From Catenulispora sp. MAP5-51 (GTDB lineage: Bacteria; Actinomycetota; Actinomycetes; Streptomycetales; Catenulisporaceae): a stretch of DNA of 64,000 nt. The position numbers and the translations under genes were made by a program. The stretch is from positions 124,001-188,000 of the forward strand of contig NZ_JBGCCH010000004.1 in assembly GCF_041261205.1 (NCBI RefSeq), given 5' to 3'. This document shows positions 1 to 64,000 of this stretch, in pieces (within the stretch, counting starts at the first letter, position 1; each line of letters begins with the position of its first letter). The notes under the pieces were generated by a model. That model did no database searches. It was not told where the DNA came from and was given only the letters and a program-made list of their open reading frames with translations.

Positions 1-260
1 CGGGCTGGGGGGCGTCCGTCGTATAGGGCGACCGTGATCTCTGCCGGGTCGATGCGGAGGTGGGCTCGGACGAGGTCGACTACTTCGAGTACATCGTCCG
101 GGGTGCCCCTATAGGTCCCGGGGAAGAACGTGGGTGTCGGCGTGAGGATCTCCGCCTGGAGTGCCTCGCGTCCGAACTGCTCGACGCACCAGGCCAGCAT
201 CTTCTCGATCCACTGGCGCTCCCGGTCGTCGACCGGCGGGTGCGCCCCGAACAGCGGCAT
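1..260 (-). CDS. conserved hypothetical protein, N-terminal part (runs off window)
   Basis: An open frame runs from an ATG at 260 to the window edge, giving about 86 residues that begin MPLFGAHPPVDDRERQW. The N-terminus is rich in Trp, Phe and acidic residues (WIEKMLAWCVEQF, then TPTFFPGTY). It resembles a family of short actinobacterial hypotheticals that share a PTP.FFP motif; I recall this family but cannot verify it, and no function is known to me. A TAGTGT hexamer lies 6 nt before the ATG, so the mRNA may be leaderless. It is divergent from the alpha/beta hydrolase at 358. The C-terminus is not visible. Confidence 0.6.
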   Translation of the reverse strand, partial: MPLFGAHPPVDDRERQWIEKMLAWCVEQFGREALQAEILTPTPTFFPGTYRGTPDDVLEVVDLVRAHLRIDPAEITVALYDGRPPA

Positions 261-266
261 GACCCG

Positions 267-272
267 ACACTA
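267..272 (-). promoter_or_regulatory. -10 element (TAGTGT), probable leaderless start for the partial gene ending at 1
   Basis: TAGTGT fits the actinobacterial TANNNT -10 consensus and sits exactly 6 nt before the ATG at 260, with no Shine-Dalgarno between. Transcription would start at or next to the start codon. Inferred from spacing only. Confidence 0.4.
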
Positions 273-357
273 TCCCGCCTCCGCCCGCGCCCTTGCGCGC
301 CGGAGGCGTTCGTTTCCGGCATGGCGGTGCGGGGTAGCCGCCCAACGGAGGAGAGCC

Positions 358-1326
358 ATGATCCGCACAGTCCGGACCCCGGACGGCCGCCGCCTGGCCG
401 TCTGTCAGCGCGGCGACCCCGACGGTGCACCGGTGATGCTGTTCCACGGCACGCCCGGCAGCCGGTTGGGGCCGGTGCCGCGTCCTATGACGCTGCACGC
501 CTGTGGCATCCGCCTCCTGACGTTCGACCGGCCCGGGTTCGGCGAGTCGGACCGGCAGGTAGGGCGGAGAGTCGCCTCGGTTGCGGCGGATGCGTGCACT
601 GTCGCGGATGCATTGGGCATCGATCGCTTCGCCGTTCTTGGGCGCTCGGGTGGCGGTCCGCATGCGCTGGCGTGTGCGGCGCTGTTGCCGGAGCGCGTGA
701 CGAGGGCGGCGGCGATGGTGGCCTTGGCGCCTCGCGATGGCATGGGCGATGCCTGGTTCGCCGGTATGACGCCCGGCAACATCGAGGCCTACACCCAGGC
801 CTTCACGAACCCCGAGGCGCTGCGTCAGGTGCTGGACGACCGCGCGGCGCGGATCCGTGCCGACCCGGCGAGTCTGCTGGCGAACATCGACGAGGGGCTG
901 GAGCCGACCGACCGTGCGGTGATCCGGCAGGCGAATATCCGCAAGGAGCTCGTCGCCGCTTATGCGGCGGCGGTTTCGCGTTCGGCGGATGGTTGGTATG
1001 ACGATGCGATCGCGTTGGCGGCGCCTTGGGGGTTCGATCCCGCTGATATCCGGGTGCCGGTGTACCTGTGGCACGGGGCGGAGGATCGGTTCTCGCCGGC
1101 GAGCCATACGACATGGCTGGGTGAGCGGATTCCGCGCGCGACGGTCGACCTGGAGCCGCGTGCGTCGCATTTCAGCGCCCTGTTGCGGATGCCCCAAGTG
1201 ATCGTGTGGTCGGGTGCACGGGTGTCGTGGGATGCGGCGGTCGGGCTTGGGGTACGGGGGAGAGCGGCTTCGGGGCAGCGTCGGGCGGGGCAGCCGGGTC
1301 GGTTCGTGGATTACCGGAGCTCTTAG
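358..1326 (+). CDS. alpha/beta-fold hydrolase
   Basis: A 322-residue hydrolase of the alpha/beta fold, cytoplasmic (no signal peptide). Visible motifs are the oxyanion segment HGTPGSR (30-36), the nucleophile elbow GRSGGG with Ser97, a probable acid Asp243 (HGAEDRF) and a probable His271 (ASHFSAL). The start at 358 is supported by a GGAGGAG ribosome site just upstream. The fold normally ends soon after the catalytic His, but here about 45 Gly/Arg/Ala-rich residues follow RMPQV, as if an original stop near 1210 was lost. The TAG stop overlaps the stop of fxsT head-on (shared TTAG). The substrate is unknown, and a functional link to the Fxs system is only positional. Confidence 0.8.
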
Positions 1327-4300
1327 TACGCCGTCGCCTCCAGGTCCCTACCGATCCGGGCGCCTGCGCGTACACGGGAGCACACTGGATGGCCTTCGCC
1401 TAGTTGTGCGGTGAGGCGGTCGAGGCAGCGTGCTGTGGTCACCTCTGCCTCCGCTCCGTGTCCCGACGCGCGCAGTGTGGATGCGTGGTTCGCCTCGGTG
1501 ATGAGTGTGTAGACGTGGCCGTCGCCGAGGCGGTCCCGTGAGCCCGCTAGTACGCGTTCCTCTAGAGAGAACGCTGCTGCGAGTTCGCCGTCGTCCGCTA
1601 AGCAGTTCGCGAGGTTGCCCGCTGCCGCCAGGGTGAAGGGGTGGGCGGCGCCGAGTGCGGCCTCGAAGCCGGTCAGGGTTCGCTCGGCGTGGGCTCGGGC
1701 GCGGGGGACGTTGCCGGATGCCCGCTCGTAGACCGCCAGGTTGTTCACTGCTACGAGCGTGTAGGGATGGTGTTCCCCTAGCTGCTCCTCATACGTCGCC
1801 AGACAGGTGGCGCTGATTGTGACGGCCTCCGCGTCCCGGTCTTGTGCGGCCAGGTCTGCGGCGCGGTTCAGGGCGCAGGCGCGCGTGTCGGGGTGAAGGG
1901 GGCCGAAGCGCTGGAGGTAGCGCTCGTAGGTGGCCTCGGTCAGGTCCTGTGCCTCGCTGAGGCGTCCGCATTTGCGGAGCGCTACCGCCAAGCTCTTGGC
2001 CGTCCTTAGCGTTTCCGCGAAGTCGTCCCCTAGCACGTCGCGATACGTGTCCAGCGTTGTGCGCAGTAGTTCGACGGCCTCCGTGAATCGCCCCGCGTCG
2101 ATCATGTCCCGGGCCAGAGACCCCGCGGAGCTCAGCGTGTACGGGTGGCCGGCGCCGAGTACCTCCCGGCGGCGTGCGAAGACCTCACGGTCCATCTCCA
2201 TGGCTTTGGAGAACTCGCCGACGAGCCGGTACGAGATGGCCAGGTTGTTCGCTGAGGACAGTGCCTGTGGGAAGTCCACACCGAAGTTCTCGGCGAACCG
2301 CGCGTATGTCTGTTCGTCCAGTGCCAGGGCCTCCTCGAACCGTCCCAGTCCGCGGAGAGCCGCCGCCAGGCCGCCGGCGGTCATCAGCGTGTGGCGATGA
2401 TCGTTGCCGAGTGCGGCGGCTTGAGCCCGGAGCACGTTTGTGTTGATCTCCCGTGCCTCCTCGAAGCGGCCCATCGACCAGAGCACGTTCGCGGTGTGGA
2501 AGCGCAGGGACAGCAGGTCCGGGTCCGTGTCCGGGGCTCTTCCGCGCGAGGCCCATACCGTGGCCAACTCCTGCGCGAACGCTAAGGCCGCACCGAGTTC
2601 CCCGCGCTTCCACAGATAGCGGACGCGGTCGATCAGCAGCTGGAGGGTCTCGCCCTCGGCGCACAGGCGGGCTCGGCTCGGTCCCAGGTGGGCCCAGATC
2701 TGGTCGTAGCGCGGCCAGTTCTCCGGGTCGTCGGTGTCTCCGGCGCGGGGACGGGCACCGACCAGCATCCGGTGCACCTCGTGGCAGGCCAGCTCCTGGT
2801 CCGCCTCGCTCATTTGGGCCCGGATCACCGACTGCACCAGGCGGTGCACTTGCAGCGTGTTGGAGGCGGCGTCCACGCGCGCCAGGGCGAAGCGCCCGAC
2901 CTCGCGGACCAGGCGGCCGATCATCATCCGGTCGCGCAGCGCCTCGTCGTAGGGGATCAGGGCCTGGATCATCTCGTCCGAGCGCAGCAGTGACATGGAC
3001 ACCGGTTCCGGTGCCAGGAACGAGCACAGCTGTAGTAGCCGGACGGCGGCTGGGGACCGGTCGCGCAGGGATTCGAAGGAGATCGTCCACGTCGTGGCCA
3101 CCGGCACCGGATAGTCCCCGGGCTGGTTCAGCGCCAGTACCGTCGATGCCTGCCGGTCCAGTTCCGCAAGGTACTCGCCGACCGGTGTCCCGGTTTCGGT
3201 GAGCCAGGCCGCCGCCTGCTCCACCGCCAGGGGCAGGTCGCCGAGGGCGACGGCCAGCGCACCGGCGTCTTCCACGGCCAGTCCCGGCACCCGCCGCCGC
3301 AGGTGCTCCACGCTCTCGGTGCGGGTGAAGACCTCTACCTCGACCGGCGCCGCCTCCTGCGCCCAAGCGGGGTGCCGCGATGTGATCAGGACGTGGCCGT
3401 GCCGGCTCTCCGGCAGGTAGGGGCGTACTGCGCTGGGCTCGTCGGCGTTGTCGTAGACCAGCAGCCAGCGGCGTACCGGGTCCCCGCGCCGGAGTGCCTC
3501 AAGGACAGCGGTCGCGGTCTCCGCGATGCCGCTGTCCGCGCGCAGGCCAAGGCCCAGTGGCCGCGCAAGGCGGGCGAGCTCTGCGGGGATCAGCTCCGGC
3601 TGGTCTGCGGAGAGCCACCAGACGAGGTCGTAGTCGCCTTTGAACCGGTGCGCGTACTCCAGGGCGACCTGGGTCTTGCCGACGCCTCCCAAGCCGTGCA
3701 GTGCCTGCGGCGGCGGGGAGCCCGCGGCGGAGCCATGGAGCAGCCGGTCGCGGACGCGTTCCAGGACTTGGTTGCGGCCGGTGAAGGTGGCGTTGCGGCC
3801 GCGCAGGTTCCAGACGCGCGGGTCGACGCCGGGGAAGCGCGGGCCGTGCGTGCGTGAGGAGGGAAGCGCATCGGGGGACCGTGCGCGCCACTGTGCATAG
3901 GCGTTCCGGTCCACGGCTCGTAGGAGCGTTTCCACGGCTTCCGGTTCGCTCAGTCGTGCCAAGTCGATCGTGGGGTTCGCTTGGTACTGCGCCGGTAGCC
4001 GGACGTCCGCGACGAGTACTGCGGTGATGGTTTGTGGCGCTGGTGCGCCCGCAGAGCGTAGGTATGAGTACGACGTTATAGCGAGAACCTGCCGGTCCCC
4101 TTCTGCTTCTGTAGCGTCTTCCACGCTGACGAGATCTGCGGGTACTTCTACCTGCGCCAGGATCTCCCGGACCCAGTCGGCCCACATCCGGTCCTCGGCG
4201 ACGTAGTGGATCAAAGGGCGGACCTTCGTCGTCTGCCGCCTGGTGAACCCCTCCAGGACTCGCTGCCGCCGGGTTTCCTCGATCGCGGGCAGGCCGGTGA

Positions 4301-5219
4301 CGCGACCCACGGTGATCTCGGCGGTGAGCCGTTCGAAGGCCGCCAGCAGCGAGGTCGGCAGGCCGGGCGTGTCGCCGAAGACGGCCAGGGTCTCCTCGTA
4401 GGCGTAGAAGGGCCTATAGGGGATCTCCACGGAGGCCCAGTACTGGGACCGGCGCTCGTCGTCCATATCGGTGGGGAAGCCGTCGAACCGGGACGTCACC
4501 AGTGCGCGTCCGGCGTCCGCCTTCGCCTTCTCCGCCTCGTCCACGCGCATCGGCACCGGCAGGATGCGTATAGGGCGGTCCAGACTGTGCTCCCGCACAC
4601 GCCGCGCCACGGCGAGCGCGCCGTCGATGTTCTGGTCGCTGAGCGCGAAGCAGTCCACGAGGACGTCGGGCAGCTGAAGCGTGCAGATGTCAGCGATGTC
4701 CGACAAGCCGGTGCGGCTGTCGATGAGGACATAGTCGTATGCGGCCTTCATGCCGTCGCGCATCGCCTGGAAGAACAGGCCGCCGCCCATCTCCTCGTAG
4801 AAGTCGTCCCAGCCGCGCGGCGCCATCGCCGAGGCGTAGTCGCGGTTCTGGCGCCCCGCCGGCAGGAAGTCCAGGGCGCCGCCGCCGGGGAACGGCCAGT
4901 CCACGGCCACCGTGTGCCGGGCCACCTCCGCCGCCTGCCGGTGCCAGTCCGTCGGTCGGTCCTCGCGGTGCTGGTGCACCTGCCAGGCGTAGTCGACGAT
5001 CAGGTCGATGACCCCGCCGGTTGACTGCAGCGCCGACGGCGGCAGGAACGGGTGGTAGAAGCGGTGCAGTCCCGGTGAGTCCAGGTCCCAGTCCACGGCC
5101 AGCACCCGTCGGCCGTTCGCGGCCAGGATCCATGCCACGTTCGCCAGCGCCATCGTGCGGCCGGTGCCGCCCTTGTAGGAGTAGAAGGTGATGACGGTGC
5201 CGTCCGGATCAGGGGACAT
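1323..5219 (-). CDS. fxsT: FxsT: P-loop/TIR-like/NB-ARC/TPR protein of the FxSxx-COOH system
   Basis: 1298 residues. Residues about 1-330 are a ParA/MinD-like ATPase (deviant Walker A KGGTGRT at 16-22). Residues about 340-460 look TIR-like. About 480-830 is an NB-ARC NTPase with [16 protein letters not shown] and LITSRH motifs. From about 850 to the end come kinesin-light-chain-type TPRs of roughly 42 residues. The family is the 'FxSxx-COOH system tetratricopeptide repeat protein'; its biochemical role is not established. The architecture resembles STAND/NLR signalling proteins, so a regulatory or sensing role is inferred. The ATG at 5219 has an AGGAGG-like site 8 nt upstream; an upstream in-frame ATG at 5300 lacks one. 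Its 5' end overlaps fxsC by 11 nt, implying translational coupling. Confidence 0.88.
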
Positions 5220-6300
5220 CGGGCGCTCCTCCTGGCGGTCGCTCGGCGGGGGGAAGGGAGCGCAGACGGGGAGGCCGTGCGGAGCGGCCGTCCGGAGCAT
5301 AGGGCGTCAGGTGCCGTAAGAGTGCCGCCTTGGCGGCGGGGTGCACCTCTCGGAAGTAGAAGTCGTCGAAGTCCGCGGACGCGACCTGGTAGGGCCGAGT
5401 GACGAACCACTCCGCGAGCTTCACTTGTGCGACGCGGATATATGCGATCACTGCTTCGTCCGGCGAACCAGTCGAAGTGTCGGGGAGATCGGGGAGTGGT
5501 TCGACCATCGGAGTGCCCGAGGCCTCTGGAGCCTTCTGAGTGCCCGCCGGCAGTGCGAGCGGGCGCCGTCCCGGCAACGACAGGGGAGTGCGACCCCCAA
5601 CCCGGCGCACCAGGTCTCCGGCGGCGTCGAAGAGCCCTTCGGCGTTCTCGAAGCGGTTGCGTAAAGCCCTGAAGTCCACCGGGAGGGACGCTTGCGGAGC
5701 GCTGCTCAGAGCTACCCGTACTACCTCGCGCGCCAGCGCGTGGATCGCCAGCTGGTACTCGTCCTTGAAACGGGCCAGCCGGATGAGCTGCAGGAAGCCC
5801 AGGCGCGCGTAGGCCTCGCCAAGGGTGTGGTGGTCGAATTGCAGCGCCTGCGCGGCGGCCGGCAGGTCGGTGTCCGGCATCGGCAGCCACAACACCGGGA
5901 TGATCGCCTCGGGCCGGGTGCCGGAGGTCAGCTCGTGCGCGCTCTGCCGTGCCTGGAACAGGTACCACTCGCTGGCGCAGCTCAGAGATGTGAAGTAGCG
6001 CGGCGTGTAGAGCGGCACGAAGACCCGGCACGCCGCCAGCGCCTCCGATATCCGGCGCGGCCACTCCTGCCCGACCCGCAGTTCGCGGTCCATGAACCCG
6101 GGCCTGGCGTGCCGGGGGAGCGTGGTGAGTTCCGCGACCTCGAATGTCAGGTCGTCGAAGAAGCGCAATGTCCACCGGTCCGGGTCCTCTGCCGTACCGG
6201 ACTTGTCCTCCGGCGCGCGGTGGTGCCGGGCGTAGCTGAGGAAGAAGACGGGAGCCGACCCGTGGTCGGCGCCTAGCGGCACCCGACTCGAGACAGCCAT
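5209..6300 (-). CDS. fxsC: FxsC: TIR-like protein of the FxSxx-COOH system
   Basis: 363 residues. The N-terminal 200 residues have a TIR-like beginning, FFLSYARHH (19-27), then a conserved [17 protein letters not shown] strand and CASEWYLF. The C-terminal part ([20 protein letters not shown], then a [12 protein letters not shown] segment) matches my recollection of the FxsC-specific C-terminal domain. TIR domains act in protein association or NAD cleavage; which applies here is unknown. It lies 91 nt downstream of fxsB and overlaps fxsT by 11 nt. The ATG at 6300 has only a weak GGGGTAGG upstream. A pure TIR NADase effector is an alternative reading. Confidence 0.86.
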
Positions 6301-6391
6301 CCGCCTACCCCGTGACCTTCACTCCTCTTCACACTGTGTCTCCAAAAGGATTGCGCGGCGTAATCGATGGCGTCAACGGTGCGCGGAGTAG

Positions 6392-8803
6392 TCAGACCTT
6401 GGATGTCCAACCTTCCACCGTGGTCCGCAGCGCCTCCACGAAGCGCAGACCGAGCGGGGTCAGGGAGCCGGAGTCGGCCAGGACTTGTGTGGCCCGCAGG
6501 GTGTGTCCGAACCAGAGTGCGAACTCCGTACCGGCGTGTGCACGTTCCTCGGGGTCGGTCGCGGTGAAGCGGCGGACGCGCCAGAAGTCGGTGACGCCGA
6601 CGTGCGCGTACGTTCCCTGCAGCAGTCCCTCCAGGGGGCGTGGGTCCTCCCGCCACGGCGCCTCGAACAGTCGGGTGTCGTGCGGATCGTGCAGGTCTGT
6701 CATGTCCAGCACCGCGCCGAGCTTCACGTGCTGGAACTCGTGGATCATCAGGAGCGCCAGCGCGGAGGCGGAGCGATCTGGCGTTGCGGGGCCCAACACG
6801 GGTAGTGCCGCACCGATCGCGCCATAAGCGCGGCGCGCTGTGGAGCTGACGGCTCGGCCGGACAGGGACGGTGCCAGCGGCACGATCGTCGACAGTCCTG
6901 CGGCGATGCCCGGCGCGTAGGAATGGTGGTCTCGCGCGAGCAGGTCCCACGCTGCGGGGATGGTGCGGGTCCAAGCTGCGGCGTCGGCTTCGGGCAACCG
7001 TTGCGCGACCTCCCAGTGATGGCAGCGGCGGAACGGGTCCGTGTCCTCCAAAACGATTCCGCCTGTGGAGAACGCAGGAAGGACCACGCGCCGGACGCCT
7101 TGCCATCCCGACGCATTGAGCACGTCGCAGTGGCCTTCGGAGATCCGCACCGTCAGGGACCGGCCCGCGTCGGCGCCGACCACCAGACGCCCCAGCGTGG
7201 GGAGGTACACGGCGCCCCGCCGTACTGGCACTTCCATCTCGGCGTCGACGCCGGCGTGGATGGCGATCGCGGCTGCCAGCGAGGCCAGGTGGGCGAAGTC
7301 TTCGGGCTCAGCTCGGCCGGACTGCGCGTCGTCGAGGCAGCGCAATGCCCAGACCGACGTATAGGGATGCCCGAGTACGTCGTGCAGGGCGTTCTTGTTT
7401 CCGGCATCGAGGGTCTTCAGCGTGGAGATCGCGGAGTCCACGAGTTCTTGGCGCGATCCGCTGTTGCCGTCCGCTGCGGCGAACACCTTGGCGAGCAACA
7501 GCATGCGGAGTGAGCGGTGGAAGCGGTTCAGGTGTGCGATCGCCTTAGCGTCGCCATATCCGTGCGCCAACTGATGCAGCACATCTGCGGGCAGCCCTAG
7601 AGTGCGCTGCGCCGGAACCCGCGCGACAGCCGGTGCCTGGGCTCGGGCCCGGATCCCCATGATCAGCTCCTTGAGGTCCTTGCAGTAGACACTCGGATGA
7701 TCAAACGAATCGGTCGAGGGAGCGGCGGAGGCCGCCTCGGCGGGAGCGCTATAGCGATGGGTCCGTAGGCCTCCCCCGCATACCGAGACCACAGGACAGC
7801 GTCGGCAGGTTTCGCACAGGTCAGCCAAACCGTGGCGCCGCGCCTCGAAGCCCGGATGCCCGGAGGCCTCGTCGAAGGAGTGCTCGGCGACAGTGAAGCC
7901 GGTGGCGGGAGCGCCGTCGTAAGCCGCCTTGAGAGAGTCGGTCTGCTCAAGCGTTCCGTCCGACTCCACGACCACCAGATCGACCGGGTCCAGGCCGAGC
8001 GACTCCGTCCCGCTCGGCAGCCCGCGGAAGGCGTCCAGGACCGAGGTGAAGGAGCGGATCGGGAAGGGGCGGTTCTCGGCGTTCCAGCGATCGAACACCG
8101 CGAGCATCCAGTCTGCGTATTCGGCGTGGTCGGGATTCGCCCTGAGCGGTGGATCGCTATGCGTGGCGTGGGGGAGGAGGAAGTCGGCTCGCGGGGGAGA
8201 GGCCTCGCGGACCGCCTTGTACACCGCCACCGGGTCGTTGCGTACGTCGATGGTGCATAGGACGCCCGCGTAGATGTCCGGGTAGTCGTCGCGTAGTAGC
8301 GAAACCGCGCGTAGAGCCTGCATATGGCTGGACGCTCCATTGGCGAAGCGCCGATGTCTGTCGGACGCTGTGCGATCGCCGTCCAGGGACACACCGACGC
8401 GTACGCGGTGGTCGCGGAACAGGTCGCAGTACTCGCGTGTGAGCCGGACCCCGTTGGTATGGACACGTAGGTCCACCGCACAGCCCGCGCTCTCGATGAC
8501 CTCACGCAGCGTCGCCACTATGGCGCGCATACGCGCCGGCCCCAGAAGCAGCGGCTCCCCGCCGTGCAGTACCAGGGCGACGGCAGGGAGGCGGTGCGCC
8601 GCGGCGTGTTCGGCGATCCGCTCTGCGGTCCGCCGTACCGTCTCCTCCGTCATGAAGCGCGGTTTATGACGCCATGAGCTGTCGGCGGCCTCGTAGACGT
8701 AACAATGATCACAAGCGAGATCGCACCGGCTCGCCACTTTCAGGACGAACTGCCGGAACGGCGGCGCCCCGTAGGAGGGGGCCACGGCCCCGCGCTCCGT
8801 CAT
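6392..8803 (-). CDS. fxsB: FxsB: radical SAM/SPASM peptide maturase fused to a HExxH domain
   Basis: 803 residues in two parts. The N-terminal half is a radical SAM enzyme with CxxxCxxC at Cys27, Cys31 and Cys34 to bind a [4Fe-4S] cluster, and a SPASM-type cysteine set at 330, 333, 336, 342 and 374 for auxiliary clusters. Characterised FxsB enzymes install a three-residue cyclophane on the Phe of FxSxx in FxsA. The C-terminal half (about 400-803) has HEFQH at 688-692, the HExxH modification domain found fused or next to FxsB proteins; related HExxH enzymes have been linked to 2-oxoglutarate-dependent peptide beta-hydroxylation. The ATG overlaps the fxsA stop as ATGA, so precursor and maturase are translationally coupled. 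Confidence 0.92.
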   Translation of the reverse strand: MTERGAVAPSYGAPPFRQFVLKVASRCDLACDHCYVYEAADSSWRHKPRFMTEETVRRTAERIAEHAAAHRLPAVALVLHGGEPLLLGPARMRAIVATLREVIESAGCAVDLRVHTNGVRLTREYCDLFRDHRVRVGVSLDGDRTASDRHRRFANGASSHMQALRAVSLLRDDYPDIYAGVLCTIDVRNDPVAVYKAVREASPPRADFLLPHATHSDPPLRANPDHAEYADWMLAVFDRWNAENRPFPIRSFTSVLDAFRGLPSGTESLGLDPVDLVVVESDGTLEQTDSLKAAYDGAPATGFTVAEHSFDEASGHPGFEARRHGLADLCETCRRCPVVSVCGGGLRTHRYSAPAEAASAAPSTDSFDHPSVYCKDLKELIMGIRARAQAPAVARVPAQRTLGLPADVLHQLAHGYGDAKAIAHLNRFHRSLRMLLLAKVFAAADGNSGSRQELVDSAISTLKTLDAGNKNALHDVLGHPYTSVWALRCLDDAQSGRAEPEDFAHLASLAAAIAIHAGVDAEMEVPVRRGAVYLPTLGRLVVGADAGRSLTVRISEGHCDVLNASGWQGVRRVVLPAFSTGGIVLEDTDPFRRCHHWEVAQRLPEADAAAWTRTIPAAWDLLARDHHSYAPGIAAGLSTIVPLAPSLSGRAVSSTARRAYGAIGAALPVLGPATPDRSASALALLMIHEFQHVKLGAVLDMTDLHDPHDTRLFEAPWREDPRPLEGLLQGTYAHVGVTDFWRVRRFTATDPEERAHAGTEFALWFGHTLRATQVLADSGSLTPLGLRFVEALRTTVEGWTSKV

Positions 8804-8997
8804 AAGGCCGAGTTGAACGACGCGGCCACCGGCACCGTCGCGGTGCCGCCGTCCCGGGGTGGGTTGACCCGCCGGTCAACGTCCTCCGACCGCACCTCGC
8901 CGGCCGATACCGAGCGTGAGACGTCGGTCAAGGACTCCTCGCTCAGGTCCACGAGACCGGAGGTGACACTTGTCGTCTTGCCGTGGCGGTGCTTCAT
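8800..8997 (-). CDS. fxsA: FxsA: FxSxx-COOH cyclophane RiPP precursor peptide
   Basis: 65 residues starting MKHRHGKTTSV. The middle holds a leader-like GLVDLSEESLTDVS segment, which resembles the conserved leader of the family, and the C-terminus is exactly F-N-S-A-L, the FxSxx-COOH signature. The precursor is expected to be cross-linked at its C-terminal Phe/Ser region by FxsB. The start at 8997 is preferred over an in-frame ATG at 9069 because GGGAG lies 8 nt before it. The last codon is TTA (Leu), forced to end in A by the ATGA overlap with fxsB. The roughly 150 nt upstream show no convincing -35/-10 pair; a terminator for the gene behind lies at 9145-9182. Confidence 0.88.
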   Translation of the reverse strand: MKHRHGKTTSVTSGLVDLSEESLTDVSRSVSAGEVRSEDVDRRVNPPRDGGTATVPVAASFNSAL

Positions 8998-9144
8998 CCG
9001 TGGCTCCCGATGGGGCGGTTCACACGTTGTCGCGCATGGCGATTCATTGCGCCTTCGTGCCGTCCGCATGCGAAGAGGTGCGGATAATCGCTCCCAGGGG
9101 GGATTCCTCTTTTCGTCGGGTTATGAGACATCGGAAAGGCAGAA

Positions 9145-9182
9145 AGGCCCCTGGCATGCGCGCGGGCGCATGCCAGGGGCCT
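9145..9182 (-). terminator. intrinsic terminator after the secreted repeat protein gene
   Basis: A perfect 17-bp stem (9145-9161 with 9166-9182) and a 4-nt GCGG loop start 23 nt downstream of the stop at 9206. On the minus strand it is followed by only a short T-rich stretch (TTCTGCCTTT), so it may act as a U-poor actinobacterial terminator. It insulates fxsA from read-through. Confidence 0.8.
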
Positions 9183-9205
9183 CGGGGAAGGGTCGTTCCG
9201 CCGGG

Positions 9206-9895
9206 CTAGAAGCTGCCGAGCGAGGTCAGGCTGCCGACCGGCAGGCCCGAGGTCAGCCCGCCGACCAGCGGCAGGCTTCCGACCAGCGGCAGCTGGCTCT
9301 GCGGCTTGGGCGCGGCGGCCGGGGCCGGCATCGGCGCGGCCGGGGTGATCGTCGGGGCGGTGACCGCGGGCGCGACCGGAGCGACCATCCGGCTGCGGGT
9401 GCCGGGGTGCGCGGGCTTCATCAGGGCCGGAGGGGTCGGCATGTGCGGGGGCGGGAAGGCGGCCTTCAGGTCGGAGCCGGCCTGCTCGCCGGCGGCCTGG
9501 GCGGTCGGCGCGGTGGGGGCGGGCTCGCCGGTCAGCTGGCCGACCACCGGCAGGTTCTGGGCCATCGGCCCGACCACCGGCACCTGGCCGGCCAGCCCGC
9601 TCACCGGCAGCCCGCCGGCCAGGCTGTTCAGCGGCAGGGCGTTGGCCAGGCCGCCGTTGATCGGCATGATCGAACTCAGTCCGGCCACCGGCAGCGCGGA
9701 GCGGGTCACGGGCAGTGGCGCGGCGGCCAGCCCGGTGGCGTCGGCGACGGTGGTCGAGATCGGCGCGGCGTCCAGCGGAGTGCTGGTCGTCGGTGCGGTC
9801 GCCGCGGAGGCGGCGCCGCCGACGACGGGACCGGCGGCCATGGCGGCCGCCGTGACGACCAGGCCGCGCCGGACCGTGGTGCTCAAGGTGCTCAT
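9206..9895 (-). CDS. secreted Pro/Ala/Val-rich repeat protein of unknown function
   Basis: 229 residues. An N-terminal signal peptide (RRGLVVTAAAMAAGPVVGGAASA, cleavage near 32) has a twin-Arg-free Sec type. The mature part is low-complexity with recurring LPV.G / VPVVG / LPLVG units at both ends and a Pro-rich, His-containing centre (FPPPHMPTPPALMKPAHPG). No catalytic motif is visible. It may be a cell-wall or surface-associated protein, but this is a guess. The ATG at 9895 is supported by a GAGGAG site. It stands alone with its own strong terminator. Intergenic 9896-10043 shows no clear promoter to me. Confidence 0.75.
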   Translation of the reverse strand: MSTLSTTVRRGLVVTAAAMAAGPVVGGAASAATAPTTSTPLDAAPISTTVADATGLAAAPLPVTRSALPVAGLSSIMPINGGLANALPLNSLAGGLPVSGLAGQVPVVGPMAQNLPVVGQLTGEPAPTAPTAQAAGEQAGSDLKAAFPPPHMPTPPALMKPAHPGTRSRMVAPVAPAVTAPTITPAAPMPAPAAAPKPQSQLPLVGSLPLVGGLTSGLPVGSLTSLGSF

Positions 9896-10043
9896 TGCCT
9901 GGTTCTCCTCGTATTGGGGCTGGCGCGTTTACGCGACAGCTCTCTGCCCAACGGAAGAACCCTGCCCGGGGAAACGCCGGACGAAGTAAAAGGGAAGTAA
10001 TATTTCCAGACGGTGATTGGGTCGTCCGATATCAGAACCGCTA

Positions 10044-10664
10044 TCAGATTACCCCGTCCGAAGGCGATTCTTTGTCGAATTCCGCAATGTGCCTTCGCGC
10101 TGCCTCGGCGCCGGTCCACACGATGGCGTGGATCCCGGCCTCCCGGGCGGCGGCGACGTTCACCTCGCGGTCGTCCAGGAAGAGGACCTCGCCGGCATGT
10201 GCGCCGAGCCGGGCCAGCAGCGCCTGCCAGATCGCCGCGTCGGGCTTGGCGACTCCCAGTTCCCCGGAGATCACGAAATGCTCGAACGGCGCGGCCCACT
10301 GCCGTGTGCGGAAAGCCGTGCCGTGGGCTCTCGGCGCGTTCGACAACAGCGCCAGCCGCCGACCGGCCGCCGCGAGCTCCTCGATCAGCTCGACCGAGCT
10401 GGGGTCGAGGGTGTTCCACAGCTCGACGTCCGCCGCGCTCAGCGCCGCGGCCTCGGCCGGGCCCACCTCGACCTGTGCTTGTGCGCCGACCGCCTGCCAG
10501 TAGTCGAGCTCTGCCAGGCCGCGGTCGTACTTCTCCCGATGGCGCCAGTAGCCCTCGGCGAAGTCCGCGGCCGGCGCCTCGATGATCCCGGCCAGCCGCG
10601 CGAACGCCTGCTCTGTCGGCCGCTGGGCGATGACCTCACCGTAATCGAACACGATCCATGTCAT
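10044..10664 (-). CDS. HAD-IA family hydrolase
   Basis: 206 residues of the haloacid dehalogenase superfamily, probably a phosphatase acting on a small phosphorylated metabolite. Motif I is FDYGEV (nucleophile Asp7), lacking the second Asp of classical phosphatases, as in the YihX/epoxide-hydrolase-N-terminal subgroup. Motif II is LLSNAP, motif III Lys in GVAKPDAAIW, motif IV LFLDDREVNV. It lies 19 nt downstream of the membrane lytic-transglycosylase-like gene on the same strand, so co-transcription is likely, though the two functions are not obviously linked. Confidence 0.85.
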   Translation of the reverse strand: MTWIVFDYGEVIAQRPTEQAFARLAGIIEAPAADFAEGYWRHREKYDRGLAELDYWQAVGAQAQVEVGPAEAAALSAADVELWNTLDPSSVELIEELAAAGRRLALLSNAPRAHGTAFRTRQWAAPFEHFVISGELGVAKPDAAIWQALLARLGAHAGEVLFLDDREVNVAAAREAGIHAIVWTGAEAARRHIAEFDKESPSDGVI

Positions 10665-10683
10665 CGCCCCAGCGTGCCAGCCG

Positions 10684-11625
10684 TCAGCCGCCCTTCACCA
10701 CCGAGACGTCCACCGTCCCGCCGCTCGAGGACGAGGTCTGCTGCCATTTGCCCGAAGCCCGGGTCCACACCTGGTTCGCGTACTGCACCCGGTCCACGTC
10801 CAGCGTCTTGGACGAGGCCACGGCCCAGGCCGCGAGCACCTGCGGGTTGAACAGGTTGTTGGACGTTATCCGCAGCGTCAGGCCGTCGGAGGAGTGCGAG
10901 TACTGCGGAGCCGCCCCCGCGCCGTTCGCGCTGAACTGCTTCACCAGCGCCTGGCCCAGGGTCGAGGCGCGGGGCGTCAGGCCGCTCGAGCCGGGGGCCT
11001 CGACGGCCAGCTTCGGGTCGTCGTAGGTGCAGGTCAGCGAGGTGCCCGACTTGGCGTCCAGGGTGGTGGCCAGGATCGTGGCCATCTCCTCCCACTGCCC
11101 GTAGGACTCGCCCGAGGAATCCGCCGAGCGCTGCACGGCCTGCGCGGCCTTGCCGACGTCGATGGTCTCCCAGTTGTTCACGTTCAGCAGCGCGTAGAAG
11201 AACTTCCCGGTCGAGTACACCGGGTCCATGATCTGTTCCTGGCTGCCCCAGCCCTGCGAGGGCCGTTGCTGGAACAGGCCCAGCGAGTCGCGGTCGCCGC
11301 CCTGCAGGTTCTGGATCTTCGACTCCTGCTCGGCCGTGGCCAGGGCGATTATCGTCGCCCGCTCCGGCAGGTTCTTGGCCCGGGCCACCGCGGCGATGGT
11401 GGCCGCGTTGCCCATCCGCTCGTTGGCGATCGTGGAGGACTGGCCGTCCGCGCCGACGGCCGTGCAGTTCTCGGCGGAGACCCCGCCGTTGAACGCGTGG
11501 TAGACGAAGAAGCCGCCGGCGCCCAGCGCGCCGAGCAGCATCACGGTCACGATCCAGGCACCGATGTGCCGGGATTTGCGCGGCGCTTGTTCCTGCCTGC
11601 CTCGGGGGCGGCCTCTCTGACCCAT
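10684..11625 (-). CDS. membrane-anchored lytic-transglycosylase-like protein
   Basis: 313 residues. After a basic N-terminus (RGRQEQAPRKSR) there is one membrane segment at about 22-42, so the bulk is extracytoplasmic. The segment TIIALATAEQESKIQNL followed by DSLGLFQQRPSQGWG is the Glu-containing signature of lysozyme/transglycosylase-like folds in actinobacteria, consistent with binding or cleaving cell-wall glycan. The C-terminal 120 residues are a separate, Ser-rich module of unknown role. Homologues in genome databases are often mislabelled heavy-metal transporters. It is divergent from dapD with 91 nt between, a shared regulatory region. Confidence 0.75.
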   Translation of the reverse strand: MGQRGRPRGRQEQAPRKSRHIGAWIVTVMLLGALGAGGFFVYHAFNGGVSAENCTAVGADGQSSTIANERMGNAATIAAVARAKNLPERATIIALATAEQESKIQNLQGGDRDSLGLFQQRPSQGWGSQEQIMDPVYSTGKFFYALLNVNNWETIDVGKAAQAVQRSADSSGESYGQWEEMATILATTLDAKSGTSLTCTYDDPKLAVEAPGSSGLTPRASTLGQALVKQFSANGAGAAPQYSHSSDGLTLRITSNNLFNPQVLAAWAVASSKTLDVDRVQYANQVWTRASGKWQQTSSSSGGTVDVSVVKGG

Positions 11626-11703
11626 ACCGTCCAGTTCCGTCCGTTAATGTCCGAGATCCGTCCTGCGGTGTGAACGCCGCGAGGCCACCGTAGCTGAAAC
11701 GCA

Positions 11704-11709
11704 TATCGT
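11704..11709 (+). promoter_or_regulatory. -10 element (TATCGT), leaderless start for dapD
   Basis: TATCGT ends 7 nt before the ATG at 11717 and no Shine-Dalgarno precedes it. This decides the dapD start in favour of ATG 11717 over the in-frame GTGs at 11708 and 11711, which would lie inside the promoter. Confidence 0.5.
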
Positions 11710-11716
11710 GGTGGCC

Positions 11717-12568
11717 ATGACGAACGCACCGACTGCCCAGGATTTCGCCTCCCCGATCTCGGCAGTGATCGACGAGCTGTGGGAGCGCCGCGCGGAGCTC
11801 AGCCCGGCGGACTCCGACGCCCGCAAGGCCGTGGTGGAGGCCGTGGACCTGATCGACGCCGGAACCGCGCGGGCGGCGTTCGTGGACGCGGCCTCCGACG
11901 AGGTGGTCGTGGACGAGCGGGCCAAGCGCGCGATCCTGATGTCGTTCAAGGTCCTGGACATGGTCGAGTCCAACGCCGGCGACTTCCGGTTCCACGACAA
12001 GATGCCGCTCAAGAGCGACTTCGGCGGTGCGCGCGTGGTCCCCGGGGCCATCGTCCGGTGGGGCTCCTACGTCTCCTCCGGTGCGATCCTGATGCCCTCG
12101 TTCGTCAACATCGGCGGCTACGTCGACTCCGGCACCATGGTCGACACCTGGGCCACCGTCGGCTCCTGCGCGCAGATCGGCAAGAACGTCCACCTCTCCG
12201 GCGGCGTCGGCATCGGCGGCGTGCTGGAGCCGCCGAACGCGGTCCCGGTCGTGATCGAGGACGACGCGTTCATCGGCTCGCGCTCGATGGTCGTCGAGGG
12301 GGCCCGGGTCCGCCAGGGCGCCAAGCTCGGCTCCGGCACCAACATCACCAAGTCGATGCGGGTCTTCGACGCGGAGACCGGCGAGGAACTGCCCCGCGGC
12401 GAGGCCCCGGCCTGGTCGGTGTGTGTCAGCTCGACCCGGGTGAAGAAGTTCCCCGGCGGGGAGTTCACCACTCCCTGCCTGCTGGTGCTGAGCCGCCTGT
12501 CCCCCGGCGAGTCCCACGACAAGCTGCAGATCAACGACATGCTCCGCGACAACGGATTCACCGGCTGA
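11717..12568 (+). CDS. dapD: 2,3,4,5-tetrahydropyridine-2,6-dicarboxylate N-succinyltransferase
   Basis: 283 residues. DapD uses succinyl-CoA to acylate tetrahydrodipicolinate in the succinylase branch of lysine and meso-diaminopimelate synthesis; it is a cytoplasmic trimer. The centre shows left-handed beta-helix hexapeptide repeats (GGYVDSGTMVDTWATVGSCA, GSRSMVVEGARVRQGAKLG) and the actinobacterial GGVLEPPNAVPVVIED loop. Length and sequence fit the Gram-positive DapD type. The start follows the leaderless -10 at 11704. dapE follows after 20 nt on the same strand, giving two steps of the same pathway in one unit. Confidence 0.94.
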   Translation: MTNAPTAQDFASPISAVIDELWERRAELSPADSDARKAVVEAVDLIDAGTARAAFVDAASDEVVVDERAKRAILMSFKVLDMVESNAGDFRFHDKMPLKSDFGGARVVPGAIVRWGSYVSSGAILMPSFVNIGGYVDSGTMVDTWATVGSCAQIGKNVHLSGGVGIGGVLEPPNAVPVVIEDDAFIGSRSMVVEGARVRQGAKLGSGTNITKSMRVFDAETGEELPRGEAPAWSVCVSSTRVKKFPGGEFTTPCLLVLSRLSPGESHDKLQINDMLRDNGFTG

Positions 12569-12588
12569 GGACGGGGAGCGACCAAAGG

Positions 12589-13704
12589 ATGTCCGGCCTG
12601 GACCTCACGCAGAGTGCCGCCCGCCTGACCGCGGCGCTCGTCGACATCGAGTCCGAGAGCGGCAATGAGAAGGCGCTCGCCGACGCGGTCGAGGAGGCGC
12701 TGCGTCCGTACCCGCACCTTGAAGTGCTGCGCGACGGCGACTCCGTGCTGGCGCGCACCAATCTCGGCCGCGCCGAGCGCGTGATCCTGGCCGGACACCT
12801 GGACACCGTGCCGATCGCGGTCGACAGCACCGGGCGCCGCAATGTCCCCTCGCTCCTGGAGGGCGACTGGGAGACCGGGACCCTGCGCGGCTGCGGCACC
12901 TCGGACATGAAGGCCGGCGTGGCGGTCCAGCTGGTGCTGGCCGCCGGCCTGGCCGAGCCGAACCGCGATGTGACGTACGTCTTCTACGAGTGCGAGGAAG
13001 TCGAGGCCGAGCGCAACAGCCTGGGCCGGCTGATCCGCACCCGGCCGGAGTGGTTCGCCGCCGACTTCGCGGTGCTGCTGGAGCCGAGCAACAACATCGT
13101 CGAGGGCGGCTGCCAGGGCACGATGCGGGCCCGGCTGACCTTCCGCGGCGCCCGCGCGCACTCGGCGCGCTCCTGGCTCGGCGACAACGCGATCCATAAG
13201 GCCGGCGCTGCGCTGCGGCGGCTCGAGGAGTACCAGCCGCGCCGGGTCGAGGTGGAGGGCCTGGAGTATCGCGAGGGCCTGAACGCGGTCGGGATCACCG
13301 GCGGCGTGGCCGGCAACGTGATCCCGGACGAGTGCTCGCTGGTTGTGAACTTCCGCTTTGCCCCGGACCGCAGTCAGGACGACGCGGAACGTCATGTCCG
13401 CGAGGTCTTCGCGGATCTGGGCGCTGAGATCGTGGTCACGGACTCCGCTCCGGCGGCGCGTCCCGGTCTGCATCTGCCGTCGGCGGCGGAGTTCGTCGGC
13501 GCTGTGATGGCTGAGGTGGACACAGAGCCCACGGCGAAGTTCGGCTGGACCGATGTCGCCAGGTTCGCCGAACTCGGCGTTCCGGGCGTGAACTACGGGC
13601 CCGGAGACGGATCCCTGGCTCACAAACCGGATGAATCAGTGGACTTGGAGCAAGTTGTCCGATGTGCGGAACGGATGAGAAGCTGGCTCGGCTCCGCCCC
13701 GTGA
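12589..13704 (+). CDS. dapE: succinyl-diaminopimelate desuccinylase
   Basis: 371 residues of the M20 metallohydrolase family. It removes succinate from N-succinyl-LL-diaminopimelate, the step after DapC in the pathway begun by DapD. Di-zinc ligands are visible: His70 and Asp72 in AGHLDTVP, the bridging Asp106 in GTSDMKAG, the Glu pair in YECEEVEAE (catalytic and ligand Glu, 136/137), and a C-terminal His in SLAHKPDE. The start ATG 12589 has GGGGAG 10 nt upstream and lies 20 nt after the dapD stop. Confidence 0.94.
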   Translation: MSGLDLTQSAARLTAALVDIESESGNEKALADAVEEALRPYPHLEVLRDGDSVLARTNLGRAERVILAGHLDTVPIAVDSTGRRNVPSLLEGDWETGTLRGCGTSDMKAGVAVQLVLAAGLAEPNRDVTYVFYECEEVEAERNSLGRLIRTRPEWFAADFAVLLEPSNNIVEGGCQGTMRARLTFRGARAHSARSWLGDNAIHKAGAALRRLEEYQPRRVEVEGLEYREGLNAVGITGGVAGNVIPDECSLVVNFRFAPDRSQDDAERHVREVFADLGAEIVVTDSAPAARPGLHLPSAAEFVGAVMAEVDTEPTAKFGWTDVARFAELGVPGVNYGPGDGSLAHKPDESVDLEQVVRCAERMRSWLGSAP

Positions 13705-13869
13705 GCTGACGGCCCGCGGCGGCGCGCGCCGGTTCAAACAGGTGCGCGCCGGAGGCAACCGGTTGGGACCTATTAGCGTCTTACCAGCGGCGGAGCAGCC
13801 CCCGTACGACCACGGGAGCCCGGCGATCAGCCCGCTGTCCAGGCAAGTTCCGAGAGGTCCGAAGTTTCG

Positions 13870-15039
13870 ATGAGCCCGACCGGCTGGCCGATGATGGTGA
13901 CGGCGATCCTTCTCGCGGTCGCCGCGCCGATCGGCACCTATCTGTTGTGGAACCGCATCCGCGGGCCGCGCCCCGTGCGTGCCGTGACACGGCTGTCGAT
14001 GATCGGCGTGAGTCAGGTCATGGCGATCCTGCTGTGCGGTGTGGTGGTCAACAACTACTACGGGCTCTACGCGTCCTGGGACGACCTGCTCGGCGACACA
14101 GGCAGCCCGGGCGTGATCATCCACCAGAACACGGTGGCCTCCGGCACCCCGATCGCCGGCGGCGACCTGACGGACGGCCGGGCGCAGGGCGGGCGCGGCC
14201 AGGTGGTGCCGCGCGTGCGGCCGGACGGTCCCGCGCAGGACTTCAAGAAGTACGGCGACGACGCGCTGGTCACCAGCTTCACCGGGCCCAAGTCCGGGCT
14301 CGGCGGCACGAACGACGTGATGGTGTGGACGCCGCCGCAGTACAACGACCCGGCGTACGCGAACACCGACTTCCCGGTCGTCCTGCTGTTCCCCGGTTAC
14401 CCGGGCACTCCGCAGACCTGGTTCGGCAACATGGCGGGACAAAAGGAGCTGGGCACGCTGGTCCAGCAGCACGCCGCCACCCCGTTCGTGCTGGTCGCGG
14501 TGAACATCTCGCCGGTCAAGGGCGTGAACACCGACTGCACCGACATCCCGGGCGGTCCGCAGGTCGCGACCTACATCACCGACGACATCCGGACCATGAT
14601 CGAGCGCACCTTCCGGGTCACCACCGACCGTTCCGGCTGGGGCATGATGGGCTACTCCGAGGGCGGCCTGTGCGCGGGCAAGCTGCTGGTCCAGTATCCG
14701 CAGCTGTTCAGCGCCGCGGTGCAGATGAGCGGCGACGTGCGGCCCGGGGGCTATGTGGCCAAGTACGGTCCGGCCTTCGCCAACCAGAACTCCACGCTGT
14801 GGATCCTGCAGAACCACAAGCCCAACCCGCCGGTGGCGCTGCTGGCCGCGGCCTCGGCCGAGGACGCGCACGGCAGCGTGCTCTCCGACGCGCTCTCGCT
14901 GCAGCAGGTGGCGCCGGGTGTGGTGGACGTGCTGAAGAAGGACCACGGCTCGCACAACACCGAGGTGTGGAAGCAGTGGCTGCCGCAGGCCTACGGCTGG
15001 CTGAGCCAGCACCTGGAGCAGGTGCGCCCGCAGTCCTGA
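13870..15039 (+). CDS. membrane-anchored esterase (alpha/beta hydrolase, antigen-85/esterase-D-like)
   Basis: 389 residues. Two hydrophobic segments (about 8-27 and 45-65) precede a large extracytoplasmic domain. The hydrolase part carries FPVVLLFPGYPGTPQTWFG, the nucleophile elbow GYSEGG with Ser263, and a C-terminal KKDHGSHNTEVWKQWLP whose His is a likely triad member. This matches the putative-esterase group that includes corynebacterial/mycobacterial mycolyltransferase-like proteins. The substrate is unknown; an acyl ester of the cell envelope is plausible. There is no clear ribosome site before 13870. The preceding 165 nt (13705-13869) hold nothing I recognise. Confidence 0.78.
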   Translation: MSPTGWPMMVTAILLAVAAPIGTYLLWNRIRGPRPVRAVTRLSMIGVSQVMAILLCGVVVNNYYGLYASWDDLLGDTGSPGVIIHQNTVASGTPIAGGDLTDGRAQGGRGQVVPRVRPDGPAQDFKKYGDDALVTSFTGPKSGLGGTNDVMVWTPPQYNDPAYANTDFPVVLLFPGYPGTPQTWFGNMAGQKELGTLVQQHAATPFVLVAVNISPVKGVNTDCTDIPGGPQVATYITDDIRTMIERTFRVTTDRSGWGMMGYSEGGLCAGKLLVQYPQLFSAAVQMSGDVRPGGYVAKYGPAFANQNSTLWILQNHKPNPPVALLAAASAEDAHGSVLSDALSLQQVAPGVVDVLKKDHGSHNTEVWKQWLPQAYGWLSQHLEQVRPQS

Positions 15040-15106
15040 GGCGTTCTGCGGCCTGAGCGCGGCCTGACCGTCGCCCGCCCGCCGTCGTCCGGCCAACCCC
15101 GGCCGG

Positions 15107-15112
15107 TAATGT
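15107..15112 (+). promoter_or_regulatory. -10 element (TAATGT), leaderless start for the LOG-family gene
   Basis: TAATGT lies exactly 7 nt before ATG 15120. It overlaps the alternative GTG at 15111, so the downstream ATG is chosen as the true start. Confidence 0.5.
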
Positions 15113-15119
15113 GCCGACT

Positions 15120-15893
15120 ATGAGTCAAGGCAGCGGAAACGGACACGGCTCCGGCACCAGTTTCACCGAGCGGTTCGTCGGCGCGGTGACCCGGCGGCGC
15201 GGACACGAGCAGTTGCCGGCGGCCACGGCCGACCAGAAGCTGCTGGACCACGCCTACGGCAAGGACTGGAAGGACGAGGACCCCTGGCGGGTCCTGCGCA
15301 TTCAGGGCGAGTTCGTGGAGGGGTTCGACTCCCTGGCCCGCACCGGTCCGGCGATCACCGTCTTCGGCTCCGCGCGTACCCCGGCCGGCAGCCCCGAGTA
15401 CCTGTTCGGCGAGCAGATCGGCCGCGGCCTGGCGACCGCCGGCTGGACCGTCATCACCGGCGGCGGCCCGGGCGCCATGGAGGCGGCGAACAAGGGCGCC
15501 CTGAACGCCGGCGGCCGGTCGATCGGGCTGGGCATCGAGCTGCCCTTCGAGCAGTCCCTGAACAGCTACATCGACCAGGGCATCAACTTCCGCTACTTCT
15601 TCGTCCGCAAGACCATGTTCCTGAAGTACTCGCAGGGCTTCGTGGTCCTGCCCGGCGGCTTCGGCACCATGGACGAGCTGTTCGAGGCCCTGACCCTGGT
15701 CCAGACGCACAAGGTGACGTCGTTCCCGGTGGTGCTGGTCGGCCGCGCCTTCTGGGGCGGGCTGGTGGACTGGATCCGCGACGTCATGGTCCCGGCCGGC
15801 AAGATCGCCGCGGCCGACCTGGACCTGATCCACCTGGTCGACGACCCGGACGAGGCGGTCGCGATCATGGGGAAGCCGGGGGACCGCGGGTAG
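15120..15893 (+). CDS. LOG family protein (TIGR00730-type Rossmann fold nucleoside-monophosphate phosphoribohydrolase)
   Basis: 257 residues. Family members cleave the N-glycosidic bond of (cytokinin) nucleoside 5'-monophosphates, releasing base and ribose 5-phosphate. The diagnostic PGGFGTMDE motif is at 178-186 and the nucleotide-binding GGGPGAMEAANKGA at 114-127. The N-terminal 60-residue extension is typical of the actinobacterial type (Rv1205 relatives). It is convergent with folP2; the same gene pair neighbours dapE and folP2 in mycobacteria, which supports orthology. Confidence 0.88.
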   Translation: MSQGSGNGHGSGTSFTERFVGAVTRRRGHEQLPAATADQKLLDHAYGKDWKDEDPWRVLRIQGEFVEGFDSLARTGPAITVFGSARTPAGSPEYLFGEQIGRGLATAGWTVITGGGPGAMEAANKGALNAGGRSIGLGIELPFEQSLNSYIDQGINFRYFFVRKTMFLKYSQGFVVLPGGFGTMDELFEALTLVQTHKVTSFPVVLVGRAFWGGLVDWIRDVMVPAGKIAAADLDLIHLVDDPDEAVAIMGKPGDRG

Positions 15894-15912
15894 GTCCGAT
15901 CCTTTGGCCTGC

Positions 15913-15997
15913 GGTTAGACCAGTCCGGCGGTTAGCCCGATTCGGCGGCTAGGCCAGTCCGGCGGCCAGACCGGTCCTGCGGCTAGGCCAGCCCCCG
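15913..15997. repeat. five degenerate 17-bp tandem repeats at the folP2 3' end
   Basis: Units start at 15913, 15930, 15947, 15964 and 15981, each resembling GGTTAGACCAGTCCGGC or GGCTAGGCCAGTCCGGC. The fifth copy supplies the folP2 stop codon (minus-strand TAG at 15983-15985). Copies 1-3 carry a minus-strand TAA/TAG at the same position, and because 17 is not a multiple of 3 these fall in all three frames. Confidence 0.8.
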
Positions 15998-16921
15998 CTT
16001 GGCCACCGCCGGCTCCCGGAGCCCCTGGATCGCCGACACCATGTCGAGCACCTGCCGGGTCTCGGCCACCTCGTGTACCCGGTACACCCGGGCGCCGAGC
16101 CAGGCCGACACGGCGGTCGTCGCGAGGGTCCCGGTCAGCCGCTCCTTCACCGGCCGGTCCAGGGTCTCGCCGACGAAGTCCTTGTTCGACAGCGACACCA
16201 GGACCGGCCAGCCGGTCGCGGTCATCTCCGTCAGGCGGCGCGTCGCCTCCAGGGAGTGCCGGGTGTTCTTGCCAAAGTCGTGGCCGGGGTCGATCAGGAT
16301 GCGGTCGCGCGGGACGCCGAGGGCCGCCGCGCGCTCGGCCTCGCCGTGGACCGTGCGCTCCAGAATGTCCGCCATCACGTCCGCGTAGCCGATGCGGTGC
16401 GGACGGGTGCGGGGTTCGACGCCGCCGGCGTGCGTGCACACCAGCGCCACCGCGTGCCGGGCCGCGACCTCCGCCAGCTGCGGGTCCCAGCCGCCCCAGG
16501 CGTCGTTCAGTACGTCCGCGCCCTCGGCGCACACCGCGTCTCCGACCTCGGCGCGCCAGGTGTCCACGGAGATGACCGCTTCGGGGAACCGCTTGCGGAC
16601 CTCGGCGACGAAGGGCACCACGCGGCGCATCTCCTCGGCCAGGTCCACGGCGTCGCCGGGGCCGGCCTTCACGCCGCCGATGTCCACCAGGTCCGCGCCC
16701 TGGCTCAAGGCCGCCTCCACGCGGTCCAGCGCGGCGGCGTCGGTGAAGGTGGCGCCCTTGTCGTAGAACGAGTCCGGGGTGCGGTTCACGATCGCCATCA
16801 CGAGCCGCTGGTCGGGTCCGTATTCGTACGGTCCCAGTCGCAGCGTGCCCTGCGGGACGGAAGCCGGGGCCACACTGCTGCCGGTGGGGCCGCCGTGGGT
16901 ACCGTCCGCGTTCGATGACAT
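15983..16921 (-). CDS. folP2: dihydropteroate synthase homologue, FolP2 type
   Basis: 312 residues of the pterin-binding TIM-barrel family. The N-terminal signature reads IVNRTPDSFYDKG (44-56), where canonical DHPS has NVTPDSFSDGG. DIGGVKAGPG replaces the canonical DIGGESTRPG, and VSLSNKDF replaces the usual SRK loop. These changes mark the FolP2 paralogue (Rv1207 in M. tuberculosis), which is reported to lack DHPS activity. Its true function is unknown, and folate synthesis should not be inferred. A 25-residue Ser/Gly/Ala N-terminal extension precedes the barrel. The leaderless -10 TAGGCT is 7 nt before the ATG. Confidence 0.86.
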   Translation of the reverse strand: MSSNADGTHGGPTGSSVAPASVPQGTLRLGPYEYGPDQRLVMAIVNRTPDSFYDKGATFTDAAALDRVEAALSQGADLVDIGGVKAGPGDAVDLAEEMRRVVPFVAEVRKRFPEAVISVDTWRAEVGDAVCAEGADVLNDAWGGWDPQLAEVAARHAVALVCTHAGGVEPRTRPHRIGYADVMADILERTVHGEAERAAALGVPRDRILIDPGHDFGKNTRHSLEATRRLTEMTATGWPVLVSLSNKDFVGETLDRPVKERLTGTLATTAVSAWLGARVYRVHEVAETRQVLDMVSAIQGLREPAVAKRGLA

Positions 16922-16928
16922 GGAGATC

Positions 16929-16934
16929 AGCCTA
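16929..16934 (-). promoter_or_regulatory. -10 element (TAGGCT), leaderless start for folP2
   Basis: TAGGCT on the minus strand lies 7 nt before ATG 16921, with no Shine-Dalgarno between. It is back to back with the promoter of the DivIVA-like gene, 28 nt away. Confidence 0.45.
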
Positions 16935-16961
16935 ACGGCGACGGCGCGGCGCCGGGCGTGG

Positions 16962-16967
16962 CACGAT
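16962..16967 (+). promoter_or_regulatory. degenerate -10 (CACGAT), possible leaderless start for the DivIVA-like gene
   Basis: CACGAT differs from TANNNT by its first base and is 6 nt before GTG 16974. It favours 16974 over the GTG at 16968. Confidence 0.3.
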
Positions 16968-16973
16968 GTGCGC

Positions 16974-17489
16974 GTGCTGTACTTTCAGTTTCTGGTCGTC
17001 GCGGCGGTGTTCGGTGCGATCGCGTGGGTGGCCGCCGGCCGCGGCGGGGGTCTGGACGACCCGCGCCAGGACCGGCCCGAGCCCGCGCTGGCCGACGACC
17101 GGCAGCTGGGCCGGGAGGACATCGACGGCACCCGCTTCGCCGTGGGGTGGCGCGGCTACCGCATGGACCAGGTCGACCGGCTGCTGGACCGGCTCGCCGC
17201 CGAGATCGACCACCGAGACCGGCTGATCGCCGACCTGACCCGCCCGGCGGGCGCCCGGTTCGGTGAGGCCGGCGCCGGCTACGAGCCGGTGCCCCGGACC
17301 CAGGACGCGGTGCCCGGCATCGGGGGCGCCGGCGGCGCGGCTACCGCGACCGCCGTGGTGCAGCCCGGCTTCGGCCCCGGCGTGGACGTGGCGCCCGGCC
17401 AGACCGAGGCCGCCGCCCCGGCCGATCAGGACCCTGCGGAGGGCAACCCGCTGTCGTCGTGGTACCGGCGTCCGGAGGACGACCAGTAG
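16974..17489 (+). CDS. membrane-anchored DivIVA-domain protein
   Basis: 171 residues with a single N-terminal membrane segment (FLVVAAVFGAIAWVAA) and a cytoplasmic tail. Residues about 40-85 contain a DivIVA-like motif (GTRFAVGWRGYRMDQVDRLLDRLAAEI) as in FtsX/Wag31-type proteins that sense curved membrane, followed by a Pro/Ala/Gly-rich tail ending SSWYRRPEDDQ. In mycobacteria a DivIVA-like gene (Rv1209) also follows folP2, so the position supports orthology. The role is inferred as polar or septal localisation. Start: GTG 16974 from promoter spacing; GTG 16968 is possible. Confidence 0.75.
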   Translation: MLYFQFLVVAAVFGAIAWVAAGRGGGLDDPRQDRPEPALADDRQLGREDIDGTRFAVGWRGYRMDQVDRLLDRLAAEIDHRDRLIADLTRPAGARFGEAGAGYEPVPRTQDAVPGIGGAGGAATATAVVQPGFGPGVDVAPGQTEAAAPADQDPAEGNPLSSWYRRPEDDQ

Positions 17490-17515
17490 GGTCTTCATTT
17501 CTTAAGCTCGCACGG

Positions 17516-17546
17516 AACGGCCGGCCCCGGCAGGGGGCCGGCCGTT
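17516..17546. terminator. bidirectional terminator between convergent genes
   Basis: A perfect 13-bp GC-rich stem (17516-17528 with 17534-17546) with a 5-nt GGCAG loop lies between the convergent DivIVA-like and PaaG-type genes. Downstream on the plus strand is a short repeat of GTTCTGGTC units and then TCTTTT; on the minus strand there is little U-tract. Confidence 0.75.
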
Positions 17547-17586
17547 CTGGTCGTTCTGGTCGTTCCGGTCTTTTCAGGGGCCGGTG

Positions 17587-18372
17587 TCAGCGTCCGGTGA
17601 AGGTGGGCTTCTCCTTGGCCAGGAACGCCCGCACCGCGTTGCGGTGGTCCTCGGTGGCCGCGCACGCGTCCTGCAGGTCGGCCTCCAGCTCCAGGGTCTC
17701 CTCGAACGAGTGCGTCAGCCCGAAGCCGACCGCCTGCTTGATCGCCGCGTAGGCCGCGGTCGGCCCGGTGGCCATCTTCGCCGCCAGCTCGCCGACCGCC
17801 GCGTCCAGCTCCTCGGCCGGGACCACGCGGTGCACCAGTCCCAGCTCGGCGGCCTGCTCGACGCCGATCGTCTCCGGCAGCATCAGCAGCTCCAGCGCCT
17901 TGGCCGGGCCGACCAGCCGCGGCAGCGTCCAGGAGCCGCCGGAGTCGGCGGTCAGGCCGATGTTGGCGAAGGCCAGGTTGAAGGCCGCCTTGTCGGAGGC
18001 GATCCGCAGGTCGGCGGCGAAGGCCAAGGCCGCGCCGGCGCCGGCCGCCACGCCGTTGACCGCGGCGATCACCGGCTTGGGCGCCGTGGTCAGGGCCCGC
18101 AGCAGCGGGTTGTAGTGCTCCCGCACCGTGTTCGCCAGGCCGGTGCCGGCCTCCAGGGACGCCGCGTGCTCCCGCAGATCCTGTCCGACGCAGAAGGCGC
18201 GCCCGGTGGCGCGCAGCACGATCACGCGAACGGAGTCGTCCTCGGCCGCCGCCGTCGCCGTGTCGCGCAGCGCCGCCTTGGTCGCACTGTCGAGCGAGTT
18301 CAGTGCGTCCGGGCGATTCAGGGTGATGGTGCCGACACCCTCGGTGACGTCGTAGACAACGTTGTCGGACAT
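17587..18372 (-). CDS. enoyl-CoA hydratase/isomerase, PaaG-like
   Basis: 261 residues of the crotonase fold. Acyl-CoA-binding and oxyanion segments are visible: GRAFCVGQDLREH, then PVIAAVNGVAAGAGAALAFAADL. The NIGLTADSGGSWTLPRLVG stretch with Asp rather than Glu at the catalytic site, plus the ending FLAKEKPTFTGR, point to the PaaG type (1,2-epoxyphenylacetyl-CoA or 3,4-enoyl isomerase). No paa genes are nearby, so fatty-acid isomerisation is equally likely. The start at 18372 opens MSDNVVYDV; longer in-frame starts lie in a region without coding character. Intergenic 18373-18559 carries a GATAAT at 18515-18520 that may serve the DUF3117 gene. Confidence 0.85.
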   Translation of the reverse strand: MSDNVVYDVTEGVGTITLNRPDALNSLDSATKAALRDTATAAAEDDSVRVIVLRATGRAFCVGQDLREHAASLEAGTGLANTVREHYNPLLRALTTAPKPVIAAVNGVAAGAGAALAFAADLRIASDKAAFNLAFANIGLTADSGGSWTLPRLVGPAKALELLMLPETIGVEQAAELGLVHRVVPAEELDAAVGELAAKMATGPTAAYAAIKQAVGFGLTHSFEETLELEADLQDACAATEDHRNAVRAFLAKEKPTFTGR

Positions 18373-18559
18373 AGGGGGTCCCACTCTCCGCCTTATCGGC
18401 TTCCAGGCATGTACCAGTGTTGGTCGCGTCCGGTAGAACTGTTTGCAGACTCTGACGAAGCTACTCAGTCGGGCCTCCCGCGGCGACACCGGAACCCAAT
18501 CCGGGCGCGTGCGGGATAATGGATTGGTTGAGAGCTGGCTCCTAGGAAGGGGAACGAGC

Positions 18560-18727
18560 ATGGCGGCGATGAAGCCGCGGACGGGTGACGGCCCGCTTGA
18601 GGTGACCAAAGAGGGACGCGGCATCGTGATGCGGGTCCCGCTGGAGGGCGGCGGCCGGCTCGTGGTGGAGCTGTCGGCGGAGGAGGCCGCCGCGCTCGGC
18701 GAGGCGATCAAGGGCGTCGTCGGTTAG
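18560..18727 (+). CDS. DUF3117 family small protein
   Basis: 55 residues, MAAMKPRTGDGPLEVTKEGR and onward, ending GEAIKGVVG. The protein is almost invariant across Actinomycetota, has no assigned function, and is compact with no membrane segment. The ATG has an AGGAAGGGG ribosome site 9-12 nt upstream, which decides the start against longer in-frame options from 18443. The conserved neighbourhood (O-methyltransferase and sigE next) is usual for the phylum. The following 246 nt (18728-18973) are GC-rich non-coding sequence where I see nothing definite. Confidence 0.92.
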   Translation: MAAMKPRTGDGPLEVTKEGRGIVMRVPLEGGGRLVVELSAEEAAALGEAIKGVVG

Positions 18728-18973
18728 TCCGGCGCGGCCGCGATCGCCACCCCATTCGTCCCACCAGTGACGTCTGGCCCCCGAACGGCCGGGGTCCGGC
18801 GTCCTCCAACCCACGTGTTCCTTCTCACTTCCGCACCCGGCCGGACCGGCACCCCACCCCGGTCAGAGCGTCCGCGTCGGGTCGGACGTCGTCCCCGCCG
18901 GCTCGGCGGCCTGCCCGCGCGGGCGGTGCCGCGGGCGGCACGGGTCTGGCGTCGCCGAGCGCGAGGCCCGTTC

Positions 18974-19681
18974 TCAGGAGCGCTTAACCGCGCACAGCAA
19001 CCCGTCCCCGGTGGGCAGCAGCGCCGGCAGCAGCCGGGTGTCCTCGGCGACCTGGCGGTGCAGGTACCGCAGCGCCGAGGTGCGCGCGTCCCGGATCGAG
19101 GGATCGACCACGCGGTCCTGGCCCAGGGCCCCGTCGAAGGCCACCAGCCCGCCGGGCCGCAGCAGCCGCAGCGCCTCTTCGTAGCCGGCCAGGTGATCGG
19201 TGCCGGGCCCGCCGCAGAAGACCATGTCGTAGCCGCCGTCGGCCAGGCGCGGCAGCACCGAGCCGGAGGCCCCGCCGATCACCCGGGTGCGGCTGGCGGC
19301 GAAGCCGGCGTCGGCGAAGGCGCGCCGGGCCGCCTGCGAACCCTGAGTGTCCTCGTCCACGGTCGTCAGCACCCCGTCCAGGCGCATGCCGCGCAGCAGG
19401 TATATCCCCGACACGCCGGCGCCGGTGCCGACATCGACGACCGCCCGCGCCCCGAGCGTGGCGGCCAGCAGCCGCAGCGCCGCGCCGGTGCCGGGCTCGA
19501 CCGGGACGATGCCCAGCCGCCGCGCCTCGCGGCGCGCGGAGACCAGGACGTCGTCCTCGGCGACGTACCCCTCCGCATACGCCAGACTGGCGTGCCGGTG
19601 ACTGGGGATGACGGCCTCCGAGGGTCGCGGGTCCCGGAGCCGGGTCGGCCGGGATCTGGTCGGTTGGTTGCTACTGGGCAT
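18974..19681 (-). CDS. O-methyltransferase (Rv1220c-like)
   Basis: 235 residues. A class I SAM-dependent methyltransferase of the catechol-O-methyltransferase/YrrM type: the SAM loop is VVDVGTGAGVSGIYLLRG, followed by the acidic LTTVDED, then YDMVFCGGPGTDH and LRPGGLVAFDGAL. The Asp that usually reads DADK is replaced by a Cys-Gly-Gly stretch, as in mycobacterial Rv1220c. It is divergent from sigE as in mycobacteria. The start at 19681 (MPSSNQPTRS) has AGGTGG 11 nt upstream; a GTG at 19696 adds five residues. The methyl acceptor is unknown. Confidence 0.83.
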   Translation of the reverse strand: MPSSNQPTRSRPTRLRDPRPSEAVIPSHRHASLAYAEGYVAEDDVLVSARREARRLGIVPVEPGTGAALRLLAATLGARAVVDVGTGAGVSGIYLLRGMRLDGVLTTVDEDTQGSQAARRAFADAGFAASRTRVIGGASGSVLPRLADGGYDMVFCGGPGTDHLAGYEEALRLLRPGGLVAFDGALGQDRVVDPSIRDARTSALRYLHRQVAEDTRLLPALLPTGDGLLCAVKRS

Positions 19682-19893
19682 CAAGAGCGTAGCCACCTGG
19701 CCGCGCGCATACCACGTCGGACTGTCATCCGAACAGATAGAGCGCGGGGGGACCGCTTATATGACGCGTGGCCGCGGCGGACGGTTCGGCGTGCCGTCCC
19801 GGAGCGGGACGTGCTGGTACCGCGGCCCGCGGCGGGGTCCTGATCGGGTCTTCTGATCGCTGTAAGCGGACACCGCGGGGGAACCTCCCCTTC

Positions 19894-19921
19894 GGGAACT
19901 TCAACCCGGTGACCGGCCGTT
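19894..19921 (+). promoter_or_regulatory. ECF-type promoter upstream of sigE (GGGAAC-N18-CGTT)
   Basis: GGGAAC at 19894-19899 and CGTT at 19918-19921 are separated by 18 nt, matching the GGAAC/GTT consensus recognised by SigE-type ECF factors. It lies 134 nt before the sigE start and would make sigE autoregulated. The rest of the 375-nt region 19682-20055 shows no other element I can defend. Confidence 0.5.
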
Positions 19922-20055
19922 CTGCCCAAGACAGTGGCTCACGGTGTGGAGAGCCGGGAGATCTTAGACCGATCTCAGGTTCCTTTCAGCCTTTAGCAGC
20001 GAGGCAGGCGTCTATGGTGATGAGTGCGGTACTGGAAATAGGAGGTGGGGACGTC

Positions 20056-20835
20056 GTGGCTGACGCCAACAGCGCCCGCAATCCTGGAGCCGTCCCGGTC
20101 AATACCATTGGACCGCGGATAGATCTCGGGGAACTTCGTCGTCGGCGTGCGGCCCGCAAGGCTGCCTTGGAAAAGACCCGCCGGGGGGCGGAGGCGATCC
20201 CCGATACCGCGATGCCGGCGGAGACCGCCGCACCGAGCGCGGGGGAGATACAGACACAGGCCCAGCCGCTGGACGCCGCGGCCGTCGGCTGGGAGCCGCC
20301 GAGCTGGGACGACATCGTCCGGACCCATTCGCAGCGGGTGTACCGGCTGGCCTACCGCCTGACCGGCAACCAGCACGACGCCGAGGACCTCACGCAGGAG
20401 GTCTTCATCCGGGTGTTCCGCTCGCTGTCGAGCTACCAGCCCGGCACCTTCGAGGGCTGGCTGCACCGCATCACCACGAACCTGTTCCTGGACATGGTGC
20501 GCCGCCGGGCCCGCATCCGCTTCGACTCCCTGGGCGAGGACGCCGACGACCGGCTGCCCGGGCGCGAGCCGTCGCCGGAGCGGATCTTCGCGGACTCGCA
20601 CATGGACGCCGACATCGAGGCCGCGCTGGCCGCGCTGGCCCCGGAGTTCCGGGCCGCCGTGGTGCTGTGCGACATCGAGGGGTTGTCCTACGAGGAGATC
20701 GCGACCACCCTCGATGTGAAGCTCGGCACCGTGCGCTCGCGGATCCACCGCGGCCGCTCGCAGCTGCGCGCGGCCCTGGAGCACCGGGCCCCGGGCGCGG
20801 CCGCGAACGCGAGTGGAAAGGAGGGCCGCCGGTGA
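20056..20835 (+). CDS. sigE: ECF RNA polymerase sigma factor SigE
   Basis: 259 residues. After a variable 85-residue N-terminus come sigma region 2 ([38 protein letters not shown], then [22 protein letters not shown]) and region 4 ([38 protein letters not shown]). The sequence is very close to mycobacterial SigE, the envelope-stress sigma factor. The start GTG 20056 has GGAGG 10 nt upstream; longer in-frame starts back to 19768 lack support. The TGA overlaps the anti-sigma GTG start (GTGA), so the two are translationally coupled. tatB follows, as in mycobacteria, but htrA is absent. Confidence 0.93.
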
Positions 20836-21374
20836 CCAGGCATCTCGGAGACCGCCTGACCGCCCTGATCGACGGCGAACTGGACCACGGCACCAGAGAG
20901 CGCATGCTCGGCCACCTCGCCCAGTGCGGGGACTGCCGGGCCGAGGCCGACGCCGAGCGGCAGACGAAGTCGCGCCTGAGCGCGATGGCCGCCCCGCAGG
21001 TGCCGGTGGAGCTGATGCTCGGGCTGCTGAGCCTGGACGCCAACCGGGGCGCGGCCTCGGGAGCGGCGTCCGGCGGCGTGTCGGGCGGCGGCAGCGGATC
21101 GCCGGCCGCCGGCCCCGGCGCCGGTCCGTCCCCGTTCTCCTTCCAGACCGTGCCGATCCGCCCGCCGGCGGCTCCGGCGTCCGGCCGCCCCACGGCCGGA
21201 CGCTCCCCGGTGCGCCCGCAGCGGCTGCGGGTCGCGGCGATCGGCGCGGTGTCCCTGGCGGCCCTGGGGACCGGCGTGTGGCTGGTCGGCGACTTCAGCG
21301 CCAGCGCCAGTCCCTCGCACGCCCCGGCGAACCCGGCGCCGGCCCAGGTCGTCAACTACGGACCCGCGCACTGA
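20832..21374 (+). CDS. zinc-binding anti-sigma factor (RseA/RsrA-like)
   Basis: 180 residues. The N-terminal ZAS domain has the H-x3-C-x2-C motif (GHLAQCGDC, about residues 28-36) that binds zinc and holds the sigma factor. A Gly/Ser/Pro-rich linker leads to a hydrophobic segment ([20 protein letters not shown]) near the C-terminus, which could anchor the protein in the membrane and expose a short tail. Mycobacterial RseA at this position is cytosolic and redox-sensitive, so the membrane segment is a difference worth noting. GTG start overlaps the sigE stop. Confidence 0.88.
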
Positions 21375-21561
21375 GACCGCGGCCCCACCGCGATCACGGA
21401 CTCCCTCTTGACGTCGAGGCTCGGCATTGCCGAGCCTTGACGCGCAAGGATCGAACGACATCCACCCTCCGGGGGTCCGGTATCCGCCCGGACGGGAGTT
21501 ACGCTAGCGCGTAGCGCCGGAAAGCCGCCGGCCGCGCCCGCCAGAGCAGGAGCCTCCCACC

Positions 21562-21993
21562 GTGCCGTTTCTCGACATCAGCCCGCTGGAGCTGATCGCG
21601 CTGCTGGCCCTGGCCGTCATGCTGTTCGGCCCCGACAAGCTGCCCGGCGCGGTGCAGGGCCTGGCGCGTACCCTGCGGCAGTTCCGCGAGTTCACCCGCA
21701 ACGCCCAGAACGACCTGAAGAAGGAGCTGGGCCCGGAGTTCCAGGACCTGGAACTGACCGACCTGCATCCGAAGAACTTCGTGCGCAAGCACGTGCTCGG
21801 ACCCGAAGACGGCGACTTCCGCGAGATCAGGGACATCACCACCTCGCTCAACGGCGAGATACGCAGTGCGGCCGAGGGCGCCCGGCGCCCCCTTGCCGCC
21901 GACGACGCGACCCCGGACGATGCCCTCTACCGGGCCCCCGCCCCGCGCCTGGCCGCGGGCGAGCGCCCGCCGTTTGACGCGGATGCGACGTGA
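21562..21993 (+). CDS. tatB: Sec-independent protein translocase subunit TatB
   Basis: 143 residues. Single N-terminal membrane helix (ISPLELIALLALAVMLFG) followed by the FGPDKLP hinge and an amphipathic helix (VQGLARTLRQFREFTRNAQ), the layout of TatA/TatB. The longer acidic C-terminal region and linkage to sigE/rseA identify it as TatB. It helps form the receptor for twin-arginine precursors. The GTG start at 21562 has AGGAG 10 nt upstream. Intergenic 21375-21561 shows no clear promoter. The twin-Arg-type binding protein at 40587 would be a possible Tat client. Confidence 0.9.
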   Translation: MPFLDISPLELIALLALAVMLFGPDKLPGAVQGLARTLRQFREFTRNAQNDLKKELGPEFQDLELTDLHPKNFVRKHVLGPEDGDFREIRDITTSLNGEIRSAAEGARRPLAADDATPDDALYRAPAPRLAAGERPPFDADAT

Positions 21994-21999
21994 GGTTCC

Positions 22000-22800
22000 A
22001 TGAGCAGCACCATCTCAACTGAAGACTTCGCCAATCCCCCCGGCCCGGCCTCGCAGCCGGGCTCTGTGGCGCCGGGAACTGTGGCGCCGGGCGTGGCCGG
22101 TGCCGCCGGTGCCGACCGCCGGCCCGGCCGCACCGCCGATCCGGACGACTTCGTTCCGGGCCCGCCGGTCGCCTCCATCTCCGCCGCAGCCCTGGCCGCC
22201 TCCGAACCCGACGTCTGGCCCGGCCAGCGCACCACCGTCCCCTGGTACGGCCTGGACGAGGCCTGGGCCGGCGACCGCTGGCTGGGCTCGATTATGCTCG
22301 GCCCCGACGGCGCCGCCGAGTACGGCACCCTGGGCCACGGCGACCACCCGGCGCGCCGCCCCGACGACCTGTCCCCCCGCCGCTTCTGCGGTGTGGTGAC
22401 CATGGCCCGCCTAGACCGCCGCCCCGGCGGCGGTTCGACCATCCTGGAGCCGACGACCCTGTCCACGCTGGCCGCCGTGGCGGGCCTGGGCCTGCTCTCG
22501 GACGCCTGGCCCTGGGCCGTGGACAAGGCCCTGCGCGGCGACTGGCTGCACCAGCAGACCGACCTGGCCTACGAGGTCGCCGAGAACCTGGACGACGCCC
22601 CCTGGCGTGCGGTCCAGCTCCCGGTCGACGGCAAGCCCACCCGCTTCCGCTACCGCGAGAGTGAGTACGGCTGGGTCCTGGCCGCCGAGCTGCGCGAGTG
22701 CTGGCTCGGCGCCTACGGCCGCGGTGTGACGGCCTACGGCCTGGGCTTCGAACAGGTCACGCTGGACGCCTGGGAGGCGTACGAGGCGCTGCCGCGCTGA
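22000..22800 (+). CDS. conserved hypothetical protein downstream of tatB
   Basis: 266 residues that I cannot assign to a characterised family. The first 60 residues are Pro/Ala/Gly-rich and probably disordered. The remainder is well-structured and rich in Trp and Leu (TTVPWYGLDEAWAGDRWLG, RRFCGVVTMARLDR, LLSDAWPWAVDKAL, VLAAELRECWLGAYGRGV). No signal peptide or membrane segment is present. Only 6 nt separate it from the tatB stop and a GAGG site lies inside the tatB end, so it is translated from the same mRNA. A link to Tat export is positional only. Confidence 0.75.
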   Translation: MSSTISTEDFANPPGPASQPGSVAPGTVAPGVAGAAGADRRPGRTADPDDFVPGPPVASISAAALAASEPDVWPGQRTTVPWYGLDEAWAGDRWLGSIMLGPDGAAEYGTLGHGDHPARRPDDLSPRRFCGVVTMARLDRRPGGGSTILEPTTLSTLAAVAGLGLLSDAWPWAVDKALRGDWLHQQTDLAYEVAENLDDAPWRAVQLPVDGKPTRFRYRESEYGWVLAAELRECWLGAYGRGVTAYGLGFEQVTLDAWEAYEALPR

Positions 22801-22911
22801 CGGCGGCGCCGGGCCCGGCGGGCGTTCGGCGGCACCGGGCATTCCTTCGGGCTCGCGAGCCCGCAAGTCTTCGCGTTCTCGCGCAGGCGGGGACGATCAC
22901 GAGGGGCAGAC

Positions 22912-23709
22912 GTGACGACCCTTTCCATGCTCCTGGCCGCGGCCGGCATCGGCGTCGGCCACGCGATCCTGCCCGACCACTGGATGCCGCTGGCCCTGCT
23001 GGCCCGTACCCGCCGCTACCCGTTCGGCCGCGTGGCGCGCCTGGCCCTGGCCGCCGCGGTGACGCACGTGCTGATGTCGGTGGTGGTCGGCGCGGCGCTG
23101 GTGGCCGTCGGGCTGCGCCTGCGCGAAGCGGTGGCGCGGCATGCGGACCTGGCGGTCGGCGGGGTGCTCATGGCGACGGGGGTGGCACTGCTGGTGCTGG
23201 AGGTCGCGGGGCGCGGACACCGGCACGACCACTCGGATGGCGGGGCCGACTGCGGTCACCATCAGGACGATCACATTCATGGTCATGGTCATGGCCATGC
23301 CGGTGCGGATGGTGAGGAGACGGCCACCGCCGCCCCGCTCGTGTCGAGCCAGGCAGAACCCAGGTCAGGCCATGCCGTCGCAGTGCTCGAACGGCCTGCT
23401 GCTTCTTCCGCATCCGATCACCGGCGCCGCACCATCCTGAACCTCCTGGGCCCGTTCGGCGCGGCCGTCAGCCCGGACCTGACGATCCTTCCGCTCTTCC
23501 TCACCGCCGGCGCCCTCGGCGTCGGCCCGGCACTGGGCGTCCTGGCCGTCTTCGCGCTCGCGACCATCGCCGTCATGGTGGGCCTGACCCTCGCCGCCGC
23601 GTCCGGAGCCCGCCGCCTGACGGCGCCCTGGATCGAGGAGCGCGCCACCCTCCTGACCGCCGCCACGCTTCTGGCCATCGGCGGGCTCGTGGTCAGCGGT
23701 GTCCTCTGA
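22912..23709 (+). CDS. nickel/cobalt exporter-type membrane protein (NicO/UreH-like)
   Basis: 265 residues with about six membrane segments. Near the N-terminus is GIGVGHAILPDHWMPLALLAR, resembling the HX4DH metal-binding motif of NicO/RcnA-type transporters. A His/Asp-rich cytoplasmic loop (residues about 98-130, with HGHGHGHAG) separates the two halves and is typical of metal-handling proteins. The likely role is export or uptake of Ni/Co or a similar divalent metal across the membrane. The GTG start at 22912 is preceded by GAGGGG. The 3' end overlaps the convergent ThiF-like gene by 17 nt. Confidence 0.8.
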   Translation: MTTLSMLLAAAGIGVGHAILPDHWMPLALLARTRRYPFGRVARLALAAAVTHVLMSVVVGAALVAVGLRLREAVARHADLAVGGVLMATGVALLVLEVAGRGHRHDHSDGGADCGHHQDDHIHGHGHGHAGADGEETATAAPLVSSQAEPRSGHAVAVLERPAASSASDHRRRTILNLLGPFGAAVSPDLTILPLFLTAGALGVGPALGVLAVFALATIAVMVGLTLAAASGARRLTAPWIEERATLLTAATLLAIGGLVVSGVL

Positions 23710-25036
23710 ACGTGCCGCCCATCGCCGACACCGTCTCGACATCGGTGATCAGGCATCCGCAGTCCGGGTGCGGCGGCCGCTCATAGCGGGTCTGCGCGCC
23801 GAACGGCGGTACTACTTCCAGCGCGGCATTCACCGTCGGCGGCGGGTCGCCCTCGACGAACGCCAGGACGTGCAGCACCGCCTGGACCGCCAGGAGCGAG
23901 GCCATCGTGACATCGCAGGCGCGGTCCTCGGCCGCCGGCACCGCGTCCACACCGCCGAAGGGCACCATCGCCCGCGGCCAGCCCGGGTCGCGCGCCGTGC
24001 GGTACAGGTCGCGGCAGCGCAGGCACGAGGTGCGGCCGGGCTGCACGAACGGACCGAGCACGCCGGTGGTCTCGTGCACCTCGGCCGGCAGGTGCGGCAC
24101 GCCGTCGGACTGCAGTGCGGCGGCCACTGCCGGGTAGCCGTCGGCGATCGGGGCCAGGACCGCCACATCGGGGTGCTGGCGGTTGGCCGGCAGCGTGGTG
24201 CGGGTCGAGGGCGCCGAGGCCCGGATCATGGCCCGGACGAGATCCTGGCGGCGAGGCGGGGGAGAGGCGAGATTGATCGTGGTGGGCGGGGCTGCCGGTC
24301 TGGACTCGGCTGCCTTTGCTGCTTTGCCGGCCTTGGCCTCGGTGGCGGCCTCAGTGGCAGTGGTGGCGGTGGCGGACCCCTTGTCCGTCCGCTTGCGCCG
24401 CGGCCCCGGAACCTCCCGCTCGTCCCGGTGACTCAGCCCGCGAGGATTCCGGAATCCGGCCGGCGCCGCGTCGGCGGGCCGCGCCCGCCCGCTGTCGATC
24501 GGCACCACACACCCGATGCCGGCCGCGGCCAGCAGGTGCGCGATCGACGCCCCGACGCGCCCGCATCCGTACACCGTGATCACCGCCATGCGCCGGCGCG
24601 TCATCGCCCGCACCGCGCCGCCCGGGACCAGGTAGCCCAGTGCCAGCGCGGCCAGATCCGGGGCGAGCCGGTCGGCCTCGGAGACGTCGAGCGCGCGCAG
24701 CGCCGGTCCCGGGTCGTAGCCGGCGTCGTCGAGGAAGCCGGCCCGGGCCAGCATGTCGAGCAGGGTCGTGGCCTGTGCTCCCGACAACCCGATCTGCTCG
24801 GCGAGTGTCAGCAGTTCGGAGATGTCCCGGTGCCCGTCCAGCGCGCCGACGAACGCGGTCGCGGCCGGGCCCAACCCGTTCAGCAACAGCGACCTGCCCG
24901 GTGTCACTCCCACCTGCAGCGCGCCGCCGGGCCGCCACAGCCGTCGCAACCCCGCCTTCAGCACCGGACGCACGCCCTGGCCTCCCGCCGTGTCAGCCCC
25001 AGCCCACCGCTGCCGTTCCCACCTGCTGCTTCCCAC
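23693..25036 (-). CDS. ThiF/E1-like adenylyltransferase-fold protein with disordered insert
   Basis: 447 residues. The N-terminal 130 residues are a winged-helix-like region such as that of RiPP leader-binding E1 homologues. A Rossmann GxGxxG (VYGCGRVGASIAHLLAAAGIG) starts the E1-like domain at about 150. An Ala/Thr/Lys-rich insert (residues about 215-255) interrupts it. The C-terminal part has a Cys pair (SCLRCRDLY) and a final CGC, typical of the structural zinc of the E1 fold. The family sits next to DUF5679 and YgjP-like genes in many actinobacteria. No YcaO or precursor peptide is visible beside it, so its adenylation target is unknown. Confidence 0.75.
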   Translation of the reverse strand: MGSSRWERQRWAGADTAGGQGVRPVLKAGLRRLWRPGGALQVGVTPGRSLLLNGLGPAATAFVGALDGHRDISELLTLAEQIGLSGAQATTLLDMLARAGFLDDAGYDPGPALRALDVSEADRLAPDLAALALGYLVPGGAVRAMTRRRMAVITVYGCGRVGASIAHLLAAAGIGCVVPIDSGRARPADAAPAGFRNPRGLSHRDEREVPGPRRKRTDKGSATATTATEAATEAKAGKAAKAAESRPAAPPTTINLASPPPRRQDLVRAMIRASAPSTRTTLPANRQHPDVAVLAPIADGYPAVAAALQSDGVPHLPAEVHETTGVLGPFVQPGRTSCLRCRDLYRTARDPGWPRAMVPFGGVDAVPAAEDRACDVTMASLLAVQAVLHVLAFVEGDPPPTVNAALEVVPPFGAQTRYERPPHPDCGCLITDVETVSAMGGTFRGHR

Positions 25037-25128
25037 CCTGCGGCACCCGCCGCCGCCCCCGCATCCCTCAGCCCTCTAATTCACCCGTACGGCGGCCGGA
25101 GGACCGGCCGCCGCCTGCGCGTCGAACC

Positions 25129-25287
25129 TCAGGCCTTGCCCAGGATCCGGTTGAGCTTGGTGCCACAGGTCGGGCAGATGCCCTGCGCCATCCGCCGACC
25201 CGAGTCGCTGACCTTCACCTGGCCGGTGAAGTTCTTCTTCTCCTTGCACTTCACGCAGTAGGCGTCCCCGGTGTACGACTCCGCCAT
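25129..25287 (-). CDS. DUF5679 small zinc-ribbon protein
   Basis: 52 residues from ATG 25287: MAESYTGDAYCVKCKEKKNF, then a basic segment, and CPTCGTKLNRILGKA at the end. Two CxxC pairs (YCVKCK and CPTCG) make a zinc ribbon. The family is conserved in actinobacteria with no established function; nucleic-acid binding is plausible from the fold and the basic charge. It reads out of frame with longer spurious frames on the same strand, but codon bias and the exact match to the family favour it. It lies directly upstream of the ThiF-like gene on the same strand. Confidence 0.9.
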   Translation of the reverse strand: MAESYTGDAYCVKCKEKKNFTGQVKVSDSGRRMAQGICPTCGTKLNRILGKA

Positions 25288-25380
25288 GCTTTGTCACTAC
25301 CTTCCGTATCTGAGGCCATACGTACCATTCACCCCGAACGCGGAACACCATACGACAGCCCGGGGCCCAAAAAGCACCGC

Positions 25381-25386
25381 TACGCT
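25381..25386 (+). promoter_or_regulatory. -10 element (TACGCT), leaderless start for the enoyl-CoA hydratase gene
   Basis: TACGCT lies 6 nt before ATG 25393 with no ribosome site. The same hexamer at the same spacing precedes the UPF0182 gene at 32448. Confidence 0.5.
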
Positions 25387-25392
25387 GACGCC

Positions 25393-26196
25393 ATGCCTGA
25401 GTCGCGCGAATATCCGCTTCTGACCGTCCGTCGCACGTCGGATGGTGTGTTGACCGTGACGTTGGACGACCCGGACCGGCGCAACGCGATGACCGCGCCG
25501 ATGACCGAGTCCTGGGATCGGCTCATGCGGGAAATCGCGCAGGACGAGAAAGTCCGCTGTGTCGTGGTGACCGGTGCCGGCTCCGCGTTCTGCGCCGGAG
25601 GCGATCTGGGCTGGATCGGTGCGGAGCCGGGCGCGCCTGTGGAAAAGCTGCGCGACAAGATGCTGCCCTTCTACCGGATCTGGCTGAGCCTGCGGGACCT
25701 GCCGGTGCCGACGATCGCCGCGGTGAATGGCCCGGCGGTGGGGGCGGGGGCGTGTCTGGCCCTGGCCTGCGATCTGCGCTACGCGGTGGACACCGCGAAG
25801 TTCGCGGTGCCGTTCACCAAGCTCGGGATGCATCCGGGGATGGCCGCGACCTGGCTGCTGCCGGAGGTCGTGGGGATGGCGAACGCGCGCGAGCTGCTTT
25901 ACACGAACCGCGCCGTGAGCGGCACCGAAGCGGTCGCGCTGGGCGTCTACAACAGGGTGTTCCCTGCCGGGGACTTCCCTGGGGAGATCGAGCGGATCGC
26001 CTCCGAGGTGGCCGCCGGCGCGCCGATCGCGGTGAAGCTCACCAAGCAGGCCCTGATCGGCGACGGTCACGAGTCCTTCGAAGCGGCGCTGCGCTGGGAG
26101 GCTCTGGCCCAGCCGATCACGATGGCCACCGAGGATCTCCAGGAAGGCCTCGCCGCCCAGCGTGAGCGCCGTGCACCGCGCTTCACGGGCCGCTGA
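25393..26196 (+). CDS. enoyl-CoA hydratase/isomerase family protein
   Basis: 267 residues of the crotonase fold, acting on acyl-CoA thioesters. Motifs: GAGSAFCAGGDLGWIG, PTIAAVNGPAVGAGACLALACDLRYA and KLGMHPGMAATWLLPEVVG, where the catalytic Glu positions of true hydratases are replaced by Gly/Met-type residues; hydration activity is thus uncertain. Ends RRAPRFTGR. It is divergent from DUF5679 and reads toward the DnaA-box region. The substrate is unknown and there is no operon partner. Confidence 0.83.
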   Translation: MPESREYPLLTVRRTSDGVLTVTLDDPDRRNAMTAPMTESWDRLMREIAQDEKVRCVVVTGAGSAFCAGGDLGWIGAEPGAPVEKLRDKMLPFYRIWLSLRDLPVPTIAAVNGPAVGAGACLALACDLRYAVDTAKFAVPFTKLGMHPGMAATWLLPEVVGMANARELLYTNRAVSGTEAVALGVYNRVFPAGDFPGEIERIASEVAAGAPIAVKLTKQALIGDGHESFEAALRWEALAQPITMATEDLQEGLAAQRERRAPRFTGR

Positions 26197-26276
26197 CCCG
26201 CCCGTCTCTCACCGCCACCCGCTACGCGTCGCGGATCGATTGGCTTGTGTTAGGTAGCCCACAAGAAGACACATCC

Positions 26277-26319
26277 TGTGGATAACTCTGTGGAAAACCT
26301 GTGCATGGCATGTGGACAA
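26277..26319 (+). promoter_or_regulatory. cluster of three DnaA-box-like 9-mers
   Basis: TGTGGATAA (26277-26285), TGTGGAAAA (26289-26297) and TGTGGACAA (26311-26319) lie in the same orientation, 12 and 22 nt apart. These are the complements of TTATCCACA, TTTTCCACA and TTGTCCACA; the last is the preferred streptomycete DnaA box. Just upstream is an inverted repeat, CTTGTG (26244-26249) and CACAAG (26260-26265). No dnaA/dnaN is present, so this is not oriC. The rest of 26197-26401 holds only the TAGGGT at 26388-26393. Confidence 0.6.
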
Positions 26320-26401
26320 TCCGATGAGCGCCGATGTCGACGCCCCGGCATGTCATTTCGGTAACGCCATAGGAGGGTGGCACACGCTAGGGTCCCTTGC
26401 C

Positions 26402-26944
26402 GTGGGACTCGACGAAGCCCCTCACCAGGGCGGTCAGATCGAAGTGCGGCGCAGCAACCGGCGGCGGCGCACCGTCTCTGCGTACCGGGACGGCGACAAG
26501 ACTGTGGTGCTGATCCCGGCGCAGATGACGCGTGCCGAGGAAAAGCAGTGGGTCGACAAGATGCTCGCCCGCCTCGCCGGCCAGGAGCGCAAACGCAGGC
26601 CGGACGACGAGGAACTGTCCCGCCGGGCCCGTGACCTGTCGGTCCGCTATTTCCACGGCCGCGTGCAGCCCTCCAGCGTCCGTTGGGTCGCCAACCAGCA
26701 GACCCGCTGGGGTTCCTGCACGCCTGTGGACGGCACCATCCGCATCTCCGACCGGGTGCGCGGGATGCCGGAGTACGTGCTGGACTACGTCCTGCTGCAC
26801 GAGCTCGCGCATCTGCTGGTGCCCAGCCACGGGCCGCGGTTCTGGGAGCTGATGAGCGTGTATCCGAAGACGGAGCGGGCTCGCGGGTTTCTGGAAGGGT
26901 TCGCCAGCGCCGGCGGCGGGATCGCCTCGGACGACGCGGACTGA
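26402..26944 (+). CDS. YgjP-type M48 metal-dependent hydrolase
   Basis: 180 residues. The SprT/YgjP-like zinc metallopeptidase signature HELAHL lies in LDYVLLHELAHLLVPSHGPRFWELM, whose second His (SHGPRFW) is the third zinc ligand. The segment VRWVANQQTRWGSCTPVDGTI is the conserved family block. No natural substrate is established. Start: GTG 26402 is chosen because TAGGGT lies 8 nt before it (leaderless type); ATGs at 26312 and 26324 would begin inside the DnaA-box cluster. It is convergent with the zincin-2 gene. Confidence 0.84.
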   Translation: MGLDEAPHQGGQIEVRRSNRRRRTVSAYRDGDKTVVLIPAQMTRAEEKQWVDKMLARLAGQERKRRPDDEELSRRARDLSVRYFHGRVQPSSVRWVANQQTRWGSCTPVDGTIRISDRVRGMPEYVLDYVLLHELAHLLVPSHGPRFWELMSVYPKTERARGFLEGFASAGGGIASDDAD

Positions 26945-26948
26945 GGCG

Positions 26949-26996
26949 CGACGGCACCACCGCACGACGGCACCACCGCACGACGGCACCACCGCA
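26949..26996. repeat. three perfect 16-bp tandem repeats
   Basis: CGACGGCACCACCGCA is repeated exactly at 26949, 26965 and 26981, then decays (CCACTGCA). The array starts 5 nt after the YgjP-type stop and fills part of the 144-nt convergent gap. A perfect array this short is likely a recent slippage product. Confidence 0.9.
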
Positions 26997-27088
26997 CCAC
27001 TGCACGGACGAGGCCCGGCCGTGCGGCGACGATGACTCTCGCCGCCGCGTGACCGGGCTGGTAGCTGGAGCCGCTACCCAGCTACCCG

Positions 27089-28663
27089 CTACTCCTTGGG
27101 CTTGTCCTCGCCGCTCTCGCCCGAGTCTTTGCCGTCCTCGTCCTTCGAGTTATCCACAGGGCCGTTGTCCACAGCCCCCTCTGTTTTGTCCTGGGCCTTG
27201 CTCCCGTCCCCGCCGCCCAGCAGCTCGTCCAGCCCGGAGAAGTCGAACTCCAGCCCGTCCTCGTCCCGGCCGTGCACGAATCCGTCCGGGTCGTCCAGGT
27301 CGGCCGAGGTCGGGAGCAGGTCCGGGTGCGACCACACCGCATCGCGCCCCTCCAGCCCGCGCGCGTCGGCCAGCGAGGCCCACAGGCGCGAGGCGTCGCG
27401 CAGCCGCCGGGGGCGCAGCTCCAGGCCCACCAGGGCCGAGAAGGTCTGCTCGGCCGGGCCGCCGGCCGCGCGCCGGCGCCGCAGCGTCTCCCGGAGGGCG
27501 TCCGCGCCCGACATCTTCGGCGAGGCGGCGGCGTGCACCACCGCGTCCACCCAGCCCTCGGCCAGCGCCAGCAGCGTCTCCAGACGGGCCAGGGCCGCCT
27601 TCTGGGCCGGGGAGTCCACCGGCTGGAACAGGCCGCCGCCGCCCAGCATGTTCTCCAGCTGCGAGGGGTCCAGGTTGGTCAGGTCCATCTGCTCGGCCTG
27701 CTGGGCCAGCTCGCTGAACTTGGAGGCGTCGACCGTGATGCCGCGCGCGTACTCCTCGACCGCGCCGAGCAGGCGGGGCTTGAGCCACGGCACGTGGGAG
27801 AACAGCCGCTGGTAGGCGGCCTCGCGCAGGGCCAGGTAGAGGCGGACCTGCTCGATGTCGATCTCCAGGCCCTCGGCGAAGAGGTCCACGTTCGCCGGCA
27901 GCAGGACCGCCTTGCCCTCCGGGCCCAGCGGCAGGCCGATGTCGCTGCCGGAGACCACCTCGCCGGCCAGCGAGGCCAGGGCCTGGCCGACCTGGGAGCC
28001 GAACATCGCGGTGCCCATCTGCTTCAGCATGCCGCCGAGCGGGTTCTGGCCGCCGCCCCCTGCTGCTCCGCCGAACAGGTTGCCCAGCATGTCGCCCATG
28101 CCCGGCGGCAGGCCGGCCGCCTCCGGGTTCTCCGGCATGCCCAGCTCGCCCACCGCGCCGCCGACGGCGTCGCCCATCGCCGAGGTGATGCGCTCGGCGA
28201 CCGGCTCGACCAGCTGCTTCCAGACCGGCAGGGTCTCCTCGATCCACTGCGCGCGGGACCACACGCGGGTGCCCGCGGTGCCCGCCGGCAGCGAGGTGAC
28301 CTGGTCCAGCCAGTGCTCGGCGAGCTGCACGGCACCGTCGTAGGTGCGCTGCTCGCCGTCGGTGGGCGAAGGGTCGGGTCCGGCGGAGGCCACGGCGTTG
28401 CGCGCCATGGTCTTGGCCAGGTCCCAGTTCACCGCGCCGTCGCCGCCGCCGCTCATCAGGGCCTGGATCTGGCTGAACACCATCTGCAGCATCTGCGGGT
28501 CCGGCATGCCCGGGATGTTCGAGCCCGGGGACTGCGCCCCGCTTCCGCCGAACATCTGCTGGAACATGGCCCCCAGCGGATCAACGGGGCCGTCCGGGCG
28601 CTTACCCTGGTTCTGCGACTCGTCGTCGTCCGACGGGTTGTGATCTTCGGGGTTCTTGTTCAC
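27089..28663 (-). CDS. zinc-dependent metalloprotease-like protein (zincin-2/DUF2342 family)
   Basis: 524 residues. Conserved actinobacterial family annotated as putative zinc metalloprotease/hydrolase. Visible: an acidic, disordered N-terminus, Gly/Met-rich linkers, and the core block ALREAAYQRLFSHVPWLKPRLLGAVEEYARGI, then LALAEGWVDAVVHAA. As I recall the family, the residue in REAA(H)QRLF is His; here it is Tyr, which may affect metal binding. The C-terminus is a long acidic tail. GTG 28663 (MNKNPED) has GAGG about 9 nt upstream and is preferred to GTG 28678. Two DnaA boxes lie inside its 3' coding tail. Confidence 0.8.
   Translation of the reverse strand: MNKNPEDHNPSDDDESQNQGKRPDGPVDPLGAMFQQMFGGSGAQSPGSNIPGMPDPQMLQMVFSQIQALMSGGGDGAVNWDLAKTMARNAVASAGPDPSPTDGEQRTYDGAVQLAEHWLDQVTSLPAGTAGTRVWSRAQWIEETLPVWKQLVEPVAERITSAMGDAVGGAVGELGMPENPEAAGLPPGMGDMLGNLFGGAAGGGGQNPLGGMLKQMGTAMFGSQVGQALASLAGEVVSGSDIGLPLGPEGKAVLLPANVDLFAEGLEIDIEQVRLYLALREAAYQRLFSHVPWLKPRLLGAVEEYARGITVDASKFSELAQQAEQMDLTNLDPSQLENMLGGGGLFQPVDSPAQKAALARLETLLALAEGWVDAVVHAAASPKMSGADALRETLRRRRAAGGPAEQTFSALVGLELRPRRLRDASRLWASLADARGLEGRDAVWSHPDLLPTSADLDDPDGFVHGRDEDGLEFDFSGLDELLGGGDGSKAQDKTEGAVDNGPVDNSKDEDGKDSGESGEDKPKE
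27150..27173 (+). promoter_or_regulatory. pair of perfect DnaA boxes inside the zincin-2 gene
   Basis: TTATCCACA (27150-27158) and TTGTCCACA (27165-27173) are 15 nt apart, in opposite orientation to the three at 26277-26319. They encode the repeated Val-Asp-Asn of the acidic C-terminal tail, so codon choice could have created them. Their proximity to the first cluster suggests a real DnaA-binding locus. Confidence 0.5.
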
Positions 28664-28759
28664 GGCGGGTGACCTCACGGACGACGGGGAAGAAGGATCG
28701 GTTTACAGCGCGGAGACTGACTTCCTCTACACATCTAACGTAACCACAGGAGAGCCTCA

Positions 28760-29863
28760 GTGAGTTCCTCGCCGGACCGCAAGCGCCCCGGCCGCACCAG
28801 CAAGCCCACCATCGCCGTCACCGGCGCGGCCGCCCGGCTGGGCGAGGCACTGACCGGCAAGCTGGCGTTCGGCGGCGAGGTGCGCCGGGTGGTGGGCCTG
28901 GACGCCGAGCGCGGGGCCGCCCCGGCGACCTGGCGGTTGGGCGAGGTGACCGACCCCCAGCTGGCCGAACGCCTGTCCGGGGTGGATACGCTGGTGCACC
29001 TGGCCGTGGACTCCGACCTGAACTCCGAGCCGCGCGAGCGCACCGCGCGCAACGTCCGCGCCGCCCAGACCGCCATCACCGCCGCGGCCGCCGCTGGCGT
29101 ACACCATGTGGTGCTGCTGTCCACGGCGATGGTCTACGGCGCGCTGCCGGACAACCCGCTCCCGCTGGAGGACGACGCGCCGCTGCGCGCCACCCCGGAC
29201 GGCACCCTGGTCGGCGACCTGCTGGAGATCGAGCGGCTGGCGGCGATCGCGCCCCGCGCGCACCCCGGGCTGACGATCACCGTGCTGCGCCCGGCGGCCA
29301 TAGTCGGTCCCGGCGTCGACACCTACCTGACGCGGCATTTCGAGGCGCCGCGCCTGCTGGTGGTGCGCGGGTCCAAGCCGGTCTGGCAGTTCTGCCACAT
29401 CGACGACCTGCTTTCGGCCCTGGAGTACGCGGCCCTGGGGAAGGTGAACGGGATCGTCCCGGTCGCCTCCGACGGCTGGCTCACGCAGGACGAAGTGGAG
29501 GAGATCTCCGGGATGCGCCGGATGGAGCTCCCGGAGGGCCTGGCCATCGGTGCCGCCGAGCGGCTGCACAGGCTGCACCTCACTCCCGCTCCCGCCAGCG
29601 ACCTCCAATACGTCATGCACCCCTGGGCAGTTTCGAACAAGAAACTCCGCGAGGCCGGGTGGGAACCTGGTTTTACCAACGAGGAAGCGTTCGCCCAGCT
29701 CCTGGAGGACATCGACGGCCACCACGCCGCGCTGGCCAGGCGCCTGGGCAAGAAGGACGCCGCGGCCGGTCTCGGCGCGGCCGGCGCCACGGTCGCGCTG
29801 GTCGGCACCGCGGCCTTGGTACGCCGGGCACGGCGCAAGCGCCGTGGGGGAGGGACAGCGTGA
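28760..29863 (+). CDS. NAD-dependent epimerase/dehydratase-like SDR protein
   Basis: 367 residues, extended SDR fold. The N-terminal nucleotide loop reads VTGAAARLGEAL, an atypical GxxxxxG form, followed by LGEVTDPQLAERLSGVDTLVHLA. The catalytic block is LLSTAMVYGALPDNP (Ser/Tyr) but the usual YxxxK Lys is replaced (the segment continues GTLVGDLLEIERLA), so classical dehydrogenase chemistry is doubtful. The C-terminus has one hydrophobic stretch (GAAGATVALVGTAALV) and a basic tail that could attach it to the membrane. GTG start with CAGGAGAG upstream. It overlaps moaE by GTGA. Confidence 0.78.
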   Translation: MSSSPDRKRPGRTSKPTIAVTGAAARLGEALTGKLAFGGEVRRVVGLDAERGAAPATWRLGEVTDPQLAERLSGVDTLVHLAVDSDLNSEPRERTARNVRAAQTAITAAAAAGVHHVVLLSTAMVYGALPDNPLPLEDDAPLRATPDGTLVGDLLEIERLAAIAPRAHPGLTITVLRPAAIVGPGVDTYLTRHFEAPRLLVVRGSKPVWQFCHIDDLLSALEYAALGKVNGIVPVASDGWLTQDEVEEISGMRRMELPEGLAIGAAERLHRLHLTPAPASDLQYVMHPWAVSNKKLREAGWEPGFTNEEAFAQLLEDIDGHHAALARRLGKKDAAAGLGAAGATVALVGTAALVRRARRKRRGGGTA

Positions 29864-30330
29864 TCGAGGAGAAGGAAACGGACCAGGTGACGACGGGACA
29901 CGCAACCGTCAGGACGGCCATCCACACGGACGTCCGCGAGGAGCAACTGTCCGTCGACGAGGTCGTCGCGGCGGTCACACACCCGGCGGCCGGCGGCATC
30001 GCGCTGTTCATCGGCGTGGTGCGTGACCACGATCACGGCCGGTCCGTCACCGCTTTGGACTACAGCGCGCATCCATCCGCCGCCGAACTGCTGGCGACGG
30101 TCGCCGAGGACGTCGCCGCCGCGCACCCGGACGTGGTCGCGCTCTCGGCGATCCACCGGGTCGGCGCGCTGACCGTCGGCGATCTCGCGGTCGTGGTCGG
30201 AGCCTCGGCGCCGCACCGGGCCGAGGCGTTCGCGGCGTGCCGCGCCTTCATCGACACGCTCAAGGCGCAGGTGCCGATCTGGAAGCGCGAGGAGTTCGCG
30301 GACGGCGACCACGAATGGGTCGGCTGCTAG
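29860..30330 (+). CDS. moaE: molybdopterin synthase catalytic subunit
   Basis: 156 residues. MoaE pairs with MoaD to insert sulfur into precursor Z, forming molybdopterin. The family signature is clear: GGIALFIGVVRDHDHGRSV, ALDYSAHPSAAELL and the active-site end VPIWKREEFADGDHEWVGC. No moaD or other moa gene is visible in the window, so the partner is encoded elsewhere. The GTG at 29860 overlaps the preceding stop (GTGA). A second GTG at 29887 would shorten the N-terminal acidic stretch, and the choice is not certain. Confidence 0.92.
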   Translation: MIEEKETDQVTTGHATVRTAIHTDVREEQLSVDEVVAAVTHPAAGGIALFIGVVRDHDHGRSVTALDYSAHPSAAELLATVAEDVAAAHPDVVALSAIHRVGALTVGDLAVVVGASAPHRAEAFAACRAFIDTLKAQVPIWKREEFADGDHEWVGC

Positions 30331-30358
30331 CTTCACTGCGCGTGACGGAATAGTGCGT

Positions 30359-30364
30359 TAAAGT
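30359..30364 (+). promoter_or_regulatory. -10 element (TAAAGT), leaderless start for the 61-residue membrane protein
   Basis: TAAAGT ends 6 nt before GTG 30371 in the 40-nt gap after moaE, and no ribosome site is present. Confidence 0.45.
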
Positions 30365-30370
30365 CACCGT

Positions 30371-30556
30371 GTGCTGTCGATCCTGGCTTGGTGGGCGATC
30401 CCCGTCGGCGCCGTGGTGCTGGCCGCGGCGGTGTCAGCGCTGGCCCGTCATGTGCGGCGGCCCAGCGACGACGACACCATCCATGCCTATCGGCGGTTCC
30501 GGGAGGCGATCTCCAACGAGGACCCGATCGCGGTCGAGGCCGCTCCTCCGGCGTAG
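30371..30556 (+). CDS. small single-pass membrane protein
   Basis: 61 residues: MLSILAWWAIPVGAVVLAAA starts with one membrane helix, then a basic stretch (ARHVRRP) and a conserved-looking YRRFREAIS followed by an acidic tail. A protein of this kind commonly precedes the YlbL gene in actinobacteria. No function is known to me. Codon bias and the leaderless -10 at 30359 support it as a real gene. Confidence 0.72.
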   Translation: MLSILAWWAIPVGAVVLAAAVSALARHVRRPSDDDTIHAYRRFREAISNEDPIAVEAAPPA

Positions 30557-30585
30557 GTCTCAGCGCCGCTTCAGACTGCAACAGA

Positions 30586-30591
30586 TAGCAT
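30586..30591 (+). promoter_or_regulatory. -10 element (TAGCAT), leaderless start for the YlbL-type gene
   Basis: TAGCAT is 7 nt before ATG 30599, with no Shine-Dalgarno. The gene probably has its own promoter despite lying 42 nt after the small membrane-protein gene. Confidence 0.45.
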
Positions 30592-30598
30592 CTGTGGA

Positions 30599-31669
30599 AT
30601 GCAGCGCCGTGCCCTCACCCTGAGTCTGTCCGGAACGACGGTCGCCCTGCTCACGGCCTCGGCGTTTCTGATCCCGACGCCGTACGCGGAGATGTCGCCG
30701 GGTCCGACGTACGACACCCTGGGCAGCTACTCGACGGACTCCGGGCAGCCGGCCAAGCCGGTGATCGACATCACCGGCACCCAGACCTTCCCGCACACCA
30801 GCGGCGGGCAGCTGCGCATGGTGACCGTCGAGGTGTCCCGGGCGGACTACAAGCCGAACAGCGTCGAGGTGCTCTCCGGCTGGCTGTCCAGCGACAAGAT
30901 CGTGGTCCCGCGCACGGTCATCTACCCCGAGGGGCAGACCGCCGAAGAGGCGACCCAGCAGAACACCGCCATGTTCGACGACTCCGAGGACCAGGCGATC
31001 ACCGCGGCGCTGGCCTCCCAGGGGATCAAGCCGGTGCGGACCGAGGTGATCGTCGACTCGGTGACCCCGGGCAGCCCCGCGGACGGCAAGCTGCAGCCGC
31101 AGGACGTCATCGACGCCGTGGACGGCACGGCGCTGGTGAACCCCGACGACGTGCACACCCTGATCCAGAAGCACAAGGCCGGCGACACGGTGGTCTTCAC
31201 CGTGACCCGGGCCGGCAAGCAGCAGCAGGTCTCGGTGGTGACCACGCAGTCGCACGACACCGGTCCGTCGCGGGCGCTGGTGGGCTTCCTGCCGGGCACC
31301 CAGAACGTCTTCCCGTTCAATGTGAAGATCCAGCTCGACAACGTGGGCGGGCCCAGCGCCGGCATGATGTTCGCGCTGGGGATCATCGACGAGCTCTCGC
31401 AGCAGGACATCACCGGCGGCCTGAAGATCGCCGGGACCGGGACCATCGACTCCACCGGCAAGGTCGGCCCGATCGGCGGCGTGCAGATGAAGACGCTGGC
31501 CGCCAAGCGGGACGGCGCGACCGTCTTCCTGACGCCCGCCGACAACTGCGCGGACGCCGCCAAGAACGCGCCGAGCGGGCTGCGCCTGGTGAAGGTGAGC
31601 ACGCTGCAGGACGCGCTGAAGGCGCTGCAGACGCTGCGGGCCGGCGGAACACCGCAGGGATGCAGCTGA
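30599..31669 (+). CDS. YlbL family PDZ/Lon-like membrane-anchored serine protease
   Basis: 356 residues. One N-terminal membrane anchor (about 8-28) places the rest outside the cell. A PDZ domain spans about 130-215 (VTPGSPADGKLQPQDVIDAVDG), and a Lon-type proteolytic domain about 235-345 has Ser253 in GGPSAGMMFAL and Lys298 in GGVQMKTLAAK, spaced 45 residues as in the Lon Ser-Lys dyad. Related YlbL in Bacillus cleaves the membrane protein YneA. Substrates here are unknown. A strong terminator follows at 31701. Confidence 0.9.
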   Translation: MQRRALTLSLSGTTVALLTASAFLIPTPYAEMSPGPTYDTLGSYSTDSGQPAKPVIDITGTQTFPHTSGGQLRMVTVEVSRADYKPNSVEVLSGWLSSDKIVVPRTVIYPEGQTAEEATQQNTAMFDDSEDQAITAALASQGIKPVRTEVIVDSVTPGSPADGKLQPQDVIDAVDGTALVNPDDVHTLIQKHKAGDTVVFTVTRAGKQQQVSVVTTQSHDTGPSRALVGFLPGTQNVFPFNVKIQLDNVGGPSAGMMFALGIIDELSQQDITGGLKIAGTGTIDSTGKVGPIGGVQMKTLAAKRDGATVFLTPADNCADAAKNAPSGLRLVKVSTLQDALKALQTLRAGGTPQGCS

Positions 31670-31700
31670 GCAGCGAGCAGCTGAGCACCTGAGAGCAGAA

Positions 31701-31740
31701 AGACGGGGTGCAGCCGGATAGGTCCGGCTGCACCCCGTCT
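31701..31740. terminator. bidirectional intrinsic terminator after the YlbL-type gene
   Basis: Perfect 18-bp stem (31701-31718 with 31723-31740), 4-nt loop TAGG, between the YlbL-type stop at 31669 and the convergent PPA1309 stop at 31769. It is preceded by AGAAAG and followed by GTGTAT, with little U-tract. Confidence 0.85.
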
Positions 31741-31768
31741 GTGTATCAGAGAACTCTTGGCGGGCCGC

Positions 31769-32317
31769 CTACTCCTCGAAGGTCTCCAGCAGCGCCGTCG
31801 CCAGGTTCGGCACCAGGTCCGGCCCGGACAGCACCTCCATGTCCGAGTCCTTCGACCGCAGCCGGATCGCGGCCTGGCGCGTGCCGTCCCGCAGCACCCC
31901 GACCGCCATGCGCACGTCCTGGCGCTCCGGATGCTTGGTCACCCAGCGCTCGAGCGCGGCGCCCTCCAGGTCCTGCGGGATCTGCTCCTCCGCGCTCGGC
32001 GGGAGCATCTGCGACTCGATGACCAGGGCGCAGCCCTCGACCCCGGCGGGCCAGACCATCTTGGCCAGCATCTCGTCCAGCGGCTGGTTCAGGGCCAGGC
32101 CGTCCTGCTCGATCGAGGTGAGCGTCGGGATGCCGCCGGTCTCCGCCGACTCGTCGGACAGGCCCAGGGCCGCGGCCATCCGGGGCTGGGTGAGCAGCAG
32201 CTCGGCGGTGGGCACCAGGGCGAACATGCGCGGCCGCTGGTTCCAGCCGTCGGCGGCGACGTGCTGCTCGATCTCGACGACGGACTGCATCAGGGCGACG
32301 CTGGCGACAGAGCTCAT
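31769..32317 (-). CDS. PPA1309 family protein
   Basis: 182 residues. A small conserved actinobacterial family of unknown function, recognised from ALMQSVVEIEQHVAADGWNQ, then PRMFALVPTAELL and LPPSAEEQIP. It is acidic, soluble, without signal or membrane segments. The start ATG 32317 follows a GACAAT hexamer by 6 nt (leaderless type), which decides against the longer in-frame start at 32566. It is divergent from the UPF0182 gene and ends at a shared terminator with the YlbL-type gene; this three-gene order is common in the phylum. Confidence 0.85.
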   Translation of the reverse strand: MSSVASVALMQSVVEIEQHVAADGWNQRPRMFALVPTAELLLTQPRMAAALGLSDESAETGGIPTLTSIEQDGLALNQPLDEMLAKMVWPAGVEGCALVIESQMLPPSAEEQIPQDLEGAALERWVTKHPERQDVRMAVGVLRDGTRQAAIRLRSKDSDMEVLSGPDLVPNLATALLETFEE

Positions 32318-32323
32318 GGCGCC

Positions 32324-32329
32324 ATTGTC
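32324..32329 (-). promoter_or_regulatory. -10 element (GACAAT), leaderless start for the PPA1309 gene
   Basis: GACAAT matches TATAAT in four of six bases and is 6 nt before ATG 32317 on the minus strand. Confidence 0.4.
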
Positions 32330-32435
32330 TCCCGGCGCGGCGGTGCTGCCGACCGGACGCCGTCCGGACCACGCTCCGGCCTTTCGATATGACGAACACA
32401 CTGCACGCGGCCGTCGTCCTGCGCGGCCCGCAGCG

Positions 32436-32441
32436 TACGCT
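32436..32441 (+). promoter_or_regulatory. -10 element (TACGCT), leaderless start for the UPF0182 gene
   Basis: TACGCT ends 6 nt before GTG 32448, with the same hexamer and spacing as the enoyl-CoA hydratase gene at 25393. It favours GTG 32448 over ATG 32460. Confidence 0.5.
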
Positions 32442-32447
32442 GAGGCC

Positions 32448-35396
32448 GTGGCGTTCGAGATGCCGGACTTCGGCGGGGATGACAGGGACGCCGGGGGCGG
32501 GCGTCGGGTGGCGTTCGGCGTTCCGCCGCGCCGCACCAGGGTACTGGCCATCACCATCATGATCATGGCGGCGCTGGTCGCCCTGTTCCTGGTCTTCGAC
32601 GGCGTCTACACCTCCTACCTGTGGTACCACTCCGTCGGCGCGGGGCAGGTGTACCGGACGCGGACCCTCACGCAGATCGTCCTCTTCCTGGTCTTCGGCG
32701 CCCTGATGGCGCTGATCGTCGGCGCCAACATGTGGCTCGCGCACCGGTTCCGGCCGCCGCTGACCGGGGTGTCCCTGGAGCAGCAGGCGCTGGACCGCTA
32801 CCGCATGGGTCTGGCGCCGTTCCTGCCCTGGCTCCTGGCCGGCACGTCGGTCCTGTTCGGCATCGCGGCCGGCGCCTCCTCCGCGGGATCCTGGCGCACC
32901 TACCTGATGTGGGCCGACGGGGTCCCGTTCGGCACCGAGGACCCGCAGTTCCACAAGGACATCGGCTTCTACGTCTTCACGCTGCCCTGGCTGCGCCACA
33001 TCCAGGGCTTCCTGGTCGCCGCGGTGCTGCTGAGCCTGCTCGCCGCTCTGTTCACGCACTACCTGTTCGCCGGCTTCGCGCTCACCCCGCCGGCCGGCGC
33101 CGGGGGCGGGCACGTCCTGGGCTCCCGGGCCACCCGCGCCGCGCAGGTGCACATCTCGATCCTACTCGGCTGTCTGGTCCTGGTGAAGGCCTACGCCTAC
33201 TGGCTCGACCGGTACTCGCTCACCGTGGACCGCTCCAAGATCACCAGCGGCTGGGCCGGCCCGACGTACAAGGACGTGCACGCGGTCCTGCCGGCCAAGT
33301 CGATCCTGCTGGTGATCGCTATCCTGTGTGCCCTGCTGTTCTTCGGCAACGCCGTCCGCCTGCTCGTCCGCGCCGCGGTGCCGGACTTCGACCGGGGCGG
33401 CCACCCCTGGGCCCTGCCGGCGCTCGGGGTCTCGCTGATGGTGCTGGCCTCGGTGGTGATAGGCGGGGTCTACCCGCTGGCGGTCCAGCAGCTCAAGGTG
33501 GACCCGAGCCAGGCCTCGAAGGAGGCGCCGTACATCCAGCGGAACATCGACGCCACGCGGGCCGCCTACGGCCTGGACGGCAGCCGGGTCGCCACCACCT
33601 CCTACCCCGCCAAGACGGACGTGGCGAAGGGCCTGCTGGCCGCCGACGCCGGGACGGTCGCCCACATTCCCGTCATGGACCCCTCGGTGGTCTCGCAGGA
33701 CTTCGACGGGCAGCAGGCGGGCCCGAACGGCGCCTACTACACCTTCCCTGACACCCTGGCCGTGGACCGCTACCAGGTCGACGGCAAGACCCAGGGCACA
33801 CTGGTCGGGGTCCGGGGCCTCAAGCCTGCCGGCACCCTGGCCTCCCCGGACAACTGGGTCGACGAGCACCTGAAGTACACCCACGGCTACGGCGTCGTGG
33901 CCGCCAAGGACAACGCCACGGCGCTCGACGGCTCGCCGGACTACATCGAGCAGAACCTCCCGGCCTCCGGCGCCCTCGGCCAGTACCAGCAGCAGGTCTA
34001 CTTCGGCCAGGGACTGCCGGACTATTCGATCGTCGGCGGCCCGGCGAACACCGCGCCCGCCGAGTTCGACCGCCCTGACGACGCCACGCCCACGGAGCAG
34101 CAGAGCACGACGTACTCGGGCCGAGGCGGCGTGCCGGTCGGCTCGTTCCTGGACAAGCTCTTGTACGCGGTGAAGTTCCACGAGCCGAAGATCCTGCTGT
34201 CCAACGGGGTGAACAAGGACTCGCGGATCATGTACGACCGCGACCCCGGGCAGCGCGTGCGCGAGGTGGCGCCGTGGCTGACCGTCGACGGCAACGCCTA
34301 TCCGGCGGTCGTGGACGGCCGCATCCTGTGGGTGGTGGACGGCTACACGACCACGTCGGCCTATCCGTACTCGACGACGACTCAGCTCGGCGGCAAGGCC
34401 AACTACGTCCGCGACGCCGTGAAGGCCACTGTGGACGCCTACGACGGCACCGTGACGCTCTACGCCTGGGACGACACCGACCCGATCCTGAAGACCTGGA
34501 TGAAGGCCTTCCCCGGCACGGTGAAGCCCCGCTCTGCGATCAGCTCCGACCTGTCGGCGCACCTGCGCTACCCGCAGGACCTGTTCAACGCGCAGCGCGA
34601 CATGCTCGGCCGGTACCACGTGACAAACGCCAAGGAGTTCTCCGCCGGCACCTCGTTCTGGACCGTCCCGGCCGATCCGACGAAGGACAGCCCGGAGGGT
34701 CAGTCCCAACAACCGCAGCAGCCGTACTACCTGACGCTCCAGATGCGGGGCCAAAAGGCACCCGCCTTTTCGCTCACCTCGACCCTGGCCTCGGGCAGCA
34801 GCGGCAACCCGGCGGCCTTCATGGCCGTGGACTCCGAACCCGGCCCGGACTACGGGAAGATCAGCGTTCTCGAACTACCCGCCGACACCAAGGTGCCGAG
34901 CGCAGCACAGGTCCAGAGCAGCTTCCGCACCACTTACGCGGACCTGCTGAACACCCCGAAGACCGTCGAGGGCAACCTGCTGACGCTGCCGGTCGGCGGC
35001 GGCCTGCTGTACGTCGAGCCGGTGTACGTGCCGCCGACCGCGCAGGCCGAGTATCCGGTCTTGAAGGGCGTGATGGTCGCGTTCGGGGACCACAAGGCCT
35101 TCGAGCCCACCCTGCAACTGGCCCTCGACGCGCTCTTCCCCGGCGGATCCGGCGCCGCGACCGGCGAGAATGCCCTGCCGGCCGGCGTCCCCACCTCGCT
35201 CCCGGCTCCCGGCAGCCTGGTCGCCGACCAGTTGCGGCAGGCGCTCACCGACGCGTCCGCGGCGCAGGACAAGGCGGTCAAGGCCCTGAACCAGTCGCCC
35301 CCGGACTGGACCGCCTTCGGAGTGGCCGAGACCCAGGCCCAGGAGGCTCTGAAGCGGGCCCAGGACCTCGCGAAGAACCTCCCCGGTGTGCCGTGA
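32448..35396 (+). CDS. UPF0182 family large membrane protein
   Basis: 982 residues. The N-terminal third has about seven membrane segments (from VLAITIMIMAALVALFLVF at residue 27 to about 350). The large remainder (DPSQASKEAPYIQRNIDATR onward) is probably extracytoplasmic and contains conserved family stretches such as AYPYSTTTQ and YVLPPTAQAEYPVLKGVMV. The extreme C-terminus is a coiled, Ala/Lys-rich segment (ASAAQDKAVKALNQ, then AQEALKRAQDLAKN). Function is unknown; one copy per actinobacterial genome is usual. The length is normal for the family. Confidence 0.92.
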   Translation: MAFEMPDFGGDDRDAGGGRRVAFGVPPRRTRVLAITIMIMAALVALFLVFDGVYTSYLWYHSVGAGQVYRTRTLTQIVLFLVFGALMALIVGANMWLAHRFRPPLTGVSLEQQALDRYRMGLAPFLPWLLAGTSVLFGIAAGASSAGSWRTYLMWADGVPFGTEDPQFHKDIGFYVFTLPWLRHIQGFLVAAVLLSLLAALFTHYLFAGFALTPPAGAGGGHVLGSRATRAAQVHISILLGCLVLVKAYAYWLDRYSLTVDRSKITSGWAGPTYKDVHAVLPAKSILLVIAILCALLFFGNAVRLLVRAAVPDFDRGGHPWALPALGVSLMVLASVVIGGVYPLAVQQLKVDPSQASKEAPYIQRNIDATRAAYGLDGSRVATTSYPAKTDVAKGLLAADAGTVAHIPVMDPSVVSQDFDGQQAGPNGAYYTFPDTLAVDRYQVDGKTQGTLVGVRGLKPAGTLASPDNWVDEHLKYTHGYGVVAAKDNATALDGSPDYIEQNLPASGALGQYQQQVYFGQGLPDYSIVGGPANTAPAEFDRPDDATPTEQQSTTYSGRGGVPVGSFLDKLLYAVKFHEPKILLSNGVNKDSRIMYDRDPGQRVREVAPWLTVDGNAYPAVVDGRILWVVDGYTTTSAYPYSTTTQLGGKANYVRDAVKATVDAYDGTVTLYAWDDTDPILKTWMKAFPGTVKPRSAISSDLSAHLRYPQDLFNAQRDMLGRYHVTNAKEFSAGTSFWTVPADPTKDSPEGQSQQPQQPYYLTLQMRGQKAPAFSLTSTLASGSSGNPAAFMAVDSEPGPDYGKISVLELPADTKVPSAAQVQSSFRTTYADLLNTPKTVEGNLLTLPVGGGLLYVEPVYVPPTAQAEYPVLKGVMVAFGDHKAFEPTLQLALDALFPGGSGAATGENALPAGVPTSLPAPGSLVADQLRQALTDASAAQDKAVKALNQSPPDWTAFGVAETQAQEALKRAQDLAKNLPGVP

Positions 35397-35401
35397 AACG
35401 G

Positions 35402-35423
35402 CCGGTGACCCGCGGGTCACCGG
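35402..35423 (+). terminator. possible terminator after the UPF0182 gene
   Basis: Perfect 10-bp palindromic stem (35402-35411 with 35414-35423) around a 2-nt centre, six bases after the TGA stop. No U-tract; the next transcription unit (the tRNA) starts downstream. Confidence 0.5.
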
Positions 35424-35440
35424 GGGCGCGGCCACTCGAT

Positions 35441-35470
35441 TTGCTCTGTCGGCCCTCGGCGGGTTACCTT
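35441..35470 (+). promoter_or_regulatory. candidate sigma-70-type promoter for tRNA-fMet (TTGCTC-N18-TACCTT)
   Basis: TTGCTC (35441-35446) and TACCTT (35465-35470) are 18 nt apart, and the predicted start falls a few bases before the tRNA 5' end at 35482. Confidence 0.45.
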
Positions 35471-35481
35471 TAGTTCACCGA

Positions 35482-35555
35482 CGCGGGGTGGAGCAGCTCG
35501 GTAGCTCGCTGGGCTCATAACCCAGAGGTCGCAGGTTCAAATCCTGTCCCCGCTA
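35482..35555 (+). tRNA. initiator tRNA-fMet (CAT), copy 1
   Basis: 74 nt ending at the discriminator A; no CCA is encoded. Anticodon CAT lies in a loop CTCATAA flanked by three G-C pairs (GGG/CCC), and C1 faces T72 without pairing, the two hallmarks of initiator tRNA. The T loop is TTCAAAT. Identical in all 74 bases to the copy at 62612. A terminator hairpin follows at 35561. Confidence 0.97.
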
Positions 35556-35560
35556 CTAGG

Positions 35561-35594
35561 GAAAGGGCCCGGTTCTTCGGAACCGGGCCCTTTC
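35561..35594 (+). terminator. terminator after tRNA-fMet copy 1
   Basis: Perfect 15-bp stem (35561-35575 with 35580-35594) closed by a TTCG tetraloop, six bases after the tRNA. The A/T-rich ends of the stem give a short GAAA/TTTC tract. Confidence 0.85.
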
Positions 35595-35669
35595 GCGTGC
35601 CCGGGTGCGCCGCCGACCGGCCGGAATCCGCCACCATCATCCTGACCAGCGCGATCCCTTCCGCACGAC

Positions 35670-35707
35670 GGACTATTCACTCGGGTTATACCTCCGGTGT
35701 ATAGTCC
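35670..35707 (+). promoter_or_regulatory. PadR operator over a leaderless promoter
   Basis: Two nested inverted repeats: GGACTAT (35670-35676) with ATAGTCC (35701-35707), and TATAC (35687-35691) with GTATA (35699-35703). The second overlaps a TATAGT -10 (35700-35705) 7 nt before GTG 35713, with a TTCACT (35676-35681) 18 nt upstream as -35. A PadR dimer bound here would block transcription of its own operon. Confidence 0.6.
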
Positions 35708-35712
35708 TTTCC

Positions 35713-36267
35713 GTGAGCGTCCCCCTGACCCTGCTGGGCCTGCTGGCCCGAGGCCGGCCGACCCACGGCTACGACCTCAAGCGCGACTACGACAGCCACT
35801 TCGCCAACGGCAAGCCGCTGCCCTACGGCCAGGTCTACTCGACCCTGGGCCGGCTCGCGCGGGACGGGAAGGTCGTCGGCGGGGAGGCCGAGCCGGGGGA
35901 CGGGCCCGACCGCAAGCGCTACGCGATCACCGATCTGGGGCGCGGCGAGGTCATGGACTGGCTGTCGCAGACCGTGGAGCCGGAGCCGCATCTGCAGACC
36001 GTGCTCTTCTCGAAAGTCGTGCTGGCGCTGATGCTCGGCGAGGACGCCGCCGGCTACCTCGACGCCCAGCGGGCCTCCCATCTCAAGCGCATGCGCGAGC
36101 TCACCGAGATCAAGCGGACCGGACCGACGGTCGACGCCCTGCTGGCCGACTACGGACTGTTCCACCTCGAAGCCGATCTGCGCTGGATCGAGCTGACCTC
36201 CGCCAGGCTGACCGCCCTGGCCCGCGTCGTGACCGACGACCAGAAGCAAATGGGGGAAACACAATGA
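35713..36267 (+). CDS. PadR family transcriptional regulator
   Basis: 184 residues. N-terminal winged helix typical of PadR (VPLTLLGLLARGRPTHGYDLKRDYD, then GQVYSTLGRLARDGKV and RKRYAITDLGRGEVMDWL), followed by the C-terminal dimerisation helices of the longer PadR-s2-like type. GTG 35713 is chosen because the protein begins at the domain and the leaderless -10 is 7 nt before. It overlaps the ABC ATPase gene (ATGA), so regulator and transporter form one unit. PadR repressors next to ABC-FtsX pairs usually respond to the drug or peptide exported. Confidence 0.9.
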   Translation: MSVPLTLLGLLARGRPTHGYDLKRDYDSHFANGKPLPYGQVYSTLGRLARDGKVVGGEAEPGDGPDRKRYAITDLGRGEVMDWLSQTVEPEPHLQTVLFSKVVLALMLGEDAAGYLDAQRASHLKRMRELTEIKRTGPTVDALLADYGLFHLEADLRWIELTSARLTALARVVTDDQKQMGETQ

Positions 36268-36950
36268 GCGAGTACATCCTGGAGGCGCGCGATGTGCACC
36301 GCGCCTTCGGCCAGACGCAGGCGCTGCGCGGGGCGAGTGTGGCCGTGGAGCGCGGGGAGCTCCTGGCGGTCATGGGGCCGTCCGGATCCGGGAAGTCGAC
36401 GTTGCTGCACTGCCTGGCCGGCATCTACACGCCGAACCAGGGCGAGGTGTGGTTCGACGGGGCGCGCGTCGACACGCTGAACGAGGGCAGGCGCACCGAA
36501 CTGCGGCGCGACGCCTTCGGCTTCGTGTTCCAGTTCGGCCAGCTGGTGCCGGAGCTGACCGCGCTGGACAACATCGCGCTGCCGCTGCTGCTGGCCAAGA
36601 AGCCGCGCCGGCAGGCGTACGCGCAGGCCGCGCCGTGGTTGGAGCGCCTCGGTCTGGAGGAGCACGGCGACCACCGCAGCGGCGAGCTGTCCGGCGGCCA
36701 GGCGCAGCGCGTCGCGCTGGCCCGCGCGCTGGTGCACAAGCCTCGGGTGCTCTTCGCCGACGAGCCGACCGGCGCGCTGGACACGCTCACCGGCGAGACC
36801 GTGATGAACCTGCTGGTCGGCGCGGCGCGCGACGAGGGGACCACCGTCGTGCTGGTCACCCACGACGCCCGCGTGGCGGCCTACGCCGACCGCGAGATCG
36901 TCGTGCGCGACGGCCGCGCGGTCACCACCCCGAGCTCGGCGGTGGCCTGA
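36264..36950 (+). CDS. ABC transporter ATP-binding protein (MacB/LolD type)
   Basis: 228 residues. Walker A GPSGSGKST (about 40-48), Q-loop in FGFVFQFGQLVPELT, signature LSGGQAQRVALARAL, Walker B VLFADEPTGALD and the His of LVTHDARVAAY. This is the ATPase of a type VII (MacB-like) mechanotransmission system, paired with the FtsX-type permease beginning 2 nt downstream of its stop. Start ATG 36264 overlaps the PadR stop. Confidence 0.93.
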   Translation: MSEYILEARDVHRAFGQTQALRGASVAVERGELLAVMGPSGSGKSTLLHCLAGIYTPNQGEVWFDGARVDTLNEGRRTELRRDAFGFVFQFGQLVPELTALDNIALPLLLAKKPRRQAYAQAAPWLERLGLEEHGDHRSGELSGGQAQRVALARALVHKPRVLFADEPTGALDTLTGETVMNLLVGAARDEGTTVVLVTHDARVAAYADREIVVRDGRAVTTPSSAVA

Positions 36951-36952
36951 CC

Positions 36953-39364
36953 ATGATCCGCTTGGGGATGCGCCTGACGCTGCGCGGCGGGCGGGAGGCG
37001 GTGATCCGCCTGGTCGTGACGTCGCTCGCGGTGGCGGTCGGGGTCGCCGTCATGCTCGGCGTCTTCAGCCTGTTCAACGCCTATCAGGGCACGACGAACC
37101 GGCAGTGCTGGGAGTGCTCGCCGAGCATGACGGCCGCGGCGGGCCCGGCGGACGGTGCCACAGGGCCCGCCAGGCCTGGGGGACGCAACGAACAAGGCAT
37201 GCCGGCCGGCATGAAGGCCGACGGCACCGTCGACGTGGCCGTCGCGAAGCAGGCCGGCGCCAAGGAACTGTGGAACTTCTCCCAGGACTTCTATCAGGGC
37301 ACGGAACTGCGCCGCCTCGACGTCGCGGCACTCACCGCCGACGCCCCGACCCTGCCGGGCATGACGACGGTGCCCGCACCCGGCGAGTACTACGTCTCCC
37401 CGGCGCTGGCGCACCTGCTCACCACCGTCCCGTCAGACGAACTCGGCGACCGCTTCCCCGGCCACCAGGTCGGCGTGATCCCGCGGGCCGCCCTCTACAG
37501 CCCGGACGAACTGGCCGTCGTCATCGGCCACACGCCGGAGGACCTGGCCGGCCGCCAGGCCACCGAGCCGATCACCGCGATCTCGACCGCCAAGGAGGTG
37601 AAGGGCACCACCACCATCTACCGGTTCGCCTTCGCCTTCGGCACCGTCGCCCTGCTGCTCCCGATCGTCATCATGGTCGGCACCGCCACCCGGCTGTCCG
37701 CCGCCCGCCGCGAGGAGCGCTACGCCGCGATGCGCCTGGTCGGGGCGACGCCGCGGCAGGTGGCCGCGGTCGCCTCGGTCGAGTCGTTCGTCGGCGCGGC
37801 CCTGGGCTCGGTCCTCGGGATCGGCGTCTATCTCGCGGTCAGTTCGCAGGTGGCCAAGGTGAACGTCACCGGCACCCGGTTCTTCCCCGCCGAGGTCTCT
37901 CCGGGACTGCTCGGGTATCTCGGGGTCCTGATCCTGGTGCCGGCGCTGGCCGCGCTCGCGGCCGTGCGCTCGCTGCGCCGGGTGCGGTACGACCCGCTGG
38001 CTGTCGCCCGCAAGGCCACGCCGAAGTCGCTGACCGCGAAGCGGCTGATCCCGCTGGCGCTGGGTATGGCGCTGTTCGTGGTCGCGGTCAGCCTCCCCGC
38101 CAATGACAACGCCGACGGCGTGGTCTACCCCTCTTTGATCCTCACCATGTGGGGCGTCGTCTTCGCCGGGCCCTGGGTCACCATGTGGTCCTCCCGGTTG
38201 CTGGCCCGCATCGGCGGAGGCGCCGCCACGACGCTGGCCGCGCGCCGGCTGGCCGACGACCCGCGGGCGACGTTCCGCACCGTCGCCGGGGTGACCGTGG
38301 CGGTGTTCGTCGGGACGGCGGTCGCCGGGGTCCTGCCCACCGCGGTCTCGGCCCAGACCTCCGGCCAGCGGGCACCGCTCACGGACGTGCTGCGCCTGCG
38401 CTACGACATGAGCTCGGTGGCCGGAAGCGGCGGCCTGACCCCCGCCCAGGCCGCCGCCACGCTGCACGACCTGCGGGCCATGCCGGGTGTCACCCCGATC
38501 CCGATCTACGTCACCGCCGACACCTCGGGCTGGGACCCGGTCGGCGGCACCCCGCCGCCGATCGGCTGGACGCCGCCGGCGGACTATGTGAGCTGCGCCG
38601 ATGCGGCGGCGCTTCCGGTCCTCGGCAGCTGCCCGCCGGGCCAGGGCGTCTCGGCGATCGCCGCCGACGAGCTGTTCATCGACAACCCCCTGATGCTGCA
38701 CCTGCCGGTGATGGGCTTCAGCCAGATCGACCGCGTCTCCGGCAGCGGTGTGGCGGCGTCGGCCCCGGCGGACGTCGATCTGTCGAAGCTGGACGTCACG
38801 ACCCTGATGGTCGCCGCCTCGAACCCCGCGGTCCTGGAGCGCGCCCGGACCTACTTGGACCTCCACGCCCCGGTCCTGATCGGCCTGGGCAGCCCGGACC
38901 AGTGGTCCACCAACGCCGCCGGGCCCATGACCTTCGGCGAGGTCGCCTCGGTCCGCGGCGAGCAGCTCGCGGCGGCCCAGCAGATGATCATGTTCGTGGT
39001 CGGCCTGACCCTGTTCGTGGCCGGCTGCGGCCTCGCCGTGGCCACCGCCGGCAGCCTGGTCGAGCGCAAGCGCCCGTTCACCCTGCTGCGCCTGACCGGC
39101 ACCCAGATCGCGGTCCTGCGCCGTGTGGTGTTCCTGGAATCGGCCCTGCCCCTGGTCGCGGTGTCGGCCATGGCGGGTCTTGCCGCCTACGCCATGGCGC
39201 TGATCGCGGTGCGCTCGCTGGCCAAGGGGGTCTCGATGTCCTTCCCGCTGGCCACCTACTCGGTGAGCGTTTCCGTGGTGGTCGTCGCGGCCATGGCCGT
39301 GATCCTCGGCTCGATGACGTTCCTGAACCGCATGACGCGCTCGGAGTACGCGCGTTTCGAATAA
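36953..39364 (+). CDS. FtsX-family ABC transporter permease
   Basis: 803 residues with an N-terminal membrane helix (VIRLVVTSLAVAVGVAVMLG), two FtsX-type three-helix blocks (around 230-330 and 680-790) and additional helices between. Two large extracytoplasmic regions are present; the first carries a short CWEC motif (about residues 44-47). The second contains CADAAALPVLGSCPPG, a possible disulfide. Duplicated FtsX architecture of this kind occurs in bacitracin/lantibiotic-type and MacB-like systems, which move peptides or lipids from the outer membrane leaflet rather than import. The substrate is unknown. A hairpin terminator follows. Confidence 0.9.
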   Translation: MIRLGMRLTLRGGREAVIRLVVTSLAVAVGVAVMLGVFSLFNAYQGTTNRQCWECSPSMTAAAGPADGATGPARPGGRNEQGMPAGMKADGTVDVAVAKQAGAKELWNFSQDFYQGTELRRLDVAALTADAPTLPGMTTVPAPGEYYVSPALAHLLTTVPSDELGDRFPGHQVGVIPRAALYSPDELAVVIGHTPEDLAGRQATEPITAISTAKEVKGTTTIYRFAFAFGTVALLLPIVIMVGTATRLSAARREERYAAMRLVGATPRQVAAVASVESFVGAALGSVLGIGVYLAVSSQVAKVNVTGTRFFPAEVSPGLLGYLGVLILVPALAALAAVRSLRRVRYDPLAVARKATPKSLTAKRLIPLALGMALFVVAVSLPANDNADGVVYPSLILTMWGVVFAGPWVTMWSSRLLARIGGGAATTLAARRLADDPRATFRTVAGVTVAVFVGTAVAGVLPTAVSAQTSGQRAPLTDVLRLRYDMSSVAGSGGLTPAQAAATLHDLRAMPGVTPIPIYVTADTSGWDPVGGTPPPIGWTPPADYVSCADAAALPVLGSCPPGQGVSAIAADELFIDNPLMLHLPVMGFSQIDRVSGSGVAASAPADVDLSKLDVTTLMVAASNPAVLERARTYLDLHAPVLIGLGSPDQWSTNAAGPMTFGEVASVRGEQLAAAQQMIMFVVGLTLFVAGCGLAVATAGSLVERKRPFTLLRLTGTQIAVLRRVVFLESALPLVAVSAMAGLAAYAMALIAVRSLAKGVSMSFPLATYSVSVSVVVVAAMAVILGSMTFLNRMTRSEYARFE

Positions 39365-39376
39365 CGGGGGAGGAGA

Positions 39377-39409
39377 CGGTCGGGCGGACATCTGGTGTCT
39401 GCCCGACCG
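39377..39409 (+). terminator. terminator after the FtsX gene
   Basis: Stem of 14 bp with one G-T wobble (39377-39390 with 39396-39409) and a 5-nt TCTGG loop, 12 nt after the stop codon. Confidence 0.75.
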
Positions 39410-39423
39410 CCTCTGTGTGCTGC

Positions 39424-39429
39424 TATGTT
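39424..39429 (+). promoter_or_regulatory. -10 element (TATGTT), leaderless start for the lipoprotein gene
   Basis: TATGTT is 7 nt before ATG 39437. It contains the in-frame ATG 39425, which is therefore unlikely to be the start. Confidence 0.5.
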
Positions 39430-39436
39430 GACCGCC

Positions 39437-40234
39437 ATGCCGTCCGGGACCAAAGGCGTTGCCATAGCCGTCCTCGTCACAGCCGCTCTGAGCACGGCAG
39501 CGTGTGGTGGTGGTTCGGCCAAGAAGGCCGCCCCGCCGCCATCTCCGGCGACGGCGACGACACCGGCGACAGCGACGACAGCGACGGCGCCGTCGACGAC
39601 GACCTCCAGCGCCGCCGCGGCCGGCGGCCTGTCGGCGGCCCAGCTCGGCAAGCTGCTGCTGACCGGACAGGACGACGCCGGCTTCACCTACGACGCCTCC
39701 CAGGACGGCTCCTCGGTCACGAGCATCCAGGACGTCGTGACCACCGGAGGCAGCGCCTGTCAGGCCTTCGTGGACGCCCAGGAGGCCCTGTCCACGAAGT
39801 ACGGCACGACCGCCGAGGTCGACCGCCAGCTGACCAAGGCGAACGACGACAGCCACGTCGTGGAGTCCTCGGTGATGGCCTTCCCCTCCGCGGCGAAGGC
39901 CTTGGCGATGGTCTCCGACCTGACCGCGAGCCTCACGGGCTGCAAGAACCTGGCGGTGAACCAGGACGGCACCGCCGTGACCATGGCGCCCAGCGTGATC
40001 CCCGAGCTGGTCAAGGACGGCCAGGTCGGCTACGTGGACGACATGACCGCCGCCGGCCATACCGAGCTGCTGGCCGCCGACGTGGTCCGGGTCGGCACGG
40101 TGGTCTCGGTGGTCGCCTTCCTCGGCCCGGTGACCAACGATCCGGCGGCCCTGCAGCAGATGGGCGGCGTGCAGCTCGCACACCTGTCGGATGTACAGGT
40201 CGCGCGGCTGAAGGCGGCGCAGGGCTCGAGTTGA
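39437..40234 (+). CDS. secreted lipoprotein of unknown function
   Basis: 265 residues. Signal peptide with lipobox LSTAACGGGS (Cys near residue 22), a Thr/Ala/Pro linker, and a mature domain starting GGLSAAQLGKLLLTGQDD. The mature part resembles the extracellular PknH-type sensor domain of actinobacteria, with Cys pairs (GGSACQAF and LTGCKNL), but I hold this loosely. It is anchored at the outer face of the membrane. It follows the FtsX operon but has its own promoter and the terminator between them, so it is a separate unit. Confidence 0.75.
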   Translation: MPSGTKGVAIAVLVTAALSTAACGGGSAKKAAPPPSPATATTPATATTATAPSTTTSSAAAAGGLSAAQLGKLLLTGQDDAGFTYDASQDGSSVTSIQDVVTTGGSACQAFVDAQEALSTKYGTTAEVDRQLTKANDDSHVVESSVMAFPSAAKALAMVSDLTASLTGCKNLAVNQDGTAVTMAPSVIPELVKDGQVGYVDDMTAAGHTELLAADVVRVGTVVSVVAFLGPVTNDPAALQQMGGVQLAHLSDVQVARLKAAQGSS

Positions 40235-40493
40235 TCGGCGGGGGAACCCGACACGATTCCCCGGGTGCCCGTCACTCGATGTAAACAGAAACCAAGATTG
40301 TTGACAGCTTCAAACAAGCCGCGGTCCTGTTCCATCGGCCCCTCGCAGGGCTAGTCCGCCAGCCCGGCGTAGGTGGCGAACGACGCGCGAGAACCTCACA
40401 GTTCCGGACATGTTCAGCCAACAATGCGGTCCAAGACCCACAGGGTTCGGGTTGCAACTGGGTAACGGATGGGTTCCGCGCTGTTACGGAACC

Positions 40494-40522
40494 TTGACAG
40501 TGCCCGTTCGGCCGAGTGTGAT
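40494..40522 (+). promoter_or_regulatory. sigma-70-type promoter for the alpha-galactoside transporter (TTGACA-N17-TGTGAT)
   Basis: Consensus TTGACA (40494-40499) and TGTGAT (40517-40522) with 17-nt spacing, 64 nt before ATG 40587. In the 352-nt gap (40235-40586) there is also an inverted repeat TTGTT (40298-40302) and AACAA (40313-40317) and a TTGACA at 40301, which could be a binding site for the DeoR-type regulator. No other gene is visible in the gap. Confidence 0.6.
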
Positions 40523-40586
40523 GTGCGGCACCTGTTCGTTCGTGTTCGATCCTGGTGGCATTCTCATTCGGCAGGGAGACCCTCAT

Positions 40587-41930
40587 ATGACTTCCCCTCG
40601 GATTCCCCAAAACTTCGAACGGCCTCTCGCGCGTCGAGGGCTGCTCAAGGGGATGGGCGCGGCTGCGGCATTCGCGACGGTGCCGGGCGCTCTGGCCGCC
40701 TGTTCCTCAAGTAAGAGCTCGGGTTCCTCGAGCAGCAACGCGGGCTCGGCCACCGCTCCGGTGACGTTCGGATCCAACTACTCCGACGCCAGCCCGAAGG
40801 CGGCGTTCGCGGCGCTGTGCGCGGCGGCCACGGCGGCCGGCGGCCCGAAGGTGACCGTCAACACGGTCGACCACAACACGTTCCAGAACAACATCACCAG
40901 CTACCTGCAGGGCACCCCGGACGACCTGTTCACCTGGTTCGCCGGCTACCGCATGCAGTACTTCGCGGCGCAGGGCCTGGCGCTGCCCATCGACGATGTC
41001 TGGGCGAAGATCGGCGGCAACTTCAGCGCCTCGGTGAAGACGCTGTCCACCGGCCTGGACGGCCACCAGTACTTCGTGCCGATCTACAATTACCCGTGGG
41101 TGGTCTTCTACAACAAGAGCCACTTCGCCTCGAAGGGCTACACCGTCCCGACCACCTGGGACGACTTCATCACGCTGTGCAAGAAGATGAAGTCCGACGG
41201 CATCATCCCGCTGGCCTTCGCCGACAAGGACGGCTGGCCCGCGCTGGGGACCTTCGACATCCTCAACATGCGCATCAACGGGTACGACTACCACCAGAAG
41301 CTGATGAAGCACCAGGTGCCGTGGACCGACGCCGGCGTCACCGCGGTGTTCGACAAGTGGGCCGAGCTGATGCCGTACATGCAGACCGGCGCCAACGGCC
41401 GCATCTGGCAGGACGCGGCCAAGACGCTGGAGCAGAAGCAGGCCGGCATGATGTTCCAGGGCACCAACCAGGTCGCGGCGCAGTACGTCACGGACAACGC
41501 GAACCTGGACGACCTGGACTTCTTCCCGTACCCGGCGATCAACCCGACGTACGGCCAGGACTACATGGACGCCCCGACCGACGGCTTCATGATCAGCAAG
41601 AAGGCCAAGAACCCGGCCGGCGCCAAGGCGATCCTGGAGTACATAGGCACGGCCGCCGCCGAGTCGACGTTCCTGAAGACCGACCAGTGGGACGTCGGCG
41701 TCGCCACCGGTCTGCAGGCGCCGTCCTACGACGCGATCCAGAAGAGCTCGGTCACGGCGATCTCCAACTGCAAGGCCGTGGCCCAGTTCATGGACCGCGA
41801 CGCCGACCCGGCGATGGCCACCGCGATGATCTCGATCATCCAGAAGTTCATCGACGACCCGAGCACCGGCAACATCACCAGCCTTCAGAACAGCGCTGAG
41901 CAGCAGGCGAAGGCGATCTACACGTCATGA
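40587..41930 (+). CDS. sugar ABC transporter substrate-binding lipoprotein
   Basis: 447 residues. A twin-Arg motif (RRGLLKGMG, Arg16-Arg17) precedes a hydrophobic core and lipobox with Cys39 (ALAACSSS), so it may be exported by Tat and lipidated. The mature protein is a family-1 extracellular solute-binding protein (MalE-like) with Trp/Tyr-rich sugar-binding stretches (YPWVVFYNKSHFASKGYTV, DDFITLCKKMK). ATG 40587 has GGGAG 9 nt upstream. Followed by two permeases with ATGA overlaps. No ATPase gene is in the operon, so a shared MsiK-type ATPase is expected. Confidence 0.92.
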   Translation: MTSPRIPQNFERPLARRGLLKGMGAAAAFATVPGALAACSSSKSSGSSSSNAGSATAPVTFGSNYSDASPKAAFAALCAAATAAGGPKVTVNTVDHNTFQNNITSYLQGTPDDLFTWFAGYRMQYFAAQGLALPIDDVWAKIGGNFSASVKTLSTGLDGHQYFVPIYNYPWVVFYNKSHFASKGYTVPTTWDDFITLCKKMKSDGIIPLAFADKDGWPALGTFDILNMRINGYDYHQKLMKHQVPWTDAGVTAVFDKWAELMPYMQTGANGRIWQDAAKTLEQKQAGMMFQGTNQVAAQYVTDNANLDDLDFFPYPAINPTYGQDYMDAPTDGFMISKKAKNPAGAKAILEYIGTAAAESTFLKTDQWDVGVATGLQAPSYDAIQKSSVTAISNCKAVAQFMDRDADPAMATAMISIIQKFIDDPSTGNITSLQNSAEQQAKAIYTS

Positions 41931-42931
41931 CCGACCAAGAACTGAGCCCGGCGGCGGCCGCGGCGCCTCGCGCGCCGCGCCGCCGCCGGGTGGGCCGGCT
42001 CAGCGGCCGGGACAAGGCCGTGGTGGCCGTCCTGCTGGGCCTGCCCATCCTCCTCGACCTCGCGTTCATCTGGGGTCCTGCGCTGGCCACCGTGGGGCTG
42101 TCGTTCACCAAGTGGAACGGCGTGGGCGGCCTGTCCACGAAGATCTGCCAGCCGAACGTCCCCTCGATCCTGAACAACGGATGCCTGTACGGCGTCCAGA
42201 ACTACCACCAGGCCGCCACCATCTACCCCGAGTTCTGGCCGGCGGTGCGGCACAACCTGATCTGGCTGGCGGTGTTCGTGTTCTTCGCGACCCCGCTCGG
42301 CATGTTCTTCGCCGTGCTCATCGACCGCGGCATCAAGGGCAGCCGGATGTACCAGAGCATCCTGTTCCTGCCGGTGATGCTCTCGCTGGCGCTGGTCGGC
42401 ATCATCTGGGAGTTCATGTACTCCCAGAACTACGGCCTGATCAACACCGTCATCGGGCACAACCACAACGGCAACGCCATCGACTGGCTGGGCAATCCGA
42501 AGCTGAACCTGTGGTCGGTGCTCATCGAGGCCAGCTGGCGCCAGGCCGGCTACGTGATGGTGCTCTACCTGGCCGGCCTGAAGGCCGTGGACCCGCAGCT
42601 GCGCGAGGCGGCGCTGATGGACGGCACCAACGCCTGGCAGACCTTCTGGAAAGTGGTCTTCCCGGTGATGCGGCCCATCAACATCGTCGTCATGGTGGTG
42701 ACCGTCATCGAGTCGCTGCGAGCCTTCGACCTGGTCTACATCACCAACAAGGGCATCAACGGCCTGGAGCTGCTGTCCGTCCTGGTCACCTCCAACATCG
42801 TCGGGGAGACCCAGCGCGTCGGCTTCGGCTCGGCGCTCGGCGTGATCCTTCTGGTCATCTCGCTGGTGCCGATCTGCGCGTTCCTGTACCTCACGTTCCG
42901 CCGCGAGACCCAACCCAAGGGTGCCCGATGA
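41927..42931 (+). CDS. sugar ABC transporter permease (MalF type)
   Basis: 334 residues with about six membrane helices after a basic N-terminal stretch (RAPRRRRVGRLSG). The EAA motif is EAALMDGTNAWQTFWKVVFP, the docking site for the ATPase. The ATG overlaps the binding protein stop (ATGA), and the stop overlaps the next permease start. It forms a heterodimer with the MalG-type permease at 42928. Confidence 0.92.
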   Translation: MTDQELSPAAAAAPRAPRRRRVGRLSGRDKAVVAVLLGLPILLDLAFIWGPALATVGLSFTKWNGVGGLSTKICQPNVPSILNNGCLYGVQNYHQAATIYPEFWPAVRHNLIWLAVFVFFATPLGMFFAVLIDRGIKGSRMYQSILFLPVMLSLALVGIIWEFMYSQNYGLINTVIGHNHNGNAIDWLGNPKLNLWSVLIEASWRQAGYVMVLYLAGLKAVDPQLREAALMDGTNAWQTFWKVVFPVMRPINIVVMVVTVIESLRAFDLVYITNKGINGLELLSVLVTSNIVGETQRVGFGSALGVILLVISLVPICAFLYLTFRRETQPKGAR

Positions 42932-43845
42932 CTGCACAGACCATCCACCGGACGACGCCGCGTGCCTCGGCCGGCGGCGGCCGCAGGAAGCCGCTGCGCT
43001 GGGGGCAGCTCGCCTCGCAGGTGTTCCTGATAAGCGCGTGTGTGCTGTGGCTGCTGCCGATCGCCTTCGCGCTGTATGTGGCACTCCGCCCTTATTCGGA
43101 GACCCAGAAGTACGGCTACGTGTCGATGCCGCACCACCTGACGCTGAAGAACTTCAGCGACGCGTGGAGCCAGTCGGACATGCTCCACTACTTCTGGAAC
43201 TCGGTGCTGATCACCGTACCCTCGGTGATCATCGTCCTGGCGCTGGCCGCCGGCCTGGCCTTCGTCCTCACCCGGGTGAACGTCAAGATCAACGTGGCCC
43301 TGCTGATCCTGTTCACCGCCGGGAACCTGCTGCCGCAGCAGGTCATCATCACCCCGCTGTACCGGCTCTTCCTGCAGATCCACATACCGACCTTCCTGGG
43401 AAGCAGCGGGCTGCTGTACAACTCGATCCTCGGCCTGATCGTCATCAACGTCTCGTTCCAGCTGGGCTTCTGCACCTTTGTGCTGAGCAACTACATGAAG
43501 TCGATCCCGGATGAGATGTACGAGGCCGCGCTGGTCGACGGAGCGGGTCTGTGGACCCGGTTCAGGAAGCTGACGCTCCCGCTGTGCCGGCCCGCGCTGG
43601 CGGCCCTGGCGACGCTGCTGACGACCTGGATCTACAACGACTTCTTCTGGGCCATCACCTTGATGTCCTCGGGCGACAAGCGGCCCGTCACCTCCGCGCT
43701 GGCCAACCTGCAGGGCCAGTTCGTGAGCAACCAGAACCTGATCGCCGCGGCCGCGATGATCGTGGCGATTCCGACCCTGGTCGTGTACGTGCTGTTGCAG
43801 AAGCAGTTCATCGCCGGGCTGTCGCTGGGGAGCAGCAAGGGCTGA
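42928..43845 (+). CDS. sugar ABC transporter permease (MalG type)
   Basis: 305 residues, six membrane helices, EAA motif EAALVDGAGLWTRFRKLTLP. It pairs with the permease at 41927. ATG 42928 overlaps the upstream stop. Downstream are 95 nt without a gene, then the DeoR regulator on the same strand, which could share the transcript. Confidence 0.92.
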   Translation: MTAQTIHRTTPRASAGGGRRKPLRWGQLASQVFLISACVLWLLPIAFALYVALRPYSETQKYGYVSMPHHLTLKNFSDAWSQSDMLHYFWNSVLITVPSVIIVLALAAGLAFVLTRVNVKINVALLILFTAGNLLPQQVIITPLYRLFLQIHIPTFLGSSGLLYNSILGLIVINVSFQLGFCTFVLSNYMKSIPDEMYEAALVDGAGLWTRFRKLTLPLCRPALAALATLLTTWIYNDFFWAITLMSSGDKRPVTSALANLQGQFVSNQNLIAAAAMIVAIPTLVVYVLLQKQFIAGLSLGSSKG

Positions 43846-43940
43846 GTTCGCCGGTCGGGGTGCGCCGCCTCGGCCATTGATGGAGACCGACATCGCGACA
43901 CACCCGCGGCGGGCGGGCGACACGAGGGGCGGAACGGCGG

Positions 43941-44744
43941 ATGCTGGCAGCGCAGCGGCAGGCGTGGATCCTCCAGGAGGTCCGACAACACGGAGCCGTG
44001 CGGGTCACGGAACTGGTCGCGGCGTTGAACGTGTCGGACATGACGGTGCGCCGGGACCTGGACTCGCTGGCCGACCAGGGCCTGGTCACCAAGGTGCACG
44101 GCGGCGCCACGGCGCGCGGCGGCGGCTCCACCGACGAGCCGGCGTTCAGCGTGAAGGCCGCGCGGCAGCGGCGGGCCAAGGAGGCCATCGCGCGGGCCGC
44201 CGCGGATCTGGTGCGCCCCGGGACGGCGATCGGGGTGTCGGCCGGGTCCACCACCTACGCCTTCGCTCAGCAGCTGGCCCGGGTGCCGGACCTGACGGTG
44301 GTGACGAACTCGCCGCCGGTCGCCGAACTGCTGCACGCGCTGCCCGGCCCGCCGCAGACGGTGATCCTCACCGGCGGCATGCGCACGATCTCCGACGCGC
44401 TGGTCGGCCCGGTCGCGATCGACGCGATCCGCCGGCTGCACCTGGACTGCGTGTTCATCGGGGTGCACGGCATCGACGCCGAGGCCGGGTTCACCAGCCC
44501 GAACCTGATGGAGGCCGAGACCAACCGGATGCTGGTCTCCACGGCCCAGCGCCTGGTGGTGATGGCCGACCACACGAAGTGGGGCGTGGTGGGGCTCTCG
44601 GAGATCGCCGCGCTGCACGAGGCCTCGGTGCTGGTCAGCGACGACGGGCTGGGCTCGGCGGCGCGGCAGATGCTGCGCGAACAGGTGGGGGAGTTGATCG
44701 TCGTTCCCGTTGAAGGGACGGGGGCGAATGAGGAGGAAGAGTAG
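43941..44744 (+). CDS. DeoR/GlpR family transcriptional regulator
   Basis: 267 residues. The N-terminal DeoR helix-turn-helix is VTELVAALNVSDMTVRRDLDSLADQGLVTKVHGG, followed by a sugar-isomerase-like effector domain (GTAIGVSAGSTTYAFAQQLA, ILTGGMRTI, DCVFIGVHGID). Such regulators respond to phosphorylated sugars and usually repress the neighbouring catabolic genes. Between the transporter and alpha-galactosidase genes, it probably controls both. ATG 43941 is chosen at the HTH; the region has no obvious ribosome site. Confidence 0.88.
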   Translation: MLAAQRQAWILQEVRQHGAVRVTELVAALNVSDMTVRRDLDSLADQGLVTKVHGGATARGGGSTDEPAFSVKAARQRRAKEAIARAAADLVRPGTAIGVSAGSTTYAFAQQLARVPDLTVVTNSPPVAELLHALPGPPQTVILTGGMRTISDALVGPVAIDAIRRLHLDCVFIGVHGIDAEAGFTSPNLMEAETNRMLVSTAQRLVVMADHTKWGVVGLSEIAALHEASVLVSDDGLGSAARQMLREQVGELIVVPVEGTGANEEEE

Positions 44745-44753
44745 GGAGGCACC

Positions 44754-46361
44754 ATGCGTCATCGGGCCCCGCGCAGTCGACAGTTGCGCGCCGCCTTCGC
44801 AGCGTTCGCCCTCGTGGTCGGGACGTTGTTCGGCGTAGCGGTATCGGCACCTGCACAAGCACTCGGCAACGGTCTGGCTCTGACCCCGCCGATGGGATGG
44901 AACGACTGGAACTCCTTCGGGTGCAACGTCTCGGAGAGCCTGGTCGAGCAGACGGCGGACCTCATCGTCTCGTCCGGGATGAAGAACGCCGGCTACCAGT
45001 ATGTGAACATCGACGACTGTTGGATGTCCTCGAGCCGGGACGCCAACGGGAACCTGGTTCCCGACCCGGCCAAGTTCCCGGACGGGATCTCGGGGACCGC
45101 CGCCTACGTCCACAGCAAGGGCCTCAAGCTCGGGATCTACGAGAGCGCGGGCACCGCGACCTGCGCCGGGTACCCCGGCAGCCTGAACCACGAGCAGGCC
45201 GACGCGAACTCGTTCGCGTCCTGGGGCGTGGACTACCTGAAGTACGACAACTGCAACAACCAGGGGATCTCGGCCCAGACCCGCTACACGGCGATGCGCG
45301 ACGCGCTGGCCAAGACCGGCCGGCAGATCGTGTTCAGCCTGTGCGACTGGGGCCAGGAGTCGGTGTGGACGTGGGGCGCCGGCGTCGGCAACCTGTGGCG
45401 CACCACCGGCGACATCAACGCCAGCTTCAGCAGCATGCTGTCCAACTTCCACAACACGGTCGGGTTGGCCTCCTACGCCGGTCCCGGCGGCTGGAACGAC
45501 CCGGACATGCTCGAAGTGGGCAACGGGATGTCGTTCACCGAGGACCGCTCGGAGATGTCGCTGTGGGCCGAGATGGCCGCGCCGCTGATCTCCGGGACCG
45601 ACCTGCGCAGCGCGACTCCGGCGACCCTGTCGCTGTACACGAATAAGGACGTCGTCGCCGTCGACCAGGATTCCCTGGGCAAGGCCGGGAAGGAGATCGC
45701 CTCCTCCGGCGGGGACGACGTGATGGCCAAGCCGCTGTCCAACGGCGACGTGGCGGTGGTGCTGTTCAACGAGAACTCCTCGGCGCAGACCATCTCGACC
45801 TCCGCCTCGGCGATCGGGATCGCGTCCTCGTCCTCGTACAAGCTCGACAACCTGTGGTCGAAGGTGATCACGTCGACGTCGGGCTCGATCAGCGCCACGG
45901 TGCCCGCGCACGGATCGGTGATGTACCGGGTGTCCACGGGCAGCGGGAGCAGTGTCGGGAGTGCGCACCGGTTCGTCGGCGCGTCGTCGGGCCGCTGCCT
46001 GGACGTGCCGAACGGGAGCACGACGACCGGCACCCAGCTGGACATCTGGGACTGCAACACCGGCTCGAACCAGTCCTTCACCCCGACCTCGGGCAAGGCG
46101 CTCCAGGTCTACAACGGCAGCCTGTGCCTGGACGCGAGCGGTCAGGGGACGACAGCCGGGACCAAGGTCATCATCTGGACCTGCAACGGCCAGACGAACC
46201 AACAGTGGAACCTGAACCCCGACGGGTCGATCACCGGCGTGCAGTCCGGGCTGTGCCTGGACGTGACCGGCGGCAACGTGCCGGCCGGGAACGTCAACGG
46301 CACCCTGCTCGAACTGTGGGGCTGCAACGGAGGCGCGAACCAGCAGTGGAGCCTGGGGTAG
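44754..46361 (+). CDS. secreted alpha-galactosidase (GH27) with ricin-type lectin domain
   Basis: 535 residues. Sec signal peptide, cleaved near AQA-37. The GH27 catalytic domain (about 38-400) shows LTPPMGWNDWNSFGCNVSE, the nucleophile Asp165 in YLKYDNC, and GGWNDPDMLEVG with Asp249 as probable acid/base. A C-terminal beta-trefoil carbohydrate-binding domain (about 400-535) has three QxW-type repeats (WDCNTGSNQSF, WTCNGQTNQQW, WGCNGGANQQW). It releases galactose from melibiose, raffinose or galactomannan outside the cell. It starts 10 nt after the DeoR gene, tying it to the transporter at 40587-43845. Confidence 0.94.
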   Translation: MRHRAPRSRQLRAAFAAFALVVGTLFGVAVSAPAQALGNGLALTPPMGWNDWNSFGCNVSESLVEQTADLIVSSGMKNAGYQYVNIDDCWMSSSRDANGNLVPDPAKFPDGISGTAAYVHSKGLKLGIYESAGTATCAGYPGSLNHEQADANSFASWGVDYLKYDNCNNQGISAQTRYTAMRDALAKTGRQIVFSLCDWGQESVWTWGAGVGNLWRTTGDINASFSSMLSNFHNTVGLASYAGPGGWNDPDMLEVGNGMSFTEDRSEMSLWAEMAAPLISGTDLRSATPATLSLYTNKDVVAVDQDSLGKAGKEIASSGGDDVMAKPLSNGDVAVVLFNENSSAQTISTSASAIGIASSSSYKLDNLWSKVITSTSGSISATVPAHGSVMYRVSTGSGSSVGSAHRFVGASSGRCLDVPNGSTTTGTQLDIWDCNTGSNQSFTPTSGKALQVYNGSLCLDASGQGTTAGTKVIIWTCNGQTNQQWNLNPDGSITGVQSGLCLDVTGGNVPAGNVNGTLLELWGCNGGANQQWSLG

Positions 46362-46444
46362 CGCGCGGCGCGTAGGCGCCGGACTGTCCTGATCGCCGGG
46401 TCCACCCGGTTGCGAGCGGCACCGAGGCATTCGATCATCGCCTC

Positions 46445-46807
46445 ATGATGCCGACCTCGGAACTGGTGGACCCGGCGGTGCGCACTTTTGTGGACGCGCT
46501 GAACGCCAACGACCCGGTGGCCGTGCGCGCCGCCATGACTGAGAACGCGACGATGACCGACGACGGCACGGCCCGGCTGCTGTGGGACTGGCTCCAGCGC
46601 GAGGCCTTCGACACGCGCGGCCGGATGGACGTGACCCAGCAGTCGGCGGACGGCCGCAACCTGATCGCCGACTTCACCAACGAGCAGTGGGGCACCATGA
46701 CCACGCGCTGGCACTTCGAGGTCGCCGGCGACCGGATCGCGCACTTCGACACCGGGCAGGCAGGCGAGCCCCCTTATGACCCGGCGTCATGGCTGGGGCA
46801 GCCATGA
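46445..46807 (+). CDS. nuclear transport factor 2-like (SnoaL-type) protein
   Basis: 120 residues. Cone-shaped NTF2-like fold suggested by PAVRTFVDALNANDPVAVRAAM at the start, an ATMTDDG strand and WHFEVAGDRIAHFDTGQ at the end. Members include ketosteroid isomerase-like and polyketide-cyclase-like enzymes and many of unknown role. No catalytic residues can be assigned. A GATCAT 6 nt before the ATG may be a degenerate leaderless -10. It stands alone, 68 nt before the SDR gene. Confidence 0.75.
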   Translation: MMPTSELVDPAVRTFVDALNANDPVAVRAAMTENATMTDDGTARLLWDWLQREAFDTRGRMDVTQQSADGRNLIADFTNEQWGTMTTRWHFEVAGDRIAHFDTGQAGEPPYDPASWLGQP

Positions 46808-46874
46808 CGCGTTGCGGGTATGTGGCGGCGGACTACATGGGAAGCGCGGGGCACCGTCTCTAGCGTGACCGGGT

Positions 46875-47669
46875 ATGACGCCTTCTATGGACGCTGCTGC
46901 CGCTTCTGTCGCCTCCCTGGATCTGTCCGGCCGCACCGCGCTGGTCACCGGCGCCGCCGGCGGCATCGGGCTGGCCTGCGCCGAACGGCTGGCCGCGGCC
47001 GGGGCCAAAGTGGTGGTGGCCGACATCAGCGCCGACGGTGCGCACGCCGCCGCCGAGAGGGTCGGCGGCGAGGCGCTGGTCGCCGACCTGAGCGACCTGG
47101 ACCAGGCCTCGGCCCTGCCGCACCGGATCGGCGGCGTGGACGTGCTGGTCAACAACGCCGGCCTGCAGCATGTGGCCCCGCTTCACGAGTTCCCGGTCGA
47201 ACGCTTCTCGCTGATCCTGCGGCTGATGGTCGAGGCGCCGTTCCGCCTGATCCGCGAATCGCTGCCGCACATGTACGAGCGCGGCTGGGGCCGGATCGTG
47301 AACATCTCCTCGGCGCACGGGCTGCGGGCCTCGGAGTTCAAGGCCGCCTACGTGACCGCCAAGCACGGTCTGGAAGGGCTGTCGAAGGTCGCGGCGCTGG
47401 AAGGCGCGCCGTACGGGGTCACCTCGAACTGTGTGAACCCGGCTTACGTGCGCACGCCGCTGGTCGAGAACCAGATCGCCGACCAGGCCGCCGCGCACGG
47501 CATCCCGGAGGAGGAGGTGGTGGCCAAGGTGATGCTGGAGCGCTCGGCCGTCAAGCGCCTGATCGAGCCCGCCGAGGTGGCCGAGCTGGTGGCCTACCTG
47601 TGCTCGCCGGCCGCGGCCTCGGTCTCCGGTGCCTCGTTGGCCATGGACGGTGGATGGACAGCGCGGTGA
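46875..47669 (+). CDS. 3-hydroxybutyrate dehydrogenase (SDR)
   Basis: 264 residues, classical SDR. Cofactor loop TGAAGGIG (about 25-32), NNAG motif in VLVNNAGLQHVAP, catalytic Ser/Tyr/Lys in NISSAHGL and YVTAKHG. LQHVAPLHEFP and the C-terminal VSGASLAMDGGWTAR fit the BdhA subfamily. It oxidises (R)-3-hydroxybutyrate to acetoacetate using NAD. A CoA-transferase pair for the next step follows the regulator, which strengthens the assignment. TAGCGT lies 8 nt before the ATG. Confidence 0.85.
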   Translation: MTPSMDAAAASVASLDLSGRTALVTGAAGGIGLACAERLAAAGAKVVVADISADGAHAAAERVGGEALVADLSDLDQASALPHRIGGVDVLVNNAGLQHVAPLHEFPVERFSLILRLMVEAPFRLIRESLPHMYERGWGRIVNISSAHGLRASEFKAAYVTAKHGLEGLSKVAALEGAPYGVTSNCVNPAYVRTPLVENQIADQAAAHGIPEEEVVAKVMLERSAVKRLIEPAEVAELVAYLCSPAAASVSGASLAMDGGWTAR

Positions 47670-47679
47670 GGTGCGCGTG

Positions 47680-49725
47680 ATGCTGGGCGCCATGTCCGCG
47701 CTCGCCACCGCTTCGGTGTTCCTCGACCTGCTGGCCCGCGATGCCGCCGCCATCGAGTACGACGGCCCGGTGGTCGCCGCCCGCGTGGCCGGCGCGGGCG
47801 GCGAGGAGCTGGCCGAGCTGGAGGCGGCCAAACGGGTGGCGCTGGAGGTGCGCGCGACCCTGGCCCGCTCACGCCGCCGCGAGGCCGAGCTGGTCGCGCT
47901 CTTCGAGACCGCCGGCGACCTGGCCGCCCTGCGCGACCTCGACGCGGTCCTGAAGGCGATCGTGACCCGCGCGCACACGCTGATCGGCGCGGACGTCACC
48001 TACCTGACCCTGGACGACCCCGAACGCGGCGACACGTACATGCGGGTGACCCACGGCTCGGTGTCGGCCCGCTTCCAGTCCCTGCGCCTGCCGATGGGCG
48101 CGGGCCTGGGCGGCCTGGTCGCCCAGACCGCGAAGCCGTACGTCACCCCGGACTACCCGGGCGACGCCCGCTTCCGGCACACGAACGAGATCGACGAGGG
48201 CGTCGGCGAGGAGGGGCTGATCGCCATCCTCGGAGTCCCGCTGGTGCTGGGCAGCCGGGTGATCGGCGTGCTGTTCGCCGCGAACCGCACCGCCCGGCCC
48301 TTCGCCCGCCACGAGATCACGCTGCTCGGCTCCCTGGCCGCGCACGCCGCGGTCGCCATCGACAACGCGCGCCTGCTGCAGGCCACCCGCGACGCCCTGG
48401 GCGAGCTGCGATCGGCGAACGAGCTGGTGCGCGCGCACAGCGAGGCGGTCGAACGGGCCGCGGCGGTCCACGACAAGCTGGCGGACCTGGTGCTGCGCGG
48501 CGGCGACGTGGAGGGGATCGCGGCGGCGGTCGCCGAGGCGCTCGGCGGCGGGCTGGTGGTGGTCGACGCCGACGGGGTGGTGACGGCGGTCGCCGGGGAG
48601 GTCGGCGCGCTCGACGGCACCGGGATCGGCGAGCGCGCCGGATCGGGTGCCGCGGTCGGCATCCAGGGCGCGAACCGCGCCGCTGAAGCCGAAGTCGCGA
48701 TCGATGTCATCTCCCGGGTCGTGAGATCCGGGCTGGCGATCGCTGCTGAGCAGGGCCATGGCGCGGGGTTCGGCGGCGCGGCCGATCTGGTCGCCCTCTC
48801 CGCCGCCACCGGCCGGGCCGTCCGCTCCGGCGACCTGGTCGTCGCCGCTGTCGCGGCTGCCGCCGAGCCGCTCGGTGCGCTCATCTTGTCCGCCCCCGAG
48901 TCGTTCAGCGATGTCGACCAGCGCATCCTGGAGCGCGCGGCGCTCGTCGTCGCCCTCCATCTGCTGATGCGCAGATCCGAAGCCGAAGCCGCCGAGCGGC
49001 TGGGCGGCGATCTGCTCGACGACCTCCTCGCCGTCCCCGTCCGCCACACCTCCACCCTCGCCGAGCGCGCCCGCCGCGTCGGCGTCGACCTCGACCGTCC
49101 GCACACCGTCGTGGCCGCCGACGCCGCCCCGGCCGACCGGCCCCGCGCGCACTTCGCCGCCGGCCGCCTGGCGAAAGCCGAAGGCGGTCTCGCAGGCTCC
49201 CACGAGGGCCGCATCGTCCTGCTGCTTCCCGGTGACGACCCCGCTCCTGCCGCGCAGCGCGTGCTGGCTGCGCTGCGCGGCGGTCTGGCTCATCCCGTCA
49301 CCGTCGGTGCCGGCGGCCCCAAGTCCGAGGTGGCTGCTTATGCCGACGCTCACGCCGAAGCCGTCCGCTGCCTCAGCGCCCTGCATGCCCTCGGACGTGT
49401 CGGCTGCGCTGCCGCGACCTCCGACCTCGGCTTCCTGGCGCTGGTCTTGGGCGGCGGCGATCCCGGCGCCGTGGTGCGCAGGGCCCTCGGGCCGCTCGTC
49501 GACTACGACGCCAAGCGCGGCACCGACCTGCTCGGCACCGTCGAGCAGTACTTCGCGTGCGGGCGCAGCCTCGGGCGTACCGGCGAGGCGCTGCACATCC
49601 ACGTCAACACCGTGACCCAGCGTCTGGACCGCACCGCGCGGCTGCTGGGCGCCGACTGGCAGGAGCCCGGCCGCAGCCTGGAGATCCAGCTGGCGCTCCA
49701 GATCCGGCGCGTCATGGGGCTCTGA
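47680..49725 (+). CDS. GAF-domain PucR/CdaR-type transcriptional regulator
   Basis: 681 residues. A helical region (about 25-75) precedes a GAF sensor domain (about 80-260: LVALFETAGDLAALRDLDAVL through the GVLFAANRTARPF motif). A middle region of about 270-430 is unassigned, and the C-terminus ends with a PucR-type helix-turn-helix (DLLGTVEQYFACGRSLGRTGEALHIHVNTVTQRLDRT, of the kind binding purine- and acid-catabolism promoters). Placed between bdh and CoA-transferase genes, it likely controls ketone-body catabolism. The ATG at 47680 follows GGTGAGG; ATG 47692 is possible. Confidence 0.83.
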   Translation: MLGAMSALATASVFLDLLARDAAAIEYDGPVVAARVAGAGGEELAELEAAKRVALEVRATLARSRRREAELVALFETAGDLAALRDLDAVLKAIVTRAHTLIGADVTYLTLDDPERGDTYMRVTHGSVSARFQSLRLPMGAGLGGLVAQTAKPYVTPDYPGDARFRHTNEIDEGVGEEGLIAILGVPLVLGSRVIGVLFAANRTARPFARHEITLLGSLAAHAAVAIDNARLLQATRDALGELRSANELVRAHSEAVERAAAVHDKLADLVLRGGDVEGIAAAVAEALGGGLVVVDADGVVTAVAGEVGALDGTGIGERAGSGAAVGIQGANRAAEAEVAIDVISRVVRSGLAIAAEQGHGAGFGGAADLVALSAATGRAVRSGDLVVAAVAAAAEPLGALILSAPESFSDVDQRILERAALVVALHLLMRRSEAEAAERLGGDLLDDLLAVPVRHTSTLAERARRVGVDLDRPHTVVAADAAPADRPRAHFAAGRLAKAEGGLAGSHEGRIVLLLPGDDPAPAAQRVLAALRGGLAHPVTVGAGGPKSEVAAYADAHAEAVRCLSALHALGRVGCAAATSDLGFLALVLGGGDPGAVVRRALGPLVDYDAKRGTDLLGTVEQYFACGRSLGRTGEALHIHVNTVTQRLDRTARLLGADWQEPGRSLEIQLALQIRRVMGL

Positions 49726-49799
49726 GGCACAACCCTGCTTGATCTTGTGGCGGGCGAAGACATATCAAACGGAGCAGTCCGTCCATACCGTCCATCCCC

Positions 49800-50510
49800 A
49801 TGGACAAGACAGCCCCGACCCCGTCCCAAGCGGTGGCCGACATCCCCTCGGCGGCCACGCTCGCCGTGGGCGGCTTCGGCCTCTGCGGCATCCCCAGCAC
49901 CCTGATAGCGGCCCTGCTCGACCAGGGCGCGACCGGGCTCTCCGTCGTCTCCAACAATTGCGGCGTGGACGACTGGGGCCTCGGCCTGTTGCTCAGCGCC
50001 GGCCGCATCGCCAAGATGACCAGCTCTTATGTCGGCGAGAACAAGGAGTTCGCGCGCCAGTACCTGGCCGGCGAGCTGGAGGTCGAACTCCTGCCGCAGG
50101 GCACGCTCGCCGAGAGCCTGCGCGCCGGCGGCCTGGGCATCCCGGCGTACTACACCCCGGCCGGCGTCGGCACGAGCGTCGCCGCGGGCAAGGAGACCCG
50201 CGTCTTCGACGGCCGCGAGTACCTGCTGGAACCCGCCATCACCGCGGACTTCGCGCTGGTCCGCGCCATCAAGGGGGACCGCCACGGAAACCTCGTCTTC
50301 CACGCCTCGGCCCGCAACTTCAACCCGGTGGTGGCCATGGCCGGCCGGGTGACGCTCGCGGAGGTCGAGGAGCTCGTCGAGCCCGGGGAGCTCGGCCCCG
50401 ACGAGATCCACCTGCCCGGCGTCTTCGTGCAGCGCGTGGTCCAGGTCCCGCCGGACCAGCGGGACAAGCGCATCGAGAAGCGGACCACCACCCCGAACGG
50501 AGCCTCCTGA
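49800..50510 (+). CDS. scoA: 3-oxoacid CoA-transferase subunit A
   Basis: 236 residues. Subunit A of a heterodimeric family-I CoA-transferase that moves CoA between succinate and acetoacetate. The motif [18 protein letters not shown] near the N-terminus and [15 protein letters not shown] are diagnostic of the alpha subunit, and the C-terminus has the usual [12 protein letters not shown]. It pairs with subunit B starting 1 nt after its stop. Located downstream of bdh and its regulator, so the pathway runs 3-hydroxybutyrate to acetoacetate to acetoacetyl-CoA. Confidence 0.92.
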
Positions 50511-50511
50511 C

Positions 50512-51177
50512 ATGCCCCTCACCCGCGACGAGATGGCCGCCCGTGCGGCGCGCGAGCTCCGCGACGGCTCCTACGTCAACCTCGGCATCGGCCTGCCGAC
50601 GCTGATCCCCGGCCACCTCCCGCCCGGTGTCGAAGTGGTCCTGCAATCGGAGAACGGCATCCTGGGCCTCGGCCCCTATCCCGCTGCCGAAGCCGTCGAC
50701 CCCGACCTCATCAACGCCGGCAAGGAGACCGTCACGGTCCGGCCCGGGGCCAGCTTCTTCGACTCGGCCACCTCCTTCGGCATGATCCGCGGCGGCCACA
50801 TCGACACCGCCGTGCTCGGCGCGATGCAGGTCTCGGCCGGCGGGGACCTGGCGAACTGGACCGTCCCGGGCAAGCTGGTCAAGGGCATGGGCGGCGCGAT
50901 GGACCTGGTACACGGCGCGCGGCGGGTGCTGGTGGTGATGGAGCACACTGCGAAGGACGGCTCCCCGAAGCTGCTCCAGGAGTGCACGCTTCCCCTGACC
51001 GGCAGGGGTGTCGTCGACCGCGTCATCACCGACCTGGCGGTCCTCGACGTGACGCCCGAGGGCTTCCGGCTGGTCGAGCTGGCGCCGGGTGTCGGCGTCG
51101 AGGAGGTGATGGCCAACACCGCGGCGCCCCTCGATGTGGCGGTGGCCCACATTTCGGGGCCCGTAACGCGCACTTAA
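50512..51177 (+). CDS. scoB: 3-oxoacid CoA-transferase subunit B
   Basis: 221 residues. Family motifs [11 protein letters not shown] and [12 protein letters not shown], where Glu48 in SENG is the catalytic residue carrying the CoA thioester. It acts with ScoA. The start ATG 50512 sits 1 nt after the ScoA stop. A leucine-pathway (Liv-type) transporter begins 10 nt downstream, which may be one polycistronic unit. Confidence 0.93.
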
Positions 51178-51187
51178 CGTTCCGGCC

Positions 51188-52429
51188 ATGCATTCCACCA
51201 GCATCCTGCCGGGACTCAGAATTTTGCACAGATACAGCGCCGCCGCCATAGCCGCCGCGGCCATCGCGGCCCTGGCCGCGTGCGGGAGCCCGAGCAAGGC
51301 GGCCGGCGGGTCGTCGGGCGGCGGCTCCTCCTCCGGGGCCTCCGGCGCGCCGATCAAGGTCGGCCTCGTCTACTCCGAGACCGGCGCCCTCGCCGACTAC
51401 GGCAAGGACTACTACCAGGGCTTCCTGGCCGGCCTCGACTACGCCACGCACGGCACCGACGCCGTGAACGGCCACAAGATCGAGGTGGTCCAGCGCGACG
51501 ACGCGGGGGACCCGACCAAGGCGGTCAGCGCCGCCAAGGACCTGATCGGCCAGGGCTACCACATCCTGGCCGGGTCCACCGCCTCCGGCGTCGCGCTCCA
51601 GGTGGCGCCGCTGGCCGCGCAGAACAAGGTGCTGTTCATCTCCGGCCCGGCCGCGACCGACGAGGTCACCGGCCTGAACAAGTACACGTTCCGGTCGGGC
51701 CGCGAGACGTATCAGGACATCGCCACCGCCGCGTCCTTCGTCGGCGACCTGACGAACAAGCACGTCACCGTCCTGGCCCAGGACAGCGCCTTCGGCCAGG
51801 CGAACGTCGCGGCGGTGAAGGCGGTGCTCGGCGCCAAGGGCGCCAAGGTGGACTCGGTGCTCGCCCCGCCGAGCGCCACCGACCTGACGCCGTTCGCCAC
51901 CCAGGCCAAGAACGCCAAGCCGGACCTGCTGTTCGTGGCCTGGGCCGGCACCACGGCCCAGGCGCTGTGGACCGCGCTGTCGCAGCAGGGCGTCCTGGAC
52001 TCCACGACCACCGTCACCGGCCTGGACGTGCGAGCCTCCTACCCGGTGTTCGCCTCGACCGGCGGCAAGGTGTCCTTCCTGGCGCACTACGTCCCCGACG
52101 GCACCAGCAACGACGCGGCCAAGGCGATGGACGCCTACCTGGCGGCGCATGGCGAGCAGTCGGACCTGTTCAGCCCCGACGGCTTCACCGCCGCGCAGAT
52201 GGTGGTGCACGCCGCGGAGAACGGCGACAGCGACGTCGACGCCATGGTGAAGAACCTGGAGGGCTGGAGCTTCGACGGCATCAAGGGCGCCTACACGATC
52301 CGCGCCTCGGACCACGCGCTGCTGCAGCCGATGTTCCAGGCCAAGCTGGACGGCACCACCCCGACCGTGGTGAAGACCCTGGACCCGAACGAGGTCGCGC
52401 CGCCGGCCAAGAGCTTCCCGGCGAGCTGA
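51188..52429 (+). CDS. Liv-type ABC transporter substrate-binding lipoprotein
   Basis: 413 residues. Signal peptide with lipobox LAACGS (Cys32), a Ser/Gly linker and a LivJ-like domain: IKVGLVYSETGALADYGKDYYQGF, then GHKIEVVQRDDAGDP, and LFVAWAGTTAQALWTALSQ. This family binds branched-chain amino acids, urea, amides, or small carboxylic acids. Substrate not readable. The gene begins 10 nt after scoB and is followed by livG-, livF-, livH- and livM-type genes with 2-nt or overlapping junctions. Confidence 0.88.
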   Translation: MHSTSILPGLRILHRYSAAAIAAAAIAALAACGSPSKAAGGSSGGGSSSGASGAPIKVGLVYSETGALADYGKDYYQGFLAGLDYATHGTDAVNGHKIEVVQRDDAGDPTKAVSAAKDLIGQGYHILAGSTASGVALQVAPLAAQNKVLFISGPAATDEVTGLNKYTFRSGRETYQDIATAASFVGDLTNKHVTVLAQDSAFGQANVAAVKAVLGAKGAKVDSVLAPPSATDLTPFATQAKNAKPDLLFVAWAGTTAQALWTALSQQGVLDSTTTVTGLDVRASYPVFASTGGKVSFLAHYVPDGTSNDAAKAMDAYLAAHGEQSDLFSPDGFTAAQMVVHAAENGDSDVDAMVKNLEGWSFDGIKGAYTIRASDHALLQPMFQAKLDGTTPTVVKTLDPNEVAPPAKSFPAS

Positions 52430-52431
52430 CG

Positions 52432-53145
52432 ATGGGCGACGTCCTCTCACTGACCGGGCTGTCCTGGACAGTCGGCGGCTCGGCGATCTTGTCCGGTGTG
52501 GACCTCTCGGTCGGCGAGGGCGAGTTCGTCGCGGTGATCGGGCCGAACGGCGCGGGCAAGACCTCGCTGTTCAACCTGGTCAGCGGCCTGAACCGGGCCA
52601 GCGCAGGCCGCATCGCGCTGGACGGCGCGGACATCACCGCCGAGCCGCCGCACAAGCGGGCCCGGCGCGGGATCGGCCGCACCTTCCAGTCCTCCAGCGT
52701 GTTCCCGACCATGACCGTCGCCGAGCACGTGGCGCTGGCCCAGCAGGTCGCGGCGAAGCGGCGCGGGGCGGTCCTGGACCCCCTGGAGCGCGTCCGGCTC
52801 ACCGAGAAGTCTGGCGCCCTCGCCGCCGACCTGTCCCACGGCGACAAGCGCAAGCTGGAGTTGGCCATGCTGCTGGCCTCCGGCGCCGAGCGGCTGCTGC
52901 TCCTGGACGAGCCGATGGCCGGCGTCGCCTCCGGCGACGTCCCCGAACTCGTCGAGGTGATCAGGGCCCTGCACCGCGACGAGGGCCGCACCGTCCTGAT
53001 GGTCGAGCACCACATGGAGGTCCTGCTGGGCCTGGCCGACCGCGTCGCGGTGATGCACCACGGCGCGCTGCTCGCCATCGACACCCCGGAGCGGATCATG
53101 GCAGACCCGCGGGTGCAGGAAGCCTACGTGGGGGACGCGCTGTGA
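52432..53145 (+). CDS. Liv-type ABC transporter ATPase (LivG type)
   Basis: 237 residues. Walker A GPNGAGKTS, signature LSHGDKRKLELAML (of the LivG-type LSxGxxRxLE), Walker B RLLLLDEPMAGVA, and the His of MVEHHMEVLLG. Its Liv-type C-terminal extension (PERIMADPRVQEAYVGD) is present. GTGA overlap with the LivF-type gene at its end; 2 nt separate it from the binding-protein gene. Confidence 0.92.
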   Translation: MGDVLSLTGLSWTVGGSAILSGVDLSVGEGEFVAVIGPNGAGKTSLFNLVSGLNRASAGRIALDGADITAEPPHKRARRGIGRTFQSSSVFPTMTVAEHVALAQQVAAKRRGAVLDPLERVRLTEKSGALAADLSHGDKRKLELAMLLASGAERLLLLDEPMAGVASGDVPELVEVIRALHRDEGRTVLMVEHHMEVLLGLADRVAVMHHGALLAIDTPERIMADPRVQEAYVGDAL

Positions 53146-53897
53146 TCCTCGAACTCGACGACGTCCGCGTCACCCTCGGCGGCTCGCACATCCTGCAGGG
53201 CGTGTCGTTCGCGGTGGCGCCGACCGGCGTCACCGCACTGCTCGGGCGCAACGGCGTCGGCAAGACGACGACGGTCAAGGCGATCCTCGGCCTGGTCCCG
53301 CGCACCGGCCGCATCGATTTCGCCGGCGGCCCGGTGCACCGGCTGCGCACGCACGAGATCGTGCGGCGCGGCATCGGCTACGCGCCGGAGGACCGCTGCG
53401 TCTTCGCGAAGCTGACGGTGACGGAGAACCTGGCGCTGGCCGAGCGGCGCGGCTCGAAGCACGCCTACGACCTGGTCTACGAACTCTTCCCCGAGCTCAA
53501 GACGCGCGGCGCGCAGGCCGCCGGCACCCTGTCCGGCGGCCAGCAGCAGATGGTCGCGATCGCGCGCACCCTCCTGAACGACAACCGCCTGATCGTGGTC
53601 GACGAACCGACGAAGGGCCTGGCCCCGAAGGTGGTGACCGAGGTGGCGGAGGTGCTCGAGCGCGCCGCCGAGCGCGTGCCGATGCTGCTGGTCGAGCAGA
53701 ACCTGGCGCTGGTGCGCCGGCTCGCCGGCGACGGCGTGGTGCTGGCGGCCGGGCAGGTGGTGCACCGCGGGCCGGTGCGCGACCTGCTGGCGGACACGGC
53801 GCTGACCCAGGAACTGCTCGGCGTCGGGCAGGCGCGCGGCGCGGCTGCCGAGCCGGTTGCCGAGCCGGTCGCCGAGCCGGCGGGCGGTGCGCAATGA
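53142..53897 (+). CDS. Liv-type ABC transporter ATPase (LivF type)
   Basis: 251 residues. Walker A GRNGVGKTT, Q-loop in RRGIGYAPEDRCVFAKLTV, signature LSGGQQQMVAIARTL, Walker B LIVVDEPTKGLAP. It partners the LivG-type ATPase. GTG start overlaps the upstream stop. The C-terminus carries three PVAE-type repeats (EPVAEPVAEPA), encoded by short 12-bp DNA repeats, after the conserved end; such a tail is unusual and likely a slippage product. Confidence 0.92.
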   Translation: MILELDDVRVTLGGSHILQGVSFAVAPTGVTALLGRNGVGKTTTVKAILGLVPRTGRIDFAGGPVHRLRTHEIVRRGIGYAPEDRCVFAKLTVTENLALAERRGSKHAYDLVYELFPELKTRGAQAAGTLSGGQQQMVAIARTLLNDNRLIVVDEPTKGLAPKVVTEVAEVLERAAERVPMLLVEQNLALVRRLAGDGVVLAAGQVVHRGPVRDLLADTALTQELLGVGQARGAAAEPVAEPVAEPAGGAQ

Positions 53898-54769
53898 GCA
53901 CCCTCGTCCTGCTCACCCTCACCGGCCTCGGCCTCGGCGCCCTGTACTTCCTCATCGCCAGTGGCCTGTCCCTGATCTTCGGCCTGATGGACGTCCTCAA
54001 CTTCGCCCACGGCGCCCTGGTCACCGCCGGCGCCTACGCGGCCTGGCGGTTGACCGGCCACCTGCCGTTCGCCGTGGCCGTGGCGGCCGCGATCGCGACC
54101 GGTGCCGTCCTCGCAGCCGTCATCGAGACCGTGCTCATCAGGCCCCTGTACTCCCGGCCCAAGGACCAGATCCTGGTCACCGTTGGCCTCGGCCTCGCGC
54201 TCCCGGCCGTGGTTCAGGGCATCTGGGGCGCCGACGCCCGGCAGCTCCAAGCGCCGAAGCAGCTCGCCGGGACCGTCAGCCTCCTCGGCGCGAAGGTCCC
54301 CACCGACCGCTTCGTCCTGATCGCGGCCGCGGTCGTCGTCCTCGCCGCGCTGAAGCTGTTCCTGGCCAAGACGCGCTACGGGCTCATCGTCCGCGCCGGT
54401 GTCGAGGACCGCGCGATGGTCACCGCGCTCGGCATTGACGTGCGCAAGGCGTTCACCCTGGTCTTCGCGATCGGCGGCGCGCTGGCCGGGCTGGCCGGGG
54501 CGCTCGGCGGCGTCTACTTCGGCAGCGTCTCGCCCGACCAGGGCACCTCGCTGCTGGTGTTCGGGTTCGTGGTCGTGGTGATCGGCGGGATGGGGCGCAC
54601 CGACGGGGTCGCGCTGGCCGCGGCGGCCGTCGGGCTGATCCAGCAGTTCACCAACTACTACGCCGCCTCCGGCCTCGGCGACTTCGCCGCGGTCGCGATC
54701 CTTGCCGTCGTGCTGCTCGTGCGCGGGAACCGGGACGGCATCCAAAGGCTCATCCGGAGGACAGCGTGA
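53894..54769 (+). CDS. Liv-type ABC transporter permease (LivH type)
   Basis: 291 residues with about eight membrane helices. The family's DVLNFAHGALVTAGAYAAW near residues 33-51 and GSVSPDQGTSLLVFGFVVVVIGGMG near the C-terminus are typical of LivH. It forms the channel with the LivM-type permease. ATG overlaps the LivF-type stop (ATGA), and its stop overlaps the LivM-type GTG. Confidence 0.92.
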   Translation: MSTLVLLTLTGLGLGALYFLIASGLSLIFGLMDVLNFAHGALVTAGAYAAWRLTGHLPFAVAVAAAIATGAVLAAVIETVLIRPLYSRPKDQILVTVGLGLALPAVVQGIWGADARQLQAPKQLAGTVSLLGAKVPTDRFVLIAAAVVVLAALKLFLAKTRYGLIVRAGVEDRAMVTALGIDVRKAFTLVFAIGGALAGLAGALGGVYFGSVSPDQGTSLLVFGFVVVVIGGMGRTDGVALAAAAVGLIQQFTNYYAASGLGDFAAVAILAVVLLVRGNRDGIQRLIRRTA

Positions 54770-55923
54770 AGCGCCACGTCAAGCACCTGATCCCGGTCGC
54801 GGTCCTCGCGGTCCTGCTGAGCCTGCCTTACTCGACGCTCCAGATCCCCGGCGTCTTCGACGGCGCCGTCAATACGCCCGGCTCGCTGCAACTGCTCGCG
54901 CTGTGCCTGCTGTTCGCCGGCCTGGCCGTCGGCTACGACCTGCTGTTCGGCAGGCTCGGCCTGATGTCGTTCGGGCACGCGCTTTACGTCGCCGTCGGTG
55001 CGTACAGCGCGGAGCTGGCGATGAAGGACATGCACCTGCCGCTCGCGCTCGCCGCAGTGCTGGCGATCGGGATCGGAGCCGCCGTCAGCACCCTGCTCGG
55101 CGCGGTTTCGCTGAAGGGTGTCGGAAATCTGGGCACGGTCGGGTTCGCCATGGTCACCCTGGCGTTCGCACAGGCCGGCTCCATCCTCGTCAGCCGCGAT
55201 CCGAAGACCACCGGCGGGGAGGAAGGGCTGCCGCTGAGCACCGAGAAGGTGCCCGCGGCGTTCGTCGGCGTCGTCAACACCGTCAACCTGTACTGGCTCG
55301 CGCTGGCCTACCTGGTAGTGGTCTGCGGCGTGGTGTGGTGGCTGACCGGCAGCCGGATCGGCCGGGTCTGGCAGGCGATCCGCGACAACGAGCGGCGCGC
55401 CGAGGTGCTCGGCCTGAACCCGTTCCGCTACCAGCTCGGCGCGTTCGTGCTGGCCGGGACGCTCGGCGCGGCCGGCGGCGTGGTGCACCTGCTGGTCACC
55501 GCCGGCGCCACGCCCGAGACCACGACCACCGACTTCACTTTGGCGCTGCTGGTCATGGTGGTGCTCGGCGGGTCCGGGACGCGCTGGGGCCCGGTGCTCG
55601 GCGGCGTGATCTACACGCTGCTGGACCACCGGCTCGGCGCGGTCGCCACCTCGGACTCGGTGGCGAGCCTGCCGGCGGTGCTGCGGATCCCGCTGTCCCA
55701 GCCGCTGGTGCTGCTCGGTGTGTTGTTCGTGCTGGTGGTCTACGCGGTCCCCGGCGGGCTGGCCGCGCTGCCGCGCCGGCTACGCGGCCGAGACTCCGGA
55801 AGCCTCGGAAGTTCCAGAAGACCCAGAGGCCCCCGAGGACAGCGAGGCGAACAGCACCGGCTCGGCGTGGTCGAGGGCCAGGCGCACGGCGCCCATCCCG
55901 ACCGCGTCGCCTCCGAGCTCTGA
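54766..55923 (+). CDS. Liv-type ABC transporter permease (LivM type)
   Basis: 385 residues, about eight to ten membrane helices. LivM motifs are visible: GRLGLMSFGHALYVAVGAYSA, RIGRVWQAIRDNERRAEVLG and VVLGGSGTRWGPVLGGVIYTLLDHRL. The conserved protein should end near VPGGLAALPRRLRGR; the remaining 40 residues (Arg/Gly/Ser-rich) are encoded by DNA that is antisense to the ROK gene tail. The reading frames of the two converging genes overlap by 144 nt (55780-55923), so this tail may be spurious read-through after loss of the original stop. Confidence 0.85.
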   Translation: MKRHVKHLIPVAVLAVLLSLPYSTLQIPGVFDGAVNTPGSLQLLALCLLFAGLAVGYDLLFGRLGLMSFGHALYVAVGAYSAELAMKDMHLPLALAAVLAIGIGAAVSTLLGAVSLKGVGNLGTVGFAMVTLAFAQAGSILVSRDPKTTGGEEGLPLSTEKVPAAFVGVVNTVNLYWLALAYLVVVCGVVWWLTGSRIGRVWQAIRDNERRAEVLGLNPFRYQLGAFVLAGTLGAAGGVVHLLVTAGATPETTTTDFTLALLVMVVLGGSGTRWGPVLGGVIYTLLDHRLGAVATSDSVASLPAVLRIPLSQPLVLLGVLFVLVVYAVPGGLAALPRRLRGRDSGSLGSSRRPRGPRGQRGEQHRLGVVEGQAHGAHPDRVASEL

Positions 55924-56982
55924 CACCCGCACGTCCGGCGGATACAGGCAGACCTCGCCGAGCAGGGCCTTGATCGGCTCGGTGAGGCGCTCGCCGGTCT
56001 GGGCCAGGCTGCCGCCGATCACCACCAGGTCCGGGTCCAGCGGCGTCACCAGGCTGACCAGCCCTTCGGCCAGCCCCCGGGCGAACGCCTCGAACGCCGC
56101 GGCGGCCTTCTCCTCGCCCGCGGCCGCGCGCTCCATCGCGAACAGCGCGGCCTGCGACGGCGCCCGCAGCTCGCCCGGGTCGGCGGCCATCGCGTAGTCC
56201 ATGACGTGCTGGAACGCCGCCCACCGGCTGTTCGGATGGCCGCCGAGCTCGCCGGCGGCGGCGTGCGAGCCCCGGTAGGGCACCCCGCCGAACAGCAGCC
56301 CCAGCCCGATCCGGCGGCCGGTGTGCAGGTAGAGCACGTTGTCGTGCTCGCAGGCCGCGCCGCGCCAGTGCTCGGCCAGCACCGCCAGCCGCATGTCGTT
56401 CTCGACCAGGACCGGGACCGGCAGCCGCGAGGCCAGCTCGGCCTGCAGATCCACCCCCGACCAGTTGGACAGCGCGACGCTCTTGAGCACCCGGCCCTCG
56501 TTGTCGATGACGCCGGTGGTGCCCACGCCGACCGTGGCCAGCCGGCTCAGCGCTACGTCGGCCGCGCCCGCGGCGCGCTCCAGCACCCGCTGCACGGCGT
56601 TCAGCCGGTCCGCGGCGGACAGCTCGGGGCTCAGGTGCTCCACGGCCCGGCCCGCCACGTCCCCGTCCAGGTCGGCGACCATCGCGGTGACGCCGGAGCC
56701 GCCGATGGCGACCCCGGCGACGTGCGCCGCGGCCGCTCGGAAGGTGTAGCGCCGGGCGGGGCGTCCGCGCTGGCCGTCGGCCACCGCCTCGGCCTCGACC
56801 ACCCAGCCGTTGCGCTGCAGCGAGTCCATGATGACCTCGGTCGTGGCCCGCGACAGCTGCGCGGTCCGGGCCACCTCGGCCAGGGTCGGGGTCCCCGTCT
56901 CGCGCAGCGCGCGCAGCACCGCCACCTCGTTCAGGCTCCGCAGAAAGCTGCCGTCGCCGCTGGTCCGTCGCATGGCGGCCAT
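55780..56982 (-). CDS. ROK family transcriptional regulator
   Basis: 400 residues. A winged helix at about 20-75 (NEVAVLRALRETGTPTLAEVARTAQLSRATTEVIMDSL) is followed by a ROK sugar-kinase-like domain (VAGVAIGGSGVTAMVADLDG, VGVGTTGVIDNEG, VLVENDMRLAVLAEHW, ELGGHPNS, VVIGGSLAQTG). The usual zinc site CxCGxxGC after GELGGH is missing and replaced by NSRWAAFQHVM, so effector sensing may differ. It is divergent from the sugar-transport operon at 57254, which it probably regulates. Start 56982 or 56973; no ribosome site. The C-terminal Ser/Gly tail overlaps the LivM-type gene. Confidence 0.85.
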   Translation of the reverse strand: MAAMRRTSGDGSFLRSLNEVAVLRALRETGTPTLAEVARTAQLSRATTEVIMDSLQRNGWVVEAEAVADGQRGRPARRYTFRAAAAHVAGVAIGGSGVTAMVADLDGDVAGRAVEHLSPELSAADRLNAVQRVLERAAGAADVALSRLATVGVGTTGVIDNEGRVLKSVALSNWSGVDLQAELASRLPVPVLVENDMRLAVLAEHWRGAACEHDNVLYLHTGRRIGLGLLFGGVPYRGSHAAAGELGGHPNSRWAAFQHVMDYAMAADPGELRAPSQAALFAMERAAAGEEKAAAAFEAFARGLAEGLVSLVTPLDPDLVVIGGSLAQTGERLTEPIKALLGEVCLYPPDVRVSELGGDAVGMGAVRLALDHAEPVLFASLSSGASGSSGTSEASGVSAA

Positions 56983-57253
56983 CTTAGGCGGGCGGAGCCG
57001 GGAACGGCAGGTATTTATCCTTGTCACTGTTTTAAAGATGTCCGAGTCATCCCGATTGAAGATCACGGGCCGGTCTCGGAACGGGTACTTTTTCGCGTCT
57101 CGTGCGTGACCCTGCTCGATTAACACTGGTCTCAAGCAAAAACGGCGGCTAGTGTCCCGGATCACGGGAGGCCCGCCTCCCGAACCCACCCCTCACAGCC
57201 CTCTGACAGGCGGCGACGCCGCGGACGGCGCACGAAAACGTTGGGAGACGCGG

Positions 57254-58516
57254 ATGTTCCGAAAGGCGTTGGTGCTGGCCGTCGGCGGGGCTCTGGCCCT
57301 GGCCGCGACCGGCTGTTCCTCCTCGAAGTCCTCGTCTTCCGGACAGGCCGACTCCGGTCCGGTCACCCTGACCTACGGCATCTGGGACCCGAAGCAGAAG
57401 CCCGCGATGCAGGAGATCGCCGACGCGTTCCACGCCTCGCACCCGAACATCACGATCAACATCCAGCTGACGCCGAACGCCGACTACTGGACCAAGCTGC
57501 AGACCGCGGCCGCCTCCGGCACCGCCCCCGACGTCTTCTGGATGAGCACCACGCGCATCGGCCTCTACGCCGGACAGAAGCAGCTGCTGTCGCTGTCGGA
57601 CAAGCCCGGCTTCGACAACAGCCCGTTCCCGAAGTCGCTGAACGACGTCTACACCCTCGACGGCAAGCAGTACGGCATGCCGAAGGACTTCGACACCGTC
57701 GGGCTCTGGTACAACAAGAAGCTTTTCGATGCCGCCGGGGTTAAATACCCGACCGCCAGCTGGACCTGGCAGGACGTGCTCAGCGCGGCCCAGAAGCTGA
57801 ACGACCCCGGCAAGGGCGTGTGGGGCATCGCCTCCCCGGACTGGACGCAGGAGAACCTGTACAACACGATGCTCCAGGCCGGCGGCCAGGCCATCACCCC
57901 GGACCACAAGAAGTCCGGCTTCGACGACCCCAAGAGCATCGCCGGCCTGCAGTACGCGCTGGACTTCGTCACCAAGTACCACGTCTCGCCGACCGCGCAG
58001 CAGATGACCGACACCCAGCCGGACCAGCTGTTCGCCTCCGGCAAGGTGGCGATGTTCGCCGACGGCGACTACGACATGCCCGAGTACAAGGCGGCGCCCG
58101 GCCTGGACGCCGACGTCGCGCCGCTGCCGGCCGGCCCGGACGGCAAGAAGGCGACGGTCATCAACGGCCTGGCGAACGTCATCTACGCCAAGACCAAGCA
58201 TCCGCAGGCGGCCTGGGAGTTCGTCCAGTACCTCGGATCCAAGGACGCCAACGAGATCCAGGCCAAGACCGGCACCGTGATCCCGGCCTACAACGGCCTG
58301 TCCGCGACCTGGGTGGCCTCGACCCCGCAGTACCACCTGCAGTCCTTCATCGACCAGCTGGACGTCGCGGTGCCGTACCCGGTGTCGAAGAACACCGCGG
58401 CCTGGACCACGCCGATGCAGACCACCCTGGACCAGATCTGGGGCGGCAAGCTCGATCTGCAGACCGGCGCCAAGCAGATAGCGGACCAGATGAACGCCGA
58501 ACTGGCCAAGGAGTAG
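57254..58516 (+). CDS. sugar ABC transporter substrate-binding lipoprotein
   Basis: 420 residues. Signal peptide with lipobox ALAATGCSSS (Cys21) and a Ser-rich linker, then a family-1 solute-binding domain: VTLTYGIWDPKQKPAMQEIAD, DVFWMSTTRIGLYAG, KDFDTVGLWYNKKLFDAAGV. It delivers a mono- or oligosaccharide to the permeases that follow. ATG 57254 has GGGAG upstream. The 271-nt divergent gap with the ROK gene (56983-57253) contains an A/T-rich patch at 57010-57060 but no promoter or operator I can define. Confidence 0.92.
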   Translation: MFRKALVLAVGGALALAATGCSSSKSSSSGQADSGPVTLTYGIWDPKQKPAMQEIADAFHASHPNITINIQLTPNADYWTKLQTAAASGTAPDVFWMSTTRIGLYAGQKQLLSLSDKPGFDNSPFPKSLNDVYTLDGKQYGMPKDFDTVGLWYNKKLFDAAGVKYPTASWTWQDVLSAAQKLNDPGKGVWGIASPDWTQENLYNTMLQAGGQAITPDHKKSGFDDPKSIAGLQYALDFVTKYHVSPTAQQMTDTQPDQLFASGKVAMFADGDYDMPEYKAAPGLDADVAPLPAGPDGKKATVINGLANVIYAKTKHPQAAWEFVQYLGSKDANEIQAKTGTVIPAYNGLSATWVASTPQYHLQSFIDQLDVAVPYPVSKNTAAWTTPMQTTLDQIWGGKLDLQTGAKQIADQMNAELAKE

Positions 58517-58520
58517 CCGG

Positions 58521-59510
58521 GTGTCAGCCACCGAATCCCCCTCCGTCGCCGCCGGCAAGGCGGCGCGGGGGGCCGGCCCGGAGCGCGGGCCGGCCCCCCG
58601 GCCGGTCGCCGGCCGGCGCCCCCGCTTCTCCAAGGCGCACATGAAGGAATGGGCCTGGGGCTACGCGATGATCGCGCCCCTGTTCCTCGGCCTGGCGCTG
58701 TTCTACCTGTGGCCGATCGTGCAGTCCGCCTATTTCAGCTTCACCTCGTGGGGCGTCTTCGGCGGCCAGCAGTGGGTCGGCTTCAAGAACTACAGCTCCT
58801 TCATGTCGGACCCGCAGCTGCCGCGTGCGGCCTGGAACACGGTCAAGTACTCGCTGATCGTGCTGGCCGGCATCCCGATGTCGATCGTCTTCGCCGCCCT
58901 GATGAACCAGGTCAGCGGCAAGTACGCGAGCCTGTACCGGATCCTGTACTTCATCCCGGTGGTCACCATGCCGGCCGCGGTCGCGATGATCTGGCGCTGG
59001 CTCTACAACGGCGACTACGGGCTCATCAACTACCTGCTGTCCCTGATCGGGATCCACGGCCCGCACTGGGTGTCCGACGACCGGTACACGATCTGGGCCA
59101 TGGGCCTGGTGGGCATCTGGAGCTCGCTGGGCTACAACATGATCATCTTCGCTGCCGGGCTGAAGAACATCCCGCGCCAGTACTACGAGGCCTCCTCGCT
59201 GGACGGCGCCGGACGGATCCGGCAGTTCTTCTCGATCACGCTGCCCCTGCTGAGCCCCAGCATCTTCTTCGTCTCGGTGCTGTCGGTGATCGGCGGCCTG
59301 CAGATGTTCGACATGGTCCTACTGATGCTCGGCAAGTCCAATCCGGCGCTGGCCGGCAGCAAGACGATCGCCTACCTCTTCTACGAGGACGCCTTCGTCA
59401 CCGGCAACCAGGGCCTGGCCGCGGCCATCGCCGTGGTGCTCACGCTGGTGCTGCTGGTGCTGACCGCGCTCCAGTTCCGGCTGCAGAAGAGGTGGGTCCA
59501 CTATGGGTAG
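58521..59510 (+). CDS. sugar ABC transporter permease (MalF type)
   Basis: 329 residues; after a basic, Pro-rich N-terminus come six membrane helices and the EAA motif YEASSLDGAGRIRQFFSITLP. The GTG start at 58521 has AAGGAG within the end of the binding-protein gene, whose stop is 4 nt away. It overlaps the next permease by 8 nt. No ATPase gene follows, so MsiK-type ATPase sharing is expected. Confidence 0.92.
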   Translation: MSATESPSVAAGKAARGAGPERGPAPRPVAGRRPRFSKAHMKEWAWGYAMIAPLFLGLALFYLWPIVQSAYFSFTSWGVFGGQQWVGFKNYSSFMSDPQLPRAAWNTVKYSLIVLAGIPMSIVFAALMNQVSGKYASLYRILYFIPVVTMPAAVAMIWRWLYNGDYGLINYLLSLIGIHGPHWVSDDRYTIWAMGLVGIWSSLGYNMIIFAAGLKNIPRQYYEASSLDGAGRIRQFFSITLPLLSPSIFFVSVLSVIGGLQMFDMVLLMLGKSNPALAGSKTIAYLFYEDAFVTGNQGLAAAIAVVLTLVLLVLTALQFRLQKRWVHYG

Positions 59511-60318
59511 CAGGCAGCGGCTGTGGCCGATCCACGTGATCCTGATCATCGGCGCGTCGGCGATGGTGGCGCCGTTCCTGTGGCAGCTCATCACCTCGCT
59601 GCAGACCACCGGCGAGACCACCAGCGTGCCCCCGCACTTCCTGCCCTCGTGGCAGTGGTCGAACTACAGCCAGGTCTTCCACGACACCAAGTTCGCCCAG
59701 CAGTTCCTGAACTCGGTGCTGCAGACCGTGGTGCGGGTCGTGGCGCAGGTGCTGTTCTGCTCGATGGCCGCCTACGCCTTCGCGCGGCTGCGCTTCCCCG
59801 GCCGCAACGCCCTGTTCCTGGTGATGCTCGCGGTCCTGATGGTGCCCAGCCAGGTCTACCTGCTGCCGCAGTACCAGCTGGTGCAGAACCTCGGCCTGCT
59901 CAACACGCTGTCCGGCGTGGTCCTGCCGGGCCTGTTCAGCGCCTTCGGCACGTTCATGCTCCGGCAGTTCTTCATGTCGCTGCCCGACGAGGTCGAGGAG
60001 GCCGCGCGCCTGGACGGTGCCGGCACCTTCCGGATCTTCTGGACGGTGATGCTGCCGCTGGCCAAGCCCGGGCTGATCTCGATGGGCGTGCTCACGGTGC
60101 TGTGGTCGTGGAACGACCTGCTGTGGCCGCTCGTCGTGGTGAACGACGACTCCAAGATGCCGCTCACCGTGGGCCTGTCCACGCTGCAGGGCGAGCACCT
60201 CACCGAGTACCCGCTGCTGATGGCCGGCTCGCTGCTGGCCAGCCTGCCGATGATCATTCTGTTCCTGGCCGCGCAGCGCCGCATCACCGAGGGCATAGCC
60301 CTCACCGGCACCAAGTAA
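59503..60318 (+). CDS. sugar ABC transporter permease (MalG type)
   Basis: 271 residues, six membrane helices, EAA motif EEAARLDGAGTFRIFWTVMLP. Partner of the permease at 58521, overlapping it by 8 nt. The oxidoreductase follows after 26 nt and is probably part of the operon. Confidence 0.92.
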   Translation: MGSRQRLWPIHVILIIGASAMVAPFLWQLITSLQTTGETTSVPPHFLPSWQWSNYSQVFHDTKFAQQFLNSVLQTVVRVVAQVLFCSMAAYAFARLRFPGRNALFLVMLAVLMVPSQVYLLPQYQLVQNLGLLNTLSGVVLPGLFSAFGTFMLRQFFMSLPDEVEEAARLDGAGTFRIFWTVMLPLAKPGLISMGVLTVLWSWNDLLWPLVVVNDDSKMPLTVGLSTLQGEHLTEYPLLMAGSLLASLPMIILFLAAQRRITEGIALTGTK

Positions 60319-60344
60319 GACTTTTACGAAAGGCACACTCTGCT

Positions 60345-61517
60345 GTGAGCAATCTGCGCTTCGGTGTGATCGGCTTGGGCCTGCGCACCTCTTTGGCCGT
60401 CGCCGCGCACCAGCCGGATCGCGGCTTCGAGGTCGCCGTGCTCTGCGACACCGATCCGGCCGCGCTGGCCAAGGCGGTGGAGCGGGTCGGTGTCACCGAG
60501 ACGGTCGACGACTACCGCAAACTCCTGACCCGCTCCGACATCGACGCCGTCATCATCATGACGCCGGATGACACCCACGAGGCGATCGCCGTCGAGTGCC
60601 TGCACGCGGGCAAGGCGGTCTACCTCGAGAAGCCGATGGCCATCACCATCGAGAGCTCCGACGCCATCCTGCGCGCCGCGTACGAGACCGGGACCCGGCT
60701 CTACGTCGGCCACAACATGCGGCACATGGGCGTGGTCCGGACGATGCGCGACGTCATCGCGCGCGGCGACATCGGCGAGCCGAAGACCGTGTGGGTCCGG
60801 CACTTCGTGTCCTACGGCGGCGACTACTACTTCAAGGACTGGCACGCCGAGCGGGACCGCACGACCGGTCTGCTGCTGCAGAAGGCGGCGCACGACCTGG
60901 ACGTCGTCCACTGGCTGGCCGGCGGATTCACCAAGCGGGTCAGCGCGTTCGGGGACCTGATGGTCTACGGCGACCTGCCGCGGCGCGAGGAGGGGACGCC
61001 ACGGCCGGCCGGCTGGCTCAAGGAGTTCGACTGGCCGCCCACGGCCCGCCGCGACCTGAACCACCGGGTCGAGGTCGAGGACGTCTCGGTGATGAACATG
61101 ACGCTGGACAACGGCGTCATCGCCGCCTACCAGCAGTGCCACTTCGCGCCGGACTACTTCCGGAACTACACCGTGATCGGCACCGAGGGCCGGCTGGAGA
61201 ACTTCGGCGACGGGCCCGGCGACGTGGTGAAGGTCTGGAACACCGGCCCGACCGGCTACCGGGGCGACGCCGACATCGCCTACCGCGTCCCGGACGCGAC
61301 AGGCAGCCACGGCGGCGCGGACGGCGCGATCATGGCCGAGTTCGCCCGCTTCGTCCGCGACGGCGGGACCACCGACACCTCGCCGGTCGCGGCGCGCATG
61401 AGTGTGGCGGCCGGCTACATGGCCACGCTCTCGCTGCGCGACGGCGGCACGCCGCTGGACGTCCCGCCGCTGGATCCGGAGCTGATCGAGTACTTCGACC
61501 GGGGGCAGGTGCGCTGA
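60345..61517 (+). CDS. Gfo/Idh/MocA family NAD(P)-dependent oxidoreductase
   Basis: 390 residues. N-terminal Rossmann domain (FGVIGLGLRTSLAVA, then VAVLCDTDP and the EKP motif in YLEKPMAI). The C-terminal alpha/beta domain contains HNMRHMGVVRTMRDVI, GLLLQKAAHDLDVVHWL (with the conserved Lys/His catalytic candidates) and a Tyr/Phe-rich substrate region. It probably oxidises or isomerises the sugar brought in by the transporter; the sugar is unknown. The GTG at 60345 has GAAAGG 12 nt upstream. A convergent terminator follows. Confidence 0.9.
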   Translation: MSNLRFGVIGLGLRTSLAVAAHQPDRGFEVAVLCDTDPAALAKAVERVGVTETVDDYRKLLTRSDIDAVIIMTPDDTHEAIAVECLHAGKAVYLEKPMAITIESSDAILRAAYETGTRLYVGHNMRHMGVVRTMRDVIARGDIGEPKTVWVRHFVSYGGDYYFKDWHAERDRTTGLLLQKAAHDLDVVHWLAGGFTKRVSAFGDLMVYGDLPRREEGTPRPAGWLKEFDWPPTARRDLNHRVEVEDVSVMNMTLDNGVIAAYQQCHFAPDYFRNYTVIGTEGRLENFGDGPGDVVKVWNTGPTGYRGDADIAYRVPDATGSHGGADGAIMAEFARFVRDGGTTDTSPVAARMSVAAGYMATLSLRDGGTPLDVPPLDPELIEYFDRGQVR

Positions 61518-61528
61518 GGGCGTCCGCA

Positions 61529-61556
61529 CCGGGCACGGGTTCGAACCCGCGCCCGG
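61529..61556. terminator. bidirectional terminator between convergent oxidoreductase and hydrolase
   Basis: Stem of 12 pairs interrupted by one A/C mismatch (61529-61541 with 61544-61556) around a 2-nt centre, located 12 nt after the oxidoreductase stop and 29 nt from the stop of the converging hydrolase. Confidence 0.65.
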
Positions 61557-61584
61557 CCCATCCGGTCGAGATCGGGGCGCCTGC

Positions 61585-62472
61585 CTACAGCAGCGCCCTG
61601 ACCGACTCGGCGACCGCGGCGATCCCGCGGTCGCCGAGCAAGATCGAATAGTGGTTGGTGCCGGGCACGAAACGCACGCCGACCCCGGCATCGGGGAGCT
61701 CGGCCGCGGCCACGACCTCGGGCGAGTAGAGCCCGACGGGCTCGTTCAGCAGACCTCGTTCGGCGTACAGGAACGTCGCCGGCCCCGGCAGCCGGCGGAT
61801 CGCGCCGACCACCTCAGGATTCCGCAGCTGGTCCGCGGCGTCGCCCCGGACCGCCTCCAGGATGCACGCCGAGCGGATCTCCGGCTCGGTGCCGATGATG
61901 TCCCGCAACTGGTACGCCTCGACCTCGGGCGTGTATCCGCCGTCCTGGAACGACGGGTGCGTGCGCCACGGCGCGAGGAACTCCTCCCGGCTGGCATAGA
62001 CCGTGCGCAGCTTGGCCATCGCCGGGCCGAGCAGTCCGTCGAGCAGCTGGTCCAGATCGGTGCCCTCGGGCAACGGGAAACCCAGGCCGCCGTCGACCAG
62101 CACCACCCCGGTGAACCGGTCCGGGTGCCGGACCGCGGCGGTCGCGGCCACCCATCCGCCCATCGAATGGCCCAGCATGGTCGCGCGCTCCACCCCGAAC
62201 TCGTCGAGGGTGCGGACCAGGTCGTCCGCGTGCGCGGCGATCGAGTACGGGCCGCCGACTTCGCGGGAGCGCCCGCGACCGCGCAGGTCCGGCGCGATGA
62301 GGTCGACTTCCGGCAGCGCCTCGGCCAACGGCGCGAAGGCCAGGCTGTTGGCGGTGATGCCGTGCGCGGCGATCACGGTAGGTGTCTGATCCGTCTCTCC
62401 GGGTCCCGACCAGCGGGTCACCGCATACGAACCGGCACCTGAGGGGAACTGGATCTCCACGCTCTGTCGCAT
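61585..62472 (-). CDS. alpha/beta-fold hydrolase
   Basis: 295 residues. Oxyanion strand VIAAHGITANSLAF, nucleophile elbow GHSMGG (Ser in MLGHSMGGWVAA), a DGG loop and a C-terminal PGTNHYSILLG with the catalytic His. It resembles haloalkane-dehalogenase/epoxide-hydrolase-like esterases without a predictive substrate. Starts at MRQSVEIQ (62472) after GGGGAA; in-frame ATGs up to 62553 would add a 27-residue stretch unlike the family. It is divergent from the tRNA at 62612. Confidence 0.82.
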   Translation of the reverse strand: MRQSVEIQFPSGAGSYAVTRWSGPGETDQTPTVIAAHGITANSLAFAPLAEALPEVDLIAPDLRGRGRSREVGGPYSIAAHADDLVRTLDEFGVERATMLGHSMGGWVAATAAVRHPDRFTGVVLVDGGLGFPLPEGTDLDQLLDGLLGPAMAKLRTVYASREEFLAPWRTHPSFQDGGYTPEVEAYQLRDIIGTEPEIRSACILEAVRGDAADQLRNPEVVGAIRRLPGPATFLYAERGLLNEPVGLYSPEVVAAAELPDAGVGVRFVPGTNHYSILLGDRGIAAVAESVRALL

Positions 62473-62611
62473 CCCGCCAGGTTCCCCGCGACAGAACGCC
62501 ATGGCAATAGGGCCCGTCGCCATATCCGGCGCTGCGGGTGTGGTGGTGCCCACGCGAATAACGCGCCAGTCGGTAGCGAAGAGGTGTTACAGTAGAGGAG
62601 AAGCAAGACGG

Positions 62612-62688
62612 CGCGGGGTGGAGCAGCTCGGTAGCTCGCTGGGCTCATAACCCAGAGGTCGCAGGTTCAAATCCTGTCCCCGCTACCA
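62612..62688 (+). tRNA. initiator tRNA-fMet (CAT), copy 2
   Basis: 77 nt including an encoded CCA (62686-62688). Bases 62612-62685 are identical to copy 1 at 35482, with the same GGG/CCC anticodon stem and C1/T72 mismatch. The region upstream (AGGAGAAGCAAGACGG) differs from copy 1, so the two are separately transcribed. Confidence 0.97.
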
Positions 62689-62689
62689 A

Positions 62690-62719
62690 CGAGGCCCCTC
62701 AGATATCTGAGGGGCCTCG
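62690..62719 (+). terminator. terminator after tRNA-fMet copy 2
   Basis: Perfect 15-bp palindromic hairpin (left arm 62690-62704, right arm 62705-62719) begins one base after the CCA end and is followed by ACGTTTATG. It ends 20 nt before the MarR start. Confidence 0.85.
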
Positions 62720-62739
62720 ACGTTTATGTGGGAGCCCTG

Positions 62740-63222
62740 ATGGTGCGCGAACCGGAAGCCGAGATGAGCATCGTCACGGCCCTCGTCCGCTCGGCCTTCC
62801 TGGTCGACGCCACCTACGAGCAGACGGCTCGCAAGCACCAGCTCACCTCGCAGCAGGGCCAGTTGCTCTGCGTCCTGATGGGCAAGCCCGAAGAGGGTTT
62901 TGGCATGGGCGAACTCGTCCGCATCCTCGGTCTGGCCAAATCCAGTCTCACCGGTCTGGTGGACCGCTCGCTGCGCCGCGGTCTGGTCCGGCGCGAGGCG
63001 GACAGCGCCGACGGCCGCGCGGTCCGCGTCTTCCTCACCGAGGAGGGGGAGAGGCTCGCCGAGGAGTTCTACGACGAGACCGTGCAGCGCGTCGCCGAGC
63101 TGCCGGTCATGCTCTCCGACGAGGAACAGGCACAGCTGGCGGAATTGCTCGGCCGTCTGGTCATGGCGAATCAGGTGCCTGTCGTGTTCGGGGACGACTT
63201 CACCTGCGAAAAGCAGGACTGA
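62740..63222 (+). CDS. MarR family transcriptional regulator
   Basis: 160 residues. Winged helix of MarR type: QLTSQQGQLLCVLMGKPEEGFGMGELVRILGLAKSSLTGLVDRSLRRGLV, then the wing RREADSADGRAVRVFLTEEG. The start ATG 62740 has GGGAG at 62731-62735; GTG 62728 lies before that site. No target promoter can be read. It precedes the TMEM175-type gene with its own -10, so they are probably separate. Confidence 0.88.
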   Translation: MVREPEAEMSIVTALVRSAFLVDATYEQTARKHQLTSQQGQLLCVLMGKPEEGFGMGELVRILGLAKSSLTGLVDRSLRRGLVRREADSADGRAVRVFLTEEGERLAEEFYDETVQRVAELPVMLSDEEQAQLAELLGRLVMANQVPVVFGDDFTCEKQD

Positions 63223-63260
63223 GGCGCCGCGTCCGGCGATGGACCGGACCGGCGCGACGA

Positions 63261-63266
63261 TAGGGT
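63261..63266 (+). promoter_or_regulatory. -10 element (TAGGGT), leaderless start for the TMEM175-type gene
   Basis: TAGGGT is 7 nt before GTG 63274, and no ribosome site is present. This makes GTG 63274 more likely than GTG 63265. Confidence 0.45.
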
Positions 63267-63273
63267 GAGTGCC

Positions 63274-63954
63274 GTGCCCGACAGCCCGCCGGAGGCCTCC
63301 GCCCAGGATGACAGCCCGGAGGACACCCCGGACGGCGGTCCGGACACCGATGGGCTCGACGACAGCCCGGATCGGCTGATCGCCCTGTCCGACGGGATCT
63401 TCGCGATCGCGATGACCCTGCTCGTCCTGAACGTCTCAGTACCCTCCGGACTGAACCACGCGCAGTTCACCAAGGCCCTGCACGACACCTGGTCCGAGAT
63501 CGGCGCCTACGCGCTGACGTTCGCCATCACCGCCGACCGCTGGCGCGACCACCGCCGGATCTTCCGGCTGGTCCAGCGGACCGACGCCGCCGTGGTGCGC
63601 CTGACTCTGGCGCTGCTCGGGGTGGTGGCGCTGCTGCCGTTCCCGACCGCGTTGCTGTCGGAGTACGGCGGGAACGAACCGCTGGCCATCGTCTACTACG
63701 CGGTCACGATGGGCGTCCTCAACGTGCTGATGCTCGCGCTCTTCCTCGCCGTCCGCCGCGACGAGCGGCTGCAGGCCCGGGTCATCTCCGACCGCCTGGC
63801 CCGGGCCATGCTCTGGGACTTCGGCACGGCGACGGTGATCGCGGTAGTCGCGATCTTGGTCGCGTTCGCCGTCTCGGCCCCCGCCGGGCTGATGATCTGG
63901 CTCGCGGCCATCCCGGCCGGCCTCGTGGCCCGGCAGCTGCGCAAAGGCGCCTGA
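63274..63954 (+). CDS. TMEM175-family (DUF1211) potassium-channel-like protein
   Basis: 226 residues. An acidic N-terminus (DSPEDTPDGGPDTDG) is followed by the family signature DRLIALSDGIFAIAMTLLVLNV, in which the RxxxFSDG-type helix forms the pore in related proteins, and then five more membrane segments. Bacterial members conduct K+. A charged intracellular segment (RDERLQARVISDR) is usual. The leaderless -10 at 63261 supports the GTG start. It is convergent with the partial gene at the window end. Confidence 0.85.
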   Translation: MPDSPPEASAQDDSPEDTPDGGPDTDGLDDSPDRLIALSDGIFAIAMTLLVLNVSVPSGLNHAQFTKALHDTWSEIGAYALTFAITADRWRDHRRIFRLVQRTDAAVVRLTLALLGVVALLPFPTALLSEYGGNEPLAIVYYAVTMGVLNVLMLALFLAVRRDERLQARVISDRLARAMLWDFGTATVIAVVAILVAFAVSAPAGLMIWLAAIPAGLVARQLRKGA

Positions 63955-64000
63955 TCAGACGTTGAACAGCTCCCGGAAGTGCCCGAGCATCATCTCCGAG
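63955..64000 (-). CDS. C-terminal fragment of an unidentified protein (runs off window)
   Basis: The last 14 codons read SEMMLGHFRELFNV and stop (TGA at 63957-63955). Only 1 nt separates it from the TMEM175-type stop. Too short to identify. Confidence 0.4.
   Translation of the reverse strand, partial: SEMMLGHFRELFNV

What the first reader, a model, noticed from the sequence alone, without database searches (positions are those of the whole stretch)
6392..8803. Two modification enzymes in one FxsB chain
FxsB contains the CxxxCxxC radical SAM motif (27/31/34), SPASM cysteines (330-374) and HEFQH at 688-692. A single protein that could first cross-link and then oxidise the same short core would leave a doubly modified product.
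Basis: partly seen in the sequence, partly recalled or inferred. Interest (0 to 1): 0.65.

Follow-up and report, generated by a model that had tools for sequence, protein, structure and literature searches.

The report
Fused peptide cross-linker and oxygenase

Summary
The N-terminal half is FxsB (TIGR04269, 525 bits, cut-off 370); the C-terminal half is an alpha-ketoglutarate/HExxH peptide beta-hydroxylase domain (TIGR04267, 148.7 bits, cut-off 40) whose model resembles two solved members, SjiH (Z 48.6) and the HExxH half of the fused enzyme ChlB (Z 29.8). The substrate gene fxsA overlaps fxsB by 4 bases and ends ...VAASFNSAL.

Arg722 is kept in 166 of 166 distinct relatives with HExxH and 0 of 30 fused relatives that lost it. 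In a class-wide sample, 66 of 110 FxsB genes have HExxH as a separate neighbouring gene. Both fit two enzymes in one chain.

The kind is known: Morishita et al. 2024 (seen only through citing papers). Open: which residue is oxidised, and what the peptide does. An intact HExxH domain goes with small residues before the Phe, not with the middle residue of FxS, but independent contrasts are too few to decide.

The parts
6392..8803 (-). fxsB-HExxH fusion gene, 803 aa (P0001)
7649..8758 (-). radical SAM/SPASM half, residues 16-385 (TIGR04269 match)
   Evidence: model range 12-395 matches ChlB 9gmc_C, Z 41.8, 362 aligned
8702..8725 (-). CxxxCxxC, residues 27-34 (CDLACDHC), site of the radical SAM 4Fe-4S cluster
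   Evidence: 28 of 28 conserved
7682..7807 (-). SPASM cysteines C333, C336, C342, C374
   Evidence: 28, 28, 28 and 24 of 28; ChlB has the same four aligned
6395..7594 (-). HExxH oxygenase half, residues 404-803
   Evidence: TIGR04267 best stretch 617-792; 22nu/22ob E 2.4e-78; Z 48.6 to 22ob, Z 29.8 to 8s5f
6728..6742 (-). HEFQH, residues 688-692, presumed iron ligands
   Evidence: class defined by it
6638..6652 (-). REDPR, residues 718-722; Arg718/Arg722 are candidates for holding alpha-ketoglutarate
   Evidence: R722 166 of 166 with HExxH, 0 of 30 without; shared with ChlH; role inferred
8800..8997 (-). fxsA precursor, 65 aa, start ATG 8997 with GGGAG at 9008-9004; stop overlaps fxsB start (ATGA)
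   Evidence: start codon chosen by me from the sequence; no NCBIfam match at E 10
8803..8829 (-). C-terminal core VAASFNSAL (FxSxx-COOH)
   Evidence: same class of core upstream of most fused relatives
5209..6300 (-). fxsC, TIR-like protein
   Evidence: NF040588 198.8 bits, cut-off 130; TIR_2; found in 72 of 80 loci L005-L084
1323..5300 (-). fxsT: ParA-like AAA + STAND/NB-ARC + TPR
   Evidence: NF040586 1036.8 bits, cut-off 300; NF047398 138.4 bits, cut-off 90; found in 74 of 80 loci

Best explanation
The protein is a two-enzyme maturase of the FxSxx-COOH peptide system. The radical SAM/SPASM half takes the precursor FxsA (65 aa, ending VAASFNSAL) and forges a C-C bond between the Phe ring and the beta carbon of the Ser two residues on, giving a three-residue cyclophane. 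The HExxH half, an iron/alpha-ketoglutarate oxygenase, then hydroxylates the cross-linked peptide at or next to this ring, most likely at a beta carbon. Fusion keeps the first product close to the second active site. Shown here: the two domains, their conserved residues, the precursor and the operon. Inferred from relatives: both reactions and their order. Not known: the oxidised residue and what the peptide does; the TIR-like and STAND-TPR neighbours suggest a signal or effector in a conflict (defence-like) system, as Kaur et al. 2020 proposed.
For: TIGR04269 525 bits over cut-off 370 and TIGR04267 148.7 over 40; the inactivated-form model NF040587 stays under its cut-off, 157.5 of 225. Solved neighbours by sequence and by model: ChlB, ChlB's HExxH domain titled an alpha-ketoglutarate dependent oxygenase, SjiH-Ni. 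Arg722, not used to define the classes, is kept in 166 of 166 distinct HExxH-bearing relatives and 0 of 30 fused relatives without HExxH, 9 of these by deletion. The domain occurs as a separate gene beside standalone FxsB in 66 of 110 loci of a class-wide sample (67 after mending one misread locus). FxSxx endings sit in the upstream window of 141 of 221 loci; 141 of 746 ORFs there against 40 of 30,079 elsewhere. A review passage reports MscB joining C4 of Phe to C-beta of Ser; that MscB is of the FxsB family is my recall. The published fused enzyme beta-hydroxylates Asp and His and depends on a pre-formed cyclophane (passages).
Against: No product of this protein is known. Identity to ChlH is low: 16-19% over the domain, phmmer E 0.00057. 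Cores of HExxH-bearing and HExxH-lost systems do not differ in the middle residue (50 of 57 against 15 of 20 distinct cores with Asn/Gln, p 0.28), which is against the simplest guess for the site. HExxH domains have been lost at least three to four times while FxsB persists, so the second step is dispensable in some lineages. Members of this enzyme family can also cleave peptides.
Confidence: 0.78

Rival explanations
1. The HExxH half oxidatively cleaves or alpha-hydroxylates the FxsA backbone at the small residues just before the Phe (VAAS-F here, VAA-F in most relatives), freeing the cross-linked C-terminal peptide, as PosC/PflC do at Ala.
For: With HExxH intact, the residue before Phe is Ala/Gly/Ser in 103 of 111 cores against 2 of 29 without; the one before that is Ala in 100 of 111 against 3 of 29; distinct cores 50 of 57 against 2 of 20 and 48 of 57 against 3 of 20 (without repeated loci 98 of 105 and 94 of 105). 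PosC cleaves oxidatively at Ala, with small side chains favouring cleavage (passages). No other protease gene was identified among the genes I scanned beside fxsB.
Against: Only 3 supported (5 in all) independent contrasts, which cannot reach 0.05; the split is mostly one Streptomyces-like clade against the rest. Arg, Lys, Glu and Pro also occur before Phe with HExxH intact. The lost clade keeps small Ser in second place (14 of 26). The same pattern would arise from a recognition motif or from a separate protease site.
Confidence: 0.1
2. The HExxH half is a zinc metallopeptidase that cuts FxsA by hydrolysis.
For: Kaur et al. 2020 described a zincin-like metallopeptidase that cleaves FxSxx precursors (passages); PflC shows some hydrolysis without leader.
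Against: Family profile, solved relatives titled alpha-ketoglutarate oxygenase, and the Arg722 co-loss.
Confidence: 0.06
3. The HExxH half is a structural or substrate-binding remnant, and only the cross-link is made.
For: 30 fused relatives keep the domain without HExxH, so a non-catalytic use exists; NCBI keeps a model for such forms.
Against: The window copy keeps H688, E689, H692, W717, R718, D720, R722 and G730, unlike those forms.
Confidence: 0.05

Closest known systems
SjiH / the Sji radical SAM protein (PDB 22nu, 22ob)
   Same: HExxH domain of the same length and fold: 44% identity over 380 aligned, Z 48.6; the depositor's chain name is radical SAM core domain-containing protein.
   Different: The FxsA core of this window was not compared with its substrate.
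ChlB fused radical SAM/alphaKG-HExxH protein (Morishita et al. 2024; PDB 8s5f, 9gm3, 9gmc)
   Same: Same two domains in the same order in one chain; HExxH and PWRED-x-RP shared.
   Different: 16-19% identity in the HExxH half; hydroxylates Asp/His while this core is FNSAL; cyanobacterial by the PDB chain name (Chlorogloeopsis).
NCBIfam FxsBH, inactivated beta-hydroxylase extension form (NF040587)
   Same: Same domain order and operon type.
   Different: Lacks HExxH and Arg722; the window scores 157.5 against a cut-off of 225.
FxSxx peptide-processing module of VMAP/AP-ATPase conflict systems (Kaur et al. 2020)
   Same: FxSxx precursor, radical SAM/SPASM enzyme, HExxH protein, TIR and STAND-TPR genes (passages).
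   Different: There the HExxH protein was read as a peptidase in its own gene; here it is fused and reads as an oxygenase.

Membership tests
FxsB (TIGR04269) cyclophane-forming radical SAM/SPASM maturase | Profile score over the curated cut-off | tested here: met
   525 bits, cut-off 370
FxsB (TIGR04269) cyclophane-forming radical SAM/SPASM maturase | CxxxCxxC and SPASM cysteines conserved with family | tested here: met
   27/31/34 and 333/336/342 in 28 of 28, 374 in 24 of 28
FxsB (TIGR04269) cyclophane-forming radical SAM/SPASM maturase | Adjacent precursor ending FxSxx-COOH | tested here: met
   FNSAL, overlapping fxsB; no NCBIfam precursor model hit
FxsB (TIGR04269) cyclophane-forming radical SAM/SPASM maturase | Forms a Phe-Ser cross-link | not testable with these tools
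   Needs co-expression and NMR/MS
alphaKG-HExxH peptide beta-hydroxylase (TIGR04267) | Profile score over the curated cut-off | tested here: met
   148.7 bits, cut-off 40
alphaKG-HExxH peptide beta-hydroxylase (TIGR04267) | HExxH plus positively charged residues for alpha-ketoglutarate | tested here: met
   HEFQH; R718 and R722. That such charges are expected is from a passage in PMC12614342; which Arg binds was not seen in coordinates
alphaKG-HExxH peptide beta-hydroxylase (TIGR04267) | Fold of ChlB HExxH domain | tested here: met
   Z 29.8, rmsd 2.7, 313 aligned; model pLDDT 90.8
alphaKG-HExxH peptide beta-hydroxylase (TIGR04267) | Alpha-ketoglutarate-dependent hydroxylation | not testable with these tools
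   Needs enzyme assay
Zincin metallopeptidase | Peptidase fold and peptide hydrolysis | tested here: inconclusive
   HExxH is shared with zincins; hydrolysis not testable; the listed structural matches do not exclude a distant zincin relation
Inactivated FxsBH (NF040587) | Score over cut-off, HExxH lost | tested here: not met
   157.5 of 225; HEFQH intact

The most novel reading that the evidence does not exclude
The HExxH half acts on the small residues immediately before the cyclophane (VAA/VAAS-F) and removes the leader by oxidative backbone cleavage, so that one chain both ties the ring and cuts it loose, with no separate protease. In lineages that lost HExxH the pre-Phe residues changed to Thr/Ile and release would need another enzyme.
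Probability: 0.09. Interest if true: 0.6.

Novelty: new member of a known kind. Interest (0 to 1): 0.27.

Why it matters
The fusion itself is known, so the window adds an actinobacterial example with its precursor, operon and active-site residues named. What is useful is a test bed: relatives in which the oxygenase is intact and fused, intact and separate, dead but still fused, or missing, with matching precursor cores. This makes it directly testable which residue the second enzyme touches and whether it hydroxylates or cuts. If the peptide turns out to be the trigger or effector for the TIR and STAND-TPR partners, the modifications would matter for a bacterial conflict system; nothing here shows that.

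Tried and rejected
Hydroxylation of the middle core residue (Asn/Gln of FNS/FQS) was my first guess. It failed the comparison: active 104 of 111 against 18 of 29, distinct cores 50 of 57 against 15 of 20, p 0.28. Three HExxH-bearing fused systems even have FSS cores (L115, L123, L240), where a beta carbon already bears oxygen. It is not excluded.

A chance HExxH was considered: the motif alone turns up in 1,629 of 20,000 shuffles, so it was dropped as an argument in favour of profile, fold and conservation.

Anti-phage annotation: PADLOC gave only viperin-type radical SAM similarity for FxsB (pVip, 37 bits) and PDC-M28B for the ParA-like part of FxsT (79 bits), none for FxsC. I do not call it a defence system.

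Listed structural neighbours of the domain after SjiH and ChlB are helical-bundle rows at Z 8.4 and below; no peptidase stood out in the rows shown, which proves nothing about distant kinship.

Literature: FxsB was in none of the 9 papers listed of 11; FxSxx-COOH in 2 papers; SjiH in none on this subject among the 15 listed of 45. The library lacks most subscription journals; Morishita 2024 is not held, so absence from print is not claimed. No sigma-70-like promoter or terminator was found at 8600-9300.

Rows and weaknesses in the counts: L001-L003 were dropped as copies of the window's own genome loci. L107, L110, L112, L114, L118 and L120 repeat L030, L022, L055, L028, L010 and L056 (same genes from two collections); one search recounts without them, giving fused with HExxH 100, fused lost 30, split 66, standalone without a found domain 18. 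L159 was misread: my script took a neighbouring cut gene, and its own FxsB has a separate HExxH gene, so 66 should be 67. L048's apparent core (FPSES) was dropped as a likely chance match. L005-L084 were fetched with patterns that include MIHEFQHV, so they are biased to intact HExxH; 28 loci (L214-L241) were hand-picked from the listed rows. 'Standalone without domain' means no BLAST hit at 1e-5 on the strand in about 4 kb, not proof of absence. Precursors were found in only 141 of 221 loci, mainly in fused systems; 15 of 66 split ones.

Full report
What is there. The stretch 6392-8803 holds a clean 803-residue ORF on the minus strand; the plus strand of that stretch has several stops in the frame given. 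CxxxCxxC is at 27/31/34, HEFQH at 688-692 and the SPASM-type cysteines at 333, 336, 342 and 374. C330 is conserved in only 14 of 28 relatives. NCBIfam places residues 16-385 in FxsB (525 bits, cut-off 370) and 617-792 in the alphaKG-HExxH peptide beta-hydroxylase domain (148.7 bits, cut-off 40); the library's model for inactivated forms stays below its cut-off (157.5 of 225).

The substrate. Directly upstream lies fxsA, read here as 65 residues from ATG 8997 behind GGGAG, ending in VAASFNSAL; its stop overlaps the fxsB start as ATGA. No NCBIfam model matched it at E 10, so it rests on position and pattern. In 221 loci, 141 have an ORF with an F-x-S-x-x end in the window just upstream of FxsB, 141 of 746 ORFs there; all ORFs of 30 or more residues together give 181 of 30,825, so 40 of 30,079 elsewhere. 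Downstream are fxsC (TIR-like) and fxsT (ParA-like AAA, STAND, TPR); homologues lie in 72 and 74 of the 80 loci L005-L084.

Two enzymes. A model of the whole chain (mean pLDDT 82.7) aligns its first half with the cyclophane synthase ChlB (Z 41.8, 362 aligned) and its second with SjiH (Z 47.6) and the HExxH domain of ChlB (Z 29.6). A model of the second half alone (pLDDT 90.8) gives SjiH Z 48.6, 380 aligned, 44% identity, and ChlB HExxH Z 29.8, 313 aligned, 19% identity; the next row is Z 8.4. A profile of 18 relatives finds ChlH at E 2.9e-9, with HExxH and PWRED-x-RP aligned.

Fission and decay. In the class sample of 394 genomes, 79 had an FxsB match. Of 110 loci fetched from it, 14 are fused with HExxH, 13 fused without it, 66 (67 after mending L159) have a separate HExxH gene on the same strand, and the rest showed none. 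The stop of that gene lies 991-2,495 bases past the FxsB stop. Over all distinct sequences, H688, E689 and H692 define the class, but Arg722 does not, and it is kept in 100 of 100 fused and 66 of 66 split relatives with HExxH and in 0 of 30 fused relatives without it, 9 of them by deletion. On a tree of 152 rows, intact and lost states in fused proteins need 4 changes, 3 of them forced by well supported branches; the tree is a quick one with some long rows.

Where does the second enzyme act? With the domain intact, cores read mostly V-A-A-F-[N/Q]-S-S-I; without it, mostly x-S-T-F-x-S-A-L. Small residues before Phe and Ala before that go with an intact domain (103 of 111 and 100 of 111 against 2 and 3 of 29), while Asn/Gln in the middle does not in distinct cores (p 0.28). 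Only 3 supported independent contrasts exist, and a sign test needs six, so this may be ancestry. This window's core is VAAS-F, one residue off the common pattern.

Mechanism. From a review passage, MscB joins C4 of Phe to the beta carbon of Ser; that MscB belongs to FxsB is recalled. From passages on Morishita et al. 2024, the HExxH domain of a fused protein is an iron/alphaKG enzyme that beta-hydroxylates Asp and His and depends on a pre-formed cyclophane. Another member, PosC, hydroxylates Gln and cleaves oxidatively at Ala, and PflC can hydrolyse without leader; a third hydroxylates Pro. The best reading is cross-link, then hydroxylation, with the site open. A peptidase reading exists in print and is less likely on profile, fold and Arg722.

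Novelty. Domains, order and the two-step idea are published or in curated family names. The closest solved HExxH domain was released on 2026-02-11. I file the window as a new member of a known kind. Papers: PMC12636437, PMC13060819, PMC7159879, PMC11002830, PMC9055067, PMC9062424 and PMC12614342 were seen as passages only; Morishita et al. 2024 only as a cited title and others' descriptions.

Noticed in passing
G000 contigs C4 (window), C15:39994-41067, C2:552745-553836 (L242, L243): The genome carries three fused FxsB-HExxH genes over the family cut-off; the C15 copy has a core PVAEFQSSV, and no FxSxx precursor was found within 1.6 kb upstream of the C2 copy.
   Followed up: partly
L104-L106, L108, L109, L111, L113, L116, L117, L121 and others (30 loci): Fused FxsB proteins that lost HExxH yet keep the 330-400 residue domain, so it may serve as a binding module.
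   Followed up: partly
L223, L224: Standalone FxsB nested in the fused clade (L223 in the tree) with cores ending FSSCI and FNSCI: domain apparently deleted, and a Cys gained in the core.
   Followed up: no
window 5209-6300, minus: FxsC keeps SLSCASEW, which resembles the region of the catalytic Glu of TIR NADases (recalled).
   Followed up: no
window 1323-5300, minus: The ParA-like part of FxsT matches PADLOC candidate PDC-M28B (79 bits); in split systems the STAND-TPR match is common (59 of 66) but the ParA-like part is rare (7 of 66).
   Followed up: partly
window 9206-9895, minus: Just upstream of fxsA, a 229-residue Ala/Pro-rich ORF with a signal-like start and repeated LPVVG/LPLVG motifs; no Pfam or NCBIfam match.
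   Followed up: no
L063, L066, L071, L072: A second, standalone radical SAM ORF with CNLAC-x-YCY lies about 3 kb upstream of the fused FxsB in these Kitasatospora/Streptomyces loci.
   Followed up: no
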